Assembly: GCF_011065895.1 (NCBI RefSeq)
Contig: NZ_JAALCR010000003.1
Location: forward strand, 124,001 to 188,000
DNA: 64,000 nucleotides
Direction of reading: 5' to 3'
Source: Paludisphaera rhizosphaerae
GTDB lineage: Bacteria > Planctomycetota > Planctomycetia > Isosphaerales > Isosphaeraceae
This document shows, in pieces, positions 1 to 64,000 of this stretch (position 1 is its first letter; the number at the start of each line of letters is the position of its first letter). The notes under the pieces are model-generated. The model was not told the origin of the DNA, ran no database searches, and saw nothing but the letters and a program-made list of their open reading frames with translations. Both the position numbers and the translations under genes were made by a program.

Positions 1-2
1 TC

Positions 3-323
3 ATCCGCCGATGTCTGGAATTCATTGAGGATCAAGGACCCGGTCCTATCCGGGTGGCCGCGCTCGCCGATGCAGCGAGCGTCTCCGATCGAACCGTTCG
101 AGCGGCCTTCCACGATTACTTCGGCCTCAGTCCCATCAAGTACCTGCAGATGCGCATGCTTCATCGGGTTCGCCAAACTCTGCGCCGCGCGTCTGCGGAC
201 AGCACGACGGTGACCAAGGTTCTCGCCGACCATGGCATCTGGGAATTCGGTCGCTTCGCCTGCCGATACCGTGAGCAATTCGGAGAATCCCCCTCGGAGA
301 CCCTCAGGCGGCCTCCCCATTGA
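3..323 (+). CDS. AraC-family transcriptional regulator, C-terminal part (cut by window start)
   Basis: The frame is open to the left edge, so only the last 106 residues are present. They form a two-helix-turn-helix AraC/XylS DNA-binding domain. The first HTH is around VAALADAASVSDRTVRAAF, followed by the family hallmark FGLSPIKYLQMRMLHRVRQTL. The second HTH contains the typical terminal GRFACRYREQFGESPSETLR. The sensor domain lies outside the window, so the inducer cannot be guessed. The gene ends about 400 bases before the first giant surface protein on the same strand. That gap has its own promoter, so the two are probably not cotranscribed. Confidence 0.85.
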   Translation: MRRCLEFIEDQGPGPIRVAALADAASVSDRTVRAAFHDYFGLSPIKYLQMRMLHRVRQTLRRASADSTTVTKVLADHGIWEFGRFACRYREQFGESPSETLRRPPH

Positions 324-509
324 CTCCATGAAAACGGCGCCTGATCGTCGGCCCGGGCAGACTCGTTCCTGGCTCTCCCAGCGTATTCCGGCTGAATGAG
401 GATGCCTCGAAGGGGAACGCGGCGAGCCAGGCATGGCTCGAACCGACGCCTACTTACGCCCAGGTTCCTCGCGCCGAAATCCACCGCGTTGCAGCGAGAC
501 GCGCCCCCT
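324..509. other. Intergenic stretch before surface-protein promoter
   Basis: No convincing gene is seen between the AraC-type gene and the promoter at 510. A short inverted repeat (CGAGCC, six-base loop, GGCTCG at 423-440) could help end AraC transcription, but no T-run follows it. Confidence 0.4.
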
Positions 510-538
510 TTGACAGGGGCTCGATGGATCGCTTTAAT
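510..538 (+). promoter_or_regulatory. Sigma-70 type promoter of the first giant surface protein
   Basis: A perfect TTGACA (510-515) is followed by a 17-base spacer and TTTAAT (533-538, five of six matches to TATAAT). The same arrangement occurs at 10408-10436 before the paralogue. Transcription should start near 545, giving a leader of about 185 bases. Confidence 0.7.
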
Positions 539-548
539 ACATGCACGT

Positions 549-564
549 GGCAGTGAATGCTGCC
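549..564 (+). promoter_or_regulatory. Hairpin at the 5' end of the surface-protein leader
   Basis: GGCAG, six-base loop TGAATG, CTGCC. Stem and loop are identical in the paralogue's leader (10447-10462), and the flanking bases are also nearly identical. It would lie at the very 5' end of the transcript, where it could stabilise the mRNA or bind a regulator; both roles are inference. Confidence 0.45.
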
Positions 565-728
565 CTCCTTTTATGGTATCGAGCGCCGACGCGGTCGTCG
601 GGCTCGACCTATGAGGGGTTCCGCCTGCTCGCATACCGACCGGCGGCGTCGTGCACGCCCCGTCGACCCCCTTCCTCGCCTGTCGCTCCTCCTCGACTCA
701 GGCGACCGATCATTAAAAGGGATTTACA

Positions 729-3700
729 ATGAGCGCCCTGGCTCAGGATCCGTCGTTTCGTCGTCCGACTCGTCGTCCTCGGCATGCAACGCACAGGCGG
801 CCGCGATTCGACGCCCTAGAGGACCGTCGGCTCCTGACGCTTTCCGTGCTGAGCGTGAGAATCATGGCCGACTCGATCGCCACCGACGGCGGCCCTGCCG
901 CGACCATCGGGACCGTTAGCCGTGGCGTTCCTACGAGCCAGGCGTTGACCGTTTCCCTGACGAGTTCTACCCCGAGCGCGGTCTCTGTGCCGGCTTCGGT
1001 CGTGATCCCGGCGGGCCAGACTTCGGCCAACTTCGTCGTGGACGCCACGCCCGGCAACTCGACGATCGGAGATCAGCTCGTCACGATCACGGCTAAGGCA
1101 GAGATTGGCGACCCTCTCAGCAAGGATTCTTCTTTTTCTACCCGGGCCCTCTCTTTCAATGGAGCCGCGGCGACCACGCAATGGGACGGCAAGATCATCG
1201 CGGCGGGGTCGGTGTACACGACATCCTCCAATTTCGCCGTCCAGCGGTTCAATGCGGACGGTTCTCCCGACGCGACGTTCAACAACGGCTTGGCCGCCGT
1301 CCTCGGGATGACAGGACGGTCCATGGTGGGCAAGGCCGTCGCCGTCCAGGCCGACGGCAAGATCCTCGTCGGCGGCTACTTCCAGGACCAGGGCTCCTCG
1401 ACCTGGAACATGCAACTCGCCCGGCTCACCGCCGACGGCCGGCTCGACTCCTCGTTCGGGACCGGCGGCTGGGTGACCCTCATCCCCACGTCGGGCTTCT
1501 ATAACGAGATCTGGGACCTGGCCGTGCTCTCGGACGGGAAAATCCTGATCGGCGGCTCCATCTACAACTCCAGCACTTCCAACGACTTCGCCGTCGTACG
1601 GCTGAACTCAATCGGGTCGCTCGATTCGACCTTCGGGAGTGGCGGCTACGCCACGACCAGCTTCTCGAACGGCAGCGATCGAGGCTACAAGCTGGCGGTG
1701 CAGCCCGACGGCAAAATCCTCCTGGCGGGGTCGAGCTTCGGCGGCAACGCCAGCTCCACATTCGCCGTCGCCCGCTGGACGTCCGACGGCCGGCTCGACT
1801 CCGCGTTCGGCTCGGGCGGCAAGCTCGCGACCGACGTCCCGGGGAACTACGACGAGGCGAGGGGCGTCGCCGTCCAGCCCGACGGGAAAATCTTGGTGGC
1901 CGGCTCTTCCAGCAACGGGATGACCATGGTCCGCTACTCGGCGGCCGGAACCCTGGATGCCTCCTTCGGGACTGGCGGGATCGTCACAAAGAGCTCCGCG
2001 ACATCCACCACCTCTATGGTGGCCCAGAGCGATGTGGGCATCGTCGTCGGCGGCTCCAACCTGTCCCGGTTCAGCGAGAACGGTGACGAGCTCGCCTCGG
2101 TGGCCACGAGCCTCGTCGACGCGATCGTCACTCAGGGAGGCAGGAAGATCGTCGCCCTCAGCCACTCTTCATCTACGAGCTACTTGGACGGCTACATCGC
2201 CTCGTTCCCCGCCGTCGCCAGCGACACGGTGATCGTGACCAGCTCGCCGGCTCTGAAGGCTGTCGGCGACACTTACACTGCGCAGAAGGCGACTCAGCTG
2301 ACCGTTGCCGCCCCAGGCGTCCTGGCCAATGACGAGAACTCGGCCGGAGGGACGCTGACGGCCGTGATGGTCACCGGCGCGAAATATGGCAGCGCCGGCC
2401 TGGGTGTAAACGGCTATATCATGTACAGGCCGAAAGGGGCCTTCCTAGGCCAAGATAGCTTCACCTACAGGGTGTCGAACGGAACGTCGACCTCGAACGT
2501 GGCGACCGTCACCCTAAACGTCGTGGGCGCGAACGACGCCCCGACGGCCGGTGCCGAGTCCTACGAACTGGTCGTGTCCGGCCAGACCAAGGAGCTCCAA
2601 GTCCAGTCGCCCGGCGTCCTCTCCAACGACGGCGACCCGAACAGCCAGGCCATCGCAGCCGTCCTCGATTCGGCCCCGGCGTCGGGCAAGGTCGTCCTGA
2701 ACTCGGACGGCTCGTTCGTCTACACGCCGAACGCCGGATTCTACGGCGTCGACCGCTTCACCTATCGGGCCAGCGACGGCGAGCTAACCAGCCCCCCGAC
2801 GACAGTCACTATCTCCGTCTACGGCCAACCCACGGCCGTGGCGGATACCTATTCAGTCATCCAGGACACCGTCTTGAGCGTGCCTGCGCCCGGCGTCGTG
2901 GCGAACGACGTGTCGCCGGCCGGGCTCCCGCTCCGAGCCGTCATCTCCGTCGGCCCGAAGTCCGGATTGATTAATCTGAACGACGACGGCTCGTTCACGT
3001 ACACGCCCCAGGCCGGCTTTGTCGGCCAGGACACGTTCAAGTACTACGTGACCGACGGCAAGCTCTTAAGCGCGACGGCGACGAGCACGATCAACGTGAC
3101 GTTTCTCAACAAGCCGCCGGTCGCCGGCGACGACGCCTACAACTACCGGCCGGGGACGCCGCTCCTCGTGGGCGCTCCGGGGGTCCTTGCCAACGACCAG
3201 GATCCGAACGGCCAGGCGATCACCGCGGCCCTGGTGACGCCGCCTGCGCACGGGTCCTTGACTCTGAACTCGGACGGTTCGTTCACCTACACCCCGGCGG
3301 CCGGGTGGTCCGGCGCGGACGCCTTCACGTACAAGGTGGGCGACGGCGAGCTCCAGTCCGCGGCCGCCACCGTGCAATTGCTCGTCGCCAGCCCGTCCGT
3401 CGCGCTCTGGACCCAGCGCGGCGGCGACGCGGGGCACTCGGGCTACATCGACGCCCGGCTGGACGCCTCGGGCATCACGGCCGCCTGGTTCCAACCGCTG
3501 ACCTACGTTGTCAACGGATTCGCCGGCAACCAGGAGATCGCGATCGACGGCGCTCGGGTCTACGTGACCTCGCTGGACATCAACAAGTATAACAACTATC
3601 ACATCATGGCGTTCGATCGGCCGACCGGGGCCCTCGTTTGGGACCAGATCATCGTCGGCAACGGCCCCGTCAGCGCGCCCACGGTGGTCGACGGCAAGGT

Positions 3701-6041
3701 CTACGTTAATCGCTCTGGGCACTCGGGGATCTCGGGCGGCACCGACAACGACAAGCCCTGGCTGTACGTGCTCGACGCCGGCACCGGCGCGGTCCTGCAG
3801 CGGCAGACGTACTCGGCCCAGTGGGACTCAGACGAACGCCCGGTAATCGAGGGCGGCCAGATCATCGCCCCGGACGGCTACTACGGCGGCTTCAGCGCCT
3901 GGTCGACGTCGACCATGACGCGCCAGTGGAATAACACGGGGCCGCAGCTCGAAGACCCGCTGGCCGCGTTGGACGCCAAGTACGTCTACGCCTACGACGA
4001 CCAGTTCTACCTGCGATCGACGGGCGCCTATCAGGGTAAGATCGCCCCGCCGACCGGGATGGGCTGGATCGGCTCCCCGGTCGTCTCCGACTCGGGACGG
4101 CTCCTGTTCAACGTGCGCGATTCCGAGAACTATGCGACGAAGTTCGGGATCTCGTCGTACGACGCCCAGACGCGGACCCCACGCTGGACCGTCACGCTGC
4201 CGGCGAGCCCGGCCGGCAAGGCGGTGGGCGGCGGCGTGGTCGTCGTCACCGCGGGGAAACAGGTATTCTTCTTCGATGAGTCGACCGGCACGCAGCTCGG
4301 CGTCTGGAACGCTCCCGATAACTTGAACTCCCAGATCGTCCTGACCCGCAACTACGCCTTCGTCGAAGCGACGAACTCCACCTCCTCGCACGTCTACGCG
4401 ATCAACCTCGCGACCGGGAAGTCCGACTGGACCTACGAGAACCGGACCAGGGGTTATCGGCTGGGCACGACCATGGAGATGGCCATCGGCGGCGGTCGTC
4501 TGGTTCTCCGCAACGACGCCTTCCTGGCGGCCTTCCTCCTACCCGATGCTCCCCCGACAACGGCGACGTACGCGGGTTCGGACGCGACGACCAGGGGGAC
4601 TTGGGCTTCGGCCTACGGCGCCGGCGGTTACGCGCTGGCGGGCTCGGCCGACACGCTGGGCTCCGCGTTCGGCCTCGGCCTCGGCGGCGTGCCGACATAC
4701 ACATGGCAGGCCGGCAGCTCCGACCCACGCGGACTGGAGCAACCCCAGGCCTCGGGACGCATCCTGGCCGGCTGGTACAAGGACGCGTTCACCGTGGCCG
4801 TCGACGCCGGTACGACTCCCCAGAAGGTCTCGCTCTACTTCGTCGACGCCGACGGCGGCGGACGCTCCCAGCGCGTCGAGGTCCTTGACGCCGCCACCGG
4901 AGCCGTGCTCGACACCCGAGTCGTCTCCGACTTCGGGGGCGGGGTCTACCTGACCTGGACCCTCTCGGGCGAGGCGAAGTTCCGCATCACCCGGCTTGGG
5001 GGTCCCAACGCCGTCCTCAGCGGCGTGTTCGTCGGCGGCGGCTTCGACGACGGCGGACACCAGGAGTCCGCGACGGCTTCGTACGAGGGGTCCGACGCGA
5101 CGACCCAGGGGGCCTGGGACTCGGCTTACGGCGCCGGCGGCTACGCCCTGGCGGGCTCGGCCGACACGCTGGGCGCGGCGTTCAGCTCGGGCGATACGGC
5201 GGCCTACACCTGGCAGGCCGGCGGCTACGACCCCCGCGGACTGGCCGACCCGCTGGCCCAGGGACGCCTCCTGGCCGCCTGGTACAAGGATACGTTCAGC
5301 GTCTCACTCGACGCCGGCGCGACGGCCAAACGGGTCTCGCTCTACTTCGTGGATGCGGACGGCGGCGGACGCTCGCAGCGGGTTGAAGTTCTCGACGCCG
5401 CGACCGGCGCGGTGCTCGACGACCGCACGGTCTCCGACTTCTCCGGCGGGGTCTACCTGACCTGGACGCTCTCGGGCAAGGTGTCGTTCCGGATCACCCG
5501 CATCGGCGGCCCCAACGCCGTCCTCAGCGGCGTCTTCGTCGACGGCGCCCAGGTATCCGTCCCGACGGCGGCCTACAAGGGCTCCGACGCGACGACCCGG
5601 GGCGACTGGGCGTCGGCCTACGGCGCCGGCGGATACGCCATGGCCGCCTCGGGCAACACCCTTGGCGCTTCGGCCGGCTTCGGCGTCGCCGCCTCGACCT
5701 ACACCTGGCAGGCGGGCTCGGCCGACCCCCGAGGACTGGCCGACCCGCTGGCCTCGGGGCGCCTCCTGGCCGCCTGGTACAAGGACGCGTTCACCGTCAC
5801 GCTCGACGCCGGATCGGCTCCGAAGCAGGCGTCGCTCTACTTCCTCGACGCCGACGGCGGCGGACGCTCCCAACGCGTCGAGGTCCTGGACGCGACGACC
5901 GGGGCCGTCCTCGACGCCCGCGACGTCTCCGACTTCTCCGGCGGCGTCTACCTGACGTGGACGCTCTCGGGAAAGGTGTCGTTCCGCATCACCCGCATCG
6001 GCGGTCCCAACGCCGTACTCAGCGGACTCTTCATCGACTGA
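729..6041 (+). CDS. Giant multidomain surface protein (delta-60 repeats, Ig-like domains, PQQ-like propeller, C-terminal repeats), paralogue 1
   Basis: The protein has 1770 residues. The basic N-terminus with RFDALEDRRLL (about residues 26-36) matches the planctomycete extracellular-protein N-terminal motif rather than a classic signal peptide. A short beta domain follows. Next come five delta-60 type repeats at about residues 165-420 (core pattern: aromatic-AV-R-x-x-x-DG-x-LD-x-x-FG-x-GG). Four cadherin/Big_9-like domains follow at about 510-890, each with a GVLANDxD core and DxFTYxxxDG. A PQQ-like beta-propeller region spans about 891-1275, and three tandem repeats of about 165 residues (TYxGSDATTxGxW to GPNAVLSGVFV) run to the end. 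The start has AAAAGGGA about seven bases upstream. Likely an exported adhesin or matrix-type protein; no enzyme motif was seen. It is a paralogue of the protein encoded at 10620-15965. Confidence 0.9.
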   Translation: MSALAQDPSFRRPTRRPRHATHRRPRFDALEDRRLLTLSVLSVRIMADSIATDGGPAATIGTVSRGVPTSQALTVSLTSSTPSAVSVPASVVIPAGQTSANFVVDATPGNSTIGDQLVTITAKAEIGDPLSKDSSFSTRALSFNGAAATTQWDGKIIAAGSVYTTSSNFAVQRFNADGSPDATFNNGLAAVLGMTGRSMVGKAVAVQADGKILVGGYFQDQGSSTWNMQLARLTADGRLDSSFGTGGWVTLIPTSGFYNEIWDLAVLSDGKILIGGSIYNSSTSNDFAVVRLNSIGSLDSTFGSGGYATTSFSNGSDRGYKLAVQPDGKILLAGSSFGGNASSTFAVARWTSDGRLDSAFGSGGKLATDVPGNYDEARGVAVQPDGKILVAGSSSNGMTMVRYSAAGTLDASFGTGGIVTKSSATSTTSMVAQSDVGIVVGGSNLSRFSENGDELASVATSLVDAIVTQGGRKIVALSHSSSTSYLDGYIASFPAVASDTVIVTSSPALKAVGDTYTAQKATQLTVAAPGVLANDENSAGGTLTAVMVTGAKYGSAGLGVNGYIMYRPKGAFLGQDSFTYRVSNGTSTSNVATVTLNVVGANDAPTAGAESYELVVSGQTKELQVQSPGVLSNDGDPNSQAIAAVLDSAPASGKVVLNSDGSFVYTPNAGFYGVDRFTYRASDGELTSPPTTVTISVYGQPTAVADTYSVIQDTVLSVPAPGVVANDVSPAGLPLRAVISVGPKSGLINLNDDGSFTYTPQAGFVGQDTFKYYVTDGKLLSATATSTINVTFLNKPPVAGDDAYNYRPGTPLLVGAPGVLANDQDPNGQAITAALVTPPAHGSLTLNSDGSFTYTPAAGWSGADAFTYKVGDGELQSAAATVQLLVASPSVALWTQRGGDAGHSGYIDARLDASGITAAWFQPLTYVVNGFAGNQEIAIDGARVYVTSLDINKYNNYHIMAFDRPTGALVWDQIIVGNGPVSAPTVVDGKVYVNRSGHSGISGGTDNDKPWLYVLDAGTGAVLQRQTYSAQWDSDERPVIEGGQIIAPDGYYGGFSAWSTSTMTRQWNNTGPQLEDPLAALDAKYVYAYDDQFYLRSTGAYQGKIAPPTGMGWIGSPVVSDSGRLLFNVRDSENYATKFGISSYDAQTRTPRWTVTLPASPAGKAVGGGVVVVTAGKQVFFFDESTGTQLGVWNAPDNLNSQIVLTRNYAFVEATNSTSSHVYAINLATGKSDWTYENRTRGYRLGTTMEMAIGGGRLVLRNDAFLAAFLLPDAPPTTATYAGSDATTRGTWASAYGAGGYALAGSADTLGSAFGLGLGGVPTYTWQAGSSDPRGLEQPQASGRILAGWYKDAFTVAVDAGTTPQKVSLYFVDADGGGRSQRVEVLDAATGAVLDTRVVSDFGGGVYLTWTLSGEAKFRITRLGGPNAVLSGVFVGGGFDDGGHQESATASYEGSDATTQGAWDSAYGAGGYALAGSADTLGAAFSSGDTAAYTWQAGGYDPRGLADPLAQGRLLAAWYKDTFSVSLDAGATAKRVSLYFVDADGGGRSQRVEVLDAATGAVLDDRTVSDFSGGVYLTWTLSGKVSFRITRIGGPNAVLSGVFVDGAQVSVPTAAYKGSDATTRGDWASAYGAGGYAMAASGNTLGASAGFGVAASTYTWQAGSADPRGLADPLASGRLLAAWYKDAFTVTLDAGSAPKQASLYFLDADGGGRSQRVEVLDATTGAVLDARDVSDFSGGVYLTWTLSGKVSFRITRIGGPNAVLSGLFID

Positions 6042-6092
6042 GGACGCAACAGATCAACCGGGGTCCAGGGAACAGTCCACACGAATCCGCGG

Positions 6093-6119
6093 GGGGGATC
6101 GAGGCCGACTCGATCCCCC
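6093..6119 (+). terminator. Terminator-like hairpin after surface protein 1
   Basis: A perfect ten-base stem (GGGGGATCGA, seven-base loop, TCGATCCCCC) lies about 50 bases past the stop codon. Only a weak pyrimidine tail follows. A less perfect version occurs at the same place behind the paralogue. Confidence 0.6.
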
Positions 6120-6225
6120 TTACGGCTCCCGAGTCCTTGGGGGCGATTGGGGGAGACGAGACCCCAGCCACGACTTCGGAGTCCACCGCATCGGAACGAC
6201 CCGGCCGCGCGACGGCCGGGCGACT

Positions 6226-7593
6226 TCACGCGAAGACGGGCTTCACGACGTTCCCGTGGACGTCGGTGAGGCGGTAGTCGCGGCCGGAGTAGCGGTAGGT
6301 GAGCTTGGTGTGGTCCAGGCCCATCAGGGCCAGGATGGTGGCGTGGAAGTCGTGGACGTGGACCGGGTTCTCGGCCGGGGCGTTGCCGTACTCGTCGGAG
6401 ACGCCGTAGCTCAGCCCCCCCTTCGTACCGCCGCCGATGAGGAAGCAGGTGAAGCAACGGCTGTGGTGGCCGCGACCGCGCGGGGTCAGGTCCTGCCAGG
6501 GCGTGCGGCCGAATTCCGAGCAGCCGACGATCAGGGTCTCGTCGAGCAGGCCGCGGGACTTCAGGTCGGTGATCAGCGCAGCGATGGGCTGGTCGACGTT
6601 TCGCGCCAGGCCGACGTGGTCGTCGATGTTGTTGTGGCTGTCCCAGTTCGTATTCGAGCCGACGTCGAACAGTTCGACGACCCGCACGCCCCGCTCGATC
6701 AGACGGCGGGCGGTCAGGCACTGGGCGGCGAACGAGGCCGGAGCGTTGGGCGATGCGCCGTAGAGGTCGAGCGTGGGGCGGCTCTCGCGGGAGAGGTCGA
6801 ACGCTTCGGGGGCCTCGCGCATCAGGCCGTAGGCGGTCTCGAACGTGGCCATCCGGGAGGCCAGCAACTCGTCGCCGTCGCGGGACGAGAGGTGGGCGTC
6901 GTTCAGGTCGTGGAGCATCCGCGCCTCCAGGTCGCGGAGCGGAACCGACGTTACGGGGCTCTTCACATCCGGGAGCGGGTCGGGACCGGGGATCACCCGC
7001 ACCCCCTTGTGGTAGCCGGGCAGGAAGTTCGCGTCCCAGACCTGGAAGCCGTTGTACGGCTCCTTGGCGGCGAGCACCACGAACGACGGCAGGTTCGTAT
7101 TCAGCGTCCCGAGTCCGTAGCTGATCCACGATCCGAGGCTCGGCAACGGGATCGTGACCGACCCGGTGTGCATGCCCAGGGTCGCGGCCGAATGGCCGGC
7201 CGAGTCGCCGTGTACGGTGTGCAGAAAGCAGATCTCGTCGACCAGGCCGCCAACGTGCTCGAAGAGATTGCTGACCAACTTGCCAGACTCGCCCCGGGGG
7301 CGGAACGAGTAAGGAGAGGCGAGGACCTTCCTGCCGTTGACCCTTTTATCGTGATCGCGCTGGAGGTTCGGCTTGTAGTCGAAGGTGTCCAGGTGGGAGA
7401 GCCCGCCGGTCATGAAGAAGACGATCAGGTGCTTCGCCTTCGCCGGAAAGTGGCCCGGCCGGGGCGCCAGGGGGCTTGCCCCACTCGCCGCCGCGGCGAT
7501 CGAAAGCTGCCTGTGAAGACCCAGCCCGCCGGCCGCGGCGAGGGCCGATCCCCGGCGGAGCAACGTGCGGCGATTGAGAGGTTGATCGGTCAT
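6226..7593 (-). CDS. DUF1501 family exported protein
   Basis: The protein has 455 residues. It begins with a twin-arginine type leader (NRRTLLRRGSALAAAGG) and then shows the DUF1501 pattern seen throughout Planctomycetota: HLIVFFMTGGLSHLDTFDYKP near residue 55, a GHSAATLGMHTG segment, and GCSEFGRTPW with a later GRGHHSRCFTCFLIGGG. The fold is related to alkaline phosphatase/sulfatase, but the substrate is unknown. The gene starts 24 bases after the PSD1-type cytochrome gene on the same strand. This pairing is standard in planctomycete genomes, where these proteins are thought to work together in the periplasm, possibly on complex carbohydrates. Confidence 0.92.
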   Translation of the reverse strand: MTDQPLNRRTLLRRGSALAAAGGLGLHRQLSIAAAASGASPLAPRPGHFPAKAKHLIVFFMTGGLSHLDTFDYKPNLQRDHDKRVNGRKVLASPYSFRPRGESGKLVSNLFEHVGGLVDEICFLHTVHGDSAGHSAATLGMHTGSVTIPLPSLGSWISYGLGTLNTNLPSFVVLAAKEPYNGFQVWDANFLPGYHKGVRVIPGPDPLPDVKSPVTSVPLRDLEARMLHDLNDAHLSSRDGDELLASRMATFETAYGLMREAPEAFDLSRESRPTLDLYGASPNAPASFAAQCLTARRLIERGVRVVELFDVGSNTNWDSHNNIDDHVGLARNVDQPIAALITDLKSRGLLDETLIVGCSEFGRTPWQDLTPRGRGHHSRCFTCFLIGGGTKGGLSYGVSDEYGNAPAENPVHVHDFHATILALMGLDHTKLTYRYSGRDYRLTDVHGNVVKPVFA

Positions 7594-7617
7594 GGCTCGG
7601 TCCCCAGATATGATCGA

Positions 7618-10110
7618 TCAATCGACGTAGAGGAACTCGTTCGAAGCCAGCATCGCCCGGGCCAGGCCGGCCCAGGCCTCGCCCTGGAGCCGATCGGCGG
7701 GGAGGCCTTCGGCGGCGAGGCTGCGGCCGTACTCGCGCAGGAAGGCGTCGGCCCGGGCGCGTTCGGCGTCTGTCGGCGGCCGTCCATACGCACGGAGATA
7801 GGCCGTCTGGATGCGCGACGAGTCGTCGGAATCGGACTCCAGCAGCCTCCCGGCGAACTTCCGGGCCTGCTCGTGGACGAACGGGTTGTTCACCATGAAG
7901 AGGGCCTGGATCGCCACCGTGGAGGCGTCCCGCACGGCCGTCGTGGCGCTCGCGTCGGGACCGTTGAACAGGGCGAGATAGGGGTGCGGGTGCAGCCGCT
8001 GGACCATCAGGTAGATGCTTCGGTGGTCGGACGGGTAGACCGCCTTGAATTGGTGGTGAGCGGTGAAGCCCCACGACTCCTCGGGAGGGAACGGGTGCGA
8101 GCCCGGGCGATCGAGTCGGAGATCGCCGCCCAGCGCGAGCAGGCTGTCCCGGAGGGCCTCGGCGTCCAGGGGGCGGCGGTCGAACCGCCAGTACCAGGCG
8201 TTGCCGGTGTCCTTCGCCGCGTTCGCGGGGTCGTTCCGAGAGGCGAGCTGGTACGTTTCCGACAGCATGATCCGCCGGTGCATCGCCTTGATCGACCAGC
8301 CGGACGCCACGAAGTCGGCGGCGAGCCATTCGAGCAGGTCGGGGTGGGTCGGCGGCGTGCCTCGGAGGCCGAAGTCCGACGGCGTCGGCACGATCGCCTT
8401 GCCGAAGTGGTGCTGCCAGATCCGGTTGGCCATCACCCGGGCGACCAGCGGCTGGGGCCGCCCCTCGGTCAGCCAGCGCGCCAGAGCGAGCCGGCCGCTT
8501 CCGCTCGACGGCAGCTCGATCGAGCCCGACGGCTCGAGGATCTTCGGGACTCCCCGGGGGATCACGGCGTCGAGCCGGTTCGGGTCGCCGCCGATCTGCA
8601 ACTTCACGACGGTCGGCTCGCCGTCGCGGACGGCGTACGCTCGTGGAGCCAAGGCGACGGCTCCGTCCGCGACCAGGTTCGTGATCTGGCTCTGAACTTG
8701 CCGGGTCTTCGCGGCCTTCCGGCGGGCGGCTGCGTACTCGGCCCGCGCCTCCTCCAATTCCTTGACCGCGGCGGCCTTGTCGGCGGGGCCGGCGACGTCG
8801 GCGACAAACGCCGCCACGGCCGCCGTGAACCCCCGGTCATCCACCACGTTCCCCTCTTCGGCCTGGGCGCGTTTCGCCTTGCGGGTGAGACTCGCGAGGG
8901 CCGCGTCGTAGCGCGCCTGGTACGCGCCGATCTCCTGGGGCGGGACCAACGGGGCGAACTCGCTCGGCCTGTGATCTTCCTCGGCGCCGGCGAACGGGAA
9001 CTTGGTGGCCGCGAAGAAGCCGTAGAGCGCGTAATAGTCCTTCGACGTGATCGGGTCGAACTTGTGGTCGTGACAGCGGGCGCATCGGAGCGAGAGCCCG
9101 AGCACCACCTGGCCCGTCGTGTTCAGGACGTCCTCGATGATCTGGTGCCCGTCCTCGAGCTTCCGTGTGCCGAACCGCTTCGCCTGCGCGAGGAACCCGG
9201 TGGCGATCACGCGCCGCGCGTAGTCCTCTGACGGGCCGTCCTGTGCCAGCACGTCGCCGGCGATTTGCTCGTGAAGGAAGCGGTCGTACGGAACGTCGGC
9301 GTTGAACGCGTCGATCACGTAGTTCCGGTACAGGTACGCCTCGGGGATGGGATAGTCCGAGTTGTCCCCGGCCGTGTCCGCATAGCGCGCCAGGTCCAGC
9401 CAGCCGCGCGCCCAGCGCTCGCCGTACTGAGGCGAGGCGAGCAGCTCGTCGAGCAGCTTCTCATAGGCGTCGGGGCGGTCGTCGGCGGCGAACGCCTCAA
9501 CCCGCGCGGGATCGGGAGGGAGGCCGATCAGGTCGACCGTCGCTCGCCGGATCAGGGTGCGACGATCGGCCCGCTCCACGGGATGGAGGCCGTGAGGCCG
9601 TCGCGCCTCGGCGATCAGGCGGTCGATCGGCGATGCGGCCCATCCGGTCGGGTCTTCGCGGAGAGAGACTTGCCGAAGCGGCTCGAAGGCCCAGTGCGCG
9701 TCGCCCTCGATCGGGCGGGACGCCACCGACGCCGGCCACGGCGAGCCCGCGGCGATCCAGGCCGCGAGGTCGTCCTGCGCGGCCTTCGGCAGCGGCTTCG
9801 ACGGGGGCATCTTGAGGTCGTCGTCGGTGTGGCTGATCGCCCGGCCGAGCAACCCCGCCGCCGGATCGCCCGCGACGATCGCCGGGCCGTTCTCGCCCCC
9901 CTTCAGGAGCGCCTCGCGCGAATCGACGCGCAGACCGCCGCTCTGCTTGGTCTCTCCGTGACACTTGACACAGTGATTCGCGAGCACCGGCCGGACGCGC
10001 AGCTCGAAGAAGTTCTCCGACGCCGCGTCGGGCGTCTCGCCGCGAACCGAAGCCGACGCCGGCATGAGGACCGACGACAACGCGAGGCCGATGACCATCC
10101 GCCGCTTCAT
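7618..10110 (-). CDS. PSD1-type cytochrome c protein (PSCyt1, DUF1549, DUF1553)
   Basis: The ATG at 10110 is preferred because GGAGGG lies eight bases upstream; a longer reading from 10173 adds 21 residues with no support. The product has 830 residues and a signal peptide ending near ASVRGE. A PSCyt1 domain carries CVKCH near residue 47. The DUF1549 domain includes GLPPDPARVEAF and a second heme-like motif CARCH near 343, with DHKFDPITSKDYYALYGFF after it. The DUF1553 domain contains ARVMANRIWQHHFGKAIVPTPSDFG. It is expected to be a periplasmic multiheme-type protein. It is the first gene of an operon with the DUF1501 gene and is transcribed away from the second surface-protein gene. Confidence 0.92.
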   Translation of the reverse strand: MKRRMVIGLALSSVLMPASASVRGETPDAASENFFELRVRPVLANHCVKCHGETKQSGGLRVDSREALLKGGENGPAIVAGDPAAGLLGRAISHTDDDLKMPPSKPLPKAAQDDLAAWIAAGSPWPASVASRPIEGDAHWAFEPLRQVSLREDPTGWAASPIDRLIAEARRPHGLHPVERADRRTLIRRATVDLIGLPPDPARVEAFAADDRPDAYEKLLDELLASPQYGERWARGWLDLARYADTAGDNSDYPIPEAYLYRNYVIDAFNADVPYDRFLHEQIAGDVLAQDGPSEDYARRVIATGFLAQAKRFGTRKLEDGHQIIEDVLNTTGQVVLGLSLRCARCHDHKFDPITSKDYYALYGFFAATKFPFAGAEEDHRPSEFAPLVPPQEIGAYQARYDAALASLTRKAKRAQAEEGNVVDDRGFTAAVAAFVADVAGPADKAAAVKELEEARAEYAAARRKAAKTRQVQSQITNLVADGAVALAPRAYAVRDGEPTVVKLQIGGDPNRLDAVIPRGVPKILEPSGSIELPSSGSGRLALARWLTEGRPQPLVARVMANRIWQHHFGKAIVPTPSDFGLRGTPPTHPDLLEWLAADFVASGWSIKAMHRRIMLSETYQLASRNDPANAAKDTGNAWYWRFDRRPLDAEALRDSLLALGGDLRLDRPGSHPFPPEESWGFTAHHQFKAVYPSDHRSIYLMVQRLHPHPYLALFNGPDASATTAVRDASTVAIQALFMVNNPFVHEQARKFAGRLLESDSDDSSRIQTAYLRAYGRPPTDAERARADAFLREYGRSLAAEGLPADRLQGEAWAGLARAMLASNEFLYVD

Positions 10111-10407
10111 GCCGCGTCCCTCCGCGTCCATAACAAGCAGGGAACCGCTGTTTAATAATATTCGAACAAGCATACCTTCGGCCGGGCTTCGCCGAAAGCC
10201 TAAGCCTGAAATTGTGCCGCATGACGCGCGTCGGCAGACCGCTCGCGATCGACAACCGCCAACTCTCCCCCCGGAGGCGCGGCTCGCTGCGATCCGGCCG
10301 AGGCCGACGGCGATGATGAACCGATCCGGCCTTGATAGAACGGATTCAGTCCTTAAATGTCAAACTGAGAGGTTTGGGCGCTGCGGATCACTCCAGGCGG
10401 CCCCCCT
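10111..10407. other. Divergent intergenic region between PSD1 gene and surface protein 2
   Basis: No gene is seen. An AT-rich patch around 10148-10168 is a plausible place for the reverse-strand PSD1 promoter, but no clear -35/-10 pair was found. The forward promoter starts at 10408. Confidence 0.4.
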
Positions 10408-10436
10408 TTGACAGGAGCGCATTGGTTCGCTCTAAT
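10408..10436 (+). promoter_or_regulatory. Sigma-70 type promoter of the second giant surface protein
   Basis: TTGACA (10408-10413), a 17-base spacer and TCTAAT (10431-10436). The position, spacing and following bases match the promoter at 510-538, which supports both assignments. Confidence 0.7.
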
Positions 10437-10446
10437 ACATGCACGT

Positions 10447-10462
10447 GGCAGTGAATGCTGCC
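10447..10462 (+). promoter_or_regulatory. Hairpin in the leader of surface protein 2
   Basis: GGCAG, TGAATG loop, CTGCC; stem and loop identical to 549-564. It lies about ten bases past the -10 element, so it would form the 5' end of a leader of about 170 bases. Confidence 0.45.
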
Positions 10463-10619
10463 CACCCCTTATGGTATCGAGCACCGACTCCGACGTTGGC
10501 CTCGACCGCTGGGATTTACGCCTGCTCGCACGTCGACCGGTGGCGTCGTGCCTTCCCGTCGACCTCCTTCCTCGCCTCCTCCTCGACCCAGGCGTTCCGA
10601 TCATTAAAAAGGATTTATA

Positions 10620-13600
10620 ATGGGCATCCTGGCTCAGGATCCGTCGTTTCGTCGTCCGGCTCGTGGTTCTCGGCATGCAGCGCGAAGGCGTCCTCGTTTT
10701 GACGTGCTGGAGGACCGTCGGCTCCTCGCGAATCCCGGGCTGTCGATCAACATCGTGGCCGACTCGGTCGCCGCCAACGCCGGCCCCGGGGCGACCACCG
10801 GGACCGTTACCCGCACCTCGGCCGATAACAGCCAGGCGTTGACGGTCTCCCTGACCAGTTCGGCTCCGAACGCAGCCTCCGTTCCCGCCACGGTTGTCAT
10901 CCAAGCCGGCAAGACGTCGGCCAGCTTCACCGTCGACACCACGCTCGACGATTTAACTCCCGTGGACCGGGTCGTCAGGATCACCGCTTCGGCGACGATT
11001 GATGCTTTCCTCAGCAAGGACACATCATTCCATACCGTCGTGGACGTCGGCGGGTGGGTGGTAACGACCCAGGCCGACGGCAAGATCGTCACAGCTCGTG
11101 CGTATGCGATGGAAAACAGCGACTACGGCTATTCCGTTCGACGTTACAACTCAGACGGCACGTTAGACTCAACATTCCATGAGGGAGGTATCGCAAACGT
11201 CGGATTGTCCGCGCGTAACTCCGTGCTCGAGGCAGTGGCGGTGCAGCCTGATGGAAAGATCGTCGTCGCTGGTTTCTTCACGGCACGTTATGGCGCGCGA
11301 TGGAGCATGCAGCTCGTCCGCCTCACGGCGGACGGCCAACTCGACGACTCATTCGGGACGCAAGGTTGGGTGACGCTCGCCCCCACCTCGGGCTCCTACA
11401 ACGAGATCTATGACATAACCGTACTGCCAGACGGGAAGATCCTGTTCGGCGGCTGCATATCGAACGTGGGCAGCGACGAGGATTTCGCCGTCGGACGCCT
11501 TAACGAAGACGGGTCGCTCGATACAACCTTTGGAAATGGCGGCTACGCCACGACGAGCTTTTCCGTCGGCAGCGACCTCGGCAGAGCGCTGGTGGTGCAG
11601 CCTGACGGGAAGATTCTTCTGGCGGGTTCGAAGGGCGGAGGAACCGGGGACATGACGTTCGCCCTGGCTCGTTGGACAGCGGATGGCCGACTCGACTCCA
11701 CATTCGGTTCTGCAGGCCGAGTCGAGACAAAGGTCCCAGGCATCTATGGCAGAGTGAACGACATCCTGATCCAGCCCGATGGGAAGATCCTCGTGGCGGG
11801 CTACTCGAGCAACGCAGGGATTCCGGGCTACGGGTCGTCATTGGTTCGCTACACGACGAGCGGGACTTTGGACGCCTCGTTCGGCGTGAATGGTTCCGTA
11901 CGCCTGGATTTCGGGGCTGCCGTGTCCATGGTAGGCCTCGAGGATGGAACGATCGTCATCGGCGGTGAATCAATCTCGTGGTTTGACGCGAACGGAGCCG
12001 TTCTCGGTACGATCTCCGATAAACCTGTGAACTCGATGGCCCTCCAGAATGGGGAGCGGATCATCGCCGTCGGCTATGCCCCCGCGACAGGATATTATAT
12101 TGACGCCTACATCGATTCTCTCCCCCTCGGCGCTCACGACGAAGTGACGGTCATGGGTACACGGACTCCCACTGCGGTCGACGACGTCTACAACATCCAG
12201 AAATCGGCGACTCTGGCCATCACGACCCCCGGCGTGCTGGGCAACGACGACAACCCGGCCGGAGGATTGCTGACGGCGGTGCTCGTCGCCGGCCCGAAGC
12301 ACGGCAGCGTCAGCCTGAATGCGGACGGCTCGTTCGTCTATACGCCCAGCGGGACCTACCTCGGCCCCGACAGTTTCACCTACAAAGCGACGAACGGCAC
12401 GTCCACGTCGAACGTCGCGACCGTCGCCCTGAGCGTCGTCGGCGCGAACGACGCGCCTACTGCCGGCGTCGACTCCTACGAACTCGTCGTCTCGGGTCAG
12501 ACGACGCAGCTCCAGGTCCAGTCGCCCGGCGTCCTCGCCAACGACGGCGACGTGAACGGGCAGCCGATCACGGCCGTGCTCGATTCGGCACCGAAGTCGG
12601 GCAAGCTCGTCTTGAATTCGAACGGCTCGTTCAGCTATACGCCGAACATCGGCTTCTACGGCGTCGACCACTTCACCTACCGGGCCAGCGACGGAGACCT
12701 GAGCAGCGCCCCGACGACCGTGACGATCTCGGTCTATGCACAACCGACGGCGACGGCGGAAGTCTACACCGCTGAGGCGGGCGCATACTTGATCGTGGCG
12801 GCCCCTGGCGTTTTGGCCAATGATGTCTCCCCGGCCGGGCTCCCGCTCCGCGCCGTCCTTGCCGTCGGCCCGAAGTCGGGTGGGCTCTCCTTGAAGAGCG
12901 ACGGCTCCTTCTCGTACAGGCCAAATGCCGGCTTCCTCGGCCGGGACTCGTTCACGTATTACGCGACCGACGGCAAGCTCTCAACCGCGACGACGACCGT
13001 CACGATCAACGTCGTCTTCGTCAACAAGCCGCCGGTCGCCGGCGACGACGCGTACAGTTTCCGGCCAGGCTCGACGCTCGTCGTGGCGGCCCCCGGGCTC
13101 ATCGCCAACGACAAGGATCCCGACGGCCAAGCAATCACCGCGTCCCTCGTGACGCCGCCCGCGCACGGCTCGCTGACCCTCAACGCCAACGGTTCGTTCA
13201 CCTACACCCCGACGACCGGATGGTCCGGCCCAGACAGCTTCACTTACCGGGCGAACGACGGCGATCTTGGATCTGCGCTCGCGACTGTCAATTTAATCGT
13301 CGCTGATACGACCGGCGCCCTCTGGACCCAGCGCGGCGGGAATGCGGGGCACTCGAGCTACGTGGACGCGCGGGTGAACGCTGCCGGAATCACGCTCGCC
13401 TGGAATCAGTCGCTGACATACGTCGCCAGCGGGAACTGGGCCCAGTCGGGTAATCAGGCGGTCGCGATCGACGATATGTACGTCTACCGGACCAGCCTCG
13501 ATGGCTCTGAGTTCGGGGGCGACTATCATATCATCGCCTACGATCTCAAGACCGGGGCCGCGGTTTGGAATCAGGTCATCGTCGGCAACGGCCCTGTCAG

Positions 13601-15965
13601 CGCCCCGTCGGTCGTCAACGGGAGGGTCTACGTCAATCGTTCTGGGCACTCCAGAAACATCGACGGCACCAAGGATGAAGATCGACCTTGGATTTACGTC
13701 CTCGACGCCCGCACCGGCGCGGTCCTGCAACGCGAAACTTACGAAGCCCAGTGGGACTCGGATGAACGCCCCGTGATCGATGGGAACCAGCTCTTCGCCC
13801 CGAAGGGCTACTACGGCGGCTTCGGCGCGTGGATGGCTTCGATCATGTCCTCCCTGTGGAGCAACAACGGCCCGCAACTCCAGAGCCCATCGGTGGCGGT
13901 AGCCGAACGCTACGTCTATGCCTACGACGACATGGTTTATTCTCGGTCCAACGGGGCCTATCTCGGCGAAATCACTCCGCCGGCGCGTATGAACCGGGTC
14001 GGCTCCCCTGTCGTCTCGGGCTCAGGACGAGTCTTGTTCAGCGTGTCAGGGTTCGAAGGTAAAAGCGTTTGGGACGGCGTTTCGTCATACGACGGGCAGA
14101 CGCGGACGCCGATCTGGACCACACTCCTTCCCTCCTACCGACGTGGACTCGCCGTGGGGAATGGCATCGTGGCGGTCACCTCCAGTGATCAACTCATCCT
14201 CCTCGATGAGGAAACCGGCTCACAACGGGGCGTCTGGCAAGCCCCTTCTGGACTGAGCGACCAGATCGTACTCACACACACCCACGCTTTTGTCCAAGCA
14301 GGGGGTAATAACTTCACTCGCGTCTATGCGATTAACCTCGCAACCAACCAGGTCGATTGGACCTATGATAACCGGACGGATGGTTATCTCATGGACACGA
14401 ACATGGAGATGGCCTTTGTCGACGGACGCCTGGTGCTCACCAACGACGCCTTCGTGATGGCGTTCAACGTGCCCGACGCTCCCCCTACAACGGCCACGTA
14501 CGAGGGCTCGGACGCGACGACGCGAGGGAACTGGGACGCGGCCTACGGGGCCGGCGGCTACGCCATGGCCGCCTCGGCCAATACGCTGGACGCAGCTTTC
14601 GACGCGGGCAGTACGCCGGCCTATACATGGCAGGCCGGCGGCTCCGACCCGCGGGGCCTGGAACAGCCCCAGGCCCCGGGACGCATCCTGGCCGCCTGGT
14701 ACAAGGACGCCTTCACCGTGGCCGTCGACGCCGGGGCGACTCCCCAGAAGGTCTCGCTCTACTTCGTGGACGCCGACGGCGGCGGACGCTCCCAGCGCGT
14801 CGAGGTCCTCGACGCCGCCACCGGAGCCGTGCTCGACACCCGCGACGTCTCCGACTTCGGGGGCGGCGTCTACCTGACGTGGATCCTCTCGGGCGAGGCG
14901 AAGTTCCGGATCACCCGGACCGGCGGCCCCAACGCCGTGCTCAGCGGCGTCTTCGTCGGCGGCGGCTTCGACGACGGCGGACACCAGGAGTCCGCGACGG
15001 CTTCGTATGAGGGGTCGGACGCGACGACCCAGGGGGCCTGGGACTCGGCTTACGGCGCCGGCGGCTACGCCCTGGCGGGCTCGGCCGACACGCTGGGCGC
15101 GGCGTTCAGCTCGGGCGATACGGCGGCCTACACCTGGCAGGCCGGCGGCTCCGACCCCCGCGGCCTGGCCGACCCGCTGGCCTCGGGACGCCTCCTGGCC
15201 GCCTGGTACAAGGATACGTTCAGCGTCTCACTCGACGCCGGCGCGACGGCCAAACGGGTCTCGCTCTACTTCGTGGATGCGGACGGCGGCGGACGCTCGC
15301 AGCGGGTTGAAGTTCTCGACGCCGCGACCGGCGCGGTGCTCGACGACCGCACGGTCTCCGACTTCTCCGGCGGGGTCTACCTGACCTGGACGCTCTCGGG
15401 CAAGGTGTCGTTCCGGATCACCCGCATCGGCGGCCCCAACGCCGTCCTCAGCGGCGTCTTCGTCGACGGCGCCCAGGTATCCGTCCCGACGGCGGCCTAC
15501 AAGGGCTCCGACGCGACGACCCGGGGCGACTGGGCGTCGGCCTACGGCGCCGGCGGATACGCCATGGCCGCCTCGGGCAACACCCTCGGCGCTTCGGCCG
15601 GCTTCGGCGTCGACGCCCCGGCCTACACCTGGCAGGCCGGCTCAGCCGACCCCCGCGGCCTGGCCGACCCGCTGGCCTCGGGGCGCCTGCTGGCCGCCTG
15701 GTACAAGGACACGTTCACCGTCACGCTCGACGCCGGATCGGCTCCGAAGCAGGCGTCGCTCTACTTCCTCGACGCCGACGGCGGCGGACGCTCCCAACGC
15801 GTCGAGGTCCTGGACGCGACGACCGGCGCCGTGCTCGACACCCGCGTCGTCTCCGACTTCTCCGGCGGCGTCTATCTGACGTGGACGCTCTCGGGCAAGG
15901 TGTCGTTCCGCATCACCCGCATCGGCGGCCCCAACGCCGTACTCAGCGGACTCTTCATCGACTGA
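10620..15965 (+). CDS. Giant multidomain surface protein, paralogue 2
   Basis: The protein has 1781 residues with the same domain order as the protein at 729-6041: N-terminal RFDVLEDRRLL motif, five delta-60 type repeats, four cadherin/Big_9-like domains, a PQQ-like propeller region starting near ALWTQRGGNAGHSSYVDARV, and three C-terminal repeats of about 165 residues. The start ATG follows AAAAAGGA by about seven bases. The delta-60 and propeller parts have diverged clearly from paralogue 1, with many amino-acid changes and lower GC in places, while the last kilobase is almost identical to it. Likely an exported surface or matrix protein; no catalytic residues were recognised. A tandem gene duplication is the simplest origin, with the reverse-strand PSD1/DUF1501 operon now between the copies. 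Confidence 0.9.
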   Translation: MGILAQDPSFRRPARGSRHAARRRPRFDVLEDRRLLANPGLSINIVADSVAANAGPGATTGTVTRTSADNSQALTVSLTSSAPNAASVPATVVIQAGKTSASFTVDTTLDDLTPVDRVVRITASATIDAFLSKDTSFHTVVDVGGWVVTTQADGKIVTARAYAMENSDYGYSVRRYNSDGTLDSTFHEGGIANVGLSARNSVLEAVAVQPDGKIVVAGFFTARYGARWSMQLVRLTADGQLDDSFGTQGWVTLAPTSGSYNEIYDITVLPDGKILFGGCISNVGSDEDFAVGRLNEDGSLDTTFGNGGYATTSFSVGSDLGRALVVQPDGKILLAGSKGGGTGDMTFALARWTADGRLDSTFGSAGRVETKVPGIYGRVNDILIQPDGKILVAGYSSNAGIPGYGSSLVRYTTSGTLDASFGVNGSVRLDFGAAVSMVGLEDGTIVIGGESISWFDANGAVLGTISDKPVNSMALQNGERIIAVGYAPATGYYIDAYIDSLPLGAHDEVTVMGTRTPTAVDDVYNIQKSATLAITTPGVLGNDDNPAGGLLTAVLVAGPKHGSVSLNADGSFVYTPSGTYLGPDSFTYKATNGTSTSNVATVALSVVGANDAPTAGVDSYELVVSGQTTQLQVQSPGVLANDGDVNGQPITAVLDSAPKSGKLVLNSNGSFSYTPNIGFYGVDHFTYRASDGDLSSAPTTVTISVYAQPTATAEVYTAEAGAYLIVAAPGVLANDVSPAGLPLRAVLAVGPKSGGLSLKSDGSFSYRPNAGFLGRDSFTYYATDGKLSTATTTVTINVVFVNKPPVAGDDAYSFRPGSTLVVAAPGLIANDKDPDGQAITASLVTPPAHGSLTLNANGSFTYTPTTGWSGPDSFTYRANDGDLGSALATVNLIVADTTGALWTQRGGNAGHSSYVDARVNAAGITLAWNQSLTYVASGNWAQSGNQAVAIDDMYVYRTSLDGSEFGGDYHIIAYDLKTGAAVWNQVIVGNGPVSAPSVVNGRVYVNRSGHSRNIDGTKDEDRPWIYVLDARTGAVLQRETYEAQWDSDERPVIDGNQLFAPKGYYGGFGAWMASIMSSLWSNNGPQLQSPSVAVAERYVYAYDDMVYSRSNGAYLGEITPPARMNRVGSPVVSGSGRVLFSVSGFEGKSVWDGVSSYDGQTRTPIWTTLLPSYRRGLAVGNGIVAVTSSDQLILLDEETGSQRGVWQAPSGLSDQIVLTHTHAFVQAGGNNFTRVYAINLATNQVDWTYDNRTDGYLMDTNMEMAFVDGRLVLTNDAFVMAFNVPDAPPTTATYEGSDATTRGNWDAAYGAGGYAMAASANTLDAAFDAGSTPAYTWQAGGSDPRGLEQPQAPGRILAAWYKDAFTVAVDAGATPQKVSLYFVDADGGGRSQRVEVLDAATGAVLDTRDVSDFGGGVYLTWILSGEAKFRITRTGGPNAVLSGVFVGGGFDDGGHQESATASYEGSDATTQGAWDSAYGAGGYALAGSADTLGAAFSSGDTAAYTWQAGGSDPRGLADPLASGRLLAAWYKDTFSVSLDAGATAKRVSLYFVDADGGGRSQRVEVLDAATGAVLDDRTVSDFSGGVYLTWTLSGKVSFRITRIGGPNAVLSGVFVDGAQVSVPTAAYKGSDATTRGDWASAYGAGGYAMAASGNTLGASAGFGVDAPAYTWQAGSADPRGLADPLASGRLLAAWYKDTFTVTLDAGSAPKQASLYFLDADGGGRSQRVEVLDATTGAVLDTRVVSDFSGGVYLTWTLSGKVSFRITRIGGPNAVLSGLFID

Positions 15966-16002
15966 GGACGCGGCGTCCCGCGAACAGTCCGCATCAATCC
16001 GA

Positions 16003-16033
16003 GGGGGGGATCGACGTCGTCCGAATCTCCCCC
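16003..16033 (+). terminator. Possible terminator after surface protein 2
   Basis: A G-run at 16003-16010 can pair with TCCCCC at 16028-16033 around a short loop. It sits where the strong hairpin lies behind paralogue 1, but the stem has mismatches. Confidence 0.35.
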
Positions 16034-16406
16034 TTGCGGATCATGCCGGATTTAACGGCGGTCACAGGACGCGATTTCGCGCACAGATCCATGTCCAGAC
16101 GGTCGGGTTGTAACGATCCCTCGTCGGCCAACCTCCGCGATTTCACTCTCCGAAATCGCGATCGTGGCCCCTGTTTAGTTGTGAGGCTCGCTCTTTGACA
16201 ATTCGGTGATCGCTCCCGCAACGCGAGAAGACCTGCGGATCGCGACATCCCAAAAATCGCCGAACGAAGCCGCCGCGACCGGGGCGAATTCCGCCCCGAA
16301 GCTGAATCCGGGATTACGGTTGCGTCGACGGCTTCGACCAGAAGACTCGGGCGAAGAAAGCCAATCGGACCCGACCATTGGATCCGACCGGCGGTTCGGG
16401 TCGGGC
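16034..16406. other. Intergenic region between surface protein 2 and the ThuA-like gene
   Basis: No gene is recognised. It contains one copy of a 24-base sequence (16252-16275) that recurs exactly at 47838-47861. Facing the reverse-strand ThuA-like gene, GGTCGGG/CCCGACC (16370-16376 with 16399-16405) could form a terminator hairpin with a long loop. Confidence 0.4.
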
Positions 16407-17186
16407 TTACTTCTTGCGGCCTTCGGCGACCCAGTCGATGCCCTGGAGGACCAGGCGGCCGAAGTTGGGGTCTCGCAGGGGGTCGTCCTTGCCGGGTCCG
16501 AAATCGCGGTGGCCGAAGACGGTGTGGAAGACGCGGCCCTGTCCGTAGTTGCGGGTCCAGGCGACGGGCCAGTCGGTCCCCTCGAAGTTGACGACGGCCA
16601 GGGGCTTCACGTCGGGCTCGATCTGAAGGTGGTAGTAGAGTTCGTCCTTGAGCTTGAAGTCGTACATCCCCTTGGTCACGGGGCTGGAGGTGTCGACGAT
16701 CCTGACGGTGAACTCGCCCTTCTTGGTCTTACCGTCGGGAAGGCCGAAGTGCGAGAAGATGGCGCCCAGCATCGGCTTCCACTCGGGTTCCCAGTCGGCC
16801 GCGCCGTTGTCGGCGCCGTGGATCGAGATATAGCCGCCGCCGTCGCGAACGTAGTTGAAGAGAGCCTGCTGCTGGCCCTTGGTCATCTTGAACTCGGGGT
16901 CGCGGCGGTCGGAGAGGCCGATGATGAGGTCGTACTTCTGGGCCAGGCCGGGGGTCTCAAGGAGGGCGGCGTCCTCGGTCTGGGTCACCTGGTAGCGGCC
17001 GGTGTCCTCCAGCGCCGCGCTCAGGTAGAATGCCTGATCGCGGTAGCCGTGATGTTGGCGCTGGCCGCCCGAGAGGAGCAGCACCTTGGCCCCGTCCGGG
17101 TTCTTCTTCTGGGCCATCGCCGGCGTGCTGAAGAGGCCGATGAGCCACAGCGAGGCGCAGCTCCAGGCGATCGCGGACCGAAACAT
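16407..17186 (-). CDS. ThuA-like domain exported protein
   Basis: The ATG at 17186 is chosen because AAGGAG lies just upstream and a signal peptide (FRSAIAWSCASLWLIGLFSTPAMAQ) follows directly; the open frame extends further upstream without support. The product has 259 residues. The class-I glutamine amidotransferase-like ThuA fold is shown by VLLLSGGQRQHHGYRDQAFYL, DLIIGLSDRR, YVRDGGGYISIHGADNGAADW and GQGRVFHTVFGHRDFG. ThuA proteins are linked to trehalose or glucoside metabolism in some bacteria, but in planctomycetes the substrate is unknown. It is divergent from the secreted protein at 17313, with 126 bases between them for both promoters. Confidence 0.88.
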   Translation of the reverse strand: MFRSAIAWSCASLWLIGLFSTPAMAQKKNPDGAKVLLLSGGQRQHHGYRDQAFYLSAALEDTGRYQVTQTEDAALLETPGLAQKYDLIIGLSDRRDPEFKMTKGQQQALFNYVRDGGGYISIHGADNGAADWEPEWKPMLGAIFSHFGLPDGKTKKGEFTVRIVDTSSPVTKGMYDFKLKDELYYHLQIEPDVKPLAVVNFEGTDWPVAWTRNYGQGRVFHTVFGHRDFGPGKDDPLRDPNFGRLVLQGIDWVAEGRKK

Positions 17187-17312
17187 GACGACGCTCCTTG
17201 GCGGTGGGTGATCGAATCGAGCGAGATCCAGGGCCAGGGCCAGCGTATTCGCATCCCGGGGACGTCGCAAGCGCCCGAGCCCCAACAGCCGAGAGAACAC
17301 GAGGCCGAAGAC

Positions 17313-17864
17313 ATGAAACCCGTTCGCATCGCCGCCTCCCTGGCCGCCGTCGCCGTGGCCCTCACCGCCGCCCAGGATCCCAAGACCCAGACCATCGAGG
17401 CGCGGGGCCTCAAGATCCAGGCCCCCACGACCTGGAAGAAGGTCACCCCCGCCAGCCCGATGCGCGCCGCGCAGATTCGGGTGGAGCCCGTCGACGGCGA
17501 CTCCTACCCGGCCGACCTGGTCGTCTTCGTCTTCCCGGGCGGGGGCGGCGGGGTCGAGCAGAACCTGGAGCGCTGGCGGAAGCTGTTCAAGGACGCCAAC
17601 GGCGAGGCCCCCAAGATCGAGACCAAGAAGATCGCGGCCAAGGGGGGCGAGGTCACCCGCGCGGAGACCTCCGGCAACTACCAGCCAAGCAGCGGCCCCG
17701 GCTTCCCCGCCGAGCCCGCCCGCGCCAACGCCCGACTGCTGGGTGCGATCCTCCTGACGGACGACGCCGGCTACTTCATCCGAATGGTCGGCCCGGACAA
17801 GACCATGAAGGAACTGGCCCCGCAGTTCGACGAGATGATCAAGTCGCTCGAACTGGGCAAGTAA
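17313..17864 (+). CDS. Small exported protein of unknown function
   Basis: The protein has 183 residues. An N-terminal signal peptide (KPVRIAASLAAVAVALTAAQ) is followed by a soluble domain starting IEARGLKIQAPTTWKKV and ending DEMIKSLELGK. The pattern resembles PsbP/DUF1795-like domains, which begin with a short beta segment of the GLKFxxPxxW type and end with a FDxxIxSL helix; this link is by eye only. The start ATG at 17313 is chosen because it begins the signal peptide. The gene is 22 bases ahead of the zinc-ribbon gene and may be cotranscribed with it. Confidence 0.75.
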   Translation: MKPVRIAASLAAVAVALTAAQDPKTQTIEARGLKIQAPTTWKKVTPASPMRAAQIRVEPVDGDSYPADLVVFVFPGGGGGVEQNLERWRKLFKDANGEAPKIETKKIAAKGGEVTRAETSGNYQPSSGPGFPAEPARANARLLGAILLTDDAGYFIRMVGPDKTMKELAPQFDEMIKSLELGK

Positions 17865-17886
17865 GACCGAGCGGAGGGCCGAATCG

Positions 17887-18450
17887 ATGTCGGTGACGAT
17901 CGTCTGTGCTCGTTGCACGTCGCCGAACCTCGGCTCGGAGCGCTTCTGCGTGGGCTGCGGGCTGCCGATCGGCGGCTTGCAGCCCGACGCCGACGCCGGC
18001 CTCGACGCCCTTGGTCCCTACGAGCCTCCGGAGCCCGCCGATCCGGACGTCACTCGGGCCCTCCACGATTTCCTCGCCCGCTCCGGCCTGCCGCTGGCCC
18101 CCTCGGGTCGAGGCTGGCGGACGACCGTCCCGCTCCACCTGGATCGCAAACAGGCCGTCTACGCGGGCCCGGCGGGGCTCGACGCCGAGGGAAGGGCGCT
18201 CGTCGGCTTCATCTCGGTCTGCGGGCCGGTCGTCGATCGCGACTGCCGCATCCTGCTGAAGCTCAACGCCCGGATGACCGACGGCTGCTTCGCCATCCGC
18301 GTCCTCCGGGGCGAGGAGTACTTCGTCTTCGTCGAGAACCTCCCCGTCGACCTCCTCGAACACCTCGCCGCCGCCGACGTCCTCCGCCGCATCGCCCGGG
18401 CGGCCGACGGCCTGGAAGACCGCCTCTCGCGGGGTCGCGACATCTACTGA
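17887..18450 (+). CDS. Zinc-ribbon protein with a YbjN-like or chaperone-like C-terminal domain
   Basis: The protein has 187 residues. The N-terminus holds a compact four-cysteine zinc ribbon (CARCTSPNLGSERFCVGCG, residues 7-25). The rest looks like an alpha/beta domain with GWRTTVPLHLDRKQAVYAG, a LNARMTDGCFAIRVLRGEEYFVF stretch and a helical end, similar in layout to YbjN/type III chaperone-like folds. No catalytic residues were recognised and there is no signal peptide, so it is cytoplasmic. Its last seven bases overlap the end of the convergent glycosyltransferase gene. Confidence 0.7.
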   Translation: MSVTIVCARCTSPNLGSERFCVGCGLPIGGLQPDADAGLDALGPYEPPEPADPDVTRALHDFLARSGLPLAPSGRGWRTTVPLHLDRKQAVYAGPAGLDAEGRALVGFISVCGPVVDRDCRILLKLNARMTDGCFAIRVLRGEEYFVFVENLPVDLLEHLAAADVLRRIARAADGLEDRLSRGRDIY

Positions 18451-20078
18451 ACGCGATACACGGCGATGGTCCCGTCATCGGTCATGGCGATGGGAACAAG
18501 ACCGTCCAGCGGTCGGAATAAGCCCGCCGGCCCCCAGGGCCCGTACTGGAGCGAGGCCGACACGGCGACGTAGGGCGTTGCCACGCTCTCAAGAGGCGGA
18601 GGAGGCGGCGTGTGCCCCTCGTCGGCGTCGATGACGTGGGCCGTCCCGACGACGCCGTAGACCGATGGGTCGACGGTTCCGAATGTGTAGATGGTCAGGT
18701 CGCGGAACTCGGGCCGACCGCGTTGAAGTCTGGCGAGAGCCCGGAGCCCCTGGCCCCAATCGAGGTTCGAGTCGGCCAGCACTCGACGGCCGCCGGCACG
18801 ACCTCCGGCAAAGACGTTGAAATACGTCAATGGGTTTGGCTGGACGCTGATCACGGCCGCAGCCTGACCGAGCAGACCGACGACAATCACGGCCCGGCCG
18901 ATCAATCTCGAAGGCCTCCCCCGTTCCTCGCCCCGCACCAATCCCGACAACCACATCACGGCCAGCGGTGCTACGGGCAGCAAGTAGCGGACCCCGTAGT
19001 TGCGGGACGAGCCCGCCGAAGCGATCGCGAAGAACAGCAGGGCCGACTGCAAGAGCATGCGGTCGGGCGCCTGGGTCAGACTCCGCCTCCACCCGCTCAT
19101 CGACCCGCGCCAGGCGGCCATCAGCCAGAACAGCGGCGGAACCTTCACTGCCAGCGCGACCAGGTAGTAATACCGCCACCCTCCCATCCGACGCTCGCCC
19201 AACAGATACCCCGGCCCTCCCGACGCCTGATGCCGCAACTGCCCAGCGAAGCCCACCCAGTCCTGGGGGATCGGCGTCTCGTACAATCGGGCCACGATTC
19301 CACCCAGCGGCCCGAACCCCGAGGCGCTCGGATGGTCGCCGGACGTCGGGCTCAGGGGCAGGATCGCGAAGCCGTTCAACGCCGCATCGGCCGCCAGCAT
19401 GACGATGAGATAGCCGGCCATCGCGAGCCCCATGCGGGCAAGCCGTCGCATGCTCAATGGCTCATAAAAGAGCCATACTGCCCCCAGGATGGGGGGGAGG
19501 ACGATCGCCGTGAACTTGCAAGCGAAGGCCAGCCCGCAGAGCGCCGCCGACGCCCAGAACCACCGACGACGCCCCGTCCAAAGGAAAGCCCAGAACGACA
19601 TGAAGACGGCCGTCGCGGCGACGGTCACAGGCGTCTCCATCGTGACCAGGCCGCCGTGCGCCAGGAGGTTCGGGCTCAGCGCGTAGAGCCAGGCCGCCAG
19701 AGCCATCGCCCAAGGCCCGCTCAGAAGTCGGGCCCACCAGGCCGTCAGCGCCAGGCCGAGCAGCCAGATCCACGAAGAGCCGATCCTGGCGATCGGCAGC
19801 AAGTCGGGCTGGCGAGCGGGTTGGTCGTCGATCAGCGCTCCTCTCCCCATAAGGTCGAGGGCCGCGAACGTCGGCGCGAGTTGGAGCTTCCAGAAGAGGT
19901 TGGGCGAGCCCATCCGCGTCACGCCGACACGATCCCCCTGGCGCCACCAGCGGGCGGCCGCGTTCAGGTAGGTGGTCTCGTCGTATGTCGCCGAGGACGC
20001 CGCCGCGGCCTGCCAGACCAGAGCCAGGCCGACGACCGCCGCGGCGGTCGTCAGGGCCAGGGGCTGCCGACCGCTCAC
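18444..20078 (-). CDS. PMT/ArnT-type membrane glycosyltransferase
   Basis: The protein has 544 residues with about ten predicted membrane helices. The first extracytoplasmic loop has the acidic SSATYDETTYLNAAARWW motif typical of GT-C glycosyltransferases, where an Asp/Glu acts on a polyprenyl-phosphate sugar. FGTVDPSVYGV and DSNLDWGQGLRAL near the C-terminus match planctomycete members annotated as glycosyltransferase family 39-like or phospholipid carrier-dependent transferases. The start is GTG at 20078, overlapping the stop of the upstream gene as GTGA, so translation is probably coupled to the Gfo/Idh-fold protein. Confidence 0.82.
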   Translation of the reverse strand: MSGRQPLALTTAAAVVGLALVWQAAAASSATYDETTYLNAAARWWRQGDRVGVTRMGSPNLFWKLQLAPTFAALDLMGRGALIDDQPARQPDLLPIARIGSSWIWLLGLALTAWWARLLSGPWAMALAAWLYALSPNLLAHGGLVTMETPVTVAATAVFMSFWAFLWTGRRRWFWASAALCGLAFACKFTAIVLPPILGAVWLFYEPLSMRRLARMGLAMAGYLIVMLAADAALNGFAILPLSPTSGDHPSASGFGPLGGIVARLYETPIPQDWVGFAGQLRHQASGGPGYLLGERRMGGWRYYYLVALAVKVPPLFWLMAAWRGSMSGWRRSLTQAPDRMLLQSALLFFAIASAGSSRNYGVRYLLPVAPLAVMWLSGLVRGEERGRPSRLIGRAVIVVGLLGQAAAVISVQPNPLTYFNVFAGGRAGGRRVLADSNLDWGQGLRALARLQRGRPEFRDLTIYTFGTVDPSVYGVVGTAHVIDADEGHTPPPPPLESVATPYVAVSASLQYGPWGPAGLFRPLDGLVPIAMTDDGTIAVYRVQ

Positions 20079-21121
20079 GGCTCGCTCGCCTCTTCACGGC
20101 CGACGACGCGCCCTTCAGCGCGGCTCTGCTCCAGGTCGCGGACGAGGCGGGCGACGTCCAGGGCGTCCTGGATCGTCGGGGCCAGCGAGGGAGCCCCGTG
20201 GACGAGCCGGTGGAACTGCTCGTTGAGGGCGTCGCCCACCGAGGGCTCCAGCGGCAGCCGCTCCTCGTGCGGCCCCTCGGCGTCCCACCACTGGATCCGG
20301 TCGGGCATCTCCAACCAGGCGGCTCCATGCTCAGCGAAGACCTGGAAACCCGCGGGGGGGAGGAATCGGCTGGCCTCGCCCCACTCGCCTCGATGGTATC
20401 GGCCGTAGGAAACCTGGGCGGTCGCCCCGCCCGGGAAAACCGCCGTGAAGCTCTCGAAGTCCGCCTCTTTCCCCGATTGGGCCGGCAGCACGACCGACCG
20501 GCTTGAAACGAGCGATTGCGGCGTCCCGCCGAACACGAACGAGCACCAGTCCAGCAGGTAGCTGCCGGGATCGATCGCCAAAGGGAGCGGGACGACCTGC
20601 ACGAGCGGGCCCGGCTGGGCGTAGCGGTCAAAGCTGTAGAGCCGGGACCACCCCACAACGAGCCTGGGCGCTCCCAGGGTCGTCGCCAGCAGTTCGCGAA
20701 GCCGGAGGGTCGCCGGATAGCAGCGGCGGGCGAACTCGGTCATGAAGGGGACGCCGGTCGCCTCGACCCGCTCAGCCAGCCTTTCCAGTTCGGAAAGGTC
20801 GCCGGAGAGTGGCAGGGCGCAGTAGACGGGCTTGCCGGCCTCGCAGGCCAGGAAGGCCGGGTGCAGGCCGAACCACTGGGGAGAGAGCAGGTAGATCACG
20901 TCCACATCGGGACGGGCGATCATCCCGGCCAGCCCCTCGCAGGCTGTGCAGCCAAGCTGGCCGGCCTCGATCTGGGCGCGGCGAGCCACCTGATCGTACA
21001 GGGCCGTGACGCGGAACTTGTCCTGAAGGCGCAGGAGCGAAGGCCGGTGACGGCTCTCCCAAAGGCGGCCCAGGCCGACGACCCCGACCCGGAGCCGCTG
21101 CGGTTTCGACGCGTCTAGCAA
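20075..21121 (-). CDS. Gfo/Idh/MocA-fold protein, probably not a normal dehydrogenase
   Basis: The TTG start at 21121 has GAGGAGGGG just upstream; another TTG at 21178 adds 19 residues without a clear ribosome site. The product has 348 residues. The N-terminal Rossmann segment is [19 protein letters not shown], then [23 protein letters not shown]. The usual catalytic EKP motif is replaced: [13 protein letters not shown] has Ala102-Leu103-Pro104. The usual DxGxHxxD motif reads DPGSYLLDW, with Tyr for His. The fold is recognisable but both standard catalytic residues are missing, so it may bind a nucleotide sugar without oxidising it. Translationally coupled to the downstream membrane glycosyltransferase. 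Confidence 0.8.
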
Positions 21122-21284
21122 GGCCCCCTCCTCGTTCCTTCCCGGTCGGCATCGGCCGTCGCCCACAAAGGTTATCAACTCGCCGCCCGCCCGGCCACCC
21201 GGAACGGCCGCCCGTCCCTACCAAGGCCAATCCGCGGCGGCTAAGATGGCCCCGTCCCCCCCGACCCCAGGGAGCCTACGCCGG

Positions 21285-21734
21285 ATGCGAGCGGTCGTTC
21301 AACGTGTATCTCGAGCCTCAGTGACCGTCGACGGCGAGGTCGTCGGCCGGATCGGCGCCGGATGGCTCGTCCTCCTGGGTGTCGCGAAGGGGGACGGCCC
21401 CGAGGACGCCGCCCGCCTCGCCGAGAAGATCCTCAACCTCCGGGCCTTTGAGGATGAGGACGGCAAGATGAACCGGAGCGTCCAGGACGTCCGAGGAGGC
21501 GTCCTGGTCGTCAGCCAGTTCACCCTGATGGCCGACTGCCGCGCCGGGCGTCGGCCGGGCTTCTCCGAGGCCGCCGAGCCCGAGACGGCCGAGGCCCTCT
21601 ACCGGGAATTCGTCCGACTGGTCGACGCCTCGGGCCTGGAGATCGCCACCGGCGTCTTCCGCGCCGACATGGCCGTCGCGCTGGTCAACGACGGCCCGGT
21701 CACGTTCCTGCTCGACAGCCGCCGCCAGTTCTGA
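21285..21734 (+). CDS. dtd: D-aminoacyl-tRNA deacylase
   Basis: The protein has 149 residues, the usual length. It starts [17 protein letters not shown] and carries both DTD signature motifs: SQFTL at residues 77-81 and NDGPVT at 135-140 (the family form is NxGPVT). It removes D-amino acids mischarged onto tRNA and acts as a cytoplasmic homodimer. The ATG at 21285 is chosen over the longer frame from 21246 because it gives the canonical N-terminus and has GGAG about ten bases upstream. The FGGY kinase gene begins 32 bases after it. Confidence 0.96.
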
Positions 21735-21766
21735 AACCGTCGCACCTCTCGCACGAGACCTCTCCC

Positions 21767-23287
21767 ATGAGCGACAGCCAACCGATCGTCCTGGGCCTCG
21801 ACGTCGGCACCCAGAGCCTCCGCGCCGCGCTCGTCGACCTGAGCGGCAAAACCCTCGCCTACGGCGTCGAGCCGATCGAGACGACCTACCCGCGTCCCGC
21901 CTGGGCCGAGCAGCAGCCGCAGGACTGGTGGACGGCCGCGAAGTCGGCAACGCGCAAGGCGCTGGCGTCGTCGGGGATCGACCCGTCTCGGGTTGCGGCG
22001 ATCGGGCTGGACTGCACGGCCTGCACGGTTGTCGCCTGCACCATGGATGGCGAGCCGCTCCGCCCGTCGCTGCTCTGGATGGACCAGCGGGCCCACGTCG
22101 AGGCGAATGAGATCAGCGCCACCGGCGACCCCGTCCTGAAATACGTCTCGGGCCGGGTCTCGCCCGAGTGGATGCTCCCCAAGGCCCTCTGGCTGAAGCG
22201 GAACGAGCCCGAGACCTTCGACCGCGCCGAGCGGCTCGTCGAGTGTACGGACTGGATGATGCACCGGCTGACCGGCGAGTGGACGCTCTCGCTGAACCAC
22301 CTGGCCGTGAAGTGGAACTACGCCCGACCCGACGGCGGCTGGCCGCTGGCGATGATCGCGGCCGTCGGCCTGCAAGACCTCCCCGCGAAATGGCCGCAGA
22401 CGATCCTGCCGCTGGGCAAACCGGCCGGCGGCCTCTGCGCCAGGGCGGCCGAGGAACTGGGGCTTAAGCCCGGGACGCTCGTCGCCCAGGGCGGCATCGA
22501 CGCCTACCTCGGCATGCTCGGCCTGGGGGCGACGGGGGACGGCGACGTCGCGCTGATCGTCGGCTCCAGCACCTGCCACCTGGCCCAGACCCGCGAGGGG
22601 GTCTTCGGCTCGGGCGCCGCCGGCTGCTGCCCGGACGCGACCGTCGAAGGGCTCTACACCATCGAGGCCGGCCAGACGGCCACGGGCTCCATCCTGGATT
22701 GGTACCGCCGTCACTTCGCCGCCCGCGAGCAGGCCGAGGCCGAGGCGAAAGGCGTCAACGTCTACTCGATCCTCGACGAGAAGGCCGCCGCCGTCCCGCC
22801 GGGCTCCGACGGCGTTGTCGTCCGCGAGGACTGGCAGGGGAACCGCTCGCCCTACAAGAACCCGCACGCCCGCGGGGCGATCGTCGGCCTGTCACTCTCA
22901 CACGGCCCCGGCCACGTCTTCCGCGCCCTCTACGAGGCGACCGCGATGGGAACCCGCGACATCCTCGCCGACTGCTCCCGCCACGGCCTGAGCGTCGAGC
23001 GGGTCTTCATCGGCGGCGGCGGCGCCAAGTCGCCGCTCTGGCTTCAGATCCACGCCGACGTCCTCCAGAAGCCAATCCACCTGACCCGCGAGGGCGAATC
23101 CTGCGCCCTGGGCTCCGCCATGTGCGCCGCCGTCGCCGCCGGCATCTACAAGGACTTCGACGAGGCCGCCGGCGCGATGGTCGCCATCGAGCGAGTCGTC
23201 GAACCCGACCCGAAGAACGCCGCCGTCTACGACGACCTCTTCGCCCAATACGTCGACCTGTACCACCGCCTCAACGACGAGGCGTGA
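21767..23287 (+). CDS. FGGY-family carbohydrate kinase (ribulokinase or xylulokinase-like)
   Basis: The protein has 506 residues, normal for FGGY kinases. The N-terminal ATP-binding motif is GLDVGTQSLRAALVDLSGK. LLWMDQRAHVEA, LVECTDWMMHRLTG and GGIDAYLGMLGLG follow in the sugar-binding half. The FGGY C-terminal domain has VFIGGGGAKSPLWLQIHADV (from about residue 412) and a glycine-rich ALGSAMCAAVAAG. It phosphorylates a sugar, probably a ketopentose or pentitol such as ribulose or xylulose; the exact substrate cannot be set from sequence alone. It follows dtd on the same strand, and its end faces glmU. Confidence 0.9.
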   Translation: MSDSQPIVLGLDVGTQSLRAALVDLSGKTLAYGVEPIETTYPRPAWAEQQPQDWWTAAKSATRKALASSGIDPSRVAAIGLDCTACTVVACTMDGEPLRPSLLWMDQRAHVEANEISATGDPVLKYVSGRVSPEWMLPKALWLKRNEPETFDRAERLVECTDWMMHRLTGEWTLSLNHLAVKWNYARPDGGWPLAMIAAVGLQDLPAKWPQTILPLGKPAGGLCARAAEELGLKPGTLVAQGGIDAYLGMLGLGATGDGDVALIVGSSTCHLAQTREGVFGSGAAGCCPDATVEGLYTIEAGQTATGSILDWYRRHFAAREQAEAEAKGVNVYSILDEKAAAVPPGSDGVVVREDWQGNRSPYKNPHARGAIVGLSLSHGPGHVFRALYEATAMGTRDILADCSRHGLSVERVFIGGGGAKSPLWLQIHADVLQKPIHLTREGESCALGSAMCAAVAAGIYKDFDEAAGAMVAIERVVEPDPKNAAVYDDLFAQYVDLYHRLNDEA

Positions 23288-23288
23288 A

Positions 23289-24560
23289 TCAGCCTGTGGA
23301 CTTGGAGATCGGCCGCGCCGGCACGCCGACCACGGTGGCGCCGGCGGGGACGTCGTCCCCCTTCGTGACGACGGTGCCGGCGCCGACGACGGCTCCCGCA
23401 CCGATCTCGACGGGGGCGACCATCACGGAGTTGGAGCCGATGCGGGCGCCGTCGCCGATGACGGTCGGGTGCTTGTGGACGCCGTCGAAGTTGGCGGTGA
23501 TCGCGCCGCAGCCGATGTTCACGTTCGAGCCCACGCGGGCGTCGCCCAGGTAGGCGAGGTGGCGAGCGTAAGACCCGGTCTCGATCGTCGAACGGTTGAC
23601 CTCGACGAACGCGCCGATTTCCACGCCTTCGGCCAGGGTCGTGCCCGGCCGAATGTGGGCGAACGGGCCGATCTTGCAGTGCGAGCCGATCTTCACGTCG
23701 CCGGTGATGACGCTGAAGGGGTAGACGACCGTGTCGCGGCCGATCGTCGCGCGGCCGTCGATGTAGGTGTTGGGCGGGTCGACGATCGAGACCCCCTCGG
23801 TCATCCAGTGGTCCTGGATACGGGCCTGCATGATCGCCCCAGCCTGGGCGAGATGCTGTCGGGTGTTCACCCCCAGAATGTCGTCGGCCGAGAGGACGTT
23901 GAGGGCCACCACCTTCTGGCCCGACCGCAGCAGCTCCTCAGGGGCGTCGGTCAGGTAGTATTCGCCCTGGGCGTTGCTGGTGCCGATCCGGTCGAGCGCG
24001 TCCCAGAGGGCGGCCGGCTCGAAGACGTAGCAGCTCGGGTTGACCTCGCGGATCGCCTTCTCCTCGGGCGTGCAGTCGCGTTCCTCGACGATCCGGAGGA
24101 AGCGGCCGGCCGAATCGCGGAGGATCCGGCCGAAGCCCATGGGATCGGCGACCTCGGCTGTCCCAAGGAGGCAGGCGGCCTGCTCCTTGCGCTGGCGGTC
24201 GAGGAGGTCGGCCAGGGGCTCGGGACGCAGTAACGGCTCGTCGCCGACGAGGACCATGATCGGCTCCTCGCAGCCCTCCAGCAGCGGCCGGCAGACCTTC
24301 ACGGCGTGGCCAGTGCCGAGCTGTTCTTCCTGAACGGCGAACCGGATGTCGGGCTCACCATCCAGGGCCGCGTAGAGCTGATCAGCCGCGTAGCCGACGA
24401 CCACCACGATCGTCTTCGCCCCCGCGCCACGGGCAGCGTCGACGACGTACGAGATCATCGGCCGGCCGCAGACCTCGTGCAGGACCTTCGCCCGGTCCGA
24501 CTTCATCCGCTTTCCCTGGCCGGCCGCCAGGATGATCGCCACAGGTCCTTCGATGGCCAT
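23289..24560 (-). CDS. glmU: Bifunctional GlmU-like protein (GlcNAc-1-P uridyltransferase / acetyltransferase)
   Basis: The protein has 423 residues; E. coli GlmU has 456. The N-terminal pyrophosphorylase shows LAAGQGKRM (11-19), QLGTGHAV, and VGDEPLL (105-111), where the conserved Asp of GlmU (GDVPLI) is kept. The C-terminal left-handed beta-helix has HIRPGTTLAEG and HLAYLGDARVGSNVNIG, with the catalytic His at 334. By eye the E. coli Lys351 position is Asn322 here. It should make UDP-GlcNAc for peptidoglycan or lipopolysaccharide. Located 30 bases after the Kef-type antiporter gene on the same strand, likely one transcript. Confidence 0.88.
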   Translation of the reverse strand: MAIEGPVAIILAAGQGKRMKSDRAKVLHEVCGRPMISYVVDAARGAGAKTIVVVVGYAADQLYAALDGEPDIRFAVQEEQLGTGHAVKVCRPLLEGCEEPIMVLVGDEPLLRPEPLADLLDRQRKEQAACLLGTAEVADPMGFGRILRDSAGRFLRIVEERDCTPEEKAIREVNPSCYVFEPAALWDALDRIGTSNAQGEYYLTDAPEELLRSGQKVVALNVLSADDILGVNTRQHLAQAGAIMQARIQDHWMTEGVSIVDPPNTYIDGRATIGRDTVVYPFSVITGDVKIGSHCKIGPFAHIRPGTTLAEGVEIGAFVEVNRSTIETGSYARHLAYLGDARVGSNVNIGCGAITANFDGVHKHPTVIGDGARIGSNSVMVAPVEIGAGAVVGAGTVVTKGDDVPAGATVVGVPARPISKSTG

Positions 24561-24590
24561 GATACGTTCGACTTCCTTCGTGTTGTCGGT

Positions 24591-26435
24591 TCATTCGCCC
24601 AGGGGGTTTTCCCGACGGGCCGAGGACATCTCGGGCGCTCCGGCGACGGGCTGTGAGGCGGGTGGTCCGCTGGCGTCGGCCTCGGCCGCGGCGAGGACGG
24701 AGGCTTCCTCAGCCGTGCCGATCATCGCGGAGAACTCGGCGTGGACGCGGGCTCGCTCGCGGTCGATCTGCTCGGGCGTCGCGCCGAGGCGGTGCAGCAG
24801 CGACTCGGTCATCGCCAGGGCGACCTCGCCCTCGCCGGCGAAGACGCTGTCGGCGCCGGCCTCGCGCATCTCGGGGACCTCGCGAAGGTAGGTCGTTCGA
24901 GCCAGGATGAAGACGTCCTTGTTGATGTCACGAGCCAGGCGGATCGTCTCCTTGCCCCCGCTCATCGTCGAACTGGAGAGGATCAAGCCGACGGCCTTGT
25001 CGACGCCGGCGTGCTCCAGGACGTCCCGATGCATGGCGTCGCCGTACAGGGCCCGCACGCCGACTTCCTCCAGGCGGCGGACGGTATCCATGTTCAATTC
25101 GATCACGACTGGGTCGATCTGGTTGTCCCGCAGGAGGCGGGCCAGGGTCTTGCCGACCGGCCCGTAGCCGACGACCACGACGCGGTGTCGGCCCGACTCC
25201 TCAGGCTCCTCCTGCTCGTGATGGATGCGGTTTTCGACCGGACCCGGATCGGCGAAGAACCGCTTCAGGAGATTCTCCATCGGCCCGATCATCCGGTACA
25301 GCAGCGGGTTGATGGTGATCGTGATGATCGCCGCGGCGATCAGCGCATTCGACGCCTCGTCATCGAGAATCCCCAGGCTCTTCCCCGCCGAAGCCAGGAT
25401 GAATGAGAACTCGCCGATCTGCGCCAGCACCGTGCCGATCGAGACGGCCGCCCGCATGGGATAGCCCATGAAGTGGACGATCAGCCAGGCCGCCAACGGC
25501 TTGCCGATCAGAATGACCGCCAGCGTGGCCGCGATCAGACCGGGCGACTTGAGCAGATAGGCCGGATGAAACAGCATACCGACCGAGACGAAGAAGATGA
25601 CCGCGAAGGCGTCCCGCATCGGGAGGGCCTCGGTCGCCGCCCGCAGGCTGAACTGCGAACGTCCGACCACCATCCCCGCCAGGAACGCCCCCAGAGCCAT
25701 CGAGACGTCGAAGATCTTGGCCGCGGAAACGGCGATCCCCAGCGCCGTGACGAGCACGGTGAGCGTGAACAGTTCGCGAGAGCGAGTCCCCGCCGCCTTG
25801 TCCAGGATCCAGGGGATGACGCGATCGCCGACCAGAAACGTCAGGGCGATCATCACGCCGACCTTGACCGTCGCGAGGCCGACCGCCGAGGCCACCGAAG
25901 CGAAGGTCTTGTCGCCAGGCCCGAAGACGACGGGAAGCATGACCAGCACGAAGACCGTGAACAGGTCCTCGACCACCAGCCAGCCGACGGCGATGTGGCC
26001 CGTCTGGGTGTGCAAGTCTCCGTTGTCCGCCAACACGCGGACGAGGACGACAGTGCTCGCCACGGCGATCGCCAGGCCGAAGACCAGTCCCGCCTGGAAG
26101 CCCCACCCGTGATAGAAGCCGACCAGAGTCCCCAGGACCGTCGCCACCAGGCTCTGGCAGATCGCCCCCGGAATCGCCACCCGTTTGACGGCCAGTAGTT
26201 CCTTGAGATGGAACTGGAGGCCGACGCCGAACATCAGCAGGATCACGCCGATCTCGGCGAGTTGGTCGGCGAGTTGCTGGTCTGCGTGAAACCCCGGCGT
26301 CGACGGCCCCACCGCGATACCAGCCAGCAGGTAGCCGACGATCGGCGACAGCCGGAGCTTGAAGGTGATGTACCCCAGGACCAGCGCGGCGGTCAGGCCG
26401 CCGGTGAGGGTCACGATGAGATCGACGTCGTGCAT
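24591..26435 (-). CDS. Kef/CPA2-type cation:proton antiporter with TrkA-N domain
   Basis: The ATG at 26435 with GGGAG upstream starts directly at the first membrane helix; the open frame extends upstream without support. The product has 614 residues. About 12 membrane helices include LRLSPIVGYLLAGIAVGP and VALGFL-like segments with DVSMALGAFLAGMVVGRS, then a soluble TrkA-N (RCK) domain beginning HRVVVVGYGPVGKTLARLL, which is a Rossmann nucleotide-binding motif. The architecture matches KefB/KefC/YbaL, which exchange potassium or sodium for protons under control of bound nucleotides or thiols. Upstream of glmU on the same strand. Confidence 0.9.
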   Translation of the reverse strand: MHDVDLIVTLTGGLTAALVLGYITFKLRLSPIVGYLLAGIAVGPSTPGFHADQQLADQLAEIGVILLMFGVGLQFHLKELLAVKRVAIPGAICQSLVATVLGTLVGFYHGWGFQAGLVFGLAIAVASTVVLVRVLADNGDLHTQTGHIAVGWLVVEDLFTVFVLVMLPVVFGPGDKTFASVASAVGLATVKVGVMIALTFLVGDRVIPWILDKAAGTRSRELFTLTVLVTALGIAVSAAKIFDVSMALGAFLAGMVVGRSQFSLRAATEALPMRDAFAVIFFVSVGMLFHPAYLLKSPGLIAATLAVILIGKPLAAWLIVHFMGYPMRAAVSIGTVLAQIGEFSFILASAGKSLGILDDEASNALIAAAIITITINPLLYRMIGPMENLLKRFFADPGPVENRIHHEQEEPEESGRHRVVVVGYGPVGKTLARLLRDNQIDPVVIELNMDTVRRLEEVGVRALYGDAMHRDVLEHAGVDKAVGLILSSSTMSGGKETIRLARDINKDVFILARTTYLREVPEMREAGADSVFAGEGEVALAMTESLLHRLGATPEQIDRERARVHAEFSAMIGTAEEASVLAAAEADASGPPASQPVAGAPEMSSARRENPLGE

Positions 26436-26750
26436 GGGCGATGCGCTCCCGCGGTCGGCGGCCTCGGACTGACGGCCCTCACCCTCGCGAGAAACGAACG
26501 GTTCGGCGCCCCCTTTCGATCGGCCATTATGTGCGAACGAGGCTCTGGGCACCAGACTTCCAGCGCCCACGCAACGTCGCGCGGCCTTGAGGATGTCTTC
26601 GCCGCCCGCCAAGATTCCTTGAACGGATGGGCGAACCGCAGCGGGTTTTCGCGCGTCTTGAAGGTCGCGGGCGATTCTGTCAGACTGGCCCCGAGCGCCG
26701 GACGCGGGCAAGGTCCGCGCCGAGTTCGATTCTCAGGAGAAGGCCGGATC
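26436..26750. other. Divergent promoter region between the antiporter gene and gatC
   Basis: No gene is seen. Promoters for the reverse-strand antiporter/glmU unit and the forward gatCA unit must lie here, but no convincing -35/-10 pair was recognised. CAGGAGA at 26734 is the gatC ribosome site. Confidence 0.4.
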
Positions 26751-27038
26751 ATGTCGCTTTCGACCCAGGACGTTGCCAAGGTCGCCGTGCTGGCAAGGCT
26801 GCGCCTCAGCCCCCAGGAGTTGGAGACCTTCACCGGCCAGCTCAACGCGATCGTCGACTACGTCGCCCAGCTCCAGGAGCCGGACACGAACGGCGTCGAA
26901 CCGCTGGCGCACGGCGTCGAGGTCCGCAACGTCTTCCGGGACGACGTCCGCGGCGAGGCCCTGCCCCGCGAGGCCGCCCTGACGAACGCGCCGAAGCGGA
27001 ACAAGGAAAGCTTCCTCGTCCCCGCCGTCCTCGACTGA
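26751..27038 (+). CDS. gatC: Aspartyl/glutamyl-tRNA amidotransferase subunit C
   Basis: The protein has 95 residues, the normal length. The N-terminal helical pattern STQDVAKVAVLARLRLSPQELETFTGQLNAIVDYVAQL is typical, followed by the linker VEPLAHGVEVRNVFRDD and a C-terminal ESFLVPAVLD. GatC clamps GatA to GatB in the GatCAB complex, which converts Glu-tRNA(Gln) or Asp-tRNA(Asn) to the amidated forms. A CAGGAGA ribosome site lies about ten bases before the ATG. First gene of the gatCA unit; gatA begins 41 bases later. Confidence 0.95.
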   Translation: MSLSTQDVAKVAVLARLRLSPQELETFTGQLNAIVDYVAQLQEPDTNGVEPLAHGVEVRNVFRDDVRGEALPREAALTNAPKRNKESFLVPAVLD

Positions 27039-27079
27039 ACGACCGCTCCGCAACGCACTGAGCCGAGACCCCGCCTCAC

Positions 27080-28579
27080 ATGAACGCCGACCTGCTCAAA
27101 GACGCCACCGCCACGTCCCTGCTGGCGAAGCTCGAAGCCGGGGAAGTCACCAGCGAGGAAGTCGTCCGGGGTTACCTCGACCGGGCCGACGCGCTCAAGC
27201 GGCTGAACGTCTTCGTCCATCTCGACCCCGAGGCGGTTCTCGCCCAGGCGAAGGCCGTCGACGTTGACCGCAAGGCCGGCCGGCCGGTGGGTGCGCTCGC
27301 CGGCGTGCCGGTGGCCATCAAGGACGTCCTCTGCGTCAACGGCGAGCCGACCACCTGCGGCAGCCGGATGCTCAAGAACTTCCGGCCTCCGTACGACGCC
27401 ACGGTGATCGCCAAGCTCAAGAAGGCTGGCGCGATCCTCTTCGGCAAGACGAACATGGACGAGTTCGCCATGGGCTCGTCGACCGAGAACAGCGCCTACG
27501 GGCCGACGCTCAACCCCTGGGACGAAGAACGGATCCCCGGCGGCTCCTCGGGCGGCTCGGCCGCCGCGGTGGCCGCCGACCTGGCCCCGCTGTCGCTGGG
27601 CTCCGACACCGGCGGCTCGATCCGCCAGCCGGCCGCCGTCTGCGGCATCGTCGGCCTCAAGCCGACCTACGGCCGGGTCAGCCGATACGGCCTGATCGCC
27701 TTCGCCAGCTCGCTCGACCAGATCGGCCCCTTCACCCACGACCTGGCCGACGCCGCGCTCCTGATGAAGGTCATCTCCGGCCACGACGACCGCGACGCTA
27801 CGAGCGTCGACGACGCCGTCCCCGACTACTCGGCGACCCTCGACGAGAAGCCGAAGTCGCTCCGGATCGGCGTCGCCCGCGAGTTCTTCGGCGAGGGGCT
27901 CGATCCCGAGGTCGAGGCGGCCGTCCGCGAGGCGATCCGCGTCTACGAGAAGGCCGGCGCGACCATCCAGGAAGTCTCGCTGCCGAACTCGAAGTACGGC
28001 GTCCCCGCCTACTACATCGTGGCCCCCGCCGAGTGCTCCAGCAACCTCTCCCGCTACGACGGCACGATCTTCGGCCACCGCGCCGAGGACTGGTCGCCCA
28101 AATACCCCGGCGAGGAGGAGCTGCACCCGCTCGTTCGCATGATGATGGCCAGCCGCGCCGAGGGCTTCGGCGCCGAGGTCAAGCGGCGGATCATGCTGGG
28201 GACGTTCGCCCTCTCCGCCGGTTACGCCGACCAGTATTACAACCAGGCGCTGAAGGTCCGCCGCCTGATCCGCAACGACTTCGACGCCGCCTTCAAGGAC
28301 GTCGACGTGATCCTCGGCCCGACGTCGCCCTCGGCCGCCTTCAAACTGGGCGAGCGTACGGCCAACCCGCTGGCGATGTACCTCTCGGACATCTACACGA
28401 TCACCGCCAATCTCGCCGGCATCCCCGGCCTGAGCATCCCCTGCGGCCTGACCAAGTCCGGCCTGCCGATCGGCCTGCAGCTTCTGGCCCCGGCCTTCGC
28501 CGAGGAGAACCTCCTCCGCACCGCCCGCGTCTTCGAACGCGAGACCGACTGGCACCAGAAGCGACCGACGATCGGATGA
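27080..28579 (+). CDS. gatA: Aspartyl/glutamyl-tRNA amidotransferase subunit A
   Basis: The protein has 499 residues, a full-length amidase-signature enzyme. The catalytic Lys-Ser-Ser triad can be placed at K81 (VAIKDV), S156 (GGSSGGS) and S180 (SDTGGSIRQP), with spacing identical to that described for GatA. GLKPTYGRVSRYGL and NxxGxPxxSxPCGL-type ends are also present. It releases ammonia from glutamine and channels it to GatB. Its stop codon overlaps the ATG of the next, unrelated small gene as ATGA, so translation is probably coupled. Confidence 0.97.
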   Translation: MNADLLKDATATSLLAKLEAGEVTSEEVVRGYLDRADALKRLNVFVHLDPEAVLAQAKAVDVDRKAGRPVGALAGVPVAIKDVLCVNGEPTTCGSRMLKNFRPPYDATVIAKLKKAGAILFGKTNMDEFAMGSSTENSAYGPTLNPWDEERIPGGSSGGSAAAVAADLAPLSLGSDTGGSIRQPAAVCGIVGLKPTYGRVSRYGLIAFASSLDQIGPFTHDLADAALLMKVISGHDDRDATSVDDAVPDYSATLDEKPKSLRIGVAREFFGEGLDPEVEAAVREAIRVYEKAGATIQEVSLPNSKYGVPAYYIVAPAECSSNLSRYDGTIFGHRAEDWSPKYPGEEELHPLVRMMMASRAEGFGAEVKRRIMLGTFALSAGYADQYYNQALKVRRLIRNDFDAAFKDVDVILGPTSPSAAFKLGERTANPLAMYLSDIYTITANLAGIPGLSIPCGLTKSGLPIGLQLLAPAFAEENLLRTARVFERETDWHQKRPTIG

Positions 28580-29031
28580 GCAGTGCGAAGGGACGTGTGC
28601 CCCAAGGCCTGATCGACACCACCCTTGTCCATCTGGAAGCGGCCTGGAAAGAGCGAGAGGAGGAGGCGAAGGGATTGTCGGGCCTGGGCTTTCATTCGAC
28701 TGCCGCCGCGCTTCGACTTTACGCCCTGGAAATCCTCGTCAAGGTCGTGATCTGCAAGCATCTGAACCTGCCCAGCCTTCCGGCCGCTTGCAAGTCGCAC
28801 AACCTCGTCGAATTGCTCGTCTACACAGGCGCCTGGCGGGAGATGCAAGACCCTTCTTGCTCGCTCGTCCGGGAGAATTGGGATACGCTCGTAGAATACA
28901 GCAGGGACCGACTCAACGACCTGCGATACGAACCTCGCACGGAGCTGACCCAGGAAGACGTGGCGCGGATCGACGCGGCTCTCGACGAGCCCGACACCGG
29001 AGTGCTGGCATGGCTCTCAAAGCGTACATGA
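28576..29031 (+). CDS. Small HEPN-like protein inserted between gatA and gatB
   Basis: The protein has 151 residues. Helical pattern LRLYALEILVKVVICKHL and a later KSHNLVELLVYTG, ending LNDLRYEP, resemble HEPN-domain proteins, but the RNase motif RxxxxH is not seen, so the family call is tentative. The start ATG overlaps the gatA stop as ATGA. Its own stop TGA overlaps an ATG at 29028 of the next gene, so the two small genes look translationally coupled. Function unknown; a role as a regulator or accessory of the amidotransferase, or a toxin-antitoxin-like cassette, are both open. Confidence 0.65.
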   Translation: MSSAKGRVPQGLIDTTLVHLEAAWKEREEEAKGLSGLGFHSTAAALRLYALEILVKVVICKHLNLPSLPAACKSHNLVELLVYTGAWREMQDPSCSLVRENWDTLVEYSRDRLNDLRYEPRTELTQEDVARIDAALDEPDTGVLAWLSKRT

Positions 29032-29420
29032 GACCGACGTTGCGGAGGATCGGCCGCGAGATCGCCGACTACGTCGCGCTCCAGGGCTTTCGGCGGTCGG
29101 AATTCGCCCTCGTCGGTGCCTGGAGCGAGCGGACAGGCCGGATCAGTCTCGTCCTCGGGACGACGAAGGACGTCGACGGCTCGCGGTGGTACTCGGACAT
29201 CCTAGCCCGGCTCCGCGAGAGCTTCACGCAGGCGGGCGATCCCTATGCGACCTGGCATGTGGGCCTGGTCATCCGAACCATCGAGAACGAGGACCAACTT
29301 TACTCCAGCTTCCGCGTAAACGACGACGAGGAAGACGTGACGGATTTCCTGGAGTCGACGATCGACGCCGCCTGGGCCGACCGGAAGCCCGCTTCCGCCT
29401 CGGCCGCCGATCCCCACTGA
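29010..29420 (+). CDS. Small protein of unknown function, partner of the HEPN-like gene
   Basis: The protein has 136 residues if started at the ATG at 29010, or 130 from the ATG at 29028 that overlaps the upstream stop as ATGA. The second start fits the coupling seen at the gatA junction. The sequence has an N-terminal basic helix (MRPTLRRIGREIADYVALQGF) and an alpha/beta core (FALVGAWSERTGRISLVLGTTKDVDG, YATWHVGLVIRTIENE). No known domain was recognised and no membrane segment is present. Both small genes interrupt the usual gatCAB order. Stop at 29420 is followed by 66 bases, then gatB. Confidence 0.7.
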   Translation: MALKAYMRPTLRRIGREIADYVALQGFRRSEFALVGAWSERTGRISLVLGTTKDVDGSRWYSDILARLRESFTQAGDPYATWHVGLVIRTIENEDQLYSSFRVNDDEEDVTDFLESTIDAAWADRKPASASAADPH

Positions 29421-29486
29421 AACAGCGAACGAAGCCTCGAACGCCCATTCCGATCTGAATCGAGAAAGCCCGGCGGGCCCCCTTCC

Positions 29487-30974
29487 ATGAGCAGCAGCCT
29501 TCCCTACGAAGTCGTCATCGGCCTTGAGATCCACGTCCAGCTCCAGACCGAGAGCAAGATGTTCTCGTGGTGCGGCACGGAGTTCGGCCTGCCGCCGAAC
29601 ACGCAGACCGACCCGGTCTCGCTGGGGCTCCCCGGAACCTTGCCGGTGATGAACCGCAAGGCGTTCGAGCTGGCCCTCAAGACGGCCGTCGCCCTGGGGG
29701 CGAAGATCACGCCGTTCACGAAGTGGGACCGCAAGAACTACTACTATCCCGACCTCCCCAAGAACTATCAGATCAGCCAGTACGACCTGCCGTTCTCCAC
29801 GGGCGGCTCGCTGGATATTCCCGTCCGCAAGGACGGCGGCGGAGGCGGGGTCTGCACGCTGACCCGCGTCCACCTGGAGGAGGACACCGGCAAGCTGACC
29901 CACGGCGTCGGCGAGTATTCCGAGGTCGACCTCAACCGCGCGGGGATCCCCCTGCTGGAAATCGTCAGCGAGCCCGAGATCCGCTCGGCCGCCGACGCCC
30001 GCGGCTGCCTGGAGGAGCTGCGGCTGACGCTCCGCTACCTGGGCGTCTCCGACTGCGAGATGCAGGAAGGGTCGCTGCGCTGCGACGCCAACGTCAACCT
30101 GCACATTCACAAGGACGGCAAGACGATCGCCACGCCGATCGTCGAGATCAAGAACCTCAACAGCTTCCGGGCCGTCGAGAAGGCCATCAACTACGAGGCC
30201 GATCGCCAGTACGCCAAGTGGCAGAAGGACGGCCTGACCATCAAGGACGCCCCCAAGGGGACCTGGGGCTGGGACGACGAGTTGGAGAAGACCAAGCCCC
30301 AGCGCGAGAAGGAAACGGCCGCCGACTACCGCTACTTCCCCGAGCCCGACCTCGTCCCCGTGGTCGTCGACGAGGCCTGGCTGGAGCGCGTCCGCGCCAC
30401 GATCGGCGAGTTGCCCGCCGCTCGCCGCAAGCGGTATGAAGGCGATCACGGCCTGTCCGCCTACGACGCCAACGTCCTCGTCGAACAGGGCGACGACGTC
30501 GCCGCGTACTATGACGCCGTCGTCGCCGCCGGGGGCGAGTCCAAGCTGGCCAGCAACTGGATCCAGCAGGACGTCCTCCGCACGATCAAGGACCGCAAGA
30601 TCGCCATCGCCGACTTCCCCGTCGGCCCGGAGGCCCTTGCTGACCTGATCGGCCGCGTGAAGCGGAGCGAGCTGAACACCAATCAGGGCCGCGAGGTCCT
30701 CGGCCGGATGATCGAGACCGGCGACGCGGCCGAGAAGGTCATCGAACTGGGCGGCTACAAGATGGTCTCGGACAACGACGCCATCGCCAAGGCCGTCGAG
30801 GCGGCCCTCGCCGCCAACCCCCAGGCCATCGAGGACCTCAAGGGGGGCAAGAAGAAGCCGGAAGCCGTCAAGGGCTTCCTCCGCGGCCAGGTGATGAAGC
30901 AGACCGGCGGCAAAGCCAACCCCGCGATCGTCGGCGAATTGCTCGAAGCCAAGCTCGCCGAGATCCTCGCCTGA
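29487..30974 (+). CDS. gatB: Aspartyl/glutamyl-tRNA amidotransferase subunit B
   Basis: The protein has 495 residues, full length. The start is the GatB hallmark YEVVIGLEIHVQLQTESKMF, with CGTEFGLPPNTQTDPVSLGLPGTLPVMN and the later LEEDTGKLTHG and VDLNRAGIPLLEIVSEPE that form the kinase-like active site. GSLRCDANVN follows. The C-terminal third is the YqeY-like tRNA-binding tail (KRSELNTNQGREVLGRMI to KANPAIVGELLEAKLAEILA). Activates the misacylated tRNA and uses ammonia from GatA. The gene is separated from gatA by two small genes but lies on the same strand. Confidence 0.97.
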   Translation: MSSSLPYEVVIGLEIHVQLQTESKMFSWCGTEFGLPPNTQTDPVSLGLPGTLPVMNRKAFELALKTAVALGAKITPFTKWDRKNYYYPDLPKNYQISQYDLPFSTGGSLDIPVRKDGGGGGVCTLTRVHLEEDTGKLTHGVGEYSEVDLNRAGIPLLEIVSEPEIRSAADARGCLEELRLTLRYLGVSDCEMQEGSLRCDANVNLHIHKDGKTIATPIVEIKNLNSFRAVEKAINYEADRQYAKWQKDGLTIKDAPKGTWGWDDELEKTKPQREKETAADYRYFPEPDLVPVVVDEAWLERVRATIGELPAARRKRYEGDHGLSAYDANVLVEQGDDVAAYYDAVVAAGGESKLASNWIQQDVLRTIKDRKIAIADFPVGPEALADLIGRVKRSELNTNQGREVLGRMIETGDAAEKVIELGGYKMVSDNDAIAKAVEAALAANPQAIEDLKGGKKKPEAVKGFLRGQVMKQTGGKANPAIVGELLEAKLAEILA

Positions 30975-30997
30975 TTCCCACGAAAGGACCGAACTCG

Positions 30998-31876
30998 ATG
31001 CAGACGCGCGACATCGACCGCAGGGGATTCCTCGCCGCCGCCGGCGGCGCGACGGCCGCCGCTCTCATCGGCGGCGGCGCGGCGAAGGCCGCGGCCGACG
31101 GGCCGAAGTGGAAGAAGGCGTTCATGCTCGGCGGCCTGACGAAGGGGCCGGTCCTCCCAACCTTCAAGCTGCTGAAGGAAGCCGGCTTTGAAGGCGTCGA
31201 GCTCATCAGCCCCAGCCAGCTCGACGTGAAGGAAGTTCTCGCCGCCCGCGACGAGACCGGTCTGGTCATCCACGGAGTCAGCGGCGGCCGGCACTGGCAG
31301 AAGCCCCTTTCCGACCCCGATCCGGCCGTCGTCGAGGAAGGCGTCGCCGCGATCAAGCAGGAGTTCCTCGAGTGCAAGGCGTACGGCGGAACGACCGTCC
31401 TCGTCGTCCCGGCGATCGTCAGCCCCAAGGTCTCGTACCGCCAGGCCTGGGAGCGCTCGCAGGCCCAGATCCGCAAGCTGATCCCGCTGGCTGAGGAGGC
31501 CGGGGTCAAGATCGCCGTGGAGGAGGTCTGGAACAAGTTCCTCCTCAGCCCGATCGAGTTCGCCCGCTACATCGACGAATTCGAGAGCCCGACCGTCGGA
31601 GCCTATTTCGACGTCGGCAACATCGTCGAATACGCCTACCCGCAGGAGTGGATCCACGAGTTGGGCAAGCGGATCCTCAAGATTCACATCAAGGAATACG
31701 CCAAGAAGAACCGCTTCGGCTACAAGCTCGGCGAGGGCGAGATCGACTGGCCGGCCGTCAAGCAGGCCCTCACCGACGTCGGCTACGACGGCTGGATCAC
31801 GGCCGAGGTCGGGCTCGGGGACCTGGAGACGATGAAGGACGTCGTGGCCCGGATGGACAAATTGCTGTTCAGTTGA
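30998..31876 (+). CDS. Tat-exported sugar isomerase/epimerase-like TIM-barrel protein
   Basis: The protein has 292 residues. The N-terminus DRRGFLAAAGGATAAALIGGGAA is a clear twin-arginine signal. The rest is an AP-endonuclease-2/xylose isomerase-like TIM barrel: LKEAGFEGVELISPSQLDV, VLVVPAIVSP, KIAVEEVWNKFLLSP, VGAYFDVGNIVEY, KIHIKEYAKKN and ITAEVGLGD, the usual spacing of metal-binding Glu/Asp/His. Likely a periplasmic sugar-phosphate isomerase or epimerase-type enzyme acting on sugars; substrate unknown. A decayed copy of its last codons and of the junction with the next gene is at 32678-32825. Confidence 0.88.
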   Translation: MQTRDIDRRGFLAAAGGATAAALIGGGAAKAAADGPKWKKAFMLGGLTKGPVLPTFKLLKEAGFEGVELISPSQLDVKEVLAARDETGLVIHGVSGGRHWQKPLSDPDPAVVEEGVAAIKQEFLECKAYGGTTVLVVPAIVSPKVSYRQAWERSQAQIRKLIPLAEEAGVKIAVEEVWNKFLLSPIEFARYIDEFESPTVGAYFDVGNIVEYAYPQEWIHELGKRILKIHIKEYAKKNRFGYKLGEGEIDWPAVKQALTDVGYDGWITAEVGLGDLETMKDVVARMDKLLFS

Positions 31877-31948
31877 ACCGTACTTTCGGGTAGGTTCCCG
31901 GTCGCGTCGAGCGACCGGAACGGCTTCACCCGGAGGCACGGACGAACC

Positions 31949-32647
31949 ATGCGGCAATTCGTCGGCACCAGCGGCTATTCCTACAAGGAATGGAAGGGGT
32001 CCTTTTACCCCAAGCCTTTCTCGGACAAGAAGATGCTCCCCTACTACGGGGAGCGGTTTTCGACAGTCGAAATTAACTACACATTCCGTCAGATCCCTAC
32101 GCTCTCGATCGTTGGAAACTGGGCGGCCGCTGTCCCGGAAAACTTCAGGTTCGTTATGAAGGCTCCGGAAGAGATCACGCACAGGAAACGGCTCGAGGGT
32201 GTGGGGGACCTGATGGCCCGGCTGACCGAAGCTATCGGGCCCCTGGGTGATCGTCTTGGTCCGATCTTCTTCCAGCTCCCTCCGCACGCCAAAAAGGACG
32301 CTCCCCGGCTTCGGGCGTTCCTCGAAACCTGCCCTGCCGGACTGCGGATGGCCTTCGAGTTCCGCCACGCGTCCTGGTTCGACGATGAGGTCTTCGACGC
32401 CCTCCGCGACCACAACTCCGCCCTTTGCATCGCGGACGCCGACGACAAACTGCAAGTCCCGTTCGAGCCCACCGCCGACTGGGGCTACCTTCGCCTTCGA
32501 CGTCCCGACTACGACGACGCGGCCCTGAGAACCTGGGGTGACCGCGTCAGCGAACAGAGCTGGGATGAGACGTTCGTCTTCTTCAAGCATGAGGAAGAAG
32601 GGAAGGGACCGAGGATGGCGACGCGGTATCTTGAGCTCTGGGCGTAA
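31949..32647 (+). CDS. DUF72 family protein
   Basis: The protein has 232 residues, the usual length for DUF72. It has the family start FVGTSGYSYKEWKGSFYPK and the core YYGERFSTVEINYTFRQIPT, with FRFVMKAPEEITHRKRL, and the DRLGPIFFQLPP, AFEFRHASWF and TADWGYLRLRR segments. DUF72 proteins form a TIM-barrel-like fold of unknown function in many bacteria. No signal peptide is seen. It follows the isomerase-like gene by 72 bases on the same strand. Confidence 0.92.
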   Translation: MRQFVGTSGYSYKEWKGSFYPKPFSDKKMLPYYGERFSTVEINYTFRQIPTLSIVGNWAAAVPENFRFVMKAPEEITHRKRLEGVGDLMARLTEAIGPLGDRLGPIFFQLPPHAKKDAPRLRAFLETCPAGLRMAFEFRHASWFDDEVFDALRDHNSALCIADADDKLQVPFEPTADWGYLRLRRPDYDDAALRTWGDRVSEQSWDETFVFFKHEEEGKGPRMATRYLELWA

Positions 32648-32677
32648 GCTCCTATACGGTCTCACCTCGAAGATCCG

Positions 32678-32825
32678 CTCTGGACTTCCGAGAAAAAGGA
32701 CGTGATCGCCCGGATGGACAAACTTCTGTTCAATTGAACCGTCGTCCGGGAGAGGCTTCGGGGGCGTCGACCGACCAGAACGGACTCCCCCGAGGCCCGG
32801 ACAAGCCATGCGGCCTCTCATGTAG
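32678..32825 (+). pseudogene. Relic duplicate of the isomerase/DUF72 gene junction
   Basis: This stretch matches 31814-31957. The final codons of the isomerase-like gene can still be read (KDVIARMDKLLFN then TGA at 32735-32737, against KDVVARMDKLLFS in the intact gene). The following bases match the spacer, and ATGCGG at 32808 matches the DUF72 start, but the frame stops after five codons at 32825. It is the scar of a local duplication whose remaining parts were lost. Confidence 0.7.
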
Positions 32826-32933
32826 GATTTCACGCCTCACTGATTGCCTCGGCCCGCCCTGATCTCGTACGATCTCCGCACGACCTAAATACATTTCCGA
32901 AATCGTCGTCGACGATTCGGTCGGGAGGGCGTG

Positions 32934-35900
32934 ATGACGTCACCGGACGATGGGATCAAGACGGGCTTGGCGAACGAAGCGGGTACGGGTCGGAAGCGTG
33001 GCAACGGCGCGGCGACAGTCGTGTTGCTGGCCGTGATCGCCGTGGCCGGAATCGTGATCTATCGGAACATACCCGATCGTCCCTGGTTTCCGGCGACGCC
33101 GACGCCGGAAACCGCCTCGGCCGCCCCGCCGCCGAAGCCCATCCCGGTTTCGCCCAATGCGCCGGACCCAGCCGACGTGACGAGCCTGATCTCGATTTCG
33201 AAGGCGCGGGACGGCCGCGCGACCGTTGAGTTGGCCCGGCCCGTCGCCCCCCGCGACGTGTCCAAAATCGCCGGCACGGACCAGGATCTCCTCTTCCGCG
33301 AGTTCGCCCGCCAGGCCGTGCTGATCGCCGCCCGCGACGAGCGCGGAGCCGCCACGCGCGACGAGCTGCTCGACGACGCTCCGCCGACCGCCGAGGCCGT
33401 CGCACAGGTCGGCACGCTCTTCCGGACCAACGTCCAGAGCAGACTGCTGATCCGTCCCGTCGCCGCGGGCAAGGTCGACGAGCAGACCGAACCGCTGACG
33501 GTCGGAGATCTCGACCCCAAGAAGGTCTCCGGCGAGGCTGAACCGGAGCTGGTTCTGACCGAGAAGCTGTCGCGCACATCGATCCCGGAAACCCTCGACC
33601 GTCTGGGCCTGAAGGGCGAGCCGAACGCCTACCGGGCCGACGCCTCTGTTCCGAACGGAGTGGAGGAGAAGCTCGGCTCGCTCGGGCTGGTCGACCTCGT
33701 GCGAGCGATCCGTGAGGTCCACGCCGCGATCCGGACCGATGGCGAGTCACCCGCGCGGCTCGGCGCCCTGGTCCGGGGCTACGCCACGCTCGGCGCCCTG
33801 ACGACCCACCACTGGAGCGCGGCTCACCGTGCATTTGAGGCGCGTTCGCTGCTTTACGCCCAACGGCTTGTGGCGAAGGAAGAGTCCTCGGCCTTCGCCC
33901 TGCGTCACCGCGCGTTCGCGGAGGCCCTCGCCGGCCGGCACGCCAGCGCGATCAAGGATCTGACGGCGGCGGCCGGGCGCGAGGGAGGGGCTGAAGCTCC
34001 GGCCTGGGTGGAGGTGATCGACGCCTACGTTCAGTACGCCCTTCCGAGGCTCGGCGCGGCGAAGCCGCCGCATGACCGCCTCGGCGCTTATCTCAAAATG
34101 CTGGCGGTGGAGCAACCCGCCGGCACGAGGCAGCTCATCCACGCCGCGGAAGCCGTCATTCAGGTCGACCCCGACTGCTCCCAGGCCTTCGACATGATCA
34201 GCAGCAACGGCGGCCTGAGCGACCTGCACAAGGCCACGGTGCTCGGTCCACAAAGCTTTCACGAGTTCCTCCGCTCCAAACTCCACGCGGCCAAGGACCT
34301 CCCCGAGTCCGCCCGCAAGTCGTTGGAGGATGAGGACGACGCAGCCCTCGACGACGCTCTGGCCCAGGCCGGCCGCGTCGGCTCGGACTCCGGCGAGCCT
34401 TCCTGGGGCGTTCTCGCCCACCTGGCGCGCGAGACCCGGTTCGTCCAGGTCATGCGACGCCTGGATTTCATGCGGAAGAAATGGAGCGTCCCCGTCGACG
34501 ACTTCTGGGAGGCGGCGCGGACCTCCATCATGCATCACCCCTACCGACCGTTCCTCGGGATGCTGGCCGGAAACCCAGAAGACCGCCGCGACTACGAGGA
34601 ATTCTCCATGGTTTATGACCGGGCCGACCTGGAATCAACCGAGGCCCCGTTCATCCTCCACATCCAGCACACGCCTGGACCTGCCCTCGATTCCGCCAGG
34701 GACGATTGGAACCTCGTCGGCGCTCACAATACGTCCTCTGTGCGCGACATAACTTTGATGCTCAACGGCACCCGGGAAGAGCTTCGGGCCAACTACGCCG
34801 AACGGTTGATGGAGGCCAGCCCCAACAACGCTTACGCGGCGTCCATGCTGGTGAAGTACGACTGGGCCAAGTCCCAGCCGAAGCTCGCTGAATGGAAAGA
34901 ACGCCACGGAAACTCCGCGGCCTTCCTCTTCGCTCTGGCGAACAAGCTCATCGAATTGGACCGCCACGACGAGGCCCGCCCGGTCCTGACCCACTACATC
35001 ATCGTGTCGCCCGACCGCTGGGGATACGATCAGTTGGCCGAATGCCAGCAAAAGGCCGGGGACGAGGCCGGTTGGCTGGAAACGCTGAATGCGTACCTTG
35101 AGGACACCGAGAACTCGGGCCTGGACCATGCCACGGTGCAGGTGAGGCTGGCCAGGTTCTACCTCAAGAAGGGACTTCCGGAGAAGGCCAGGCCCTATGC
35201 GTACGATGCCGCAGCCACCTGGGCCGGCTGGGCCATGAAGTGCGCCGCCGAGGTCGACGAACAACTCGGCGACCTGGAATCCGCCGGCGCATGGCTGCAG
35301 CGGACGGCCGAACGCTACCCCTCGAGTTGGGCCGACTGGTACCTCTTCTCCCGCCGTACCGGCCGCGCCGAGCCAGAACGGGCTGCAAAACTGGCCAGGG
35401 TCATGACGCGAGTCCCCGGGGCGACAGACCCCGTAACGCTGGCCTTCTATCACTGGATCGAAGGAGATGCTGACGCCGCCCTCCGCACGCTGAATCCGGG
35501 AACCGCCTCGACCAACGACCTCCGGGTCGCCATCAACCTGGCCCTCCTCCAGGACCAGACTGGCGCGACTGACGAGCGGGACAAGACGGTGAAACGGATG
35601 GTCGATGAGATGAAGAACTCAGGCCCCAAGACGGTGGAGATCTGCGAGATGCTCTTCGGCTCGCTGGCCCCCGGGGCGAAACCGCCGGATCTCGCGGCCA
35701 TCGACGCCATGATCGCCGACTGGACTCCGGAACCGCGGTCGATCGTCGAGTACCTTGTGGGACGCTTCCTCCTCAACCGAGGCCGGATCGAAGACGCCCG
35801 GAAGCACCTGGAATACTGCGTCGGCTACGTCGGATTCAACTCGTGGTACAGAACCGCGACGAGCGTGTGGCTCCGCGAGGCGTCGCCGGACGCCAAACCC

Positions 35901-35954
35901 ACCCCCAAGCCGGCCAATCCCGGCCGTAAACCCGACGACCCAACGACCACCTGA
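32934..35954 (+). CDS. Large single-pass membrane protein with TPR-like repeats
   Basis: The protein has 1006 residues. The ATG at 32934 has GGGAGG five bases upstream; the neighbouring GTG at 32931 would be too close. A single N-terminal membrane helix (ATVVLLAVIAVAGIVIY, about residues 27-44) is followed by a proline-rich linker and a long helical region. The C-terminal half has TPR-like pairs such as LANKLIELDRHDEARPVLTHYI, RLARFYLKKGLPEKARPYAYDA and LVGRFLLNRGRIEDARKHLEYCV. No enzyme motif was seen. Such proteins scaffold complexes at the membrane. Upstream lies a decayed duplicate at 32678-32825. Confidence 0.78.
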   Translation: MTSPDDGIKTGLANEAGTGRKRGNGAATVVLLAVIAVAGIVIYRNIPDRPWFPATPTPETASAAPPPKPIPVSPNAPDPADVTSLISISKARDGRATVELARPVAPRDVSKIAGTDQDLLFREFARQAVLIAARDERGAATRDELLDDAPPTAEAVAQVGTLFRTNVQSRLLIRPVAAGKVDEQTEPLTVGDLDPKKVSGEAEPELVLTEKLSRTSIPETLDRLGLKGEPNAYRADASVPNGVEEKLGSLGLVDLVRAIREVHAAIRTDGESPARLGALVRGYATLGALTTHHWSAAHRAFEARSLLYAQRLVAKEESSAFALRHRAFAEALAGRHASAIKDLTAAAGREGGAEAPAWVEVIDAYVQYALPRLGAAKPPHDRLGAYLKMLAVEQPAGTRQLIHAAEAVIQVDPDCSQAFDMISSNGGLSDLHKATVLGPQSFHEFLRSKLHAAKDLPESARKSLEDEDDAALDDALAQAGRVGSDSGEPSWGVLAHLARETRFVQVMRRLDFMRKKWSVPVDDFWEAARTSIMHHPYRPFLGMLAGNPEDRRDYEEFSMVYDRADLESTEAPFILHIQHTPGPALDSARDDWNLVGAHNTSSVRDITLMLNGTREELRANYAERLMEASPNNAYAASMLVKYDWAKSQPKLAEWKERHGNSAAFLFALANKLIELDRHDEARPVLTHYIIVSPDRWGYDQLAECQQKAGDEAGWLETLNAYLEDTENSGLDHATVQVRLARFYLKKGLPEKARPYAYDAAATWAGWAMKCAAEVDEQLGDLESAGAWLQRTAERYPSSWADWYLFSRRTGRAEPERAAKLARVMTRVPGATDPVTLAFYHWIEGDADAALRTLNPGTASTNDLRVAINLALLQDQTGATDERDKTVKRMVDEMKNSGPKTVEICEMLFGSLAPGAKPPDLAAIDAMIADWTPEPRSIVEYLVGRFLLNRGRIEDARKHLEYCVGYVGFNSWYRTATSVWLREASPDAKPTPKPANPGRKPDDPTTT

Positions 35955-36389
35955 GCAGCGGAAGGAACGGAAGGACCGCTTCGACTGAACGTTCACCGCG
36001 TATTATGACGCCATCATATAATGTATGGTGAGTTCGTCCTGCTCCACGACCGGAAACTCGTCCGGGCGTTCCTGGACGGTGCCTATAACCCAAACGACAA
36101 CACGAACATCGGCTCCTCGGACGTGACGGGGAACCGTTCAGGGGTTGGGCGGACCTTGCCGCGTTCGTAGACGCCGACGAGCTTGGCTTCCGTGACACGG
36201 GACGACTGTGGGTCCGGCGAGAGGACGGATTTCCTTAAACTGCCGCTGAGTCCAGTTCAGGCCAGCCGAGGGCGGCAGCCTGACCCGAAAGACCGAGCCG
36301 AGCGCGTTCGGCCGTCACCAGAACCGATTGCTCGCGGATAAGATAATAATGAAGCGATGACATCCACATGGGCCCACGGAGGTCGAGAG
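35955..36389. other. Gene-free region before the VapBC-like pair
   Basis: No intact gene was recognised. On the reverse strand near 36080-36230 a short reading frame shows coding-like codons but ends after about 45 codons, so it could be a remnant. No promoter was confidently assigned. Confidence 0.35.
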
Positions 36390-36683
36390 ATGACGATCAC
36401 GATCGAACTCCCCCCCGATGAGGAGGAGGCGCTCCTTGAGAAGGCCCGTATGAGCGGACGTGATCTGGCTTCCTACATCCAGGGAATCATTCAGGATCAC
36501 ATCCAGCACGGGCAAGTTGGGGCATGGCCCGACGACCTCATCGACCGGGAAGCCATCGCTTACTGCACCCGTGAGATCGGCGGCGAGAAAGTCCCTTCTC
36601 ACGAGGAGGTAAGGCAGGCGCTGGCCAAGATCTCCGGTTCGATGGCCGAGGCGGTCATCGAGGAACGCAACGAGCGCTTCTGA
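36390..36683 (+). CDS. Antitoxin-like protein (VapB type)
   Basis: The protein has 97 residues. The ATG at 36390 has GGAGG about nine bases upstream. The N-terminus TITIELPPDEEEALLEKARMSGRDLASYIQGIIQD looks like a ribbon-helix-helix DNA-binding domain, typical of antitoxins that repress their own operon. The tail EEVRQALAKISGSMAEAVIEERNERF would wrap the toxin. Its stop codon is directly followed by the ATG of the PIN-domain gene, which strongly supports the pairing. Confidence 0.85.
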   Translation: MTITIELPPDEEEALLEKARMSGRDLASYIQGIIQDHIQHGQVGAWPDDLIDREAIAYCTREIGGEKVPSHEEVRQALAKISGSMAEAVIEERNERF

Positions 36684-37142
36684 ATGCCTCACTACTTCTT
36701 TGACACCAGCGCTCTCGTGAAGCACTACCACGCGGAGGCGGGCTCGCTCGAAGTTTCGAAGATCGTGGACGACCCCAAGTCCATCAATTCCATCGCTCGA
36801 CTCACTCTGGCCGAGATGGTCTCGGTCTTCGCCAGGAAGGTCAGGACAGGTGAGATCCGCGACCCGGATTTCGACCTTCTCAAACTCAGATTCTTCGCCG
36901 ACGTCGCCCATCGGCTGATCGTTCCGGTCCGCATCCTGAACGGCCATTTCGAGGCGGCGGGCTCGCTTATCTCGAAACACGGCCGGACTCGGCAACTGCA
37001 CACGCTCGACGCCTTGCAACTGGCGGTTGCTCTCTCCATCCAATTCCCGTCGCCCGTCGATCATTTCGTTTCGGCCGACCAACGGCTTCTCGAAATCGCC
37101 GCCCGCCAAGGACTCTCCTGCATCAATCCAGAGACGATATGA
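36684..37142 (+). CDS. PIN-domain ribonuclease toxin (VapC type)
   Basis: The protein has 152 residues. The PIN signature is clear: DTSALVKHY with Asp7, TLAEMVSVFAR with Glu44, LHTLDALQLAVAL with Asp109, and FVSADQRL with Asp132. These four acidic residues coordinate the metal that cleaves RNA, often tRNA. The ATG abuts the antitoxin stop. All catalytic residues are present, so the toxin should be active. The sigma-factor gene begins 116 bases later on the same strand. Confidence 0.88.
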   Translation: MPHYFFDTSALVKHYHAEAGSLEVSKIVDDPKSINSIARLTLAEMVSVFARKVRTGEIRDPDFDLLKLRFFADVAHRLIVPVRILNGHFEAAGSLISKHGRTRQLHTLDALQLAVALSIQFPSPVDHFVSADQRLLEIAARQGLSCINPETI

Positions 37143-37258
37143 TCGCGATCCCTCCGATGGATCGGCGCATCTTCCCAGAAAAACGCATTCGCCCGACGGC
37201 CGAATCGGCATAATACGGGGAAGAGCGTGATTCGAGGGAAGCGAGGGCGGTCTCGACG

Positions 37259-38218
37259 ATGATCGAGCGGGCGACGGACGCGATCTTGCTGAGGAGGTTC
37301 GCCGAGGGGCGCGAGGAGGCCGCGTTCGCGGAACTCGTGGAACGCCACGGGCCCGGCGTCAAGCGCGTCTGTCGGCGGTTCCTTCGGAGCGAGCACGACG
37401 CCGAAGACGTCTTTCAGGCGACGTTCCTGCTCCTGGCCCTGCGAGCCTCCGACGTGGCCTGGCGGTCGTCGGTCGCCGGCTGGGTGGGGGACGTGGCCCG
37501 TCGGTTGGCCCTCCACGCCCGGAGCGAGATCGCCCGCCGAAGCCGTCGAGAAACCCTCGCCTCATCCCTGCCCGGCGACTTCCGCTTCGGCGACGCCGGC
37601 CCTCTGCCCGACCTGGAATGCCCTCTTTCCGCATTCACCGAGGAAATCGAGCGGCGCGACGTCCGTCAGGCGATTGACGGCGCCCTGGACGATCTGCCTG
37701 AGAAATACCGGGCTCCCCTGGCCCTCTGTTACCTGGAAGGCAAGACCAACCAGGAAGCGGCTGCCGCGCTGGGATATCCCGTCGGCTCCATCTCCCGACG
37801 CCTCGACCGGGCCCGATCGCTCCTCCGCAAGAGCTTGATCGGCCGAGGGGTTACGCTCGGGCTGCTGCTCGCGGCGACCGTCTGGGCCGCCTCTTTCCTG
37901 CGATCCGATCATCGACCCGACCTCCCCCCCACGAGCGGAACGATCGCGACGGCGGCCACTCACCCCGATGCCCTGCGTGCGGCCGGGCTGACAGAACTCC
38001 TGGCCGCGCTGGAGCGTAATGACGGCGAAGGGCTCGACCGCGCCCGGATCGAGGCGGGCGTCGAGCACGCCGATCGTGCGGCCGTCGTTCGCGAGGAGTC
38101 CCGAAACCTGGCCGGCGCAACCCGGCTGGCGGCGCGGGAACTGGCCGCGAAGCCCGACGGCTCGGCGGCCTCGCGACTTCTCGCAACCTGCGTGCGATGC
38201 CACGTCGCGCTCCATTGA
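37259..38218 (+). CDS. Membrane-anchored ECF sigma factor with C-terminal heme-binding CxxCH motif
   Basis: The protein has 319 residues. The first 190 or so are an ECF sigma factor: region 2 ELVERHGPGVKRVCRRFLRSEHDAEDVFQATFLLL and region 4 DLPEKYRAPLALCYLEGKTNQEAAAALGYPVGSISRRLDRARSLLRK. A membrane helix follows (about 197-214, GVTLGLLLAATVWAASF). The last hundred residues are helical and end LLATCVRCHVALH, with CVRCH at 311-315, a c-type heme attachment motif next to the C-terminus, as in cytochrome c'. The predicted topology puts the heme site outside the cytoplasm. It lies 154 bases before the cytochrome c biogenesis genes. Extended ECF factors are common in planctomycetes; a terminal CxxCH is unusual. 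Confidence 0.85.
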   Translation: MIERATDAILLRRFAEGREEAAFAELVERHGPGVKRVCRRFLRSEHDAEDVFQATFLLLALRASDVAWRSSVAGWVGDVARRLALHARSEIARRSRRETLASSLPGDFRFGDAGPLPDLECPLSAFTEEIERRDVRQAIDGALDDLPEKYRAPLALCYLEGKTNQEAAAALGYPVGSISRRLDRARSLLRKSLIGRGVTLGLLLAATVWAASFLRSDHRPDLPPTSGTIATAATHPDALRAAGLTELLAALERNDGEGLDRARIEAGVEHADRAAVVREESRNLAGATRLAARELAAKPDGSAASRLLATCVRCHVALH

Positions 38219-38372
38219 TTCGTCTTAACCCTCCGGCTCTGCAAACCCGACGCCCCTGGTCGCTTACGGCGGCGCTGGATTAGAATTGAAGGATCTCGGG
38301 ACGGCCCGCGCGGCTCGACCCGGCCCGCCCGGCTCATCCCCGTTACTTCCTCCCTCCGGCAGGTGCGACGAC

Positions 38373-40493
38373 ATGGCGACGGCCACCAAGCAATACCCCG
38401 GCCCCCAACCCCCGAAGCCCGACGCCGTAAGGTCGGCCGGCGGCCGGCTCCTGGCCGTGGTCGACGAGATCTACAAGTTCCTGGCCTCGCTCAAGCTGGC
38501 CGTCCTGACGATCGGCGGACTCGCCGCGGCGCTCGCTTTCGCAACCTGGTTTGAATCGACCTATGGGACGAAAGCCGCCCAGGCGTTCGTCTATAAGAGC
38601 GTGTGGTTCGCCCTGATCCTCGCCTTCCTGGCGATCAACATCCTCTGCGCGGCGACGATCCGATTTCCCTGGAAGAAGCGGCAGACGGGCTTCGTGGTGA
38701 CGCACGCGGGGCTCCTGGTGCTGATCGCCGGCTCATACGTCCACTTCAAGTCGGGCGATGAGGGGACCGTCGGCATGCTGGAAGGGGAGACCCGCAGCGA
38801 AATGCTCCGGACCGACTCCCCCGTCTTCCGCATCCGCGAGGTCGACGCGCACACCCAGCAGCCCTCGGCCACGTACGCCATGGACTTCGACGAGAGCGGC
38901 CCGTTCCCCTGGGGGGGCGGCCAGCCTCGTATCCGCAACATCTTCGACCTGGGTCTGAATCGGGTCACCGGAGGCCGGCTCCCAACCGCTCGCTCCGAGG
39001 CCGACGTTCTCAGCAAGTCCGGCGACCCGTTCAAGCTCGTCGTTCGCGAGTACCTGCCGGCCTCGACCCCGGAAACGCTTCACGAGGCCTCGCCGGACGG
39101 TCAGCCGATGGCCCGGATGCTCTTGCGGTTCAAGGCCCCGATGATGCCCGAAGCCCGTCTGGCCAACCCGGACGAGGCCAGCCAGTGGTTCAAGCTCGAC
39201 CGCCGGTTCCAGCGCACTGCTCGCAGCGGCGAGATGCCGGCCCTGATCTCATTCACCTCGGTGGATCGCCCCGAATACGTTGAGGACTTCCTCAAGCCTC
39301 CCATCGACAAAAGCCCGATCGGCGTCGCTCGGTTCCGCTACGAAGGGAACGACGGCAAGGAACACGTTTACGACTTCCCCCTCGACGGCGCTACCGAGAA
39401 GCCGGTCCCGCTCCCCGACAGCGATCTAACCGCCACGCTTGAACGTCTGGCCCACTTCCCGACCGGCGAGTTGGCCCGGACGGTCGGCGAGGATTCGATC
39501 CCGATCGCCGTCTTCGACGTTCGCAAGGGGACGGCGGAGCCCGTCGAGCATGTGGCGATGGGCGAGATGCCCATGTTCCCCAACGTCATCCCCCGCGCCG
39601 TGCCCGATGGCACCCCGCCGCCCAAGGCCCTCGTCCGCATCCACATGATGCTGACGCCAGAGATCGACCCCAAGACGAACGGCCGGTTCGGCCAGGTCGA
39701 CGTTCTGGCCGCCCCCGACGGCAAGCTGTACTACCGGGTCTTCGGCCGGGGCAAGGAAGAAGGCAAGCCCGAGCTGCGCACGGCCGCCCCGATCAAGACC
39801 GGCGAATGGGTGGACGCCTTCGGCGGCGGGGGCGCGGCGATGTCCATCGGTTTCCAGGTCGCCGAGTTCCTCCCCTCGGGCGTCGAGAAGCGGGTCTTCC
39901 GCCCGCTCCATCTGCTGGGCAACCAGATGGAAGAGGCTATCCCCGCCTGCCTCGTCGAGTTGACCGCCGACGGCAAGTCCGAGGAGATCTGGATCCAGCG
40001 CAGCGAGTCGTTGGAAGCTCCCGTCTACCGCCCGGTGAACGTCGGCAGCCGATCGTTCGAGATCGCCTATGACGTCGACCGCAAGCCGCTGGGCTTCGAC
40101 GTGAAGCTGGAAGACTTCGAGGTCGGCTTCGAGCCGGGGACCGAGCAGGCCACCAAGTTCGTCAGCACGGTCAAGGTCGAAGACCCGGCGCACGGCGTCC
40201 GCGATCAGCAGCACGTCATCGCCATGAACGAGCCGATGACGCATCGCGGCCTGACGTTCTACCAGATGCGCTATTCACCGATCGTCGACCCGCGAACCAA
40301 CCAGCGGACAGGCCAGTTCCAGTCAGTCTTCCAGGTGGGAAGCAACCCGGGCCGGCCGATCATCTACGCCGGCAGTTTGCTCATCGTCCTGGGGACGTTC
40401 CTCCAGTTCTACATGCGGGCCGGCGCCTTCAACTACCGCGCGAAGCACGAGAAGCTCGAAGCCGCGAGGAAGGCCGAAGAGGAAACCCTGTGA
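38373..40493 (+). CDS. resB: ResB-like cytochrome c biogenesis protein
   Basis: The ATG at 38373 is chosen because AGGTG lies eight bases upstream and the preceding frame has no ribosome site. The product has 706 residues. N-terminal membrane helices (LKLAVLTIGGLAAALAFATWFE, WFALILAFLAINILCAATIRFPW, GFVVTHAGLLVLIAGSYVHF) match the ResB/Ccs1 family, with a large extracytoplasmic domain and a final helix (PIIYAGSLLIVLGTFLQFYM) after a MTHRGLTFYQMRY motif typical of ResB. It works with CcsA to deliver and attach heme to exported apocytochromes (System II). Its stop overlaps a possible GTG of the next gene. Confidence 0.9.
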   Translation: MATATKQYPGPQPPKPDAVRSAGGRLLAVVDEIYKFLASLKLAVLTIGGLAAALAFATWFESTYGTKAAQAFVYKSVWFALILAFLAINILCAATIRFPWKKRQTGFVVTHAGLLVLIAGSYVHFKSGDEGTVGMLEGETRSEMLRTDSPVFRIREVDAHTQQPSATYAMDFDESGPFPWGGGQPRIRNIFDLGLNRVTGGRLPTARSEADVLSKSGDPFKLVVREYLPASTPETLHEASPDGQPMARMLLRFKAPMMPEARLANPDEASQWFKLDRRFQRTARSGEMPALISFTSVDRPEYVEDFLKPPIDKSPIGVARFRYEGNDGKEHVYDFPLDGATEKPVPLPDSDLTATLERLAHFPTGELARTVGEDSIPIAVFDVRKGTAEPVEHVAMGEMPMFPNVIPRAVPDGTPPPKALVRIHMMLTPEIDPKTNGRFGQVDVLAAPDGKLYYRVFGRGKEEGKPELRTAAPIKTGEWVDAFGGGGAAMSIGFQVAEFLPSGVEKRVFRPLHLLGNQMEEAIPACLVELTADGKSEEIWIQRSESLEAPVYRPVNVGSRSFEIAYDVDRKPLGFDVKLEDFEVGFEPGTEQATKFVSTVKVEDPAHGVRDQQHVIAMNEPMTHRGLTFYQMRYSPIVDPRTNQRTGQFQSVFQVGSNPGRPIIYAGSLLIVLGTFLQFYMRAGAFNYRAKHEKLEAARKAEEETL

Positions 40494-40543
40494 GCCCCGC
40501 CCGCCCAGTCGATCCTAACGCCAACCATTCCGGGAGACGCGCG

Positions 40544-43150
40544 ATGAGACGATACGGCCGACTTCTCACCAGCCTGGCCCTCTGCGGCCTGCTCGGCGCG
40601 GCTTCCGCGGCCGAGCCGACCTCGGGCCCGCGCAAGCTTGGGACCGGCCCGGCCTACGACCGGCTCGGCCGGATCGCCGTCATGCACCAGGGTCGAATCA
40701 AACCCCTGGACACCGTGGCCCGCGAGGAGGTCAAGCAGGTCTTCGGCCGTGAGACGGTCAAGATCCTCGACGGCCGCAACGAGGTCGCCGAGACCTGGGC
40801 CCCCGTCTCCGCGTTCGTCGACTGGATGATCCGCCCCGAGTTCTGGGACTCGCAGCCGTTCATCCTCGTCGACTACCTCCCGCTGAAGCGGCAGATCCTG
40901 CTGGGCCCGATCCGCACCCAACTGGCCGCGATCGCGGCCCGCCCTGAGACGCCCGACGAGGACAAGAAGAAGCTCGTACTCCTCGGCGAAGACCAGGCCC
41001 TCGACGCCGCCGCCGTCATCGGCTTCCTCAAGTCGGCGAAGCTCGTGGAGGCCGACCGCAAGCTGCTGGAAGAGGTCGCCGCGAAGCTCTCCGAGGAGCA
41101 CAAGTGGCTCTCCCCGACAGACTTCGACGACGCCAAGATCCGCCACGGCGAGCACGACGAATCGTTCATGCAGTGGGTGGCTCAGCTCGACGACCAGAAG
41201 CGAAAGTTCGACCGCGACCCGGCCCTCGCCGCGCGGCCGACGGAAGTCGAGCGTCGGGCGATTCAGGTCGGCCACCGGCTGGCGACCTATCGGGCGTACT
41301 CCGGCGAGGAGATTCAGAGCAACGCCCTCATCCGGATCATGCCCCGGCCTTTCGGGCCCGAGGCGTTCGCGTACTTCAAAACCGCGCTCGAAGACCTTCG
41401 GGCCAAGATGAAGGTCGACGAGAACCTCTCCGGCCGGTCGCTGCCGCCGGTCCAGTTCGACGTGATCAAGGCTCTGCAGACCTACTGGATGGACATCCCG
41501 GACACCGACCATCACGACCCAGGGTCGAACGCCGAGGCCGACAAGAAGTTCGCCTCCTGGCTCGCCGAGAGCTCGGTCTGGGTGCCGCTCAAGGTCTTGC
41601 TCCAGGCGGAGCCCACCGACCTGGCCGCGGCTGGCTACCCGGAGCAGCAGGCTCGCGCCTTCCTGGATGCCTACAAGGGCTTTGAAAAAGCCGAGAACGA
41701 GAAGCCCGGAGAGATCGCCGTCGAACCGGCCGAGGCGCTGCTGACAGCGTCGCGCTCTCTGGGCGAGGCCGTCAATCCGCAGTTCTACCCGTCGGCCGCG
41801 GCCATCGATCGCGAGTCCCGATTCAACGCGGTCAACCCGTTCTATCAGGCCCCCTTCGCCTACGGGACAGCCCTGGCGCTGCTGGCGATCGCCCTGGGCT
41901 TCTCCGGCGGCCGAGTGGCCGAGATGAGCACGATCGGCAAGGCGATCCGAGGGGTCGGGATGCTCGCCCTGCTGACGGGGATCGCGTGGGAATGCTACGG
42001 GTTCTACCTCCGGATCTCGATCTCGGGCTGGGCGCCGGTTACGAACATGTATGAGACGGTCATCTGGGTCGCCTTGGTGGCCGCCGTCCTGTCGTTCATC
42101 TTCGAGCTGATCTACCGTCGCACCTTCTCGGCCGTGGCGGGGGCCGCCGTGGCCCTGCTCGGGACGATCACCGCGCTCAACGTGCCGCTCCTCGACCCCA
42201 GCATCAAGAGCCTCCAGCCGGTACTGCGGAGCAACCTCTGGCTGACGATCCACGTCCTGACGGAGGTCTCCAGCTACGCGGCGTTCGGCCTGGCCTGGGC
42301 GCTCGGTCTGATCGCGACGATCTACTACCTGACCGCCACCTACCGGCGTTCGCCCTCGTACGGAGAGCTGGCCTCGCCGCTCGTCCCGGCCTTCCCGCTG
42401 TTCACGGTGGGCCTCGGCGGGATGCTCGCCGGCTACGGGATGTTCGGCCCGTCGTGGGTCGTCCCCGACGGCCTCTTCTACGTCTTCGCCGCGATGGCCG
42501 CGATCGGCGGCATGGCCTCGCTGGGAGCCGTTCTCTCCGTCGTCGGCGAGTTCCTCAACCAGATCTCCTGGAACGGCGAAATCCTCGACCTGCCGGCCCT
42601 CAGCGGCGGGGCCCCCGAGCCGGCCGTCGCCGAGGCGCCCAAGGCCCGTCCCTCCGTTGAGGAGATCGTCGCCTCGGCCGCCCCCGCCAAGCTCGACCTC
42701 CGCGGCCTGGCCATGCAGCGGACCGCGGCCACGATCAAGCCGCTGGCCAACTTCATCTACCGCGCCATGCAGGTCGGCGTCCTGTTGATCGCGGCCGGGA
42801 CGATCCTCGGCGGCGTCTGGGCGGATTACTCCTGGGGCCGGTTCTGGGGATGGGACCCGAAGGAGGTCTGGGCGCTCATCACCCTGCTGGTTTACCTCGT
42901 CCCGCTCCACGGGCGGTTCGCCGGCTGGGTGAGCATGTTCGGCCTGGTCTTCGCCTCGGTCGTCTGCTTCCTGTCCGTCGTCATGGCCTGGTACGGCGTG
43001 AACTTCGTGCTGGGCGTCGGCCTGCACAGCTACGGCTTCGTCGAGGGAGGTTCGCAAGGCGCGATGGGCGTCATCCTCTGCTCGATCATGGCCCTGCCGC
43101 TAGCCGCCTGGTGGCGTCGACGGTTGGGACAGCTTCGCGCGGCCGTCTGA
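40544..43150 (+). CDS. ccsA: CcsA/ResC-like cytochrome c biogenesis protein with long N-terminal domain
   Basis: The ATG at 40544 has GGGAGA seven bases upstream and starts a signal-like helix (RYGRLLTSLALCGLLGAASAA); a GTG at 40490 overlapping the upstream stop is the alternative. The product has 868 residues. About 430 extracytoplasmic residues precede a CcsA membrane domain. The heme-handling WWD motif is intact (WGRFWGWDPKEVWALIT, near residue 765), and conserved His residues follow (VPLHGRF, GLHSYGF). This is the heme transporter/ligase of System II, paired with the ResB gene just upstream. The long N-terminal part is normal for planctomycete and Bacteroidetes-type members. Confidence 0.92.
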   Translation: MRRYGRLLTSLALCGLLGAASAAEPTSGPRKLGTGPAYDRLGRIAVMHQGRIKPLDTVAREEVKQVFGRETVKILDGRNEVAETWAPVSAFVDWMIRPEFWDSQPFILVDYLPLKRQILLGPIRTQLAAIAARPETPDEDKKKLVLLGEDQALDAAAVIGFLKSAKLVEADRKLLEEVAAKLSEEHKWLSPTDFDDAKIRHGEHDESFMQWVAQLDDQKRKFDRDPALAARPTEVERRAIQVGHRLATYRAYSGEEIQSNALIRIMPRPFGPEAFAYFKTALEDLRAKMKVDENLSGRSLPPVQFDVIKALQTYWMDIPDTDHHDPGSNAEADKKFASWLAESSVWVPLKVLLQAEPTDLAAAGYPEQQARAFLDAYKGFEKAENEKPGEIAVEPAEALLTASRSLGEAVNPQFYPSAAAIDRESRFNAVNPFYQAPFAYGTALALLAIALGFSGGRVAEMSTIGKAIRGVGMLALLTGIAWECYGFYLRISISGWAPVTNMYETVIWVALVAAVLSFIFELIYRRTFSAVAGAAVALLGTITALNVPLLDPSIKSLQPVLRSNLWLTIHVLTEVSSYAAFGLAWALGLIATIYYLTATYRRSPSYGELASPLVPAFPLFTVGLGGMLAGYGMFGPSWVVPDGLFYVFAAMAAIGGMASLGAVLSVVGEFLNQISWNGEILDLPALSGGAPEPAVAEAPKARPSVEEIVASAAPAKLDLRGLAMQRTAATIKPLANFIYRAMQVGVLLIAAGTILGGVWADYSWGRFWGWDPKEVWALITLLVYLVPLHGRFAGWVSMFGLVFASVVCFLSVVMAWYGVNFVLGVGLHSYGFVEGGSQGAMGVILCSIMALPLAAWWRRRLGQLRAAV

Positions 43151-43245
43151 CCGGGTGAACGCGGGACGGCGGCTCTCCATCGTGGTATGCTCGGGCCCAT
43201 TGCTCGTCAAAGGTCCCCGCCGCGATCTCGGAGCCGCCCCCCGCG

Positions 43246-44634
43246 ATGTCCGTCCAGCCCGTCGTCGTCATTAACGCCGTGGGGATGACCCGTCGGCTCC
43301 TCGCCCACGCTCCAAAGCTCCGAGCCCTGGCCGATTCCGGATGGGCCCGGTCGCTGGAGGAAGTGGTCCCAGCCGTCACCTGCACGGCGCAGGCCAGCCT
43401 GCTGACGGGCAAGCTCCCGCAGGAGCACGGGGTCGTTGCCAACGGCTGGCTCTTTCGCGACACCCGCGAGGTCCGCTTCTGGCAGCAGTCAAGCGCCCTC
43501 GTCCAGGCGGAGACGATTGAGACGACCCTGCGCCGGATCGGCCGCGAGCGCGGGCGGCCGTTCAAAGTCGCCAAGCTCTTCTGGTGGTTCAACCAGGGGG
43601 CCGACGTCGACCTGAGCGTCACGCCCAAGCCCTATTATGGGGCTGACGGCAACAAGGTCTTCGGCATCGCCGGTACGCCCGACGGCCTTTGCGAACGGCT
43701 GGAGGGACGGCTCGGCAAGTTCCCGTTCCACACGTTCTGGGGTCCTAACGCCGGCCTCCCCTGCACCGACTGGATCGCGAAGGCCGCCGCCGACGTCCTC
43801 AAGGATGACCGCCCCGACCTGACGCTCGTCTACCTGCCGCACCTGGACTACGAGCCGCAGCGGCGGGGGCCGTCCGGCTGCGACATGCCGAAGCTCGTCG
43901 CCGAACTCGACGCCGCCGCCGCGCCCTTGCTCGACGCCGCAAAGGCCGCCGGCGCTCGGGTCTGGGTCGTCAGCGAGTACGGCCATTGCGACGTCTCTCG
44001 CCCCGTCCTGCTCAACCGCATCTTGCGTCAGGCCGGCCTGCTGACCGTCCGCCCCGGGCCATTCGGTGAGACGATCGACGCGTTCAACAGCCGCGCGATC
44101 GCCGTCTGCGATCACCAGCTTGCACATATCTACGTTTCCAATCCCGACGACGTTCAGGCCGTCCGGGAGCTGCTGGCGTCACAACCGGGCGTCTCGCGAA
44201 CGTACGCCGGCGCGGAGTGGGCGGAGATCGGCCTGGACCACGAGCGTTCCGGCGAGGTCGTCGCCCTCTCCGACCGCGACGCCTGGTTCGCGTACCCGTA
44301 CTGGCTCGACGACGCGCTCGCGCCGGACTTCGCCCGGACGATCGACATCCACCGCAAGCCGGGCTTCGACCCCTGCGAGATGTTTTTCGATCCCGCCCTG
44401 ATCTGGCCGATGGGCCGGGCCATGCGCCGTTTGATCCAGAAGAAGCTCGGCTTCCGCACCCTGTTCGACGTCGTGCCCCTCGACCCGACCCTCGTCCGCG
44501 GCAGCCACGGACTCCCCGCCGCCGATCCGCTCGACAAGCCCCTGCTCGTCGCAGACGGTCCCGAGCCGACGGAAGGACTCTTGAAGACGACCGACTTCCG
44601 TGGCCTGCTGCTCAACGCCTTGACTCAGGATTAA
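43246..44634 (+). CDS. Alkaline-phosphatase-family nucleotide pyrophosphatase/phosphodiesterase
   Basis: The protein has 462 residues with no signal peptide. The catalytic Thr region VVPAVTCTAQASLLTGKLPQEHGVVANGW and metal-binding residues in YLPHLDYEPQRRGP and VVSEYGHCDVSRPV match the NPP branch of the alkaline phosphatase superfamily. FWGPNAGLPCTDWIAKAAADV is typical of a subfamily that also occurs in EboF-type gene clusters, but none of the other ebo genes are seen here. The substrate is unknown. The sulfatase gene starts two bases after its stop. Confidence 0.85.
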   Translation: MSVQPVVVINAVGMTRRLLAHAPKLRALADSGWARSLEEVVPAVTCTAQASLLTGKLPQEHGVVANGWLFRDTREVRFWQQSSALVQAETIETTLRRIGRERGRPFKVAKLFWWFNQGADVDLSVTPKPYYGADGNKVFGIAGTPDGLCERLEGRLGKFPFHTFWGPNAGLPCTDWIAKAAADVLKDDRPDLTLVYLPHLDYEPQRRGPSGCDMPKLVAELDAAAAPLLDAAKAAGARVWVVSEYGHCDVSRPVLLNRILRQAGLLTVRPGPFGETIDAFNSRAIAVCDHQLAHIYVSNPDDVQAVRELLASQPGVSRTYAGAEWAEIGLDHERSGEVVALSDRDAWFAYPYWLDDALAPDFARTIDIHRKPGFDPCEMFFDPALIWPMGRAMRRLIQKKLGFRTLFDVVPLDPTLVRGSHGLPAADPLDKPLLVADGPEPTEGLLKTTDFRGLLLNALTQD

Positions 44635-44636
44635 TA

Positions 44637-46073
44637 ATGAGACAAACTTATATTTTGATCGTCTCAACGATCGTCCTCTCGACGCCGTCGGCCCTGCACG
44701 CTCAACCGGCTGCGGACGCCGCCCACCCGAACGTGGTCGTGATCTTCTGCGACGACATGGGCTACGGCGACATCGGCCCCTTCGGCGCCAAGAAGTACGC
44801 GACGCCGAACCTCGACCGGATGGCCGCCGAGGGTGCGAAGTTTACGGATTTCTACGTGTCGAGCGCAGTCTGTTCGGCCTCGCGTTCGGCCCTGATGACG
44901 GGGTGCTACAACGAGCGCGTCGGGATTCGCGGAGCGCTCGGGCCGAAGTCTAAGCAGGGGCTGGCGCACAGCGAGACGACCATGGCCGAGATGTTCAAGT
45001 CGGCCGGATACGCGACGGGCATGGCCGGCAAGTGGCACCTGGGCTGCCGGCCCTCGCAACTGCCGATCCACCACGGATTCGACGAATACCTCGGCCTCCC
45101 CTACTCGAACGACATGTGGCCGCACCACCCCGAGCGGCCGGCGGACTATCCCAGGCTGCCGCTGATCGAGGGGGACCAGCCGCTGGACCCGGACGTCACG
45201 GCCGAGGATCAGAAGCTACTCACAACCCGTTACAGCGCCCGCGCCGTCGATTTCATCAAGAGGAACAAGGATAAGCCGTTCTTCTTCTATCTGGCCACCA
45301 ACATGCCCCACGTCCCGCTCTTCGTCCGCGACGACGACGTCGGCAAGAGCGGCGCGGGGCTCTACGGCGACGTGATCCGCGAGATCGACGACGCCGTCGG
45401 CGCGATCCTGAGCACGATCCGCGACTCGGAAATCGACGACCGGACGCTCGTCGTCTTCACCTCCGACAACGGCCCCTGGCTGAGCTACGGCGACCATGGC
45501 GGTTCCGCAGGCCCGCTCCGCGAGGGCAAGGGGACGAGCTACGAGGGAGGCATTCGCGAGCCCTTCCTCGCGCGATGGCCAGGCAAGATCCCCGCGGGTC
45601 TCGTCCAGCATCAGCCGGCGGCGACCATCGACCTACTGCCGACCTTGGCCGCGATCATCGGCGCGAAGTCGCCCACGCTGCCGATCGACGGGCTGGATAT
45701 CCGGCCGCTCCTCTTCGGCGAGCCCGGCGCTCGCAGCCCGCACGAGGCGTTCTTCTTCTACTACGCCGACGGCCAGCTCCAGTCGATGCGGTCCGGCTCG
45801 TGGAAGCTCATGTTCCCGCACACCTCGCGAACGATGAACGGCCAGGCCCCCGGTCACAGCGGCGAGCCCGGCAAGTATCGCAACCTCGCCGTCGGGCTGG
45901 AACTCTACGACCTCGACGCCGACGTCGGCGAGACCAAGAACCTGACTACCGAGAAGCCCGAGGTCGTCGCCAAGCTCCAGGCGATGGCCGACGTCATGCG
46001 CGGCAAGCTCGGCGACAAGCTGACGAATCGCACCGCCACCGAGGTCCGCCCGGCCGAGACGGCCGCCGACTGA
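44637..46073 (+). CDS. Exported sulfatase
   Basis: The protein has 478 residues. A signal peptide (YILIVSTIVLSTPSALHAQ) is followed by the arylsulfatase core: NVVVIFCDDMGYGDIGPFG, the activation motif CSASR (Cys79 to Arg83) where Cys is converted to formylglycine, GKWHLGC, and FTSDNGPW with GGSAGPLREGKGTSYEGGIREP. The metal-binding Asp pair and the activating motif are intact, so an active type I sulfatase is expected, likely acting on a sulfated polysaccharide. The ATG lies two bases after the phosphodiesterase stop, so both genes are probably one transcript. Confidence 0.93.
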   Translation: MRQTYILIVSTIVLSTPSALHAQPAADAAHPNVVVIFCDDMGYGDIGPFGAKKYATPNLDRMAAEGAKFTDFYVSSAVCSASRSALMTGCYNERVGIRGALGPKSKQGLAHSETTMAEMFKSAGYATGMAGKWHLGCRPSQLPIHHGFDEYLGLPYSNDMWPHHPERPADYPRLPLIEGDQPLDPDVTAEDQKLLTTRYSARAVDFIKRNKDKPFFFYLATNMPHVPLFVRDDDVGKSGAGLYGDVIREIDDAVGAILSTIRDSEIDDRTLVVFTSDNGPWLSYGDHGGSAGPLREGKGTSYEGGIREPFLARWPGKIPAGLVQHQPAATIDLLPTLAAIIGAKSPTLPIDGLDIRPLLFGEPGARSPHEAFFFYYADGQLQSMRSGSWKLMFPHTSRTMNGQAPGHSGEPGKYRNLAVGLELYDLDADVGETKNLTTEKPEVVAKLQAMADVMRGKLGDKLTNRTATEVRPAETAAD

Positions 46074-46157
46074 TTTTCATATCCGCACGCTTCATGACCT
46101 AATGCGTCGAAGGTTCCCGGCTTGAATCCCAGGCCGGGAACCGCTACCCTGGGGCTC

Positions 46158-46346
46158 GCTCGACAGGTGCCCCCGGCCGAGAATGCTCGGGGGGGAGAAT
46201 AGGGAAGCCGGTGAAAATCCGGCGCGGGGCCGCCGCTGTAATCGGTGAGGCTTCGGACCACAGGGCCACTATCCCCGACATTCGGGGACGGGAAGGCCGT
46301 CCGAAGCCGTCATGAGCCGAGAGCCAGAAGACCTGCCCGTCGAGAG
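46158..46346 (+). promoter_or_regulatory. Cobalamin (B12) riboswitch
   Basis: The conserved elements are in order: GAATAGGGAAGCCGGTG, AAATCCGGC, GCCGCCGCTGTAATCGG, GCCACT, GGGAAGGC, and the B12 box GAGCCAGAAGACCTGCC at about 46320-46337. Terminal bases TCGACAGGT and ACCTGCCCGTCGA can close the outer stem. It lies upstream of the DUF4465 protein gene on the same strand. Confidence 0.93.
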
Positions 46347-46745
46347 CTGCGAGGACGCCCGGCCGTCGGCGTCCGCGGCGGACGCTCGCGCGGATCGGCC
46401 GCGAGAGGTGCGCCCGGCACGGCCGCTCGCGCCCCGCCCTGCCCGTCCCGGCGGAAAGGCCCCCGAAGAATGAGCGCGTCCTAATCGTCCACACGCCCTC
46501 GCCACCAAACAGGGGTGGCATGGCCACGCTTGCCGAGGCCATCGACCGGCGCGGGACGCTCGTGGATCCGTCGCCGATCGCAGGCCCACGACGAGCGTGG
46601 GCATGGCGCCCAGTGAACCGACTCCGGTGGATGAGGGATCGTTGATCCATCCCCAATTCAGCCGACGCGACCAGTCGCGCCGGGCCGGTCGACGTGCGCG
46701 CGCACCGACCGATTCTCATCCACCTTGACGACAGGATTTGATTCG
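46347..46745 (+). promoter_or_regulatory. Long leader between B12 riboswitch and its gene
   Basis: No gene is seen in about 400 bases. A perfect seven-base hairpin (GCCCACG, five-base loop, CGTGGGC; 46584-46602) and a GGATC/GATCC pair near 46645 are candidates for the expression platform. No clear U-run terminator follows. Confidence 0.4.
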
Positions 46746-47615
46746 ATGATCTCTCGACACCTCCACATCGCCGTCTGCCTGGCCCTGGCGACTCTCGCCG
46801 TCCCTGCTCAGGCCGGTGAGATCGTCGCCGGCTTCGACGATCTGACGCTGGCCCCGAAGTCGTACAACAGGGGCCCGATGCCGAACGCGACGCTCGTCGA
46901 CGGCCCTTACGGCAAGGTCGCGGCGGGCTCGTTCACAACCGGCGGCGTCACGCTCAACAACCGTTACGACACGACGTACGGGAGCTGGGGCGGCTTCGCC
47001 TATTCAAACACGACCGACACGACGACCGCGGGCTACCTCAACCAGTTCTCGGCCTACGCCGGCGGAGGGCACTCGGGCACCAACTATGGTGTGGCCTTCG
47101 GTTACGCGAGTTCGTCGTTCAACCCGCAGACGCCACAGGATTTCGGTACGCTGCCCACCATCATCCTGCCGACCGGCGGTTCGATCGAGGGGATGTTCGT
47201 CACCAACACGACCTACGCCGCTCTCTCAATGCTTAACGGCGACTCGTTCGCCAAGAAGTTCGACACCGGCGACTGGTTCAAGCTGACGGCTTACGGCTTC
47301 ACGTCGTCTGGGTTGGAGTCCGTCGACTTCTATCTGGCCGACTACCGATCCTCCAACGCCGCCGACCACTACATCCTGGACGCCTGGGCTTACATGGATC
47401 TGTCGTCCCTGGCCGGCGCCACGCAACTCTGGTTCAACGTCTCCTCGTCGGACGTCGGCCAGTACGGGATGAACACGCCGGGCTATTTCGCCGTCGACGA
47501 CATCACCTATAGCCTCAACGCCACCGCCGTCCCCGAGCCGACGGGCCTCGTCATGGCGGCGTCGGCCGTCGCCGTCGTCGGCCTGTCTCTGCGACGGAGA
47601 CAAGCCGCGGCGTGA
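46746..47615 (+). CDS. PEP-CTERM protein with DUF4465 domain, B12-regulated
   Basis: The protein has 289 residues. The ATG at 46746 has AGGA nine bases upstream and starts a signal peptide (ISRHLHIAVCLALATLAVPAQA). The DUF4465 domain is clear: FDDLTLAPKSYNRGP, GGVTLNNRYDTTYGSWGGFAYSN, DTTTAGYLNQFSAY, VTNTTYAALSMLNGDSFAKKF and SSDVGQYGMNTPGYFAVDDI. The end VPEPTGLVMAASAVAVVGLSLRRRQ is a PEP-CTERM sorting signal with VPEP, helix and basic tail, so it should be surface-anchored. A cobalamin riboswitch lies upstream. DUF4465 proteins have been linked to B12 binding in Bacteroidetes, so a B12-capture role is likely but inferred. Confidence 0.88.
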   Translation: MISRHLHIAVCLALATLAVPAQAGEIVAGFDDLTLAPKSYNRGPMPNATLVDGPYGKVAAGSFTTGGVTLNNRYDTTYGSWGGFAYSNTTDTTTAGYLNQFSAYAGGGHSGTNYGVAFGYASSSFNPQTPQDFGTLPTIILPTGGSIEGMFVTNTTYAALSMLNGDSFAKKFDTGDWFKLTAYGFTSSGLESVDFYLADYRSSNAADHYILDAWAYMDLSSLAGATQLWFNVSSSDVGQYGMNTPGYFAVDDITYSLNATAVPEPTGLVMAASAVAVVGLSLRRRQAAA

Positions 47616-47953
47616 GGTCCCCTCGCCAGTACCCTCTGCGCTGACGCTCCACCTCGTTCGGCGGCCACGAAGAACTCCCTCCACCAGCGAAGTAGTTCAT
47701 CGTGGCCGCCGCTCTGTGCGCCGCGAAAACCGGACGCCCGCGAACAAAATTCCCATTCCGGAACCACATTATTGATTGAGAGGAGCCTCGACGCCTGCCG
47801 TTGCATTACAAGGAACAAGTCGTGAACGACGCCTTCGAAAAATCGCCGAACGAAGCCGCCGTACAGAGCCGTTTTCGACGGGCAAAATCAATCCGTGAAA
47901 CGACTTGCCGCCGATGGGTTCAAGTGCAGGCCGGCGAGATCGAAGCCAACGGC
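47616..47953. other. Intergenic region between the DUF4465 gene and asnB
   Basis: No gene is recognised. It holds the second copy of the 24-base sequence shared with 16252-16275 (here 47838-47861). Confidence 0.4.
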
Positions 47954-49906
47954 TCAAACCCTGGCCGTGATGGGAGGCGACCACTCGGGGAGGTCGCAGA
48001 GTCCGCCGCCGCAGAAGAGGTGGTGCCACAATTGAGTCGTGACGACGCACGTCAGGCCGACGTCGTAGGTGAAGCGCGGAATGGTTATGCGGGGCGTGCG
48101 GACCTGGCGGGCCCGCTGGATCCGGACGGCCTCGGGGTCGAAGTAACCGGTCTTCGCCAGCGATTCCGGGCTGAGCAACTGGTCCACCCACGACGGCCGG
48201 TGAGGGCCCAGGAACGTCCCGGACATGCTGGTGCGGAACATCGTCTTGGGGCGGTTGGCGATCTTCGCCGGGAGGATCCGCTCCGCAACGCGCCGGAGGA
48301 GCCACTTCTCGGTCATGCCGTGGAGCTTGTACTCAGGGGCGATCCGGGTCGCGAACGAGACCACGTCGTCGTCGAGGAACGGGTAACGGGCCTCGACCGA
48401 CGAGTTCATGGCGATGCGATCCCCCTTGGAGATCATCAACAAGCCCGCGAGCATCACCTTATAGCCGACGTACAGCGACTGATTCAGGGGCGCCCAGCGC
48501 GACATCCGCTCATTGGGGACGTCCAGGTCGGCGTAGGGGTCGTGCTCGCTGAGATCCGCCCGCATCGCCGACGAGTAGAGCATCGGCTTGCACTGGGAGA
48601 TCATCTCGTACATATCCTGCTGCGCCGTGCGGACCCCGTGGATGGCCCCCTCGGGAGGCACGGAAAAGCGGCGGCCGCTGATCGTCCGTCCGGCCAGATT
48701 GCGGGCGATCCGGGGCAGCGTCCGACCGACGACCTTGTAAGCGGCGTCGCGAACCTTCTGGGTCTTGTACCAGACGTATCCCGCGAGCGCCTCATCGGCG
48801 CCCTCGCCGGTGAGCGTCACCTTGTAGCCCTGGCCGTGGACCGTCTCCGCCAGCCGCAGGAGCGCAGCGCACGAGGTGTCGACGATCGGCCCCTCGGCCG
48901 CCATGACCAGTTCCGGGAAGGCGTCGGCGACCTTGGCGCGATCCATGACCACCGTGGTCAGCGGCGAGCCGAGAGTCTCGGCGGCCTCCGTCGAGTGGGC
49001 CCGTTCATCGGGTCCGGCGCGGTCCAGGCCGATCGTGAAAGCCGGGATCGGCTCCTGCCGCAGCCGCGAGCAGAGTCCCAGGACGACCGTCGAATCGAGG
49101 CCGCCGCTGATGTAGGTGACGACCGGGACGTCGCTGCGGAGCCGACGCTCGACGGCCGTCTCCAGCCGGTGCTGCAACTCGTCGACGAGCGGCGTCGGGT
49201 CGGAGAGCCGGGTCTCGTCGCCGGCGTCGGGGAAGTCAAAGTCCCAGTAGACCCGCTTCTCGATGCGGTCGCCCTGAACCCTCAGAAAGTTCCCCGGCGG
49301 GATCGACGTCACGCCCTTGAAAAAGGTCCGCGACGTCCCCGAGCAGAAGAACGTGAAGAGGTGGTCGATCCCCCGAACGTCAGCCTCGGCGCGGATCAGG
49401 CCGGAGGCGAGGATCGCCTTGATCTCCGATCCCCACAGGAGCCAGCCGTCGGCCTGGGCGTAATAGAGCGGGCAGATGCCGATGCGGTCCCGGCCGAGGA
49501 TCAAGGTGCGATTGCGACGGTCCCAGAGCGAGACGGCGAACTGCCCCCGCGCCTCTTCGAACATCGCCTCGCCACGATCCTCGTACAGGTGGACCCACGC
49601 CTCGGTGTCGCAGCGCGTCGCCAGGGTGTGGCCGCGGTCAAGGAGCTTCTGACGCAGCTCGGGATACTCGAACAGCTCACCGTTGAAGGCGACCCAGATC
49701 GAGCCGTCCTCGTTCGACAGCGGCTGACGGCCGCCGGCCAGGTCGATGATCGACAGCCGGCGCGCGCCCAGGGCGACGCCGGGCTCGATGTGGATCTGCT
49801 CGTCGTCGGGGCCGCGGTGGGCGATGGCGGCGGTCATGGCCAGGAGTCGGGCCGCGGGAAACTCTCTCTGGCCGGTCAGGTCGTAGGCTCCGGCGATGCC
49901 GCACAT
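47954..49906 (-). CDS. asnB: Asparagine synthetase (glutamine-hydrolysing)
   Basis: The protein has 650 residues. It begins MCGIAGAYDL with the catalytic Cys2, and AHRGPDD and VAFNGELFEY complete the glutaminase domain. The synthetase domain has the ATP PP-loop SGGLDST (267-273), LTGEGADEALAGY, and ISKGDRIAMNSSVEARYPFLDD. Such enzymes convert Asp to Asn, but many planctomycete copies act on exported sugars or peptides; the context with a nitrilase does not settle this. Downstream of a possible small gene and a nitrilase on the same strand. Confidence 0.93.
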   Translation of the reverse strand: MCGIAGAYDLTGQREFPAARLLAMTAAIAHRGPDDEQIHIEPGVALGARRLSIIDLAGGRQPLSNEDGSIWVAFNGELFEYPELRQKLLDRGHTLATRCDTEAWVHLYEDRGEAMFEEARGQFAVSLWDRRNRTLILGRDRIGICPLYYAQADGWLLWGSEIKAILASGLIRAEADVRGIDHLFTFFCSGTSRTFFKGVTSIPPGNFLRVQGDRIEKRVYWDFDFPDAGDETRLSDPTPLVDELQHRLETAVERRLRSDVPVVTYISGGLDSTVVLGLCSRLRQEPIPAFTIGLDRAGPDERAHSTEAAETLGSPLTTVVMDRAKVADAFPELVMAAEGPIVDTSCAALLRLAETVHGQGYKVTLTGEGADEALAGYVWYKTQKVRDAAYKVVGRTLPRIARNLAGRTISGRRFSVPPEGAIHGVRTAQQDMYEMISQCKPMLYSSAMRADLSEHDPYADLDVPNERMSRWAPLNQSLYVGYKVMLAGLLMISKGDRIAMNSSVEARYPFLDDDVVSFATRIAPEYKLHGMTEKWLLRRVAERILPAKIANRPKTMFRTSMSGTFLGPHRPSWVDQLLSPESLAKTGYFDPEAVRIQRARQVRTPRITIPRFTYDVGLTCVVTTQLWHHLFCGGGLCDLPEWSPPITARV

Positions 49907-49999
49907 GGGATGTACCTCAAGGTGGGGAGCTTCGCGGCCGCGCGAACGCGGGATCGGCCCAGCGCTCGGCGTCGAGGGGCGGGCGGACTGTCGTCGGGC

Positions 50000-50170
50000 T
50001 CACTCGGCGTGGAGCGAATCCAGGAGCGGCGCGGGCAGCGTGGGGTTCACGAAGGCCATGTCGCGGCGACGGTACGCCTTGCGATAGGCCATCCCCCCCA
50101 TGATACCGATCAGGAAGGTTCCGAGGCGAAAGACGCCGCCGCGCGGGCCGAGGGGGACGTAAAATGCCAC
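50000..50170 (-). CDS. Possible small gene overlapping the nitrilase 3' end
   Basis: A GTG at 50170, with AGGA about eight bases upstream, opens a 56-residue frame (MAFYVPLGPRGGVFRLGTFL...) that ends at 50000. Codons past the nitrilase stop have high third-position GC, typical of real genes here. It could instead be the true C-terminus of the nitrilase after a frameshift. Confidence 0.4.
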   Translation of the reverse strand: MAFYVPLGPRGGVFRLGTFLIGIMGGMAYRKAYRRRDMAFVNPTLPAPLLDSLHAE

Positions 50171-50970
50171 GACTTCAATCCTCGCTTCGGATGGATGGTG
50201 ACAGAGGAAATCAGGAGGTCCGGAGCGAGGCCGGCACGGAGCGGAGCCCCGTGAAGCCCGTCGCAAATGCTGCTGCGGCCGGCGAACCGGTCGTGGATCG
50301 TCGTGTGCAGGAGCGGAATCCGCGTCTGGGTCTCGCCGCACTGGTTGGCGAAAACCACCGGCACGCCCAGATCCTGCGCGACCTGCGCGGGGATGTCGCT
50401 GCACAGCGGGCCGACGTGCCCCAGCAGCCAGTGGCGACGGCCGCTCGCACGATCCGCGAACTCCGGCCAGGCGGCCGAAACCACCGCGAGGTCGATGTTG
50501 TCGCGGTAGCCCTTCCAGACCCGGCGGTAGATCATGTCCGCACAGACGGCGAAGCCGACGCGGCCCCAGGGGGTCGTGACGACCAGGGGCTTCGATCCGG
50601 GGTGGAACCGGAAACGTTCCCAGAAGACGAGGTTCCGTTTGCGGTAGACGTGCAGCTCGCCGTCCGGCGTGCAGAACGCGAGCGAGTCATACAGGTGTCG
50701 ACCTTCGCGCTCGACGTAGCCGGCGGCGATGTGCATCTTCCACTGGCGGGCCCGACGAAGGAGGTACAAGAGCGTCGGCCCCTCGGGGGTCTCGCTGTAC
50801 GGCCCGAAGTCGGGGCAGAGACTGTAGCCCGTATTGAACAGCTCGGGCAGGACGACCAGCTCGGCGCCGGCGTCGCGCGCCTGGCGGAGCAGCCCGTCGG
50901 CGCGCTGGAGGTTCGCCGAGAGGTCCAGCAGGTCGCTCGGCATCTGTACGGCGGCGGCCGTCAATTTCAC
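50110..50970 (-). CDS. Carbon-nitrogen hydrolase (nitrilase superfamily)
   Basis: The GTG at 50970 is chosen, with GGGAGTGGA upstream and the family-like start KLTAAAVQMPSD; ATG at 51027 would add 19 residues. The product has 286 residues. The Glu-Lys-Cys triad is seen in VVLPELFNTGY, HVYRKRNLVFWERF and VGFAVCADMIYRR. It hydrolyses an amide or nitrile; the substrate is unknown. Its 3' end overlaps a possible small gene in another frame (50000-50170), so its true C-terminus is uncertain. Same strand as asnB downstream. Confidence 0.82.
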   Translation of the reverse strand: MKLTAAAVQMPSDLLDLSANLQRADGLLRQARDAGAELVVLPELFNTGYSLCPDFGPYSETPEGPTLLYLLRRARQWKMHIAAGYVEREGRHLYDSLAFCTPDGELHVYRKRNLVFWERFRFHPGSKPLVVTTPWGRVGFAVCADMIYRRVWKGYRDNIDLAVVSAAWPEFADRASGRRHWLLGHVGPLCSDIPAQVAQDLGVPVVFANQCGETQTRIPLLHTTIHDRFAGRSSICDGLHGAPLRAGLAPDLLISSVTIHPKRGLKSWHFTSPSARAAASFASEPS

Positions 50971-51078
50971 GTCAGTCCACTCCCACATCCCTGGGGACGG
51001 CGACTGCGGGCCGACGACCCGCCGCATCTTCCTGATCGGATTCGGGGCGTCGGCGACTTGAGTTCGATAGGTCTTGGA

Positions 51079-51546
51079 TCAATCAAAGCCCAGCCAGGCG
51101 AGAATCCCGCGACGCCTCGGTTTGGGCGGTGCCTGAGCCTCGGCCCTCAGGCTCTCAGCGCGTTCGAGGACATCGTTGGCGCCGGGCGATCGGGCTGGCT
51201 GAAGGTCGTAAGTGAACTCGCGCTCGTCCCGCAGCGTGAACGGGACGACGTTCTCACTGAAGAACTCGGTGAGCAGGTTGTCCCACCAGGGCGCCGCGAC
51301 CGGCTGGACGACGGTCTTGGTCTCGAACCCGTCCTTGATCAGCGTGATCTCGCGATCGCCGTAGAAAACGAACGACTTCGAGACGGGCGTCGGCCCGATC
51401 TCCTCATCGTTGACGATCACCTGCGCGCCGGGGGGGTCGGAGCGGATCGTGTACCGCCGGATCACGCAGCCGGTTTCCATGCTCAGGCAGCCGGCCGCCA
51501 GGGCCAGCGCCGCGGCAGTGCGGACGACCTTCGGAGATCTCACCAT
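51079..51546 (-). CDS. PEGA-domain lipoprotein
   Basis: The ATG at 51546 has GGGAG about nine bases upstream; the ATG at 51561 is the alternative. The product has 155 residues. The leader ends in a likely lipobox (LSMETGC or the earlier ALAAGC), giving a membrane-anchored lipoprotein. The PEGA pattern is clear: YTIRSDPPGAQVIVNDEEIGPTPVSKSFVFYGDREITLIKDGFET. PEGA domains occur in surface proteins, with unknown binding partners. A basic, hydrophobic tail RRRGILAWLGFD ends it. Probably in one unit with the nitrilase gene. Confidence 0.82.
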   Translation of the reverse strand: MVRSPKVVRTAAALALAAGCLSMETGCVIRRYTIRSDPPGAQVIVNDEEIGPTPVSKSFVFYGDREITLIKDGFETKTVVQPVAAPWWDNLLTEFFSENVVPFTLRDEREFTYDLQPARSPGANDVLERAESLRAEAQAPPKPRRRGILAWLGFD

Positions 51547-51699
51547 CCTTGGCTCTCCCATCTCGTCGGCCCGTTCCGGACCGTTTCGAGGCGGACCCGC
51601 CGGGACGCATCGGCGCTCCGGAGGGTCATAGCGGCCGGGATTCTAACCTTGACGCCAAGGACCGACAAGGCGGCTTGCGGCAGCTTTCCGACGGCTCGG

Positions 51700-52143
51700 T
51701 CACGCTTCGACCGGCAGCTTCAGGTGCAGCAGGGGGAACGGGTTCCCCTGACCGTCCCGCGCCGACCGCCCCACCTGGCGGAAGCCCAGCTTCAAATAGA
51801 AGCCGACGGCCTGCGGGTTCTGCTCGTTGACGTCGACCTCGTCGCACCCCAACCGATCGACGGCATGCTCGATCAGCATCCGGCCGAAGCCCTTCCCGCG
51901 CATCTCCGGGGCGACGAACAGCATCTCGATCCGATTCTCATGCGTCCCCAGGAAGCCGACCAACTCTCCGGAGTCGTCGCAAACGCCCGCCAGATCGACG
52001 GCGTCGAGATACCCGTTCAGGATCAGCGGCTTCATTACCTGGAGATCGGCCTCGGTCAGGAAGTCGTGAGTGGCGCGAACGGAGGCCTCCCAGATTTCCA
52101 CGAGGCGCAGGTAATCAGCCCTGGCGATGGGGACGATGGTCAT
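51700..52143 (-). CDS. GNAT family acetyltransferase
   Basis: The protein has 147 residues, the usual length. The acetyl-CoA site is shown by IEMLFVAPEMRGKGFGRMLIEHAV and the family ending NEQNPQAVGFYLKLGFRQVGRS. The early ADYLRLVEIWEASVRATHDFLTEADL is like YjaB/YjdJ-type members. The acceptor substrate is unknown. It is divergent from the pepA gene, with 194 bases between them. Confidence 0.88.
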   Translation of the reverse strand: MTIVPIARADYLRLVEIWEASVRATHDFLTEADLQVMKPLILNGYLDAVDLAGVCDDSGELVGFLGTHENRIEMLFVAPEMRGKGFGRMLIEHAVDRLGCDEVDVNEQNPQAVGFYLKLGFRQVGRSARDGQGNPFPLLHLKLPVEA

Positions 52144-52337
52144 GGCGGCACCCGGATCGTCGATGCGTTCGCAACGCGGCTACGAACTCCGATGATGCCC
52201 GCGCGGCCCGTCCAGAGCGAGGGGAAACGCCTTGGCGCGTTCGGAGACCCCTGCGATCATCGGGGTCCGGTCGCCGATTACAACGTCGCGGGACCGGCCC
52301 CCAACCCTTGTCATTTGTAAGGATCGAGCCCGCCATT

Positions 52338-53825
52338 ATGACGATCAGGATCATCCGTCAGCCGCTGACGACCGTAGACGCGCCCTGGGTCGTCACGCCG
52401 ATCTTCGACAAGGAAGGCGGAATCGCCTCGGACCTGCGGGGGACTTCGATCGAGCCGCTCGCGACGCGCCTGCTGGACGAGAAGGAGATCAAAGGATCGG
52501 TTGGCGAGACCGTCACGCTCTACGCGCCGGCGGGGTTCCTCGCGCCCTCGCTGCTGCTGGCCGGGCTAGGGTCGAAGGCCAAGATCGACGCCCGCGGAGC
52601 TTATGCTGCGGGGGTCGCGATGGCGAAGCGACTGGCGGGAAAGCCGCGGGACCGCGTCGTCGTCAGTCTGGCGGCCGTCCTGGAGATTGGCGGCCCGACG
52701 CTCGTCTCCTCGCTGGTCGAGGGAATCATGGTCGGCATGCAGAGCCCAGGGCTGCATAAGGCTGAACCGAACCGCCACGCCTTCCCGCTCGACCTGATCG
52801 TCCCTGAGGGGACAACCGACGCGACGGTCGCCGAGCTGGAACAGATCGCCGCGCGGGGAGAGGTCGTCGGCCAGGCGGTCAACATGGCGCGGATGCTCGC
52901 GAACACGCCGCCGGGAGAGAAGCCGCCCGTCGTTCTGGCCGAGGTCATCCGCAAGGCGGCGGCCGACCAGGGGATCGACGTCCACGTCTGGAACGCGGCG
53001 AAGATCCGCGAGGAGAAGTTCGGCGGCCTGCTGGCCGTGGCTGCGGGCTCCGACGAGCCGCCGGCCTTCGTCACGCTCGACTACCTTAAAGGCGGAGACG
53101 CCCCCGTCCTGGCCCTCGTCGGCAAGGGTGTGACGTTCGACTCGGGGGGCCTCAGCCTCAAGCCGAGCGCCTCCATGGAGGACATGAAGTCCGACATGAC
53201 CGGCGCGGCGGTCGTGGCGGCGACCATCCTGGCCGTCGCCCGCCTCAAGCTGCCGGTGAACGTCAAGGGCTACCTCGCTCTGACCGAGAACATGACCGGC
53301 GGCCGCGCCATGAAGCTCGGCGACGTCCTCAAGATGCGTAACGGCAAGACCGTGGAAGTCCTCAACACCGACGCCGAGGGCCGCCTCATCCTGGCCGACG
53401 CCCTGAGCTACGCGGCCGAGTCCAAGCCGGCGCGGATGCTCGACCTGGCCACCCTGACGGGTGCCTGCATCGTCGGCCTGGGAACGAAGATCGCCGGATT
53501 GTTCAGCAACGACGAGCCCTTCGCCGGCGAGATCGCCGACGCGAGCAAGACGGCCGGCGAGCGCATTTGGCCGCTTCCTCTGGACGACGACTTCAAGGAC
53601 GCCCTCAAGAGCAGCGTGGCCGACATGAAGAACGTCGGCGGCAAGTGGGGCGGGGCGATCACCGCCGCCAAGTTCCTGGAGGAGTTCACCGCCGGCATTC
53701 CCTGGGTCCACCTGGACATCGCCGGCCCCAGTTGGAGCGATAACGAGGCCTCGACGCGCGACGTCGGGGGCACGGGCTGCTTCGTCCGCACCCTGGTTGC
53801 TTACCTGGAGAAAGCGGCGAGTTGA
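52338..53825 (+). CDS. pepA: Leucyl aminopeptidase (M17)
   Basis: The ATG at 52338 is chosen; the TTG at 52308 adds ten residues. The product has 495 residues, a normal length. The M17 signature NTDAEGRLILADAL carries the metal-binding Asp and Glu and the catalytic Arg. LVGKGVTFDSGGLSLKPSASMEDMKSDMTGAAVV includes the other metal ligands and catalytic Lys. A cytoplasmic hexameric enzyme that removes N-terminal residues from peptides. Converges on the gene at 53846. Confidence 0.95.
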   Translation: MTIRIIRQPLTTVDAPWVVTPIFDKEGGIASDLRGTSIEPLATRLLDEKEIKGSVGETVTLYAPAGFLAPSLLLAGLGSKAKIDARGAYAAGVAMAKRLAGKPRDRVVVSLAAVLEIGGPTLVSSLVEGIMVGMQSPGLHKAEPNRHAFPLDLIVPEGTTDATVAELEQIAARGEVVGQAVNMARMLANTPPGEKPPVVLAEVIRKAAADQGIDVHVWNAAKIREEKFGGLLAVAAGSDEPPAFVTLDYLKGGDAPVLALVGKGVTFDSGGLSLKPSASMEDMKSDMTGAAVVAATILAVARLKLPVNVKGYLALTENMTGGRAMKLGDVLKMRNGKTVEVLNTDAEGRLILADALSYAAESKPARMLDLATLTGACIVGLGTKIAGLFSNDEPFAGEIADASKTAGERIWPLPLDDDFKDALKSSVADMKNVGGKWGGAITAAKFLEEFTAGIPWVHLDIAGPSWSDNEASTRDVGGTGCFVRTLVAYLEKAAS

Positions 53826-53845
53826 GAGAAGGCGGAAAGACCGGC

Positions 53846-54313
53846 TCAGCCCGCCGCGGTGCGGAACCGAGGGCGGGCGGGGTCGAACTGGCAGGAGAGG
53901 CGCGAGCTGTTCACGTCCAGAGCCGTCAGGATCGAGCGGACCTCGTCCATTGGCTGGGAACTCTCCATGGCCCACTGGATGATGTGGAGGTTCTCCTCAC
54001 CCCAGCGGAAGCGTTCCAGAATGGTCTCTGTCAGCGATGAGGCGAGCAGTCCGGAGTGATGGAGCACGGCGAAGCTGCGGGAATCGAACTCGACCCAACA
54101 AACATCCCCGTGGAGGTGTTCCAGCCAGCGCTGGCGGAGGAAGCGGTTCCAGTAGCGACCGATCCACTGACGGATGGCGCTCTCGCCGAGGTCGTAGCCG
54201 ACTTTCTCGCTCTCGAGCCACTTGAAACGAAGGGCTTCCAGCTCCCCCCGCTCTTGAAGGCTTGATCGGACCTTCGGTTCGATCTCGACTTCAGCCGTCG
54301 ACAGAGGCGACAT
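53846..54313 (-). CDS. Conserved-looking hypothetical protein
   Basis: The protein has 155 residues. The ATG at 54313 has GGAGG just upstream. No known domain was recognised. A conserved-looking core WIGRYWNRFLRQRWLEHLHGDVCWVEFD is followed by FAVLHHSGLLASSLTETILERFRWGEENLHIIQWA. It has no membrane or signal segment, so it should be cytoplasmic. Faces the end of pepA with only 20 bases between them. Confidence 0.7.
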   Translation of the reverse strand: MSPLSTAEVEIEPKVRSSLQERGELEALRFKWLESEKVGYDLGESAIRQWIGRYWNRFLRQRWLEHLHGDVCWVEFDSRSFAVLHHSGLLASSLTETILERFRWGEENLHIIQWAMESSQPMDEVRSILTALDVNSSRLSCQFDPARPRFRTAAG

Positions 54314-54588
54314 CGACCCCTCCAGGCAAGGACGCGACCCCGATCCGCGGACTTCGCCAGAGTCGTCCGCCCGGGTGTGGAAGCACTCGAGGCGACCGCT
54401 CTGTCATCTAATACTCAGAACGCTCACCTTTCGTGAGTGTGCCTGTGCTATTTTTCACGAACCGCGGATAAGTTTCGAAGGTACGCCCTTTTTCGGCCGT
54501 TGGCAAGTCTCGAGATTAGGGGGCTCGGATGGTCGAGCCCGCCGCCGCCATCCAGCGATGCTTTTCCGCAACACGACGGGTTGGTCGA
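54314..54588. other. Intergenic region with a hairpin
   Basis: No gene is seen. GGGCTCG (54521-54527) can pair with CGAGCCC (54534-54540) and could end transcription of either reverse-strand neighbour, but no T-run follows. A second hairpin, CTCAC/GTGAG, is at about 54424-54438, followed by a T-run at 54452-54456. Confidence 0.4.
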
Positions 54589-56682
54589 TCAGGTGGGCCC
54601 GCCCTGCCTGAACCATGCAAGATTGTGGCCGATCATGACGGCCACCCCCGCCTTGCCGGCCGCGCAGGGCCCCACTGTCTGGGGGGCGACGACCCGCCAG
54701 CGGACTCGGCCGTCGAGGCCGGCGCACAGGATGTGCACTTCCTTACGGACGACCCGGATCAGCCGGCCGTCGGCGTCGAGACCGAAGACGTCGTTGGTCG
54801 CGCCGCTGGGAGCCGCCTCGGCTCGGACGTCCCCTGCACCGTCGAAGGCCATCGCCCGGCCGTCGGCGGACGTCACGATGGCGAATGGTCCGAGGCGTGC
54901 GAGCGACCATCCTTCCCAGGGAAGCCGACGCGTCCAGACGACCTCGCCTCGGAGCCCGTGGCCGCAAAGCTGCTGGGCCCGGCGAGCGAGCGTGACCCAG
55001 GCCAGCCCCGACGGCGACCCTTCCGGGGCCTCGATCAAGAACGGAGGATCCGAGGCGTCGAAGCCGCCGGTCTGGGATGCCTCACCGGCCGGGTCGAAGA
55101 TCAGAAGCCGGCCGTCGCCAGTCGTCGCAGCGGAGAAACCCTCGGAGCCGATGGCCACGTCCTCGATGGGCGTCGGCAGTTCGTGTTTCCAGATCCAGCG
55201 CCCAGACGGCGTGGCCCGGCCGATCCGGTCTCGCTCCTGCACGATCATCAGGCCGAATGAGTCGGGCTTGATCGCCAGGTGGGTCAACTCGACGAGCCGC
55301 AGGTCTACGCGTCGCTGCTCGTTCCGCCTCAGGTCGCAGAGAGCGACCTGACGGTCGGTCGCCGCGGCGAGCCAGCCCGGCGCCGTCCGGAGGATCCGGC
55401 CGACGCCCATGGTCTCCGGCCCCTTCCCCAGCTTCTTCCCATCCACGCCGAACAGCTCCAGCCGGTTCGGCGTGGAGAAGACGGCGATGCAGGGGGGATC
55501 GTCGCAGACGGCCAGAACGGCGGTCTCCGCCTGCTCCTCGCCCTGGACGGCTGGGACCGACCAGTCGGGCGAACGCACCCCGCCGGCCTTGGATCCGCCG
55601 GCCGCGCCGAGGCTCGATCGCGACGAGGCTTTCGCCTTGGCGGCGTCGCGCTTTTGACCCGGCTCAGGGGCGAAGAAGTCGAGCCGCGTGATCTCGCCCG
55701 TGGAGCGTCCGTGGACTGCGTAGCGCCCCAGGGGATCGATCTCCAGCGCGATGACGGGGCGATCGAGTCGCGTCCGCCAACGGACGTTCCCGGCCGAGTT
55801 CATGATCGCCAACTCCCCCTCAAGCGTCGCCGCGACGATCGTCCGGCCGGGGAAGTCGGGGACGGCGTGCGAGACGGTCCCTCCCAGATGATATGACCCT
55901 TCGTTCCGACCGTTGAGGTCGAACCTCTGGATGCCGTGGGTAAAACAGCTCGCCAGGATCATCGAGCCATCGCCGCTGGCGGTCAATCGGCCGACGTTCG
56001 ACATCAAGCGGTCTTGCCAGGCGACCTCCGGCTCCAGCCGGCCGGGCGTCCGAGACGCTCCAAGCTCCACTCCCGCCAGCATCCCGAACGCCGCCGCGCC
56101 GACGGCGAAGGGGCGATCGGGAACGAAGCAGAAATGGGCGATCGGCTGGATCGTCTCGATCCGCCCCGCCGCTCGTCCATGGCGGTTGACGAGTTGCACC
56201 GCCCCCAGCCGACTCCCTATCGCGACGTAACGGCCGTATGGATCGGTCGTCACGAACGACGCTTCAGCGGGCGCAGCGCGTTCGGCCAGGACTTCCAGGT
56301 CGCCGCTGAGCAGGAGCAGACCGGCCTCATCGTGGTCGCAGAGAACGACGGCGAGCGAGCCGTCGTCGCTGATGGCACCGGCGAGGATCCGGCTGGGCGA
56401 TCGAGTCGTCGAAACCGGCTCGCCGTGGGCGTTGAGCAGGTAGAGTTGGTTCCCCTCGTCCCAGGCGAAGATCCGGCCGGCCTCGCGAGCGAACGCCATC
56501 CCCTTGAGCGGGGACTCGGTCACGAACGTCCAGGACTCCTCCGGCTCCAACCTCGTGGAGCTTCGACCGCTCATCTCGGGCATGGGGACCGTCTCAAACC
56601 TCGCCGAAGGACCGGGGATCCGGAATCCCACAGTCGTCGGACTCCGAACGTCGATCGTCGCCTCCAGGACCTCGAAAGGCAA
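54589..56682 (-). CDS. Cytoplasmic beta-propeller-like protein
   Basis: The frame is about 697 residues, starting at TTG 56682; an ATG at 56583 gives a shorter version, and neither has a strong ribosome site. No signal peptide or membrane segment was seen. Repeated blade-like units with the pattern GxxLAVxSxDGxxxxxD are scattered along the protein, such as RILAGAISDDGSLAVVLCDHDEAG, YGRYVAIGSRLGAVQLVNRHG and GRYAVHGRSTGEITRLDFF, then a second set after a basic linker near residue 355. It resembles WD40/PQQ-type propeller proteins. Function unknown. Divergent from the SGNH-type gene. Confidence 0.75.
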   Translation of the reverse strand: MPFEVLEATIDVRSPTTVGFRIPGPSARFETVPMPEMSGRSSTRLEPEESWTFVTESPLKGMAFAREAGRIFAWDEGNQLYLLNAHGEPVSTTRSPSRILAGAISDDGSLAVVLCDHDEAGLLLLSGDLEVLAERAAPAEASFVTTDPYGRYVAIGSRLGAVQLVNRHGRAAGRIETIQPIAHFCFVPDRPFAVGAAAFGMLAGVELGASRTPGRLEPEVAWQDRLMSNVGRLTASGDGSMILASCFTHGIQRFDLNGRNEGSYHLGGTVSHAVPDFPGRTIVAATLEGELAIMNSAGNVRWRTRLDRPVIALEIDPLGRYAVHGRSTGEITRLDFFAPEPGQKRDAAKAKASSRSSLGAAGGSKAGGVRSPDWSVPAVQGEEQAETAVLAVCDDPPCIAVFSTPNRLELFGVDGKKLGKGPETMGVGRILRTAPGWLAAATDRQVALCDLRRNEQRRVDLRLVELTHLAIKPDSFGLMIVQERDRIGRATPSGRWIWKHELPTPIEDVAIGSEGFSAATTGDGRLLIFDPAGEASQTGGFDASDPPFLIEAPEGSPSGLAWVTLARRAQQLCGHGLRGEVVWTRRLPWEGWSLARLGPFAIVTSADGRAMAFDGAGDVRAEAAPSGATNDVFGLDADGRLIRVVRKEVHILCAGLDGRVRWRVVAPQTVGPCAAGKAGVAVMIGHNLAWFRQGGPT

Positions 56683-56765
56683 CCCCTCGCCCCAACGGTC
56701 GGGTTGACAGAATTCAGCCTCGGGCTATTAATCGCCCGTCCTCGCCCAAGGACGGAGGTTCCCGC

Positions 56766-58205
56766 ATGCGCAGAACGGCCATGACACCAAGACGTCGACG
56801 CCTGGCGCGGGTCCTCACGGCGGCCTGCTGGTGGGCCCTCGTCGCCTGGTTCGCCCGCCAGACGCTCCACACTCGCGACGCCCAGCCCGAGCACCTGATC
56901 GCGACCGTCGTCCTGGCCTATCTCGCGGCCTGGTGCCCCGTGCTGGCGATGGCGCGGTGGAGCCCGGCGGGAAAGCTGGCCCGGATCGGAGCCTGTACGA
57001 CGTCGCTCGTTGCGGCCTTCACCCTGATGGAATCGCCCGCGGCTCTCGGAGTCGTCGACTATCGCGAGGTTTTCCACACGCCCACGCCCCCCTGGAAGCG
57101 ATCAGGGAATCTTCCCGATCCCGACCTCCTCTTCGTCCGCAAACCCGACCAACGTTTGCGGCTGCGATTCCAGGGGTCAGACCGACACGACCTTCGAGGA
57201 ATGCCTCCAGGCCCCGCCTACGACTGCGATACGACGCTCGACGCCCAGGGCTTCCGCAACCCGGCCCGGCTTGAATCCGCCGAGGTCGCCCTGATCGGCG
57301 ACTCGTTCGTCGAGGGCCTGCAAGTCGCCGACGCCGAACTCGTCTCCGCCCGCCTCTCCGCGCTGATCGACGCCCCCGTCGCCAACCTTGGCCGCACGGG
57401 CTATGGACCGCGCCAGGAGTTGGCCGTGCTCAACCGATACGGCCCTCAACTCGGCCCGCGGACGTGCGTCTGGTTCTTCTATGAAGGGAACGACCTGCAA
57501 GACCTGGACTCGTATCCGACCGACCGCGACCGCGTGCGAGCCCTCAGGCCGGAGTCGTTCCGCAAGGCTTGGTACGCCCGGTCGTTCGCCCGCAACGCCG
57601 CCGGCTGGCTCGTCCGGCGCGACGACCGCGACGCCGCGATTCCCGCGCAGTCCAGGACTGGGAGGCGTCACGATGCATCATCATCCTCGGCGACCGACCT
57701 CTACTTCTCCTGCGGGGTCCACGAGGGGAACGCCTCGGCCGTCGCCGGTCGGGCGAAGCCGGAGAAGTTGGAGCGGCTGAAGGAGGTCTTCGCCGATGCG
57801 GCGGCCTCTTGCCGAAGGCAGGGAATGGACCTTGTGGTCGCCTTCGTGCCGGCCAAGTTTCGGGTCTATCGGGATCTCTGCGAGTTCGACGCCGACTCCC
57901 CCTGCCCTGGTTGGCAGGTCGACGACCTGCCCGCGAAGGTGCAGGAGGCCGTCCGAGCGGCCTCGCCGGAGATCAGCTTCCTGGACCTCACGCCGGCCCT
58001 CCGCACCCGTGCGGAGGCCGGCGAGTTGGTCTATCTGGCGGACGACACCCACTGGTCGGCCCAGGGTCACCAGGCTGCGGCCGAGGCGGTCGCCGAGGTG
58101 CTCGGCGACCGCCGACGGCTCGTCCGGGATCAGCTTACTTCGGCGCGGTCGCCGGGGCCGGACTGGCCGACCGGATCGACCGGACGAACGCGATCAGGTC
58201 CTTGA
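56766..58205 (+). CDS. Membrane protein with SGNH hydrolase/AlgX-like domain
   Basis: The protein has 479 residues. The ATG at 56766 has GGAGG six bases upstream. N-terminal membrane helices (ACWWALVAWFARQTL, LIATVVLAYLAAWCPVLAMAR, IGACTTSLVAAFTLME) precede an SGNH-type domain: IGDSFVEGLQV (nucleophile Ser), GRTGYGPRQELAVL, FFYEGNDLQD, and the Asp-His end DDTHWSAQGHQAAAEAV. Members include AlgX-like and acetyltransferase-associated enzymes acting on polysaccharides. The last 71 bases overlap the end of the convergent cytochrome gene. Confidence 0.82.
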   Translation: MRRTAMTPRRRRLARVLTAACWWALVAWFARQTLHTRDAQPEHLIATVVLAYLAAWCPVLAMARWSPAGKLARIGACTTSLVAAFTLMESPAALGVVDYREVFHTPTPPWKRSGNLPDPDLLFVRKPDQRLRLRFQGSDRHDLRGMPPGPAYDCDTTLDAQGFRNPARLESAEVALIGDSFVEGLQVADAELVSARLSALIDAPVANLGRTGYGPRQELAVLNRYGPQLGPRTCVWFFYEGNDLQDLDSYPTDRDRVRALRPESFRKAWYARSFARNAAGWLVRRDDRDAAIPAQSRTGRRHDASSSSATDLYFSCGVHEGNASAVAGRAKPEKLERLKEVFADAAASCRRQGMDLVVAFVPAKFRVYRDLCEFDADSPCPGWQVDDLPAKVQEAVRAASPEISFLDLTPALRTRAEAGELVYLADDTHWSAQGHQAAAEAVAEVLGDRRRLVRDQLTSARSPGPDWPTGSTGRTRSGP

Positions 58206-61125
58206 AGTCGACCGGCTTGAGATCCTGCTCCAGCCCTTCGGGCATCAGCGAGATCCCCGACGAGGCGATCTGCTCGATCTGCTCGCGGGGGACGACCTCG
58301 GTGACCCCCTCCGCTCGCTTGAGCACCAGCGCGGCGGCCGACTCGGAGGCGATGATCCCCGAGATGACCCGGCCGTCGGCGGTCGCCACGTTGTAGTTGA
58401 GGTAGTTGGCGGCGACCTCGCGGTTCGGGTCGAGGACGTGGGTCAGGATGTCCTCGGGCGAGCGAGTCGCAACCGTCGCCAGGTCGGGGCCGACCTCCAC
58501 GCCGAGCCCCTCGGCCCGGTGGCAGGTGGCGCAGACCTTCGAGTAAACGGCCCGTCCCTTTTCGCGGTCGCCTTCACCTTCGAGGGCCGACTTGAAGGCG
58601 GTGATGACCGAAGCGCGAGCCCGAGGAGCGTCGGCCGAGCCGAAGAGCTTGAGCGCCCGCGCCTTGACCTCGGAGACGGGGTTCTCGCGAAGCTGCTTCA
58701 GGCGGAGCGGGTCGATCTCGGAGGTGGCCAGCGTCTTCGCCTCAACGGCGTCGAGCAGGGCGGAGACCCATTCGCCGCGACTGAAGAGGACTTCGGCGGC
58801 CTCGCGACGGGCGGTGGGGCTCATGGTCTTCCACTGCTCCAGGATCGCCTTGGCGACGGCCGGCCCCTTCTGCTCGGCCAGCGCCCGCAGCGCGGCGAGC
58901 TGGACCTCGGAGGCCTGACGAGCGTCGAGCAGCCCCGGCAAGGCTTCGAGCGACCGATCCGGCCCGCTCAGGCCGACCAGCGCGATCGCCGACGCCCGCC
59001 GAGCGGGAGCCGCATTGGAATCGGCCGTCTTCGCCGCGGCGTCGAAAAGCGGGTCGAGCCGCTTCCAGGTCTCTTCGGAGAGGGTGTCCTTGAGCGATCC
59101 CCGGGCCCGCTTCAGGCCCGCGCCCACGGCCAGCACCACGCGGCCCCGGAGTTCGTCCGAGGCGTTGCCGGCGAACAGGTCGGCCACGACCTTCTCGATC
59201 GCCGCCTTGTCCTTGGCCTGGCCGATCATCGTGGCCAGATCGTTCAGCCAGGGCGAGCCCTTGTCGGTGTCGAGGAAGTCCCCATTCGACAGGCGGGCGA
59301 GAAAGTCGGGGGCGTGGCCGGCGATCGAGGTCAGGACGGCGGCGCGGGTCCAGCGGTCGTCCGAGTCGCGACGGGCGATCACGGTGAGGGCGTCCATGGC
59401 GCGCGGGTCGTCGTTGACGTCGCCGAGCGTCAGGGCGGCCTGGAACCGGACCATCGGGTCGGCGTCGTCGGCCAGCGGTAAGACGTTGGAGATCAGGGCG
59501 CGGTCGGTCTTGATGCGGCCCTCGGCGAGCTTCGCGGCCCGCTCGCGGACGCGAGGCTCCGAGTCGGCCAGGGCCATCGCGATGTAGGAGTCGTCCAGCT
59601 TGCCCAGCGCGTCGAGCGTCCAGAGGGCGTGCAGTCGGGCGAGGGCCGTGGGCCGGCTCTCGGCCAGTTTGCGGAGGAGCGGAACGGCGGCGTCGTCCTT
59701 CCGTTCGATCAACAGCCGCTGGGCGGTCTCACGCCACCAGGCGTCGGGATCGGCCAGCAGCGCGACGAGATCGGCGACGGGAGCCTTGCTCAGCTTCGGA
59801 TGACGTAGCGGCCGGGGGCCGTCGGAGAGCAACTCGTAGAGACGGCCGCGGTCCTTGCCGCTGGTCAGGTCGAGGTGCTTCTTGATCGGCTCGGGGATGG
59901 AGATCGGGTGCTCGATCGTCTCGCGGTACATGTCGACGACCAGGAGCGTGCCGTTGGGCGTGTTGGCGAAGTTCACCGGGCGGAACCAGTTGTCCTTGGA
60001 GGCCAGGAACTCCACGTCCTTCTCGGCGCGATCGGCGACGTAGGTCGCGCCGGCGACCTTCATCGTCTTGCGATGCACGAGGTTGCCACCGACGTCGCCG
60101 ATGAAGGCGTTGCCGCGGTAGGCCTCGGGATAGGCCGTCCCCTTGTAGATGGTGACGCCCGTCGCGGAGGTGAAGTAGCCGAAGGCGAACTGCTCCGTGT
60201 GCGACAGCCGCTTCTTCATCTCAGGATCGGCGACGCGCTGGCGGGTCCGGACGATCCGCCAGGGCTCTGGCGGGCTGATCCGGAAGACCGGGCCGGAAGG
60301 ACCGTCCGACGGGATGTCGGCGATCACGCCGGGAGGGACGTAGGCGCGGTTCCGCTCGACGTCCCGCGCGGGGAGGATGATCTCGCGGATCTGGTTGCTG
60401 TTGTTACAGGTGAAGCCGTGGCCCCAATCGTCGGTTCCGAAGCCGAACTGGCCGCCGCCCGAGGTCGCCTCGAAGACGAGGGTGTCGGGCTTGAACCGGA
60501 AGTCGCGGCCGCGGACGGAGACGGCCGGGCGGTCGGCGTGCTCGACGGTCCGGATGAGGCCGCCGTTGCTGCTGGTGACGCCGTGGATCCAGCCGTCGTC
60601 GCCCCAGTGCAGGCTATTCAGAAGCCCCTGGACGTTGCCAGTCTCAAAGCCCGTGAAGACCACCTTGCGGATGTCGGCCTTGCCGTCGCCGTCGGTGTCC
60701 TTGGCGTAGAGGATCTCAGGCGCGACGGCGATGAAGCAGCCGCCGTCGTACGGAACGACGCCCGTGGGCCACATCAGTCCGTCGACGAAGACGGTCCGGA
60801 CGTCGAACCGGCCGTCGCCGTCGCGGTCTTCCAGCCGGGCGACCGTGCCCGAGGGCTTGTCCTCGATGAAGGGATAGCCGCGCATCTCGACGACGTACAG
60901 CCCTCCGTCGGCGTCATAGGCGACGGCCACGGGGCTCTTGACCAGCGGCTCAGCGGCGATCTGGTCGAGCCGGAAGCCGGGATGAACGGCGAAGGTGCCG
61001 AGGGCCTCGGCCGGCTCATGGGCCGGGATCCGAGGGAGTTCACGGGCCAGGTCTTCCTGGGCGGTCGCTGCGGCCGTAAGGCCCAGGAAGGTCGCCAGGG
61101 CGAGGGCGATTGGTCGATTCGTCAT
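58135..61125 (-). CDS. PVC-type heme protein with dehydrogenase-like, HEAT-repeat and cytochrome c domains
   Basis: The ATG at 61125 starts a signal peptide (TNRPIALALATFLGLTAAATAQ); the open frame extends upstream without support. The product has 996 residues. The N-terminal half is the membrane-bound dehydrogenase-like propeller common in planctomycetes (GFRLDQIAAEPLVKSPVAVAYDADGGLYVVEMRGY, LNSLHWGDDGWIHGVTSS). Then come HEAT-like repeats with LADSEPRVRERAAKLAE and others. A C-terminal cytochrome c has CATCH near residue 865 and ends VDFKDLIAFVRSIR. Expected in the periplasm, probably oxidising a carbohydrate; substrate unknown. Confidence 0.92.
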   Translation of the reverse strand: MTNRPIALALATFLGLTAAATAQEDLARELPRIPAHEPAEALGTFAVHPGFRLDQIAAEPLVKSPVAVAYDADGGLYVVEMRGYPFIEDKPSGTVARLEDRDGDGRFDVRTVFVDGLMWPTGVVPYDGGCFIAVAPEILYAKDTDGDGKADIRKVVFTGFETGNVQGLLNSLHWGDDGWIHGVTSSNGGLIRTVEHADRPAVSVRGRDFRFKPDTLVFEATSGGGQFGFGTDDWGHGFTCNNSNQIREIILPARDVERNRAYVPPGVIADIPSDGPSGPVFRISPPEPWRIVRTRQRVADPEMKKRLSHTEQFAFGYFTSATGVTIYKGTAYPEAYRGNAFIGDVGGNLVHRKTMKVAGATYVADRAEKDVEFLASKDNWFRPVNFANTPNGTLLVVDMYRETIEHPISIPEPIKKHLDLTSGKDRGRLYELLSDGPRPLRHPKLSKAPVADLVALLADPDAWWRETAQRLLIERKDDAAVPLLRKLAESRPTALARLHALWTLDALGKLDDSYIAMALADSEPRVRERAAKLAEGRIKTDRALISNVLPLADDADPMVRFQAALTLGDVNDDPRAMDALTVIARRDSDDRWTRAAVLTSIAGHAPDFLARLSNGDFLDTDKGSPWLNDLATMIGQAKDKAAIEKVVADLFAGNASDELRGRVVLAVGAGLKRARGSLKDTLSEETWKRLDPLFDAAAKTADSNAAPARRASAIALVGLSGPDRSLEALPGLLDARQASEVQLAALRALAEQKGPAVAKAILEQWKTMSPTARREAAEVLFSRGEWVSALLDAVEAKTLATSEIDPLRLKQLRENPVSEVKARALKLFGSADAPRARASVITAFKSALEGEGDREKGRAVYSKVCATCHRAEGLGVEVGPDLATVATRSPEDILTHVLDPNREVAANYLNYNVATADGRVISGIIASESAAALVLKRAEGVTEVVPREQIEQIASSGISLMPEGLEQDLKPVDFKDLIAFVRSIRSASPAPATAPK

Positions 61126-61259
61126 CCTTCGGCGGCTCCTCGGAGTTCGTCCAACGGCCGGGTCGGGGAGGTCCCGGTCGGCCTCGATCTCACGCTTCGT
61201 CGCCGGCCGGAGAGGAGGCCGGGTCTTGGGGTCGTTGCAGGCAGGGGCGGGTCCGGGCG

Positions 61260-63266
61260 TCAGCCCTGGATGGCGTTGGTGCGGCCCAGGGCGATGTCGA
61301 AATCCCCAACCGCGGGGACCAGCATCGCCATGAGTGCGAAGCCGTACACGCCGGCGCTGACGAGCAAGGCCGCCAGGAAGTCGCCGTTGAGCAGGCTGAT
61401 GATGCAGTAGAACGAGCAGAACGGGGTGAGCAAAGCCACCAGGGCGATCGCCCGCGAAGGGTTCCTCGCCCCCAGGGAGCTGAACAGCGCGACGCTGCCG
61501 GCGCCGATGAAGATCATGAAGCTGAGCAACTGCCGGCCGAACTCGCGGTCGCTGAAGATGATCAGGTAAGAGCAGAGCAGGATGCCCACCATCAGAAAGA
61601 AGATCGTCCCCAGGCTGTGCGCCACGGCCGTTCGGCTGCTGGTGTAGGTGATCGCGTCGTGGATGCCGAGCATCGCGGCGAAGTGGCAGAAGAGCAAGTA
61701 GTCGGCCGTGAAGAAGACCAGGTTCTCCCCCGACAATCGGTTCGTCCACCAGAGGTAGATCGCCAGCAGGACCGGCAGGACGACCATCTCCTTGGCGTTG
61801 TACAGGACGCCGAAGAGCTTGCCGTAGATGAAGTCGCTGGGAGAAAGCTCGGTGACCAGCAGCAGGTCCAGCGCGCCGGTGTCCCGTTCACTGGTGAGCG
61901 ACGTCACGCCCTGAGCGTTGATGAGGACCAGGCTGAGGATCGCCAGGCCGACGGGGATCAGGCCGAGGCCCGTGGCGAGCGGCTCCTCCAGGCCCTGGGA
62001 AAGGCTCAGAAAGAAACCGACGCCCAGCGCGAACAGCAGCAGGTAGCAGGCCTTGATGATGAGCGGCTTCGACCCATAGGCGCGGGTCTTCAGCTCACGC
62101 CAAAGGATCGGGTTGGCCCAGGCCGACCGGTACGGCTTGGGCGCCGCCGCGATTCGACGGTGCGTGCGGCGGGGCACGTGAAGTCCGGTCGTCGCGCCGG
62201 CTTCCTCGCTCCCGCCGGACCCGGAAGGCCCGCCGCCGACAGCGACCGTCGGCGCCGATCGCTCGCCGCCTCCCCCGCGATGAAGCGTCGACCCAGCCGC
62301 GGCGGCTCCGGCCGGAACGGCCGCCTCTTCCTGGACCTCGATCAGCGTCTCGACGACCTCGGCCTCCTCGTCGGACTGCTCGCGGGGCTCGTTGTTCCCC
62401 GGGTTCCAGACGCGGAGCATGTAGGTTGCGAACGTCACGATCAAGGCCGCGAACGTCAGCCGAACGGCGATGTAAACCAGGCTCGACCCATAGACGACGC
62501 CCGTCGATTGATCGGCAGCCGGGTAGAGGACGGCGAGCATCGCCCGATACGGGTTAAGGACTTCCGCCACCGGCACCCCCATGAGTTGGAGGTCCGGAAA
62601 GAAGACGCTGAACAACTCCACGCCGGTCACGGAGAAGACCACCATCAGGATGGTCAACGAGATCGACTGGAACGTCCGATCGCGCCAGAGGGCGATCAGC
62701 AGCCCCATCGCACCGCCCGCCACGCCCGAGGCCGCCGTCACCGCGAACAGGTTGATGACCTGGCCGAAGGAGATCCCGCCGAAGAGGGCGCAGAGCGAGA
62801 GCAGCCCGATCCCCGCGCCCAGCATCACCACGATGTGCAACAGGCCGGCCGTCAGCTTGCCCAGCACGATCTCCAGGTCGGAGAGGGCCGTCATCAGGAG
62901 GAGCGTGAACGTCCGCCGGTCCTTCTCGTAGGCCACCGCCGCGGCCGTCGAGAGTGGGGCGAAGAAGAGCATGAGCGTCAGTTGGAGCATGGCGAACATG
63001 CCGTAGAGCACGCCGCCGAACCTCGCCAACAGGCCCAACTCGCGGACGTCCTGCCAGCCGACGATCGATTGCCAGGCGGTCCAGAGAAGGATGAACAGGA
63101 AGCAGGCGAACGAGGCCCGCCAGAGGTAATAGCGCAGGCTCCGGGGCGCCGTCAGCAATTCCCGGGCGATGATCGGTCCGGCGAACAAGGTCGATCCCCC
63201 AAACGGTCGAACGGAGAACAGGCGGGCGGGAGGAACGGGCAGGCGAAGCGATGGGCGTATCTTCAC
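61260..63266 (-). CDS. ABC-2 type membrane permease
   Basis: The GTG at 63266 is preferred because a -10-like TACACT lies just upstream (63291-63296); an ATG at 63344 adds 26 residues. The product has about 668 residues. Two blocks of membrane helices are seen: one around SLRYYLWRASFACFLFILLW, YGMFAMLQLTLMLFFAPLS and LIVTFATYMLRV, the other after a Gly/Ser-rich linker with AWANPILWRELKTRAYGSK and EMVVLPVLLAIYLWW. The two ALDLLLVTEL/YEKDRRTFTLLLMTALSD segments, each near a helix, are typical ABC-2 permease halves. The matching ATPase gene is not in the window. Confidence 0.85.
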   Translation of the reverse strand: MKIRPSLRLPVPPARLFSVRPFGGSTLFAGPIIARELLTAPRSLRYYLWRASFACFLFILLWTAWQSIVGWQDVRELGLLARFGGVLYGMFAMLQLTLMLFFAPLSTAAAVAYEKDRRTFTLLLMTALSDLEIVLGKLTAGLLHIVVMLGAGIGLLSLCALFGGISFGQVINLFAVTAASGVAGGAMGLLIALWRDRTFQSISLTILMVVFSVTGVELFSVFFPDLQLMGVPVAEVLNPYRAMLAVLYPAADQSTGVVYGSSLVYIAVRLTFAALIVTFATYMLRVWNPGNNEPREQSDEEAEVVETLIEVQEEAAVPAGAAAAGSTLHRGGGGERSAPTVAVGGGPSGSGGSEEAGATTGLHVPRRTHRRIAAAPKPYRSAWANPILWRELKTRAYGSKPLIIKACYLLLFALGVGFFLSLSQGLEEPLATGLGLIPVGLAILSLVLINAQGVTSLTSERDTGALDLLLVTELSPSDFIYGKLFGVLYNAKEMVVLPVLLAIYLWWTNRLSGENLVFFTADYLLFCHFAAMLGIHDAITYTSSRTAVAHSLGTIFFLMVGILLCSYLIIFSDREFGRQLLSFMIFIGAGSVALFSSLGARNPSRAIALVALLTPFCSFYCIISLLNGDFLAALLVSAGVYGFALMAMLVPAVGDFDIALGRTNAIQG

Positions 63267-63290
63267 CGGCTGCAACGTCCCCAGACGGCC

Positions 63291-63318
63291 AGTGTAGCAA
63301 ACCGGCGGCAGAGGGACC
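63291..63318 (-). promoter_or_regulatory. Possible promoter of the ABC-2 permease gene
   Basis: On the reverse strand an extended -10 motif TTGCTACACT (63291-63300) is followed by the GTG start about 25 bases later. A weak TTGGTC lies 18 bases upstream. Only the -10 part is convincing. Confidence 0.35.
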
Positions 63319-63441
63319 AAGGGGTCCGGGGCAGCCGTTGACATGGCTGAAGCGGCTCCCTTACGATGAGGGACGCCTATCGCAGACTGGACTTCCGATT
63401 CGTGCGGAGCCCCGGCCTTGGACCGATCCGATCGCCCGAGA

Positions 63442-63810
63442 ATGGGACGATCCTGGACCCGCGTCGCTTTCGCGGCCGCGGTCTTGGTCCTGCTCGCCTC
63501 CACACATGAATCCCGGGCCGCTGGTTGCCATACTCCCGAGCGCCCCGTGCTTTCCCGCACGATTTCGTGGCAGGACGGGACGACTTCCGAGCGAGTCGAC
63601 GCACCGGCGCCTGCCGTCCTTCGCCGACCTCGATGCAGCGATGAGACCCCCTCGTCCTCGACCAGCGTGGTCGTCAAGGCCGCGCCTGCCCTGGGGCTGT
63701 CGACGCCGGCCGTTCCAACACTCGGGAGCGAATCGTGGGGATCTGCTGAGCGCGGCCCCGAGCCGGCCCCCCTCGTCGACCGACTCGATCGCCCTCCTCG
63801 CCTCGTTTGA
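63442..63810 (+). CDS. Possible small secreted protein
   Basis: The frame has 122 residues. The ATG at 63442 begins a likely signal peptide (GRSWTRVAFAAAVLVLLASTHESRAA). The rest is rich in Ser, Pro and Ala with no recognised domain; GCHTPERPVLSRTISW follows the cleavage site. No clear ribosome site was seen. It could be a real small exported protein or chance coding in GC-rich DNA. Confidence 0.5.
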   Translation: MGRSWTRVAFAAAVLVLLASTHESRAAGCHTPERPVLSRTISWQDGTTSERVDAPAPAVLRRPRCSDETPSSSTSVVVKAAPALGLSTPAVPTLGSESWGSAERGPEPAPLVDRLDRPPRLV

Positions 63811-63864
63811 AGCCGTCCGTCGCGATTTGCGCTTCATCTCGGTTTTCGGGCAAGGGGTTCAGGC

Positions 63865-64000
63865 GTGGCTCACGCATCACTCGTCCTCGCGCGCCGCGGC
63901 GTCTTCGCAGCGTGGGGCGTATTCCTCCTCCTCGGAGTCGGCTGCGAGCCGTCCTCGACGGCTGAGGGCTTCGCATCCCGCTTGAAACTTCCCGACGGCT
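63865..64000 (+). CDS. Start of a lipoprotein gene (cut by window end)
   Basis: A GTG at 63865, with AAGGGG about eight bases upstream, opens a frame to the window end. The 45 residues seen are a lipoprotein signal (VAHASLVLARRGVFAAWGVF, LLLGVGC lipobox) followed by EPSSTAEGFASRLKLPDG. The mature function lies outside the window. Confidence 0.6.
   Translation, partial: MAHASLVLARRGVFAAWGVFLLLGVGCEPSSTAEGFASRLKLPDG

Follow-up and report, generated by a model that had tools for sequence, protein, structure and literature searches.

A predicted membrane-tethered ECF sigma factor with a conserved C-terminal heme c motif and its possible link to cytochrome c maturation in Paludisphaera rhizosphaerae

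Introduction

How bacteria match their capacity for cytochrome c maturation to demand is, to our knowledge, little understood. The window analysed here, a stretch of 64,000 nucleotides from Paludisphaera rhizosphaerae (contig NZ_JAALCR010000003.1, positions 124,001 to 188,000), raises this question at a single locus, where a gene for a predicted membrane-tethered ECF sigma factor ending in a heme c attachment motif is followed by genes of the resB and ccsA types (Table 1). Does this sigma factor control the machine that would attach heme to its own tail? We tentatively favour the reading that it serves its own sigma-resB-ccsA operon, with the tail as a client of ResB-CcsA in a maturation feedback loop, and consider that this has close to an even chance of being correct. 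If so, the question would have a direct answer in one lineage, in the form of a sigma factor carrying a client domain of the machine that it seems to control.

Table 1 Features of the sigma-resB-ccsA locus (positions within the window).
Feature	Position	Strand	Basis
Promoter-like element GAAAAACGCAT-N18-GGCATAAT	37178..37214	+	Lies 44 nt ahead of the sigma gene
ECF sigma factor, predicted to be membrane-tethered, with a cytochrome c'-like tail at its C-terminus	37259..38218	+	319-aa ORF
Sigma domain, residues 1-190	37259..37828	+	Sigma70 r2/r4 profiles, TIGR02937
Predicted membrane helix, residues 197-214	37847..37900	+	Kyte-Doolittle peak 1.99
Tail, predicted to be periplasmic; cytochrome c'-like on the basis of homologues	37931..38215	+	PF01322 matches in relatives, structure model of one relative
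Heme c attachment motif CVRCH, residues 311-315	38189..38203	+	Invariant C311, C314, H315
resB-type cytochrome c maturation gene	38373..40493	+	PF05140 E 2.7e-22; orthologues adjoin sigma gene
ccsA/ccsB-type heme lyase gene	40490..43150	+	PF01578 E 1.5e-28, TIGR03144

Architecture of the sigma factor and its neighbours

Both Sigma70 region 2 (PF04542, residues 26-88, E 7.1e-10) and region 4 (PF08281, residues 136-188, E 4.3e-12) were matched above cut-off, TIGR02937 matched the protein with an E-value of 2.2e-23, and the two sigma regions were recovered in all 15 members of A10. The hydrophobic stretch VTLGLLLAATVWAASFL follows from residue 198 (mean Kyte-Doolittle value 1.99); the residues linking region 4 to this helix include three that are positively charged and none that are negative. 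In all 18 members scored, the hydrophobic segment is predicted to begin 3-9 residues past region 4, with Kyte-Doolittle peaks of 1.66-2.63. So short a connection could not accommodate an anti-sigma domain in the cytoplasm, and the extension gave no Pfam or NCBIfam match. No anti-sigma family was matched among the neighbouring genes scanned either, which supports the feedback reading.

The two downstream genes encode proteins with ResB and CcsA matches that both exceed the cut-off, and the second product was also matched by TIGR03144 (E 2.1e-41), with a score of 142.4 bits that lies below the curated cut-off of 187.6. Its translation contains a tryptophan-rich WGxFWGWDPKE stretch, which we take to be a mark of WWD-type CcsA. 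At the resB stop, 4 nt (40490-40493) are shared with the CcsA reading frame, and the ResB start is most likely the ATG at 38373 rather than the TTG at 38286 of the mechanical ORF call, leaving a gap of 154 nt between the sigma gene and resB. A separate promoter may lie in this gap, which weakens the feedback reading; a scan of 37000-43400 for sigma-70 promoters found none. The first-pass annotation, made from the letters and open reading frames, had described an ECF domain, a membrane helix and a tail ending in CVRCH, followed on the same strand by ResB- and CcsA-type genes; the former were borne out by profiles, hydrophobicity and translation, and the latter were confirmed by the family matches in Table 1.

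Conservation of the CxxCH motif in a divergent tail

The CxxCH motif was kept in all 19 members found, which span two families. In an alignment of 15 family members, the tail had just three invariant residues, C311, C314 and H315; its mean pairwise identity was 30.0% as against 60.4% for the sigma domain, and the invariance of these three residues alone in so divergent a tail supports the feedback reading. Because the motif is kept in every member and lies near the end of none of 20 paralogous ECF sigma factors fetched from the same genome (located by tblastn), the CVRCH of the window protein is, at the level of sequence, more than chance. An accidental motif in a coincidental neighbourhood is thus barely credible: the window's own tail does lack a family match, but CxxCH persists throughout the members of both families, and the linkage and the upstream element described below are likewise conserved. 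The first-pass annotation had raised the possibility that homologues without CxxCH would mark the motif as accidental; this was contradicted, and an accidental CxxCH was rejected on the conservation in homologues.

The motif lies near the C-terminus, a placement earlier likened to that in cytochrome c'; the number of residues following CxxCH was 4 or 5 in 13 of the 18 members measured and 98-109 in the other five. Between region 4 and the first cysteine there were 122 residues in the window protein, the shortest of the 18 tails, and 129-141 in the other 17; a tail shortening throughout Paludisphaera was considered and dropped, as just the window's own tail is the shortest. Of the 13 members from outside Paludisphaera, 12 keep an arginine four residues past the heme histidine; within the genus one of six keeps it, and CxxCH is kept in 6/6.

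The high divergence of the tail apart from the motif, together with the extra residues after it in five members, would suit a heme c tail that acts as a structural or stability module. Heme would then serve just to fold and anchor the protein, its activity would depend on expression level or on some other partner, and the linkage would reflect an autoregulated operon without feedback from the heme state. We regard this as improbable, as one would not expect a non-signalling tail to retain CxxCH in every member amid such divergence, beside the machine that uses CxxCH.

Relation of the tail to cytochrome c'

When the tails were compared to the cytochrome c' family (PF01322), nine of 15 family tails matched at E<=1, and three exceeded the cut-off of 26.5 bits (L075, 30.5; L097, 26.9; L099, 30.6). 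No match was obtained for four of the five Paludisphaera tails scanned, the window's among them. The earlier likening of the tail to cytochrome c' therefore stands for several relatives and lacks a family match for the window protein itself. A profile of the tails also matched standalone planctomycete cytochrome c'-like proteins, a comparison that is partly circular, since of the nine standalone proteins seven had been found via the tail profile and two via PF01322.

The structure model of the window protein was poor (mean pLDDT 54.8), and its full-length model was for that reason not used for fold searches; the tail of a relative was modelled as a four-helix bundle with a mean pLDDT of 83.7. 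The 50 Foldseek matches listed for the fold were mainly of the cytochrome c' and b562 types, none at E<=0.001, and since unrelated helical bundles gave VIA-align Z values similar to those of the cytochromes, the fold similarity is taken as no more than consistent with cytochrome c'. Searching solved structures with the tail profile was not diagnostic, as the best three rows were designed helical proteins, ahead of cytochromes b562 (from E 0.0098) and c' (from E 0.19). The PF01322 and standalone-protein matches and the relative's four-helix model support the feedback reading, which is weakened by the missing PF01322 match and the poor model of the window protein.

NO and CO are ligands of cytochromes c', and several structures among the Foldseek matches listed are NO or CO complexes. 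A mature heme c tail might thus be a ligand or redox sensor (of NO, CO, O2 or electron flow) with control of resB-ccsA as one of its outputs. The arginine past the motif outside Paludisphaera and the similar length of the 18 tails (122-141 residues between region 4 and the first cysteine) would fit such a sensor. We nevertheless consider it rather unlikely, as no tail residue beyond C, C and H is invariant, and the conserved linkage is with the maturation machine. For the Paludisphaera tails, which keep CxxCH, the idea of a pocket for NO or redox sensing appears weaker, since four of the five scanned lack a PF01322 match and the arginine is kept in one of six.

The cysteines could also form a metal site or thiol switch without heme, given that CorE-type ECF sigma factors sense metals through cysteine-rich C-terminal extensions (PMC8999054). 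This is very improbable for the present proteins, whose tails are related to cytochrome c' by profile and lie past a predicted membrane helix; genes for heme attachment are next to them, and a histidine is among the invariant residues.

Distribution and linkage to resB

Orthologues were found in 18 of 45 Isosphaeraceae genomes from six genera, including Paludisphaera, Aquisphaera and Singulisphaera, and the orthologue group received support of 100/99 in a tree that omitted L072 (a near-duplicate), the G005 copy (gapped) and three of the 20 paralogues, which a coverage filter had removed. Wider searches covered 397 genomes of the class and 392 of the phylum (five candidates each), and 95 genomes of the family of G290 (up to 22 candidates each); among the candidates scored, these added G290 only, a genome of another family, and members may have been missed.

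In 16 of the 18 Isosphaeraceae genomes resB comes immediately after the sigma gene, and in G290 the two are one gene apart. The association of related ECF sigma factors with resB/ccsA, which the first-pass annotation had suggested looking for, is thus found in two families and supports the feedback reading. This reading is weakened by two Singulisphaera genomes in which the sigma gene is located away from resB, so that control of the operon only is not universal. It is also weakened by the distribution within the family: a resB match was obtained in 43 genomes, and 25 of them (some incomplete) gave no full-length match to the sigma factor, which is thus not a requirement for maturation in itself.

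The unlinked Singulisphaera gene has oxidoreductase genes (identified by eye) nearby, a placement that would suit a ligand or redox sensor.

A promoter-like element upstream of the sigma gene

An element with the consensus GAAA-nn-YGCAT-N17/18-GRCAT-n-AT precedes the sigma gene at all 17 resB-linked loci (16 in the family, and G290). These sites score 13-16 of 16 (two of them 13) against a consensus that was fitted to the same sites, which weakens the feedback reading, and more degenerate sites of a regulon would escape it. Of 5000 control pieces from loci without the sigma gene, none scored above 13 and 21 reached 13. The best scores before resB were just 9-11 at all ten loci without an adjacent sigma gene, and the presence of the element at the resB-linked loci and its absence before resB elsewhere support the feedback reading. 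The dedicated, conserved promoter-like element before sigma-resB-ccsA is, as a feature of the DNA alone, a new observation.

With the strict pattern, one match per genome was found in each of six Paludisphaera genomes, with no second target in any of them, and the single match in the window compares with 0.01 expected. Allowing up to two mismatches with a spacer of N18 gave two further sites, both in G004 and both with two mismatches, in a search limited to N18, while three of the six genomes have a spacer of 17.

A possible maturation feedback loop

Taken together, the architecture, the conserved CxxCH, the resB-ccsA linkage and the dedicated conserved element are present in these genomes, and the arrangement suggests, without proving it, a self-adjusting control of cytochrome assembly. 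The first-pass annotation's idea of a sigma factor that senses heme supply, redox state or NO and controls cytochrome c maturation is thereby partly supported. In one chain, the protein would unite an ECF sigma factor, a membrane tether and, on the outside, a small heme c domain of class II (cytochrome c'-like). We infer that the sigma factor recognises the upstream element as its own promoter and most likely autoregulates one operon; it would therefore transcribe itself together with resB-ccsA, by read-through into resB. ResB-CcsA would be the machine that attaches heme to CxxCH, and the tail its client. While maturation capacity is sufficient, the tail would form a stable holo-bundle and the sigma factor would remain tethered. 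Upon a shortfall of heme supply, thiol reduction or ResB-CcsA capacity, which is the presumed signal and its direction, the unfolded apo-tail would be cleaved, and intramembrane proteolysis would then free the sigma domain, raising resB-ccsA expression until the tail matures again.

If this holds, the window protein would combine a sigma factor and a covalent heme sensor, and client-sensor and machine would form a closed homeostat. We hold it possible, somewhat more tentatively than the loop itself, that this is a maturation-substrate sigma factor whose release is gated by its apo or holo state and whose sole strong promoter serves both its own gene and those of the heme-attachment machine, and that it represents, together with a second ECF sigma factor of this genome that has heme c motifs (in a di-heme DHOR domain), a class of heme c sigma factors.

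Comparison with known systems

The single chain of sigma domain and predicted membrane helix is shared with IutY-like ECF sigma factors; IutY/ECF243, ECF48, ECF52, ECF53 and SCO4117 likewise combine a sigma domain, a membrane segment and an extracytoplasmic part. In contrast to these, the outside part of the window protein is a predicted cytochrome c'-like domain, its helix begins too soon after region 4 for an anti-sigma domain to fit between them, and, unlike the fused IutY type, its gene is linked to cytochrome c maturation genes. Two precedents support the feedback reading: the membrane-fused IutY is activated by regulated proteolysis (PMC8999054), and in E. coli apo-TorC signals through TorS, so that an apo c-type cytochrome feeds back on transcription (PMC11727998). 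TorC/TorS comprises a separate cytochrome and histidine kinase with its own respiratory operon as the target, whereas in the present case a single chain would combine cytochrome and transcription factor, with the maturation machine as its target. With class II c-type cytochromes, including the standalone planctomycete ones, the tails share CxxCH near the C-terminus, in what would be the last helix of a four-helix bundle, and several members match the family profile, but they are divergent and fused to a sigma factor via a membrane helix. No sigma factor with a covalent heme sensor was found in the literature searched, for which partial texts were available and which did not include the main ECF classification papers.

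Related sigma domains followed by a later hydrophobic segment are also seen in membrane-anchored ECF paralogues encoded in this genome, the hydrophobic peak lying approximately 50-80 residues further on in the 20 fetched than in the window protein. One of the 20 contains two CxxCH motifs in a different domain.

Architecture and genomic context of the sigma factor

The first-pass annotation had described the sigma gene product as an ECF domain followed by a membrane helix and a tail ending with CVRCH, with ResB- and CcsA-type genes as the next two on the same strand; both the protein architecture and the gene order were confirmed. The sigma gene is present in all six Paludisphaera genomes, with TCVxCH, and the order sigma-resB-ccsA-phosphodiesterase is found in each of them. 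Within the gap between the sigma gene and resB, a TTAGAAT-/TAGAAT-like block is common to five of the six genomes and is possibly a separate basal resB promoter. On the other side of the sigma gene, 35 nt separate the promoter-like element described below from the end of a pair of genes, a candidate antitoxin gene with only weak matches and one with a PIN domain; tblastn detected neither of the two at the equivalent locus in any of the other five genomes of the genus.

Coordinates of the sigma gene, its neighbours and related features
Feature	Position	Strand	Remark
Candidate antitoxin and PIN-domain genes	36357-37142
Promoter-like element	37178..37214	+
ECF sigma factor with predicted C-terminal membrane helix, tail end CVRCH	37259..38218	+	domain matches and hydrophobicity
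Sigma-resB gap	38219-38372
resB	proposed ATG 38373	+	directly 3' of sigma gene
ccsA/ccsB-type gene	after resB	+	frame overlaps resB by 4 nt
Type I phosphodiesterase/nucleotide pyrophosphatase gene	43246-44634		downstream of ccsA in 6/6 Paludisphaera genomes
Lipoprotein-like gene	L102:2153-3223		between sigma gene and ResB gene in G290
Second ECF with heme c motifs, same genome	L181:368-2641 (G000:C43; L199:5499-7844)		sigma regions, hydrophobic segment, DHOR

A profile search of 45 Isosphaeraceae genomes gave 17 full-length matches (E <= 7.7e-114), and the first match below these (E 9.9e-66) did not cover the tail. Including the copy in genome G005, which is broken by a run of N, the sigma gene occurs in 18 of the 45 genomes, from six genera. 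The only member found outside the family is in G290, where the sigma gene, a lipoprotein-like gene and a ResB-containing gene lie on one strand. C-terminal-CxxCH ECFs near resB, which the first-pass annotation proposed to look for in other planctomycetes, were encountered directly upstream of resB in 16 of the 18 family genomes and one gene apart in G290. Two Singulisphaera genomes carry the sigma gene away from resB; there (L085, L086) its flanking genes are oxidoreductase-like or encode a CxxCH-bearing protein of 1288-1291 aa (named by eye). A resB match was found in 43 family genomes, 25 of which, some of them incomplete, had no full-length sigma match. The resB upstream region was inspected in eight of these 25, and none of the eight has such an ECF there. 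In one of them, G011, resB is preceded by a gene resembling a sugar isomerase (by eye), with neither sigma gene nor element in between. In a tree of sigma domains, 17 members grouped together with a support of 100/99, and 17 own-genome paralogues and two other ECFs all fell apart from this group.

A promoter-like element upstream of the sigma gene

The aligned upstream regions of the six Paludisphaera sigma genes contain a conspicuous block. The element, GAAA-nn-YGCAT-N17/18-GRCAT-n-AT, is located 35-48 nt ahead of the start of all 16 directly resB-linked family genes as well as the G290 gene, with GCAT and CAT-n-A invariant across the 17 sites. These sites score 13-16 of 16 (two score 13), values that are too high as the consensus was derived from the same sites; 5000 control pieces taken at loci that lack the sigma gene scored 13 at most, a value reached 21 times. 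Less affected by this circularity are the fixed spacing, the site in G290 and the finding that the strict pattern occurs once in each of the six whole Paludisphaera genomes, always 5' of the sigma gene, with one match in total for the backwards control. Two further weak sites, both in G004, emerged when the search was loosened. In the window, one element was found with 0.01 expected. A variant of the element, TTGCAT-N17-GGCAATAC (by eye), is common to the two Singulisphaera sigma genes, whose element scores are 11 and 13. Best scores upstream of resB were 9-11 at all ten loci without an adjacent sigma gene (eight genomes lacking the gene and the two Singulisphaera), and the 14 sigma-resB gaps scored gave 9-10. 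The simplest account would be a self-controlling operon, in which the sigma factor drives the operon of its own gene and its tail is a client of the ResB-CcsA machine under its control. There are precedents for parts of such a scheme: IutY, likewise an ECF fused to a membrane segment, is activated by proteolysis (PMC8999054), and in E. coli the apo form of TorC sends a signal through TorS (PMC11727998).

The tail and its relation to cytochrome c'

In 18/18 members scored, a hydrophobic helix starts 3-9 residues past sigma region 4. Positive charges outnumber negative ones ahead of the helix, which predicts that the tail lies outside the membrane.

Among 15 aligned family members, mean pairwise identity was 60.4% for the sigma part versus 30.0% for the tail, where C311, C314 and H315 were the only invariant positions among 122 columns. 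The CxxCH, previously annotated as a heme c attachment site, is kept by the homologous sigma factors (19/19 members). Five members (L070, L071, L072, L073 and L075) have 98-109 extra residues C-terminal to it.

The Pfam cytochrome c' profile PF01322 (cut-off 26.5 bits) matched nine of the 15 family tails at E<=1; L075 exceeded the cut-off (30.5 bits) and the other eight fell below it. Outside these 15, it was exceeded by the tail from G290 (30.6) and, at 26.9, by one from Singulisphaera, and in the whole G290 protein the sigma regions and PF01322 both surpass their cut-offs. The window's own tail gave no PF01322 match, nor did three of the four other tails scanned from Paludisphaera. When the 397 genomes of the class were searched with a profile of the tail, 130 had matches at E<=1e-6, sigma fusions counted in. 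Twelve further loci were kept, ten of them shown as frames with CxxCH at the end, and no sigma domain was seen by eye in those displayed. PF01322 matched 9/9 standalone proteins, two of which had been found with PF01322 itself, and comparison of the tail profile with the standalone proteins gave 98.5% probability, which is partly circular. As to the proposed structural likeness to cytochrome c', the tail model of a relative (L152; mean pLDDT 83.7) forms a helical bundle. Most of the matches that Foldseek listed for it are cytochromes of the c' and b562 types, and none reaches E<=0.001. A second aligner gave a Z of 12.2 (rmsd 2.5, 102 aligned) for Kusta0087/0088, a cytochrome from Kuenenia, but unrelated bundles reached equal Z, so that the modelled fold is consistent with cytochrome c' without being diagnostic.

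In a rival account, the tail, once mature, may use its heme to sense NO or redox state. From the pattern of conservation we infer that a reporter of heme attachment would fit better than a conserved ligand pocket, because the tail has no invariant residues besides C, C and H and because Paludisphaera members keep these three while the arginine after the motif (kept in 1/6) and mostly the profile match are lost.

Other ECFs with heme c motifs

A literature search by title and abstract start returned no ECF with a cytochrome c domain, an earlier mention being possible in the 2021 ECF classification, Jogler 2012 or Wiegand 2020; excerpts of two ECF reviews do not mention one. The two phrases co-occur in PMC10924375 but, in the excerpts, concern different genes. 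In the Paludisphaera rhizosphaerae genome, 20 of 42 further ECF matches were fetched, and none of the 20 has a CxxCH near its C-terminal end. One of them carries two CxxCH inside a di-heme oxidoreductase domain (DHOR, PF06537, E 1.9e-27).
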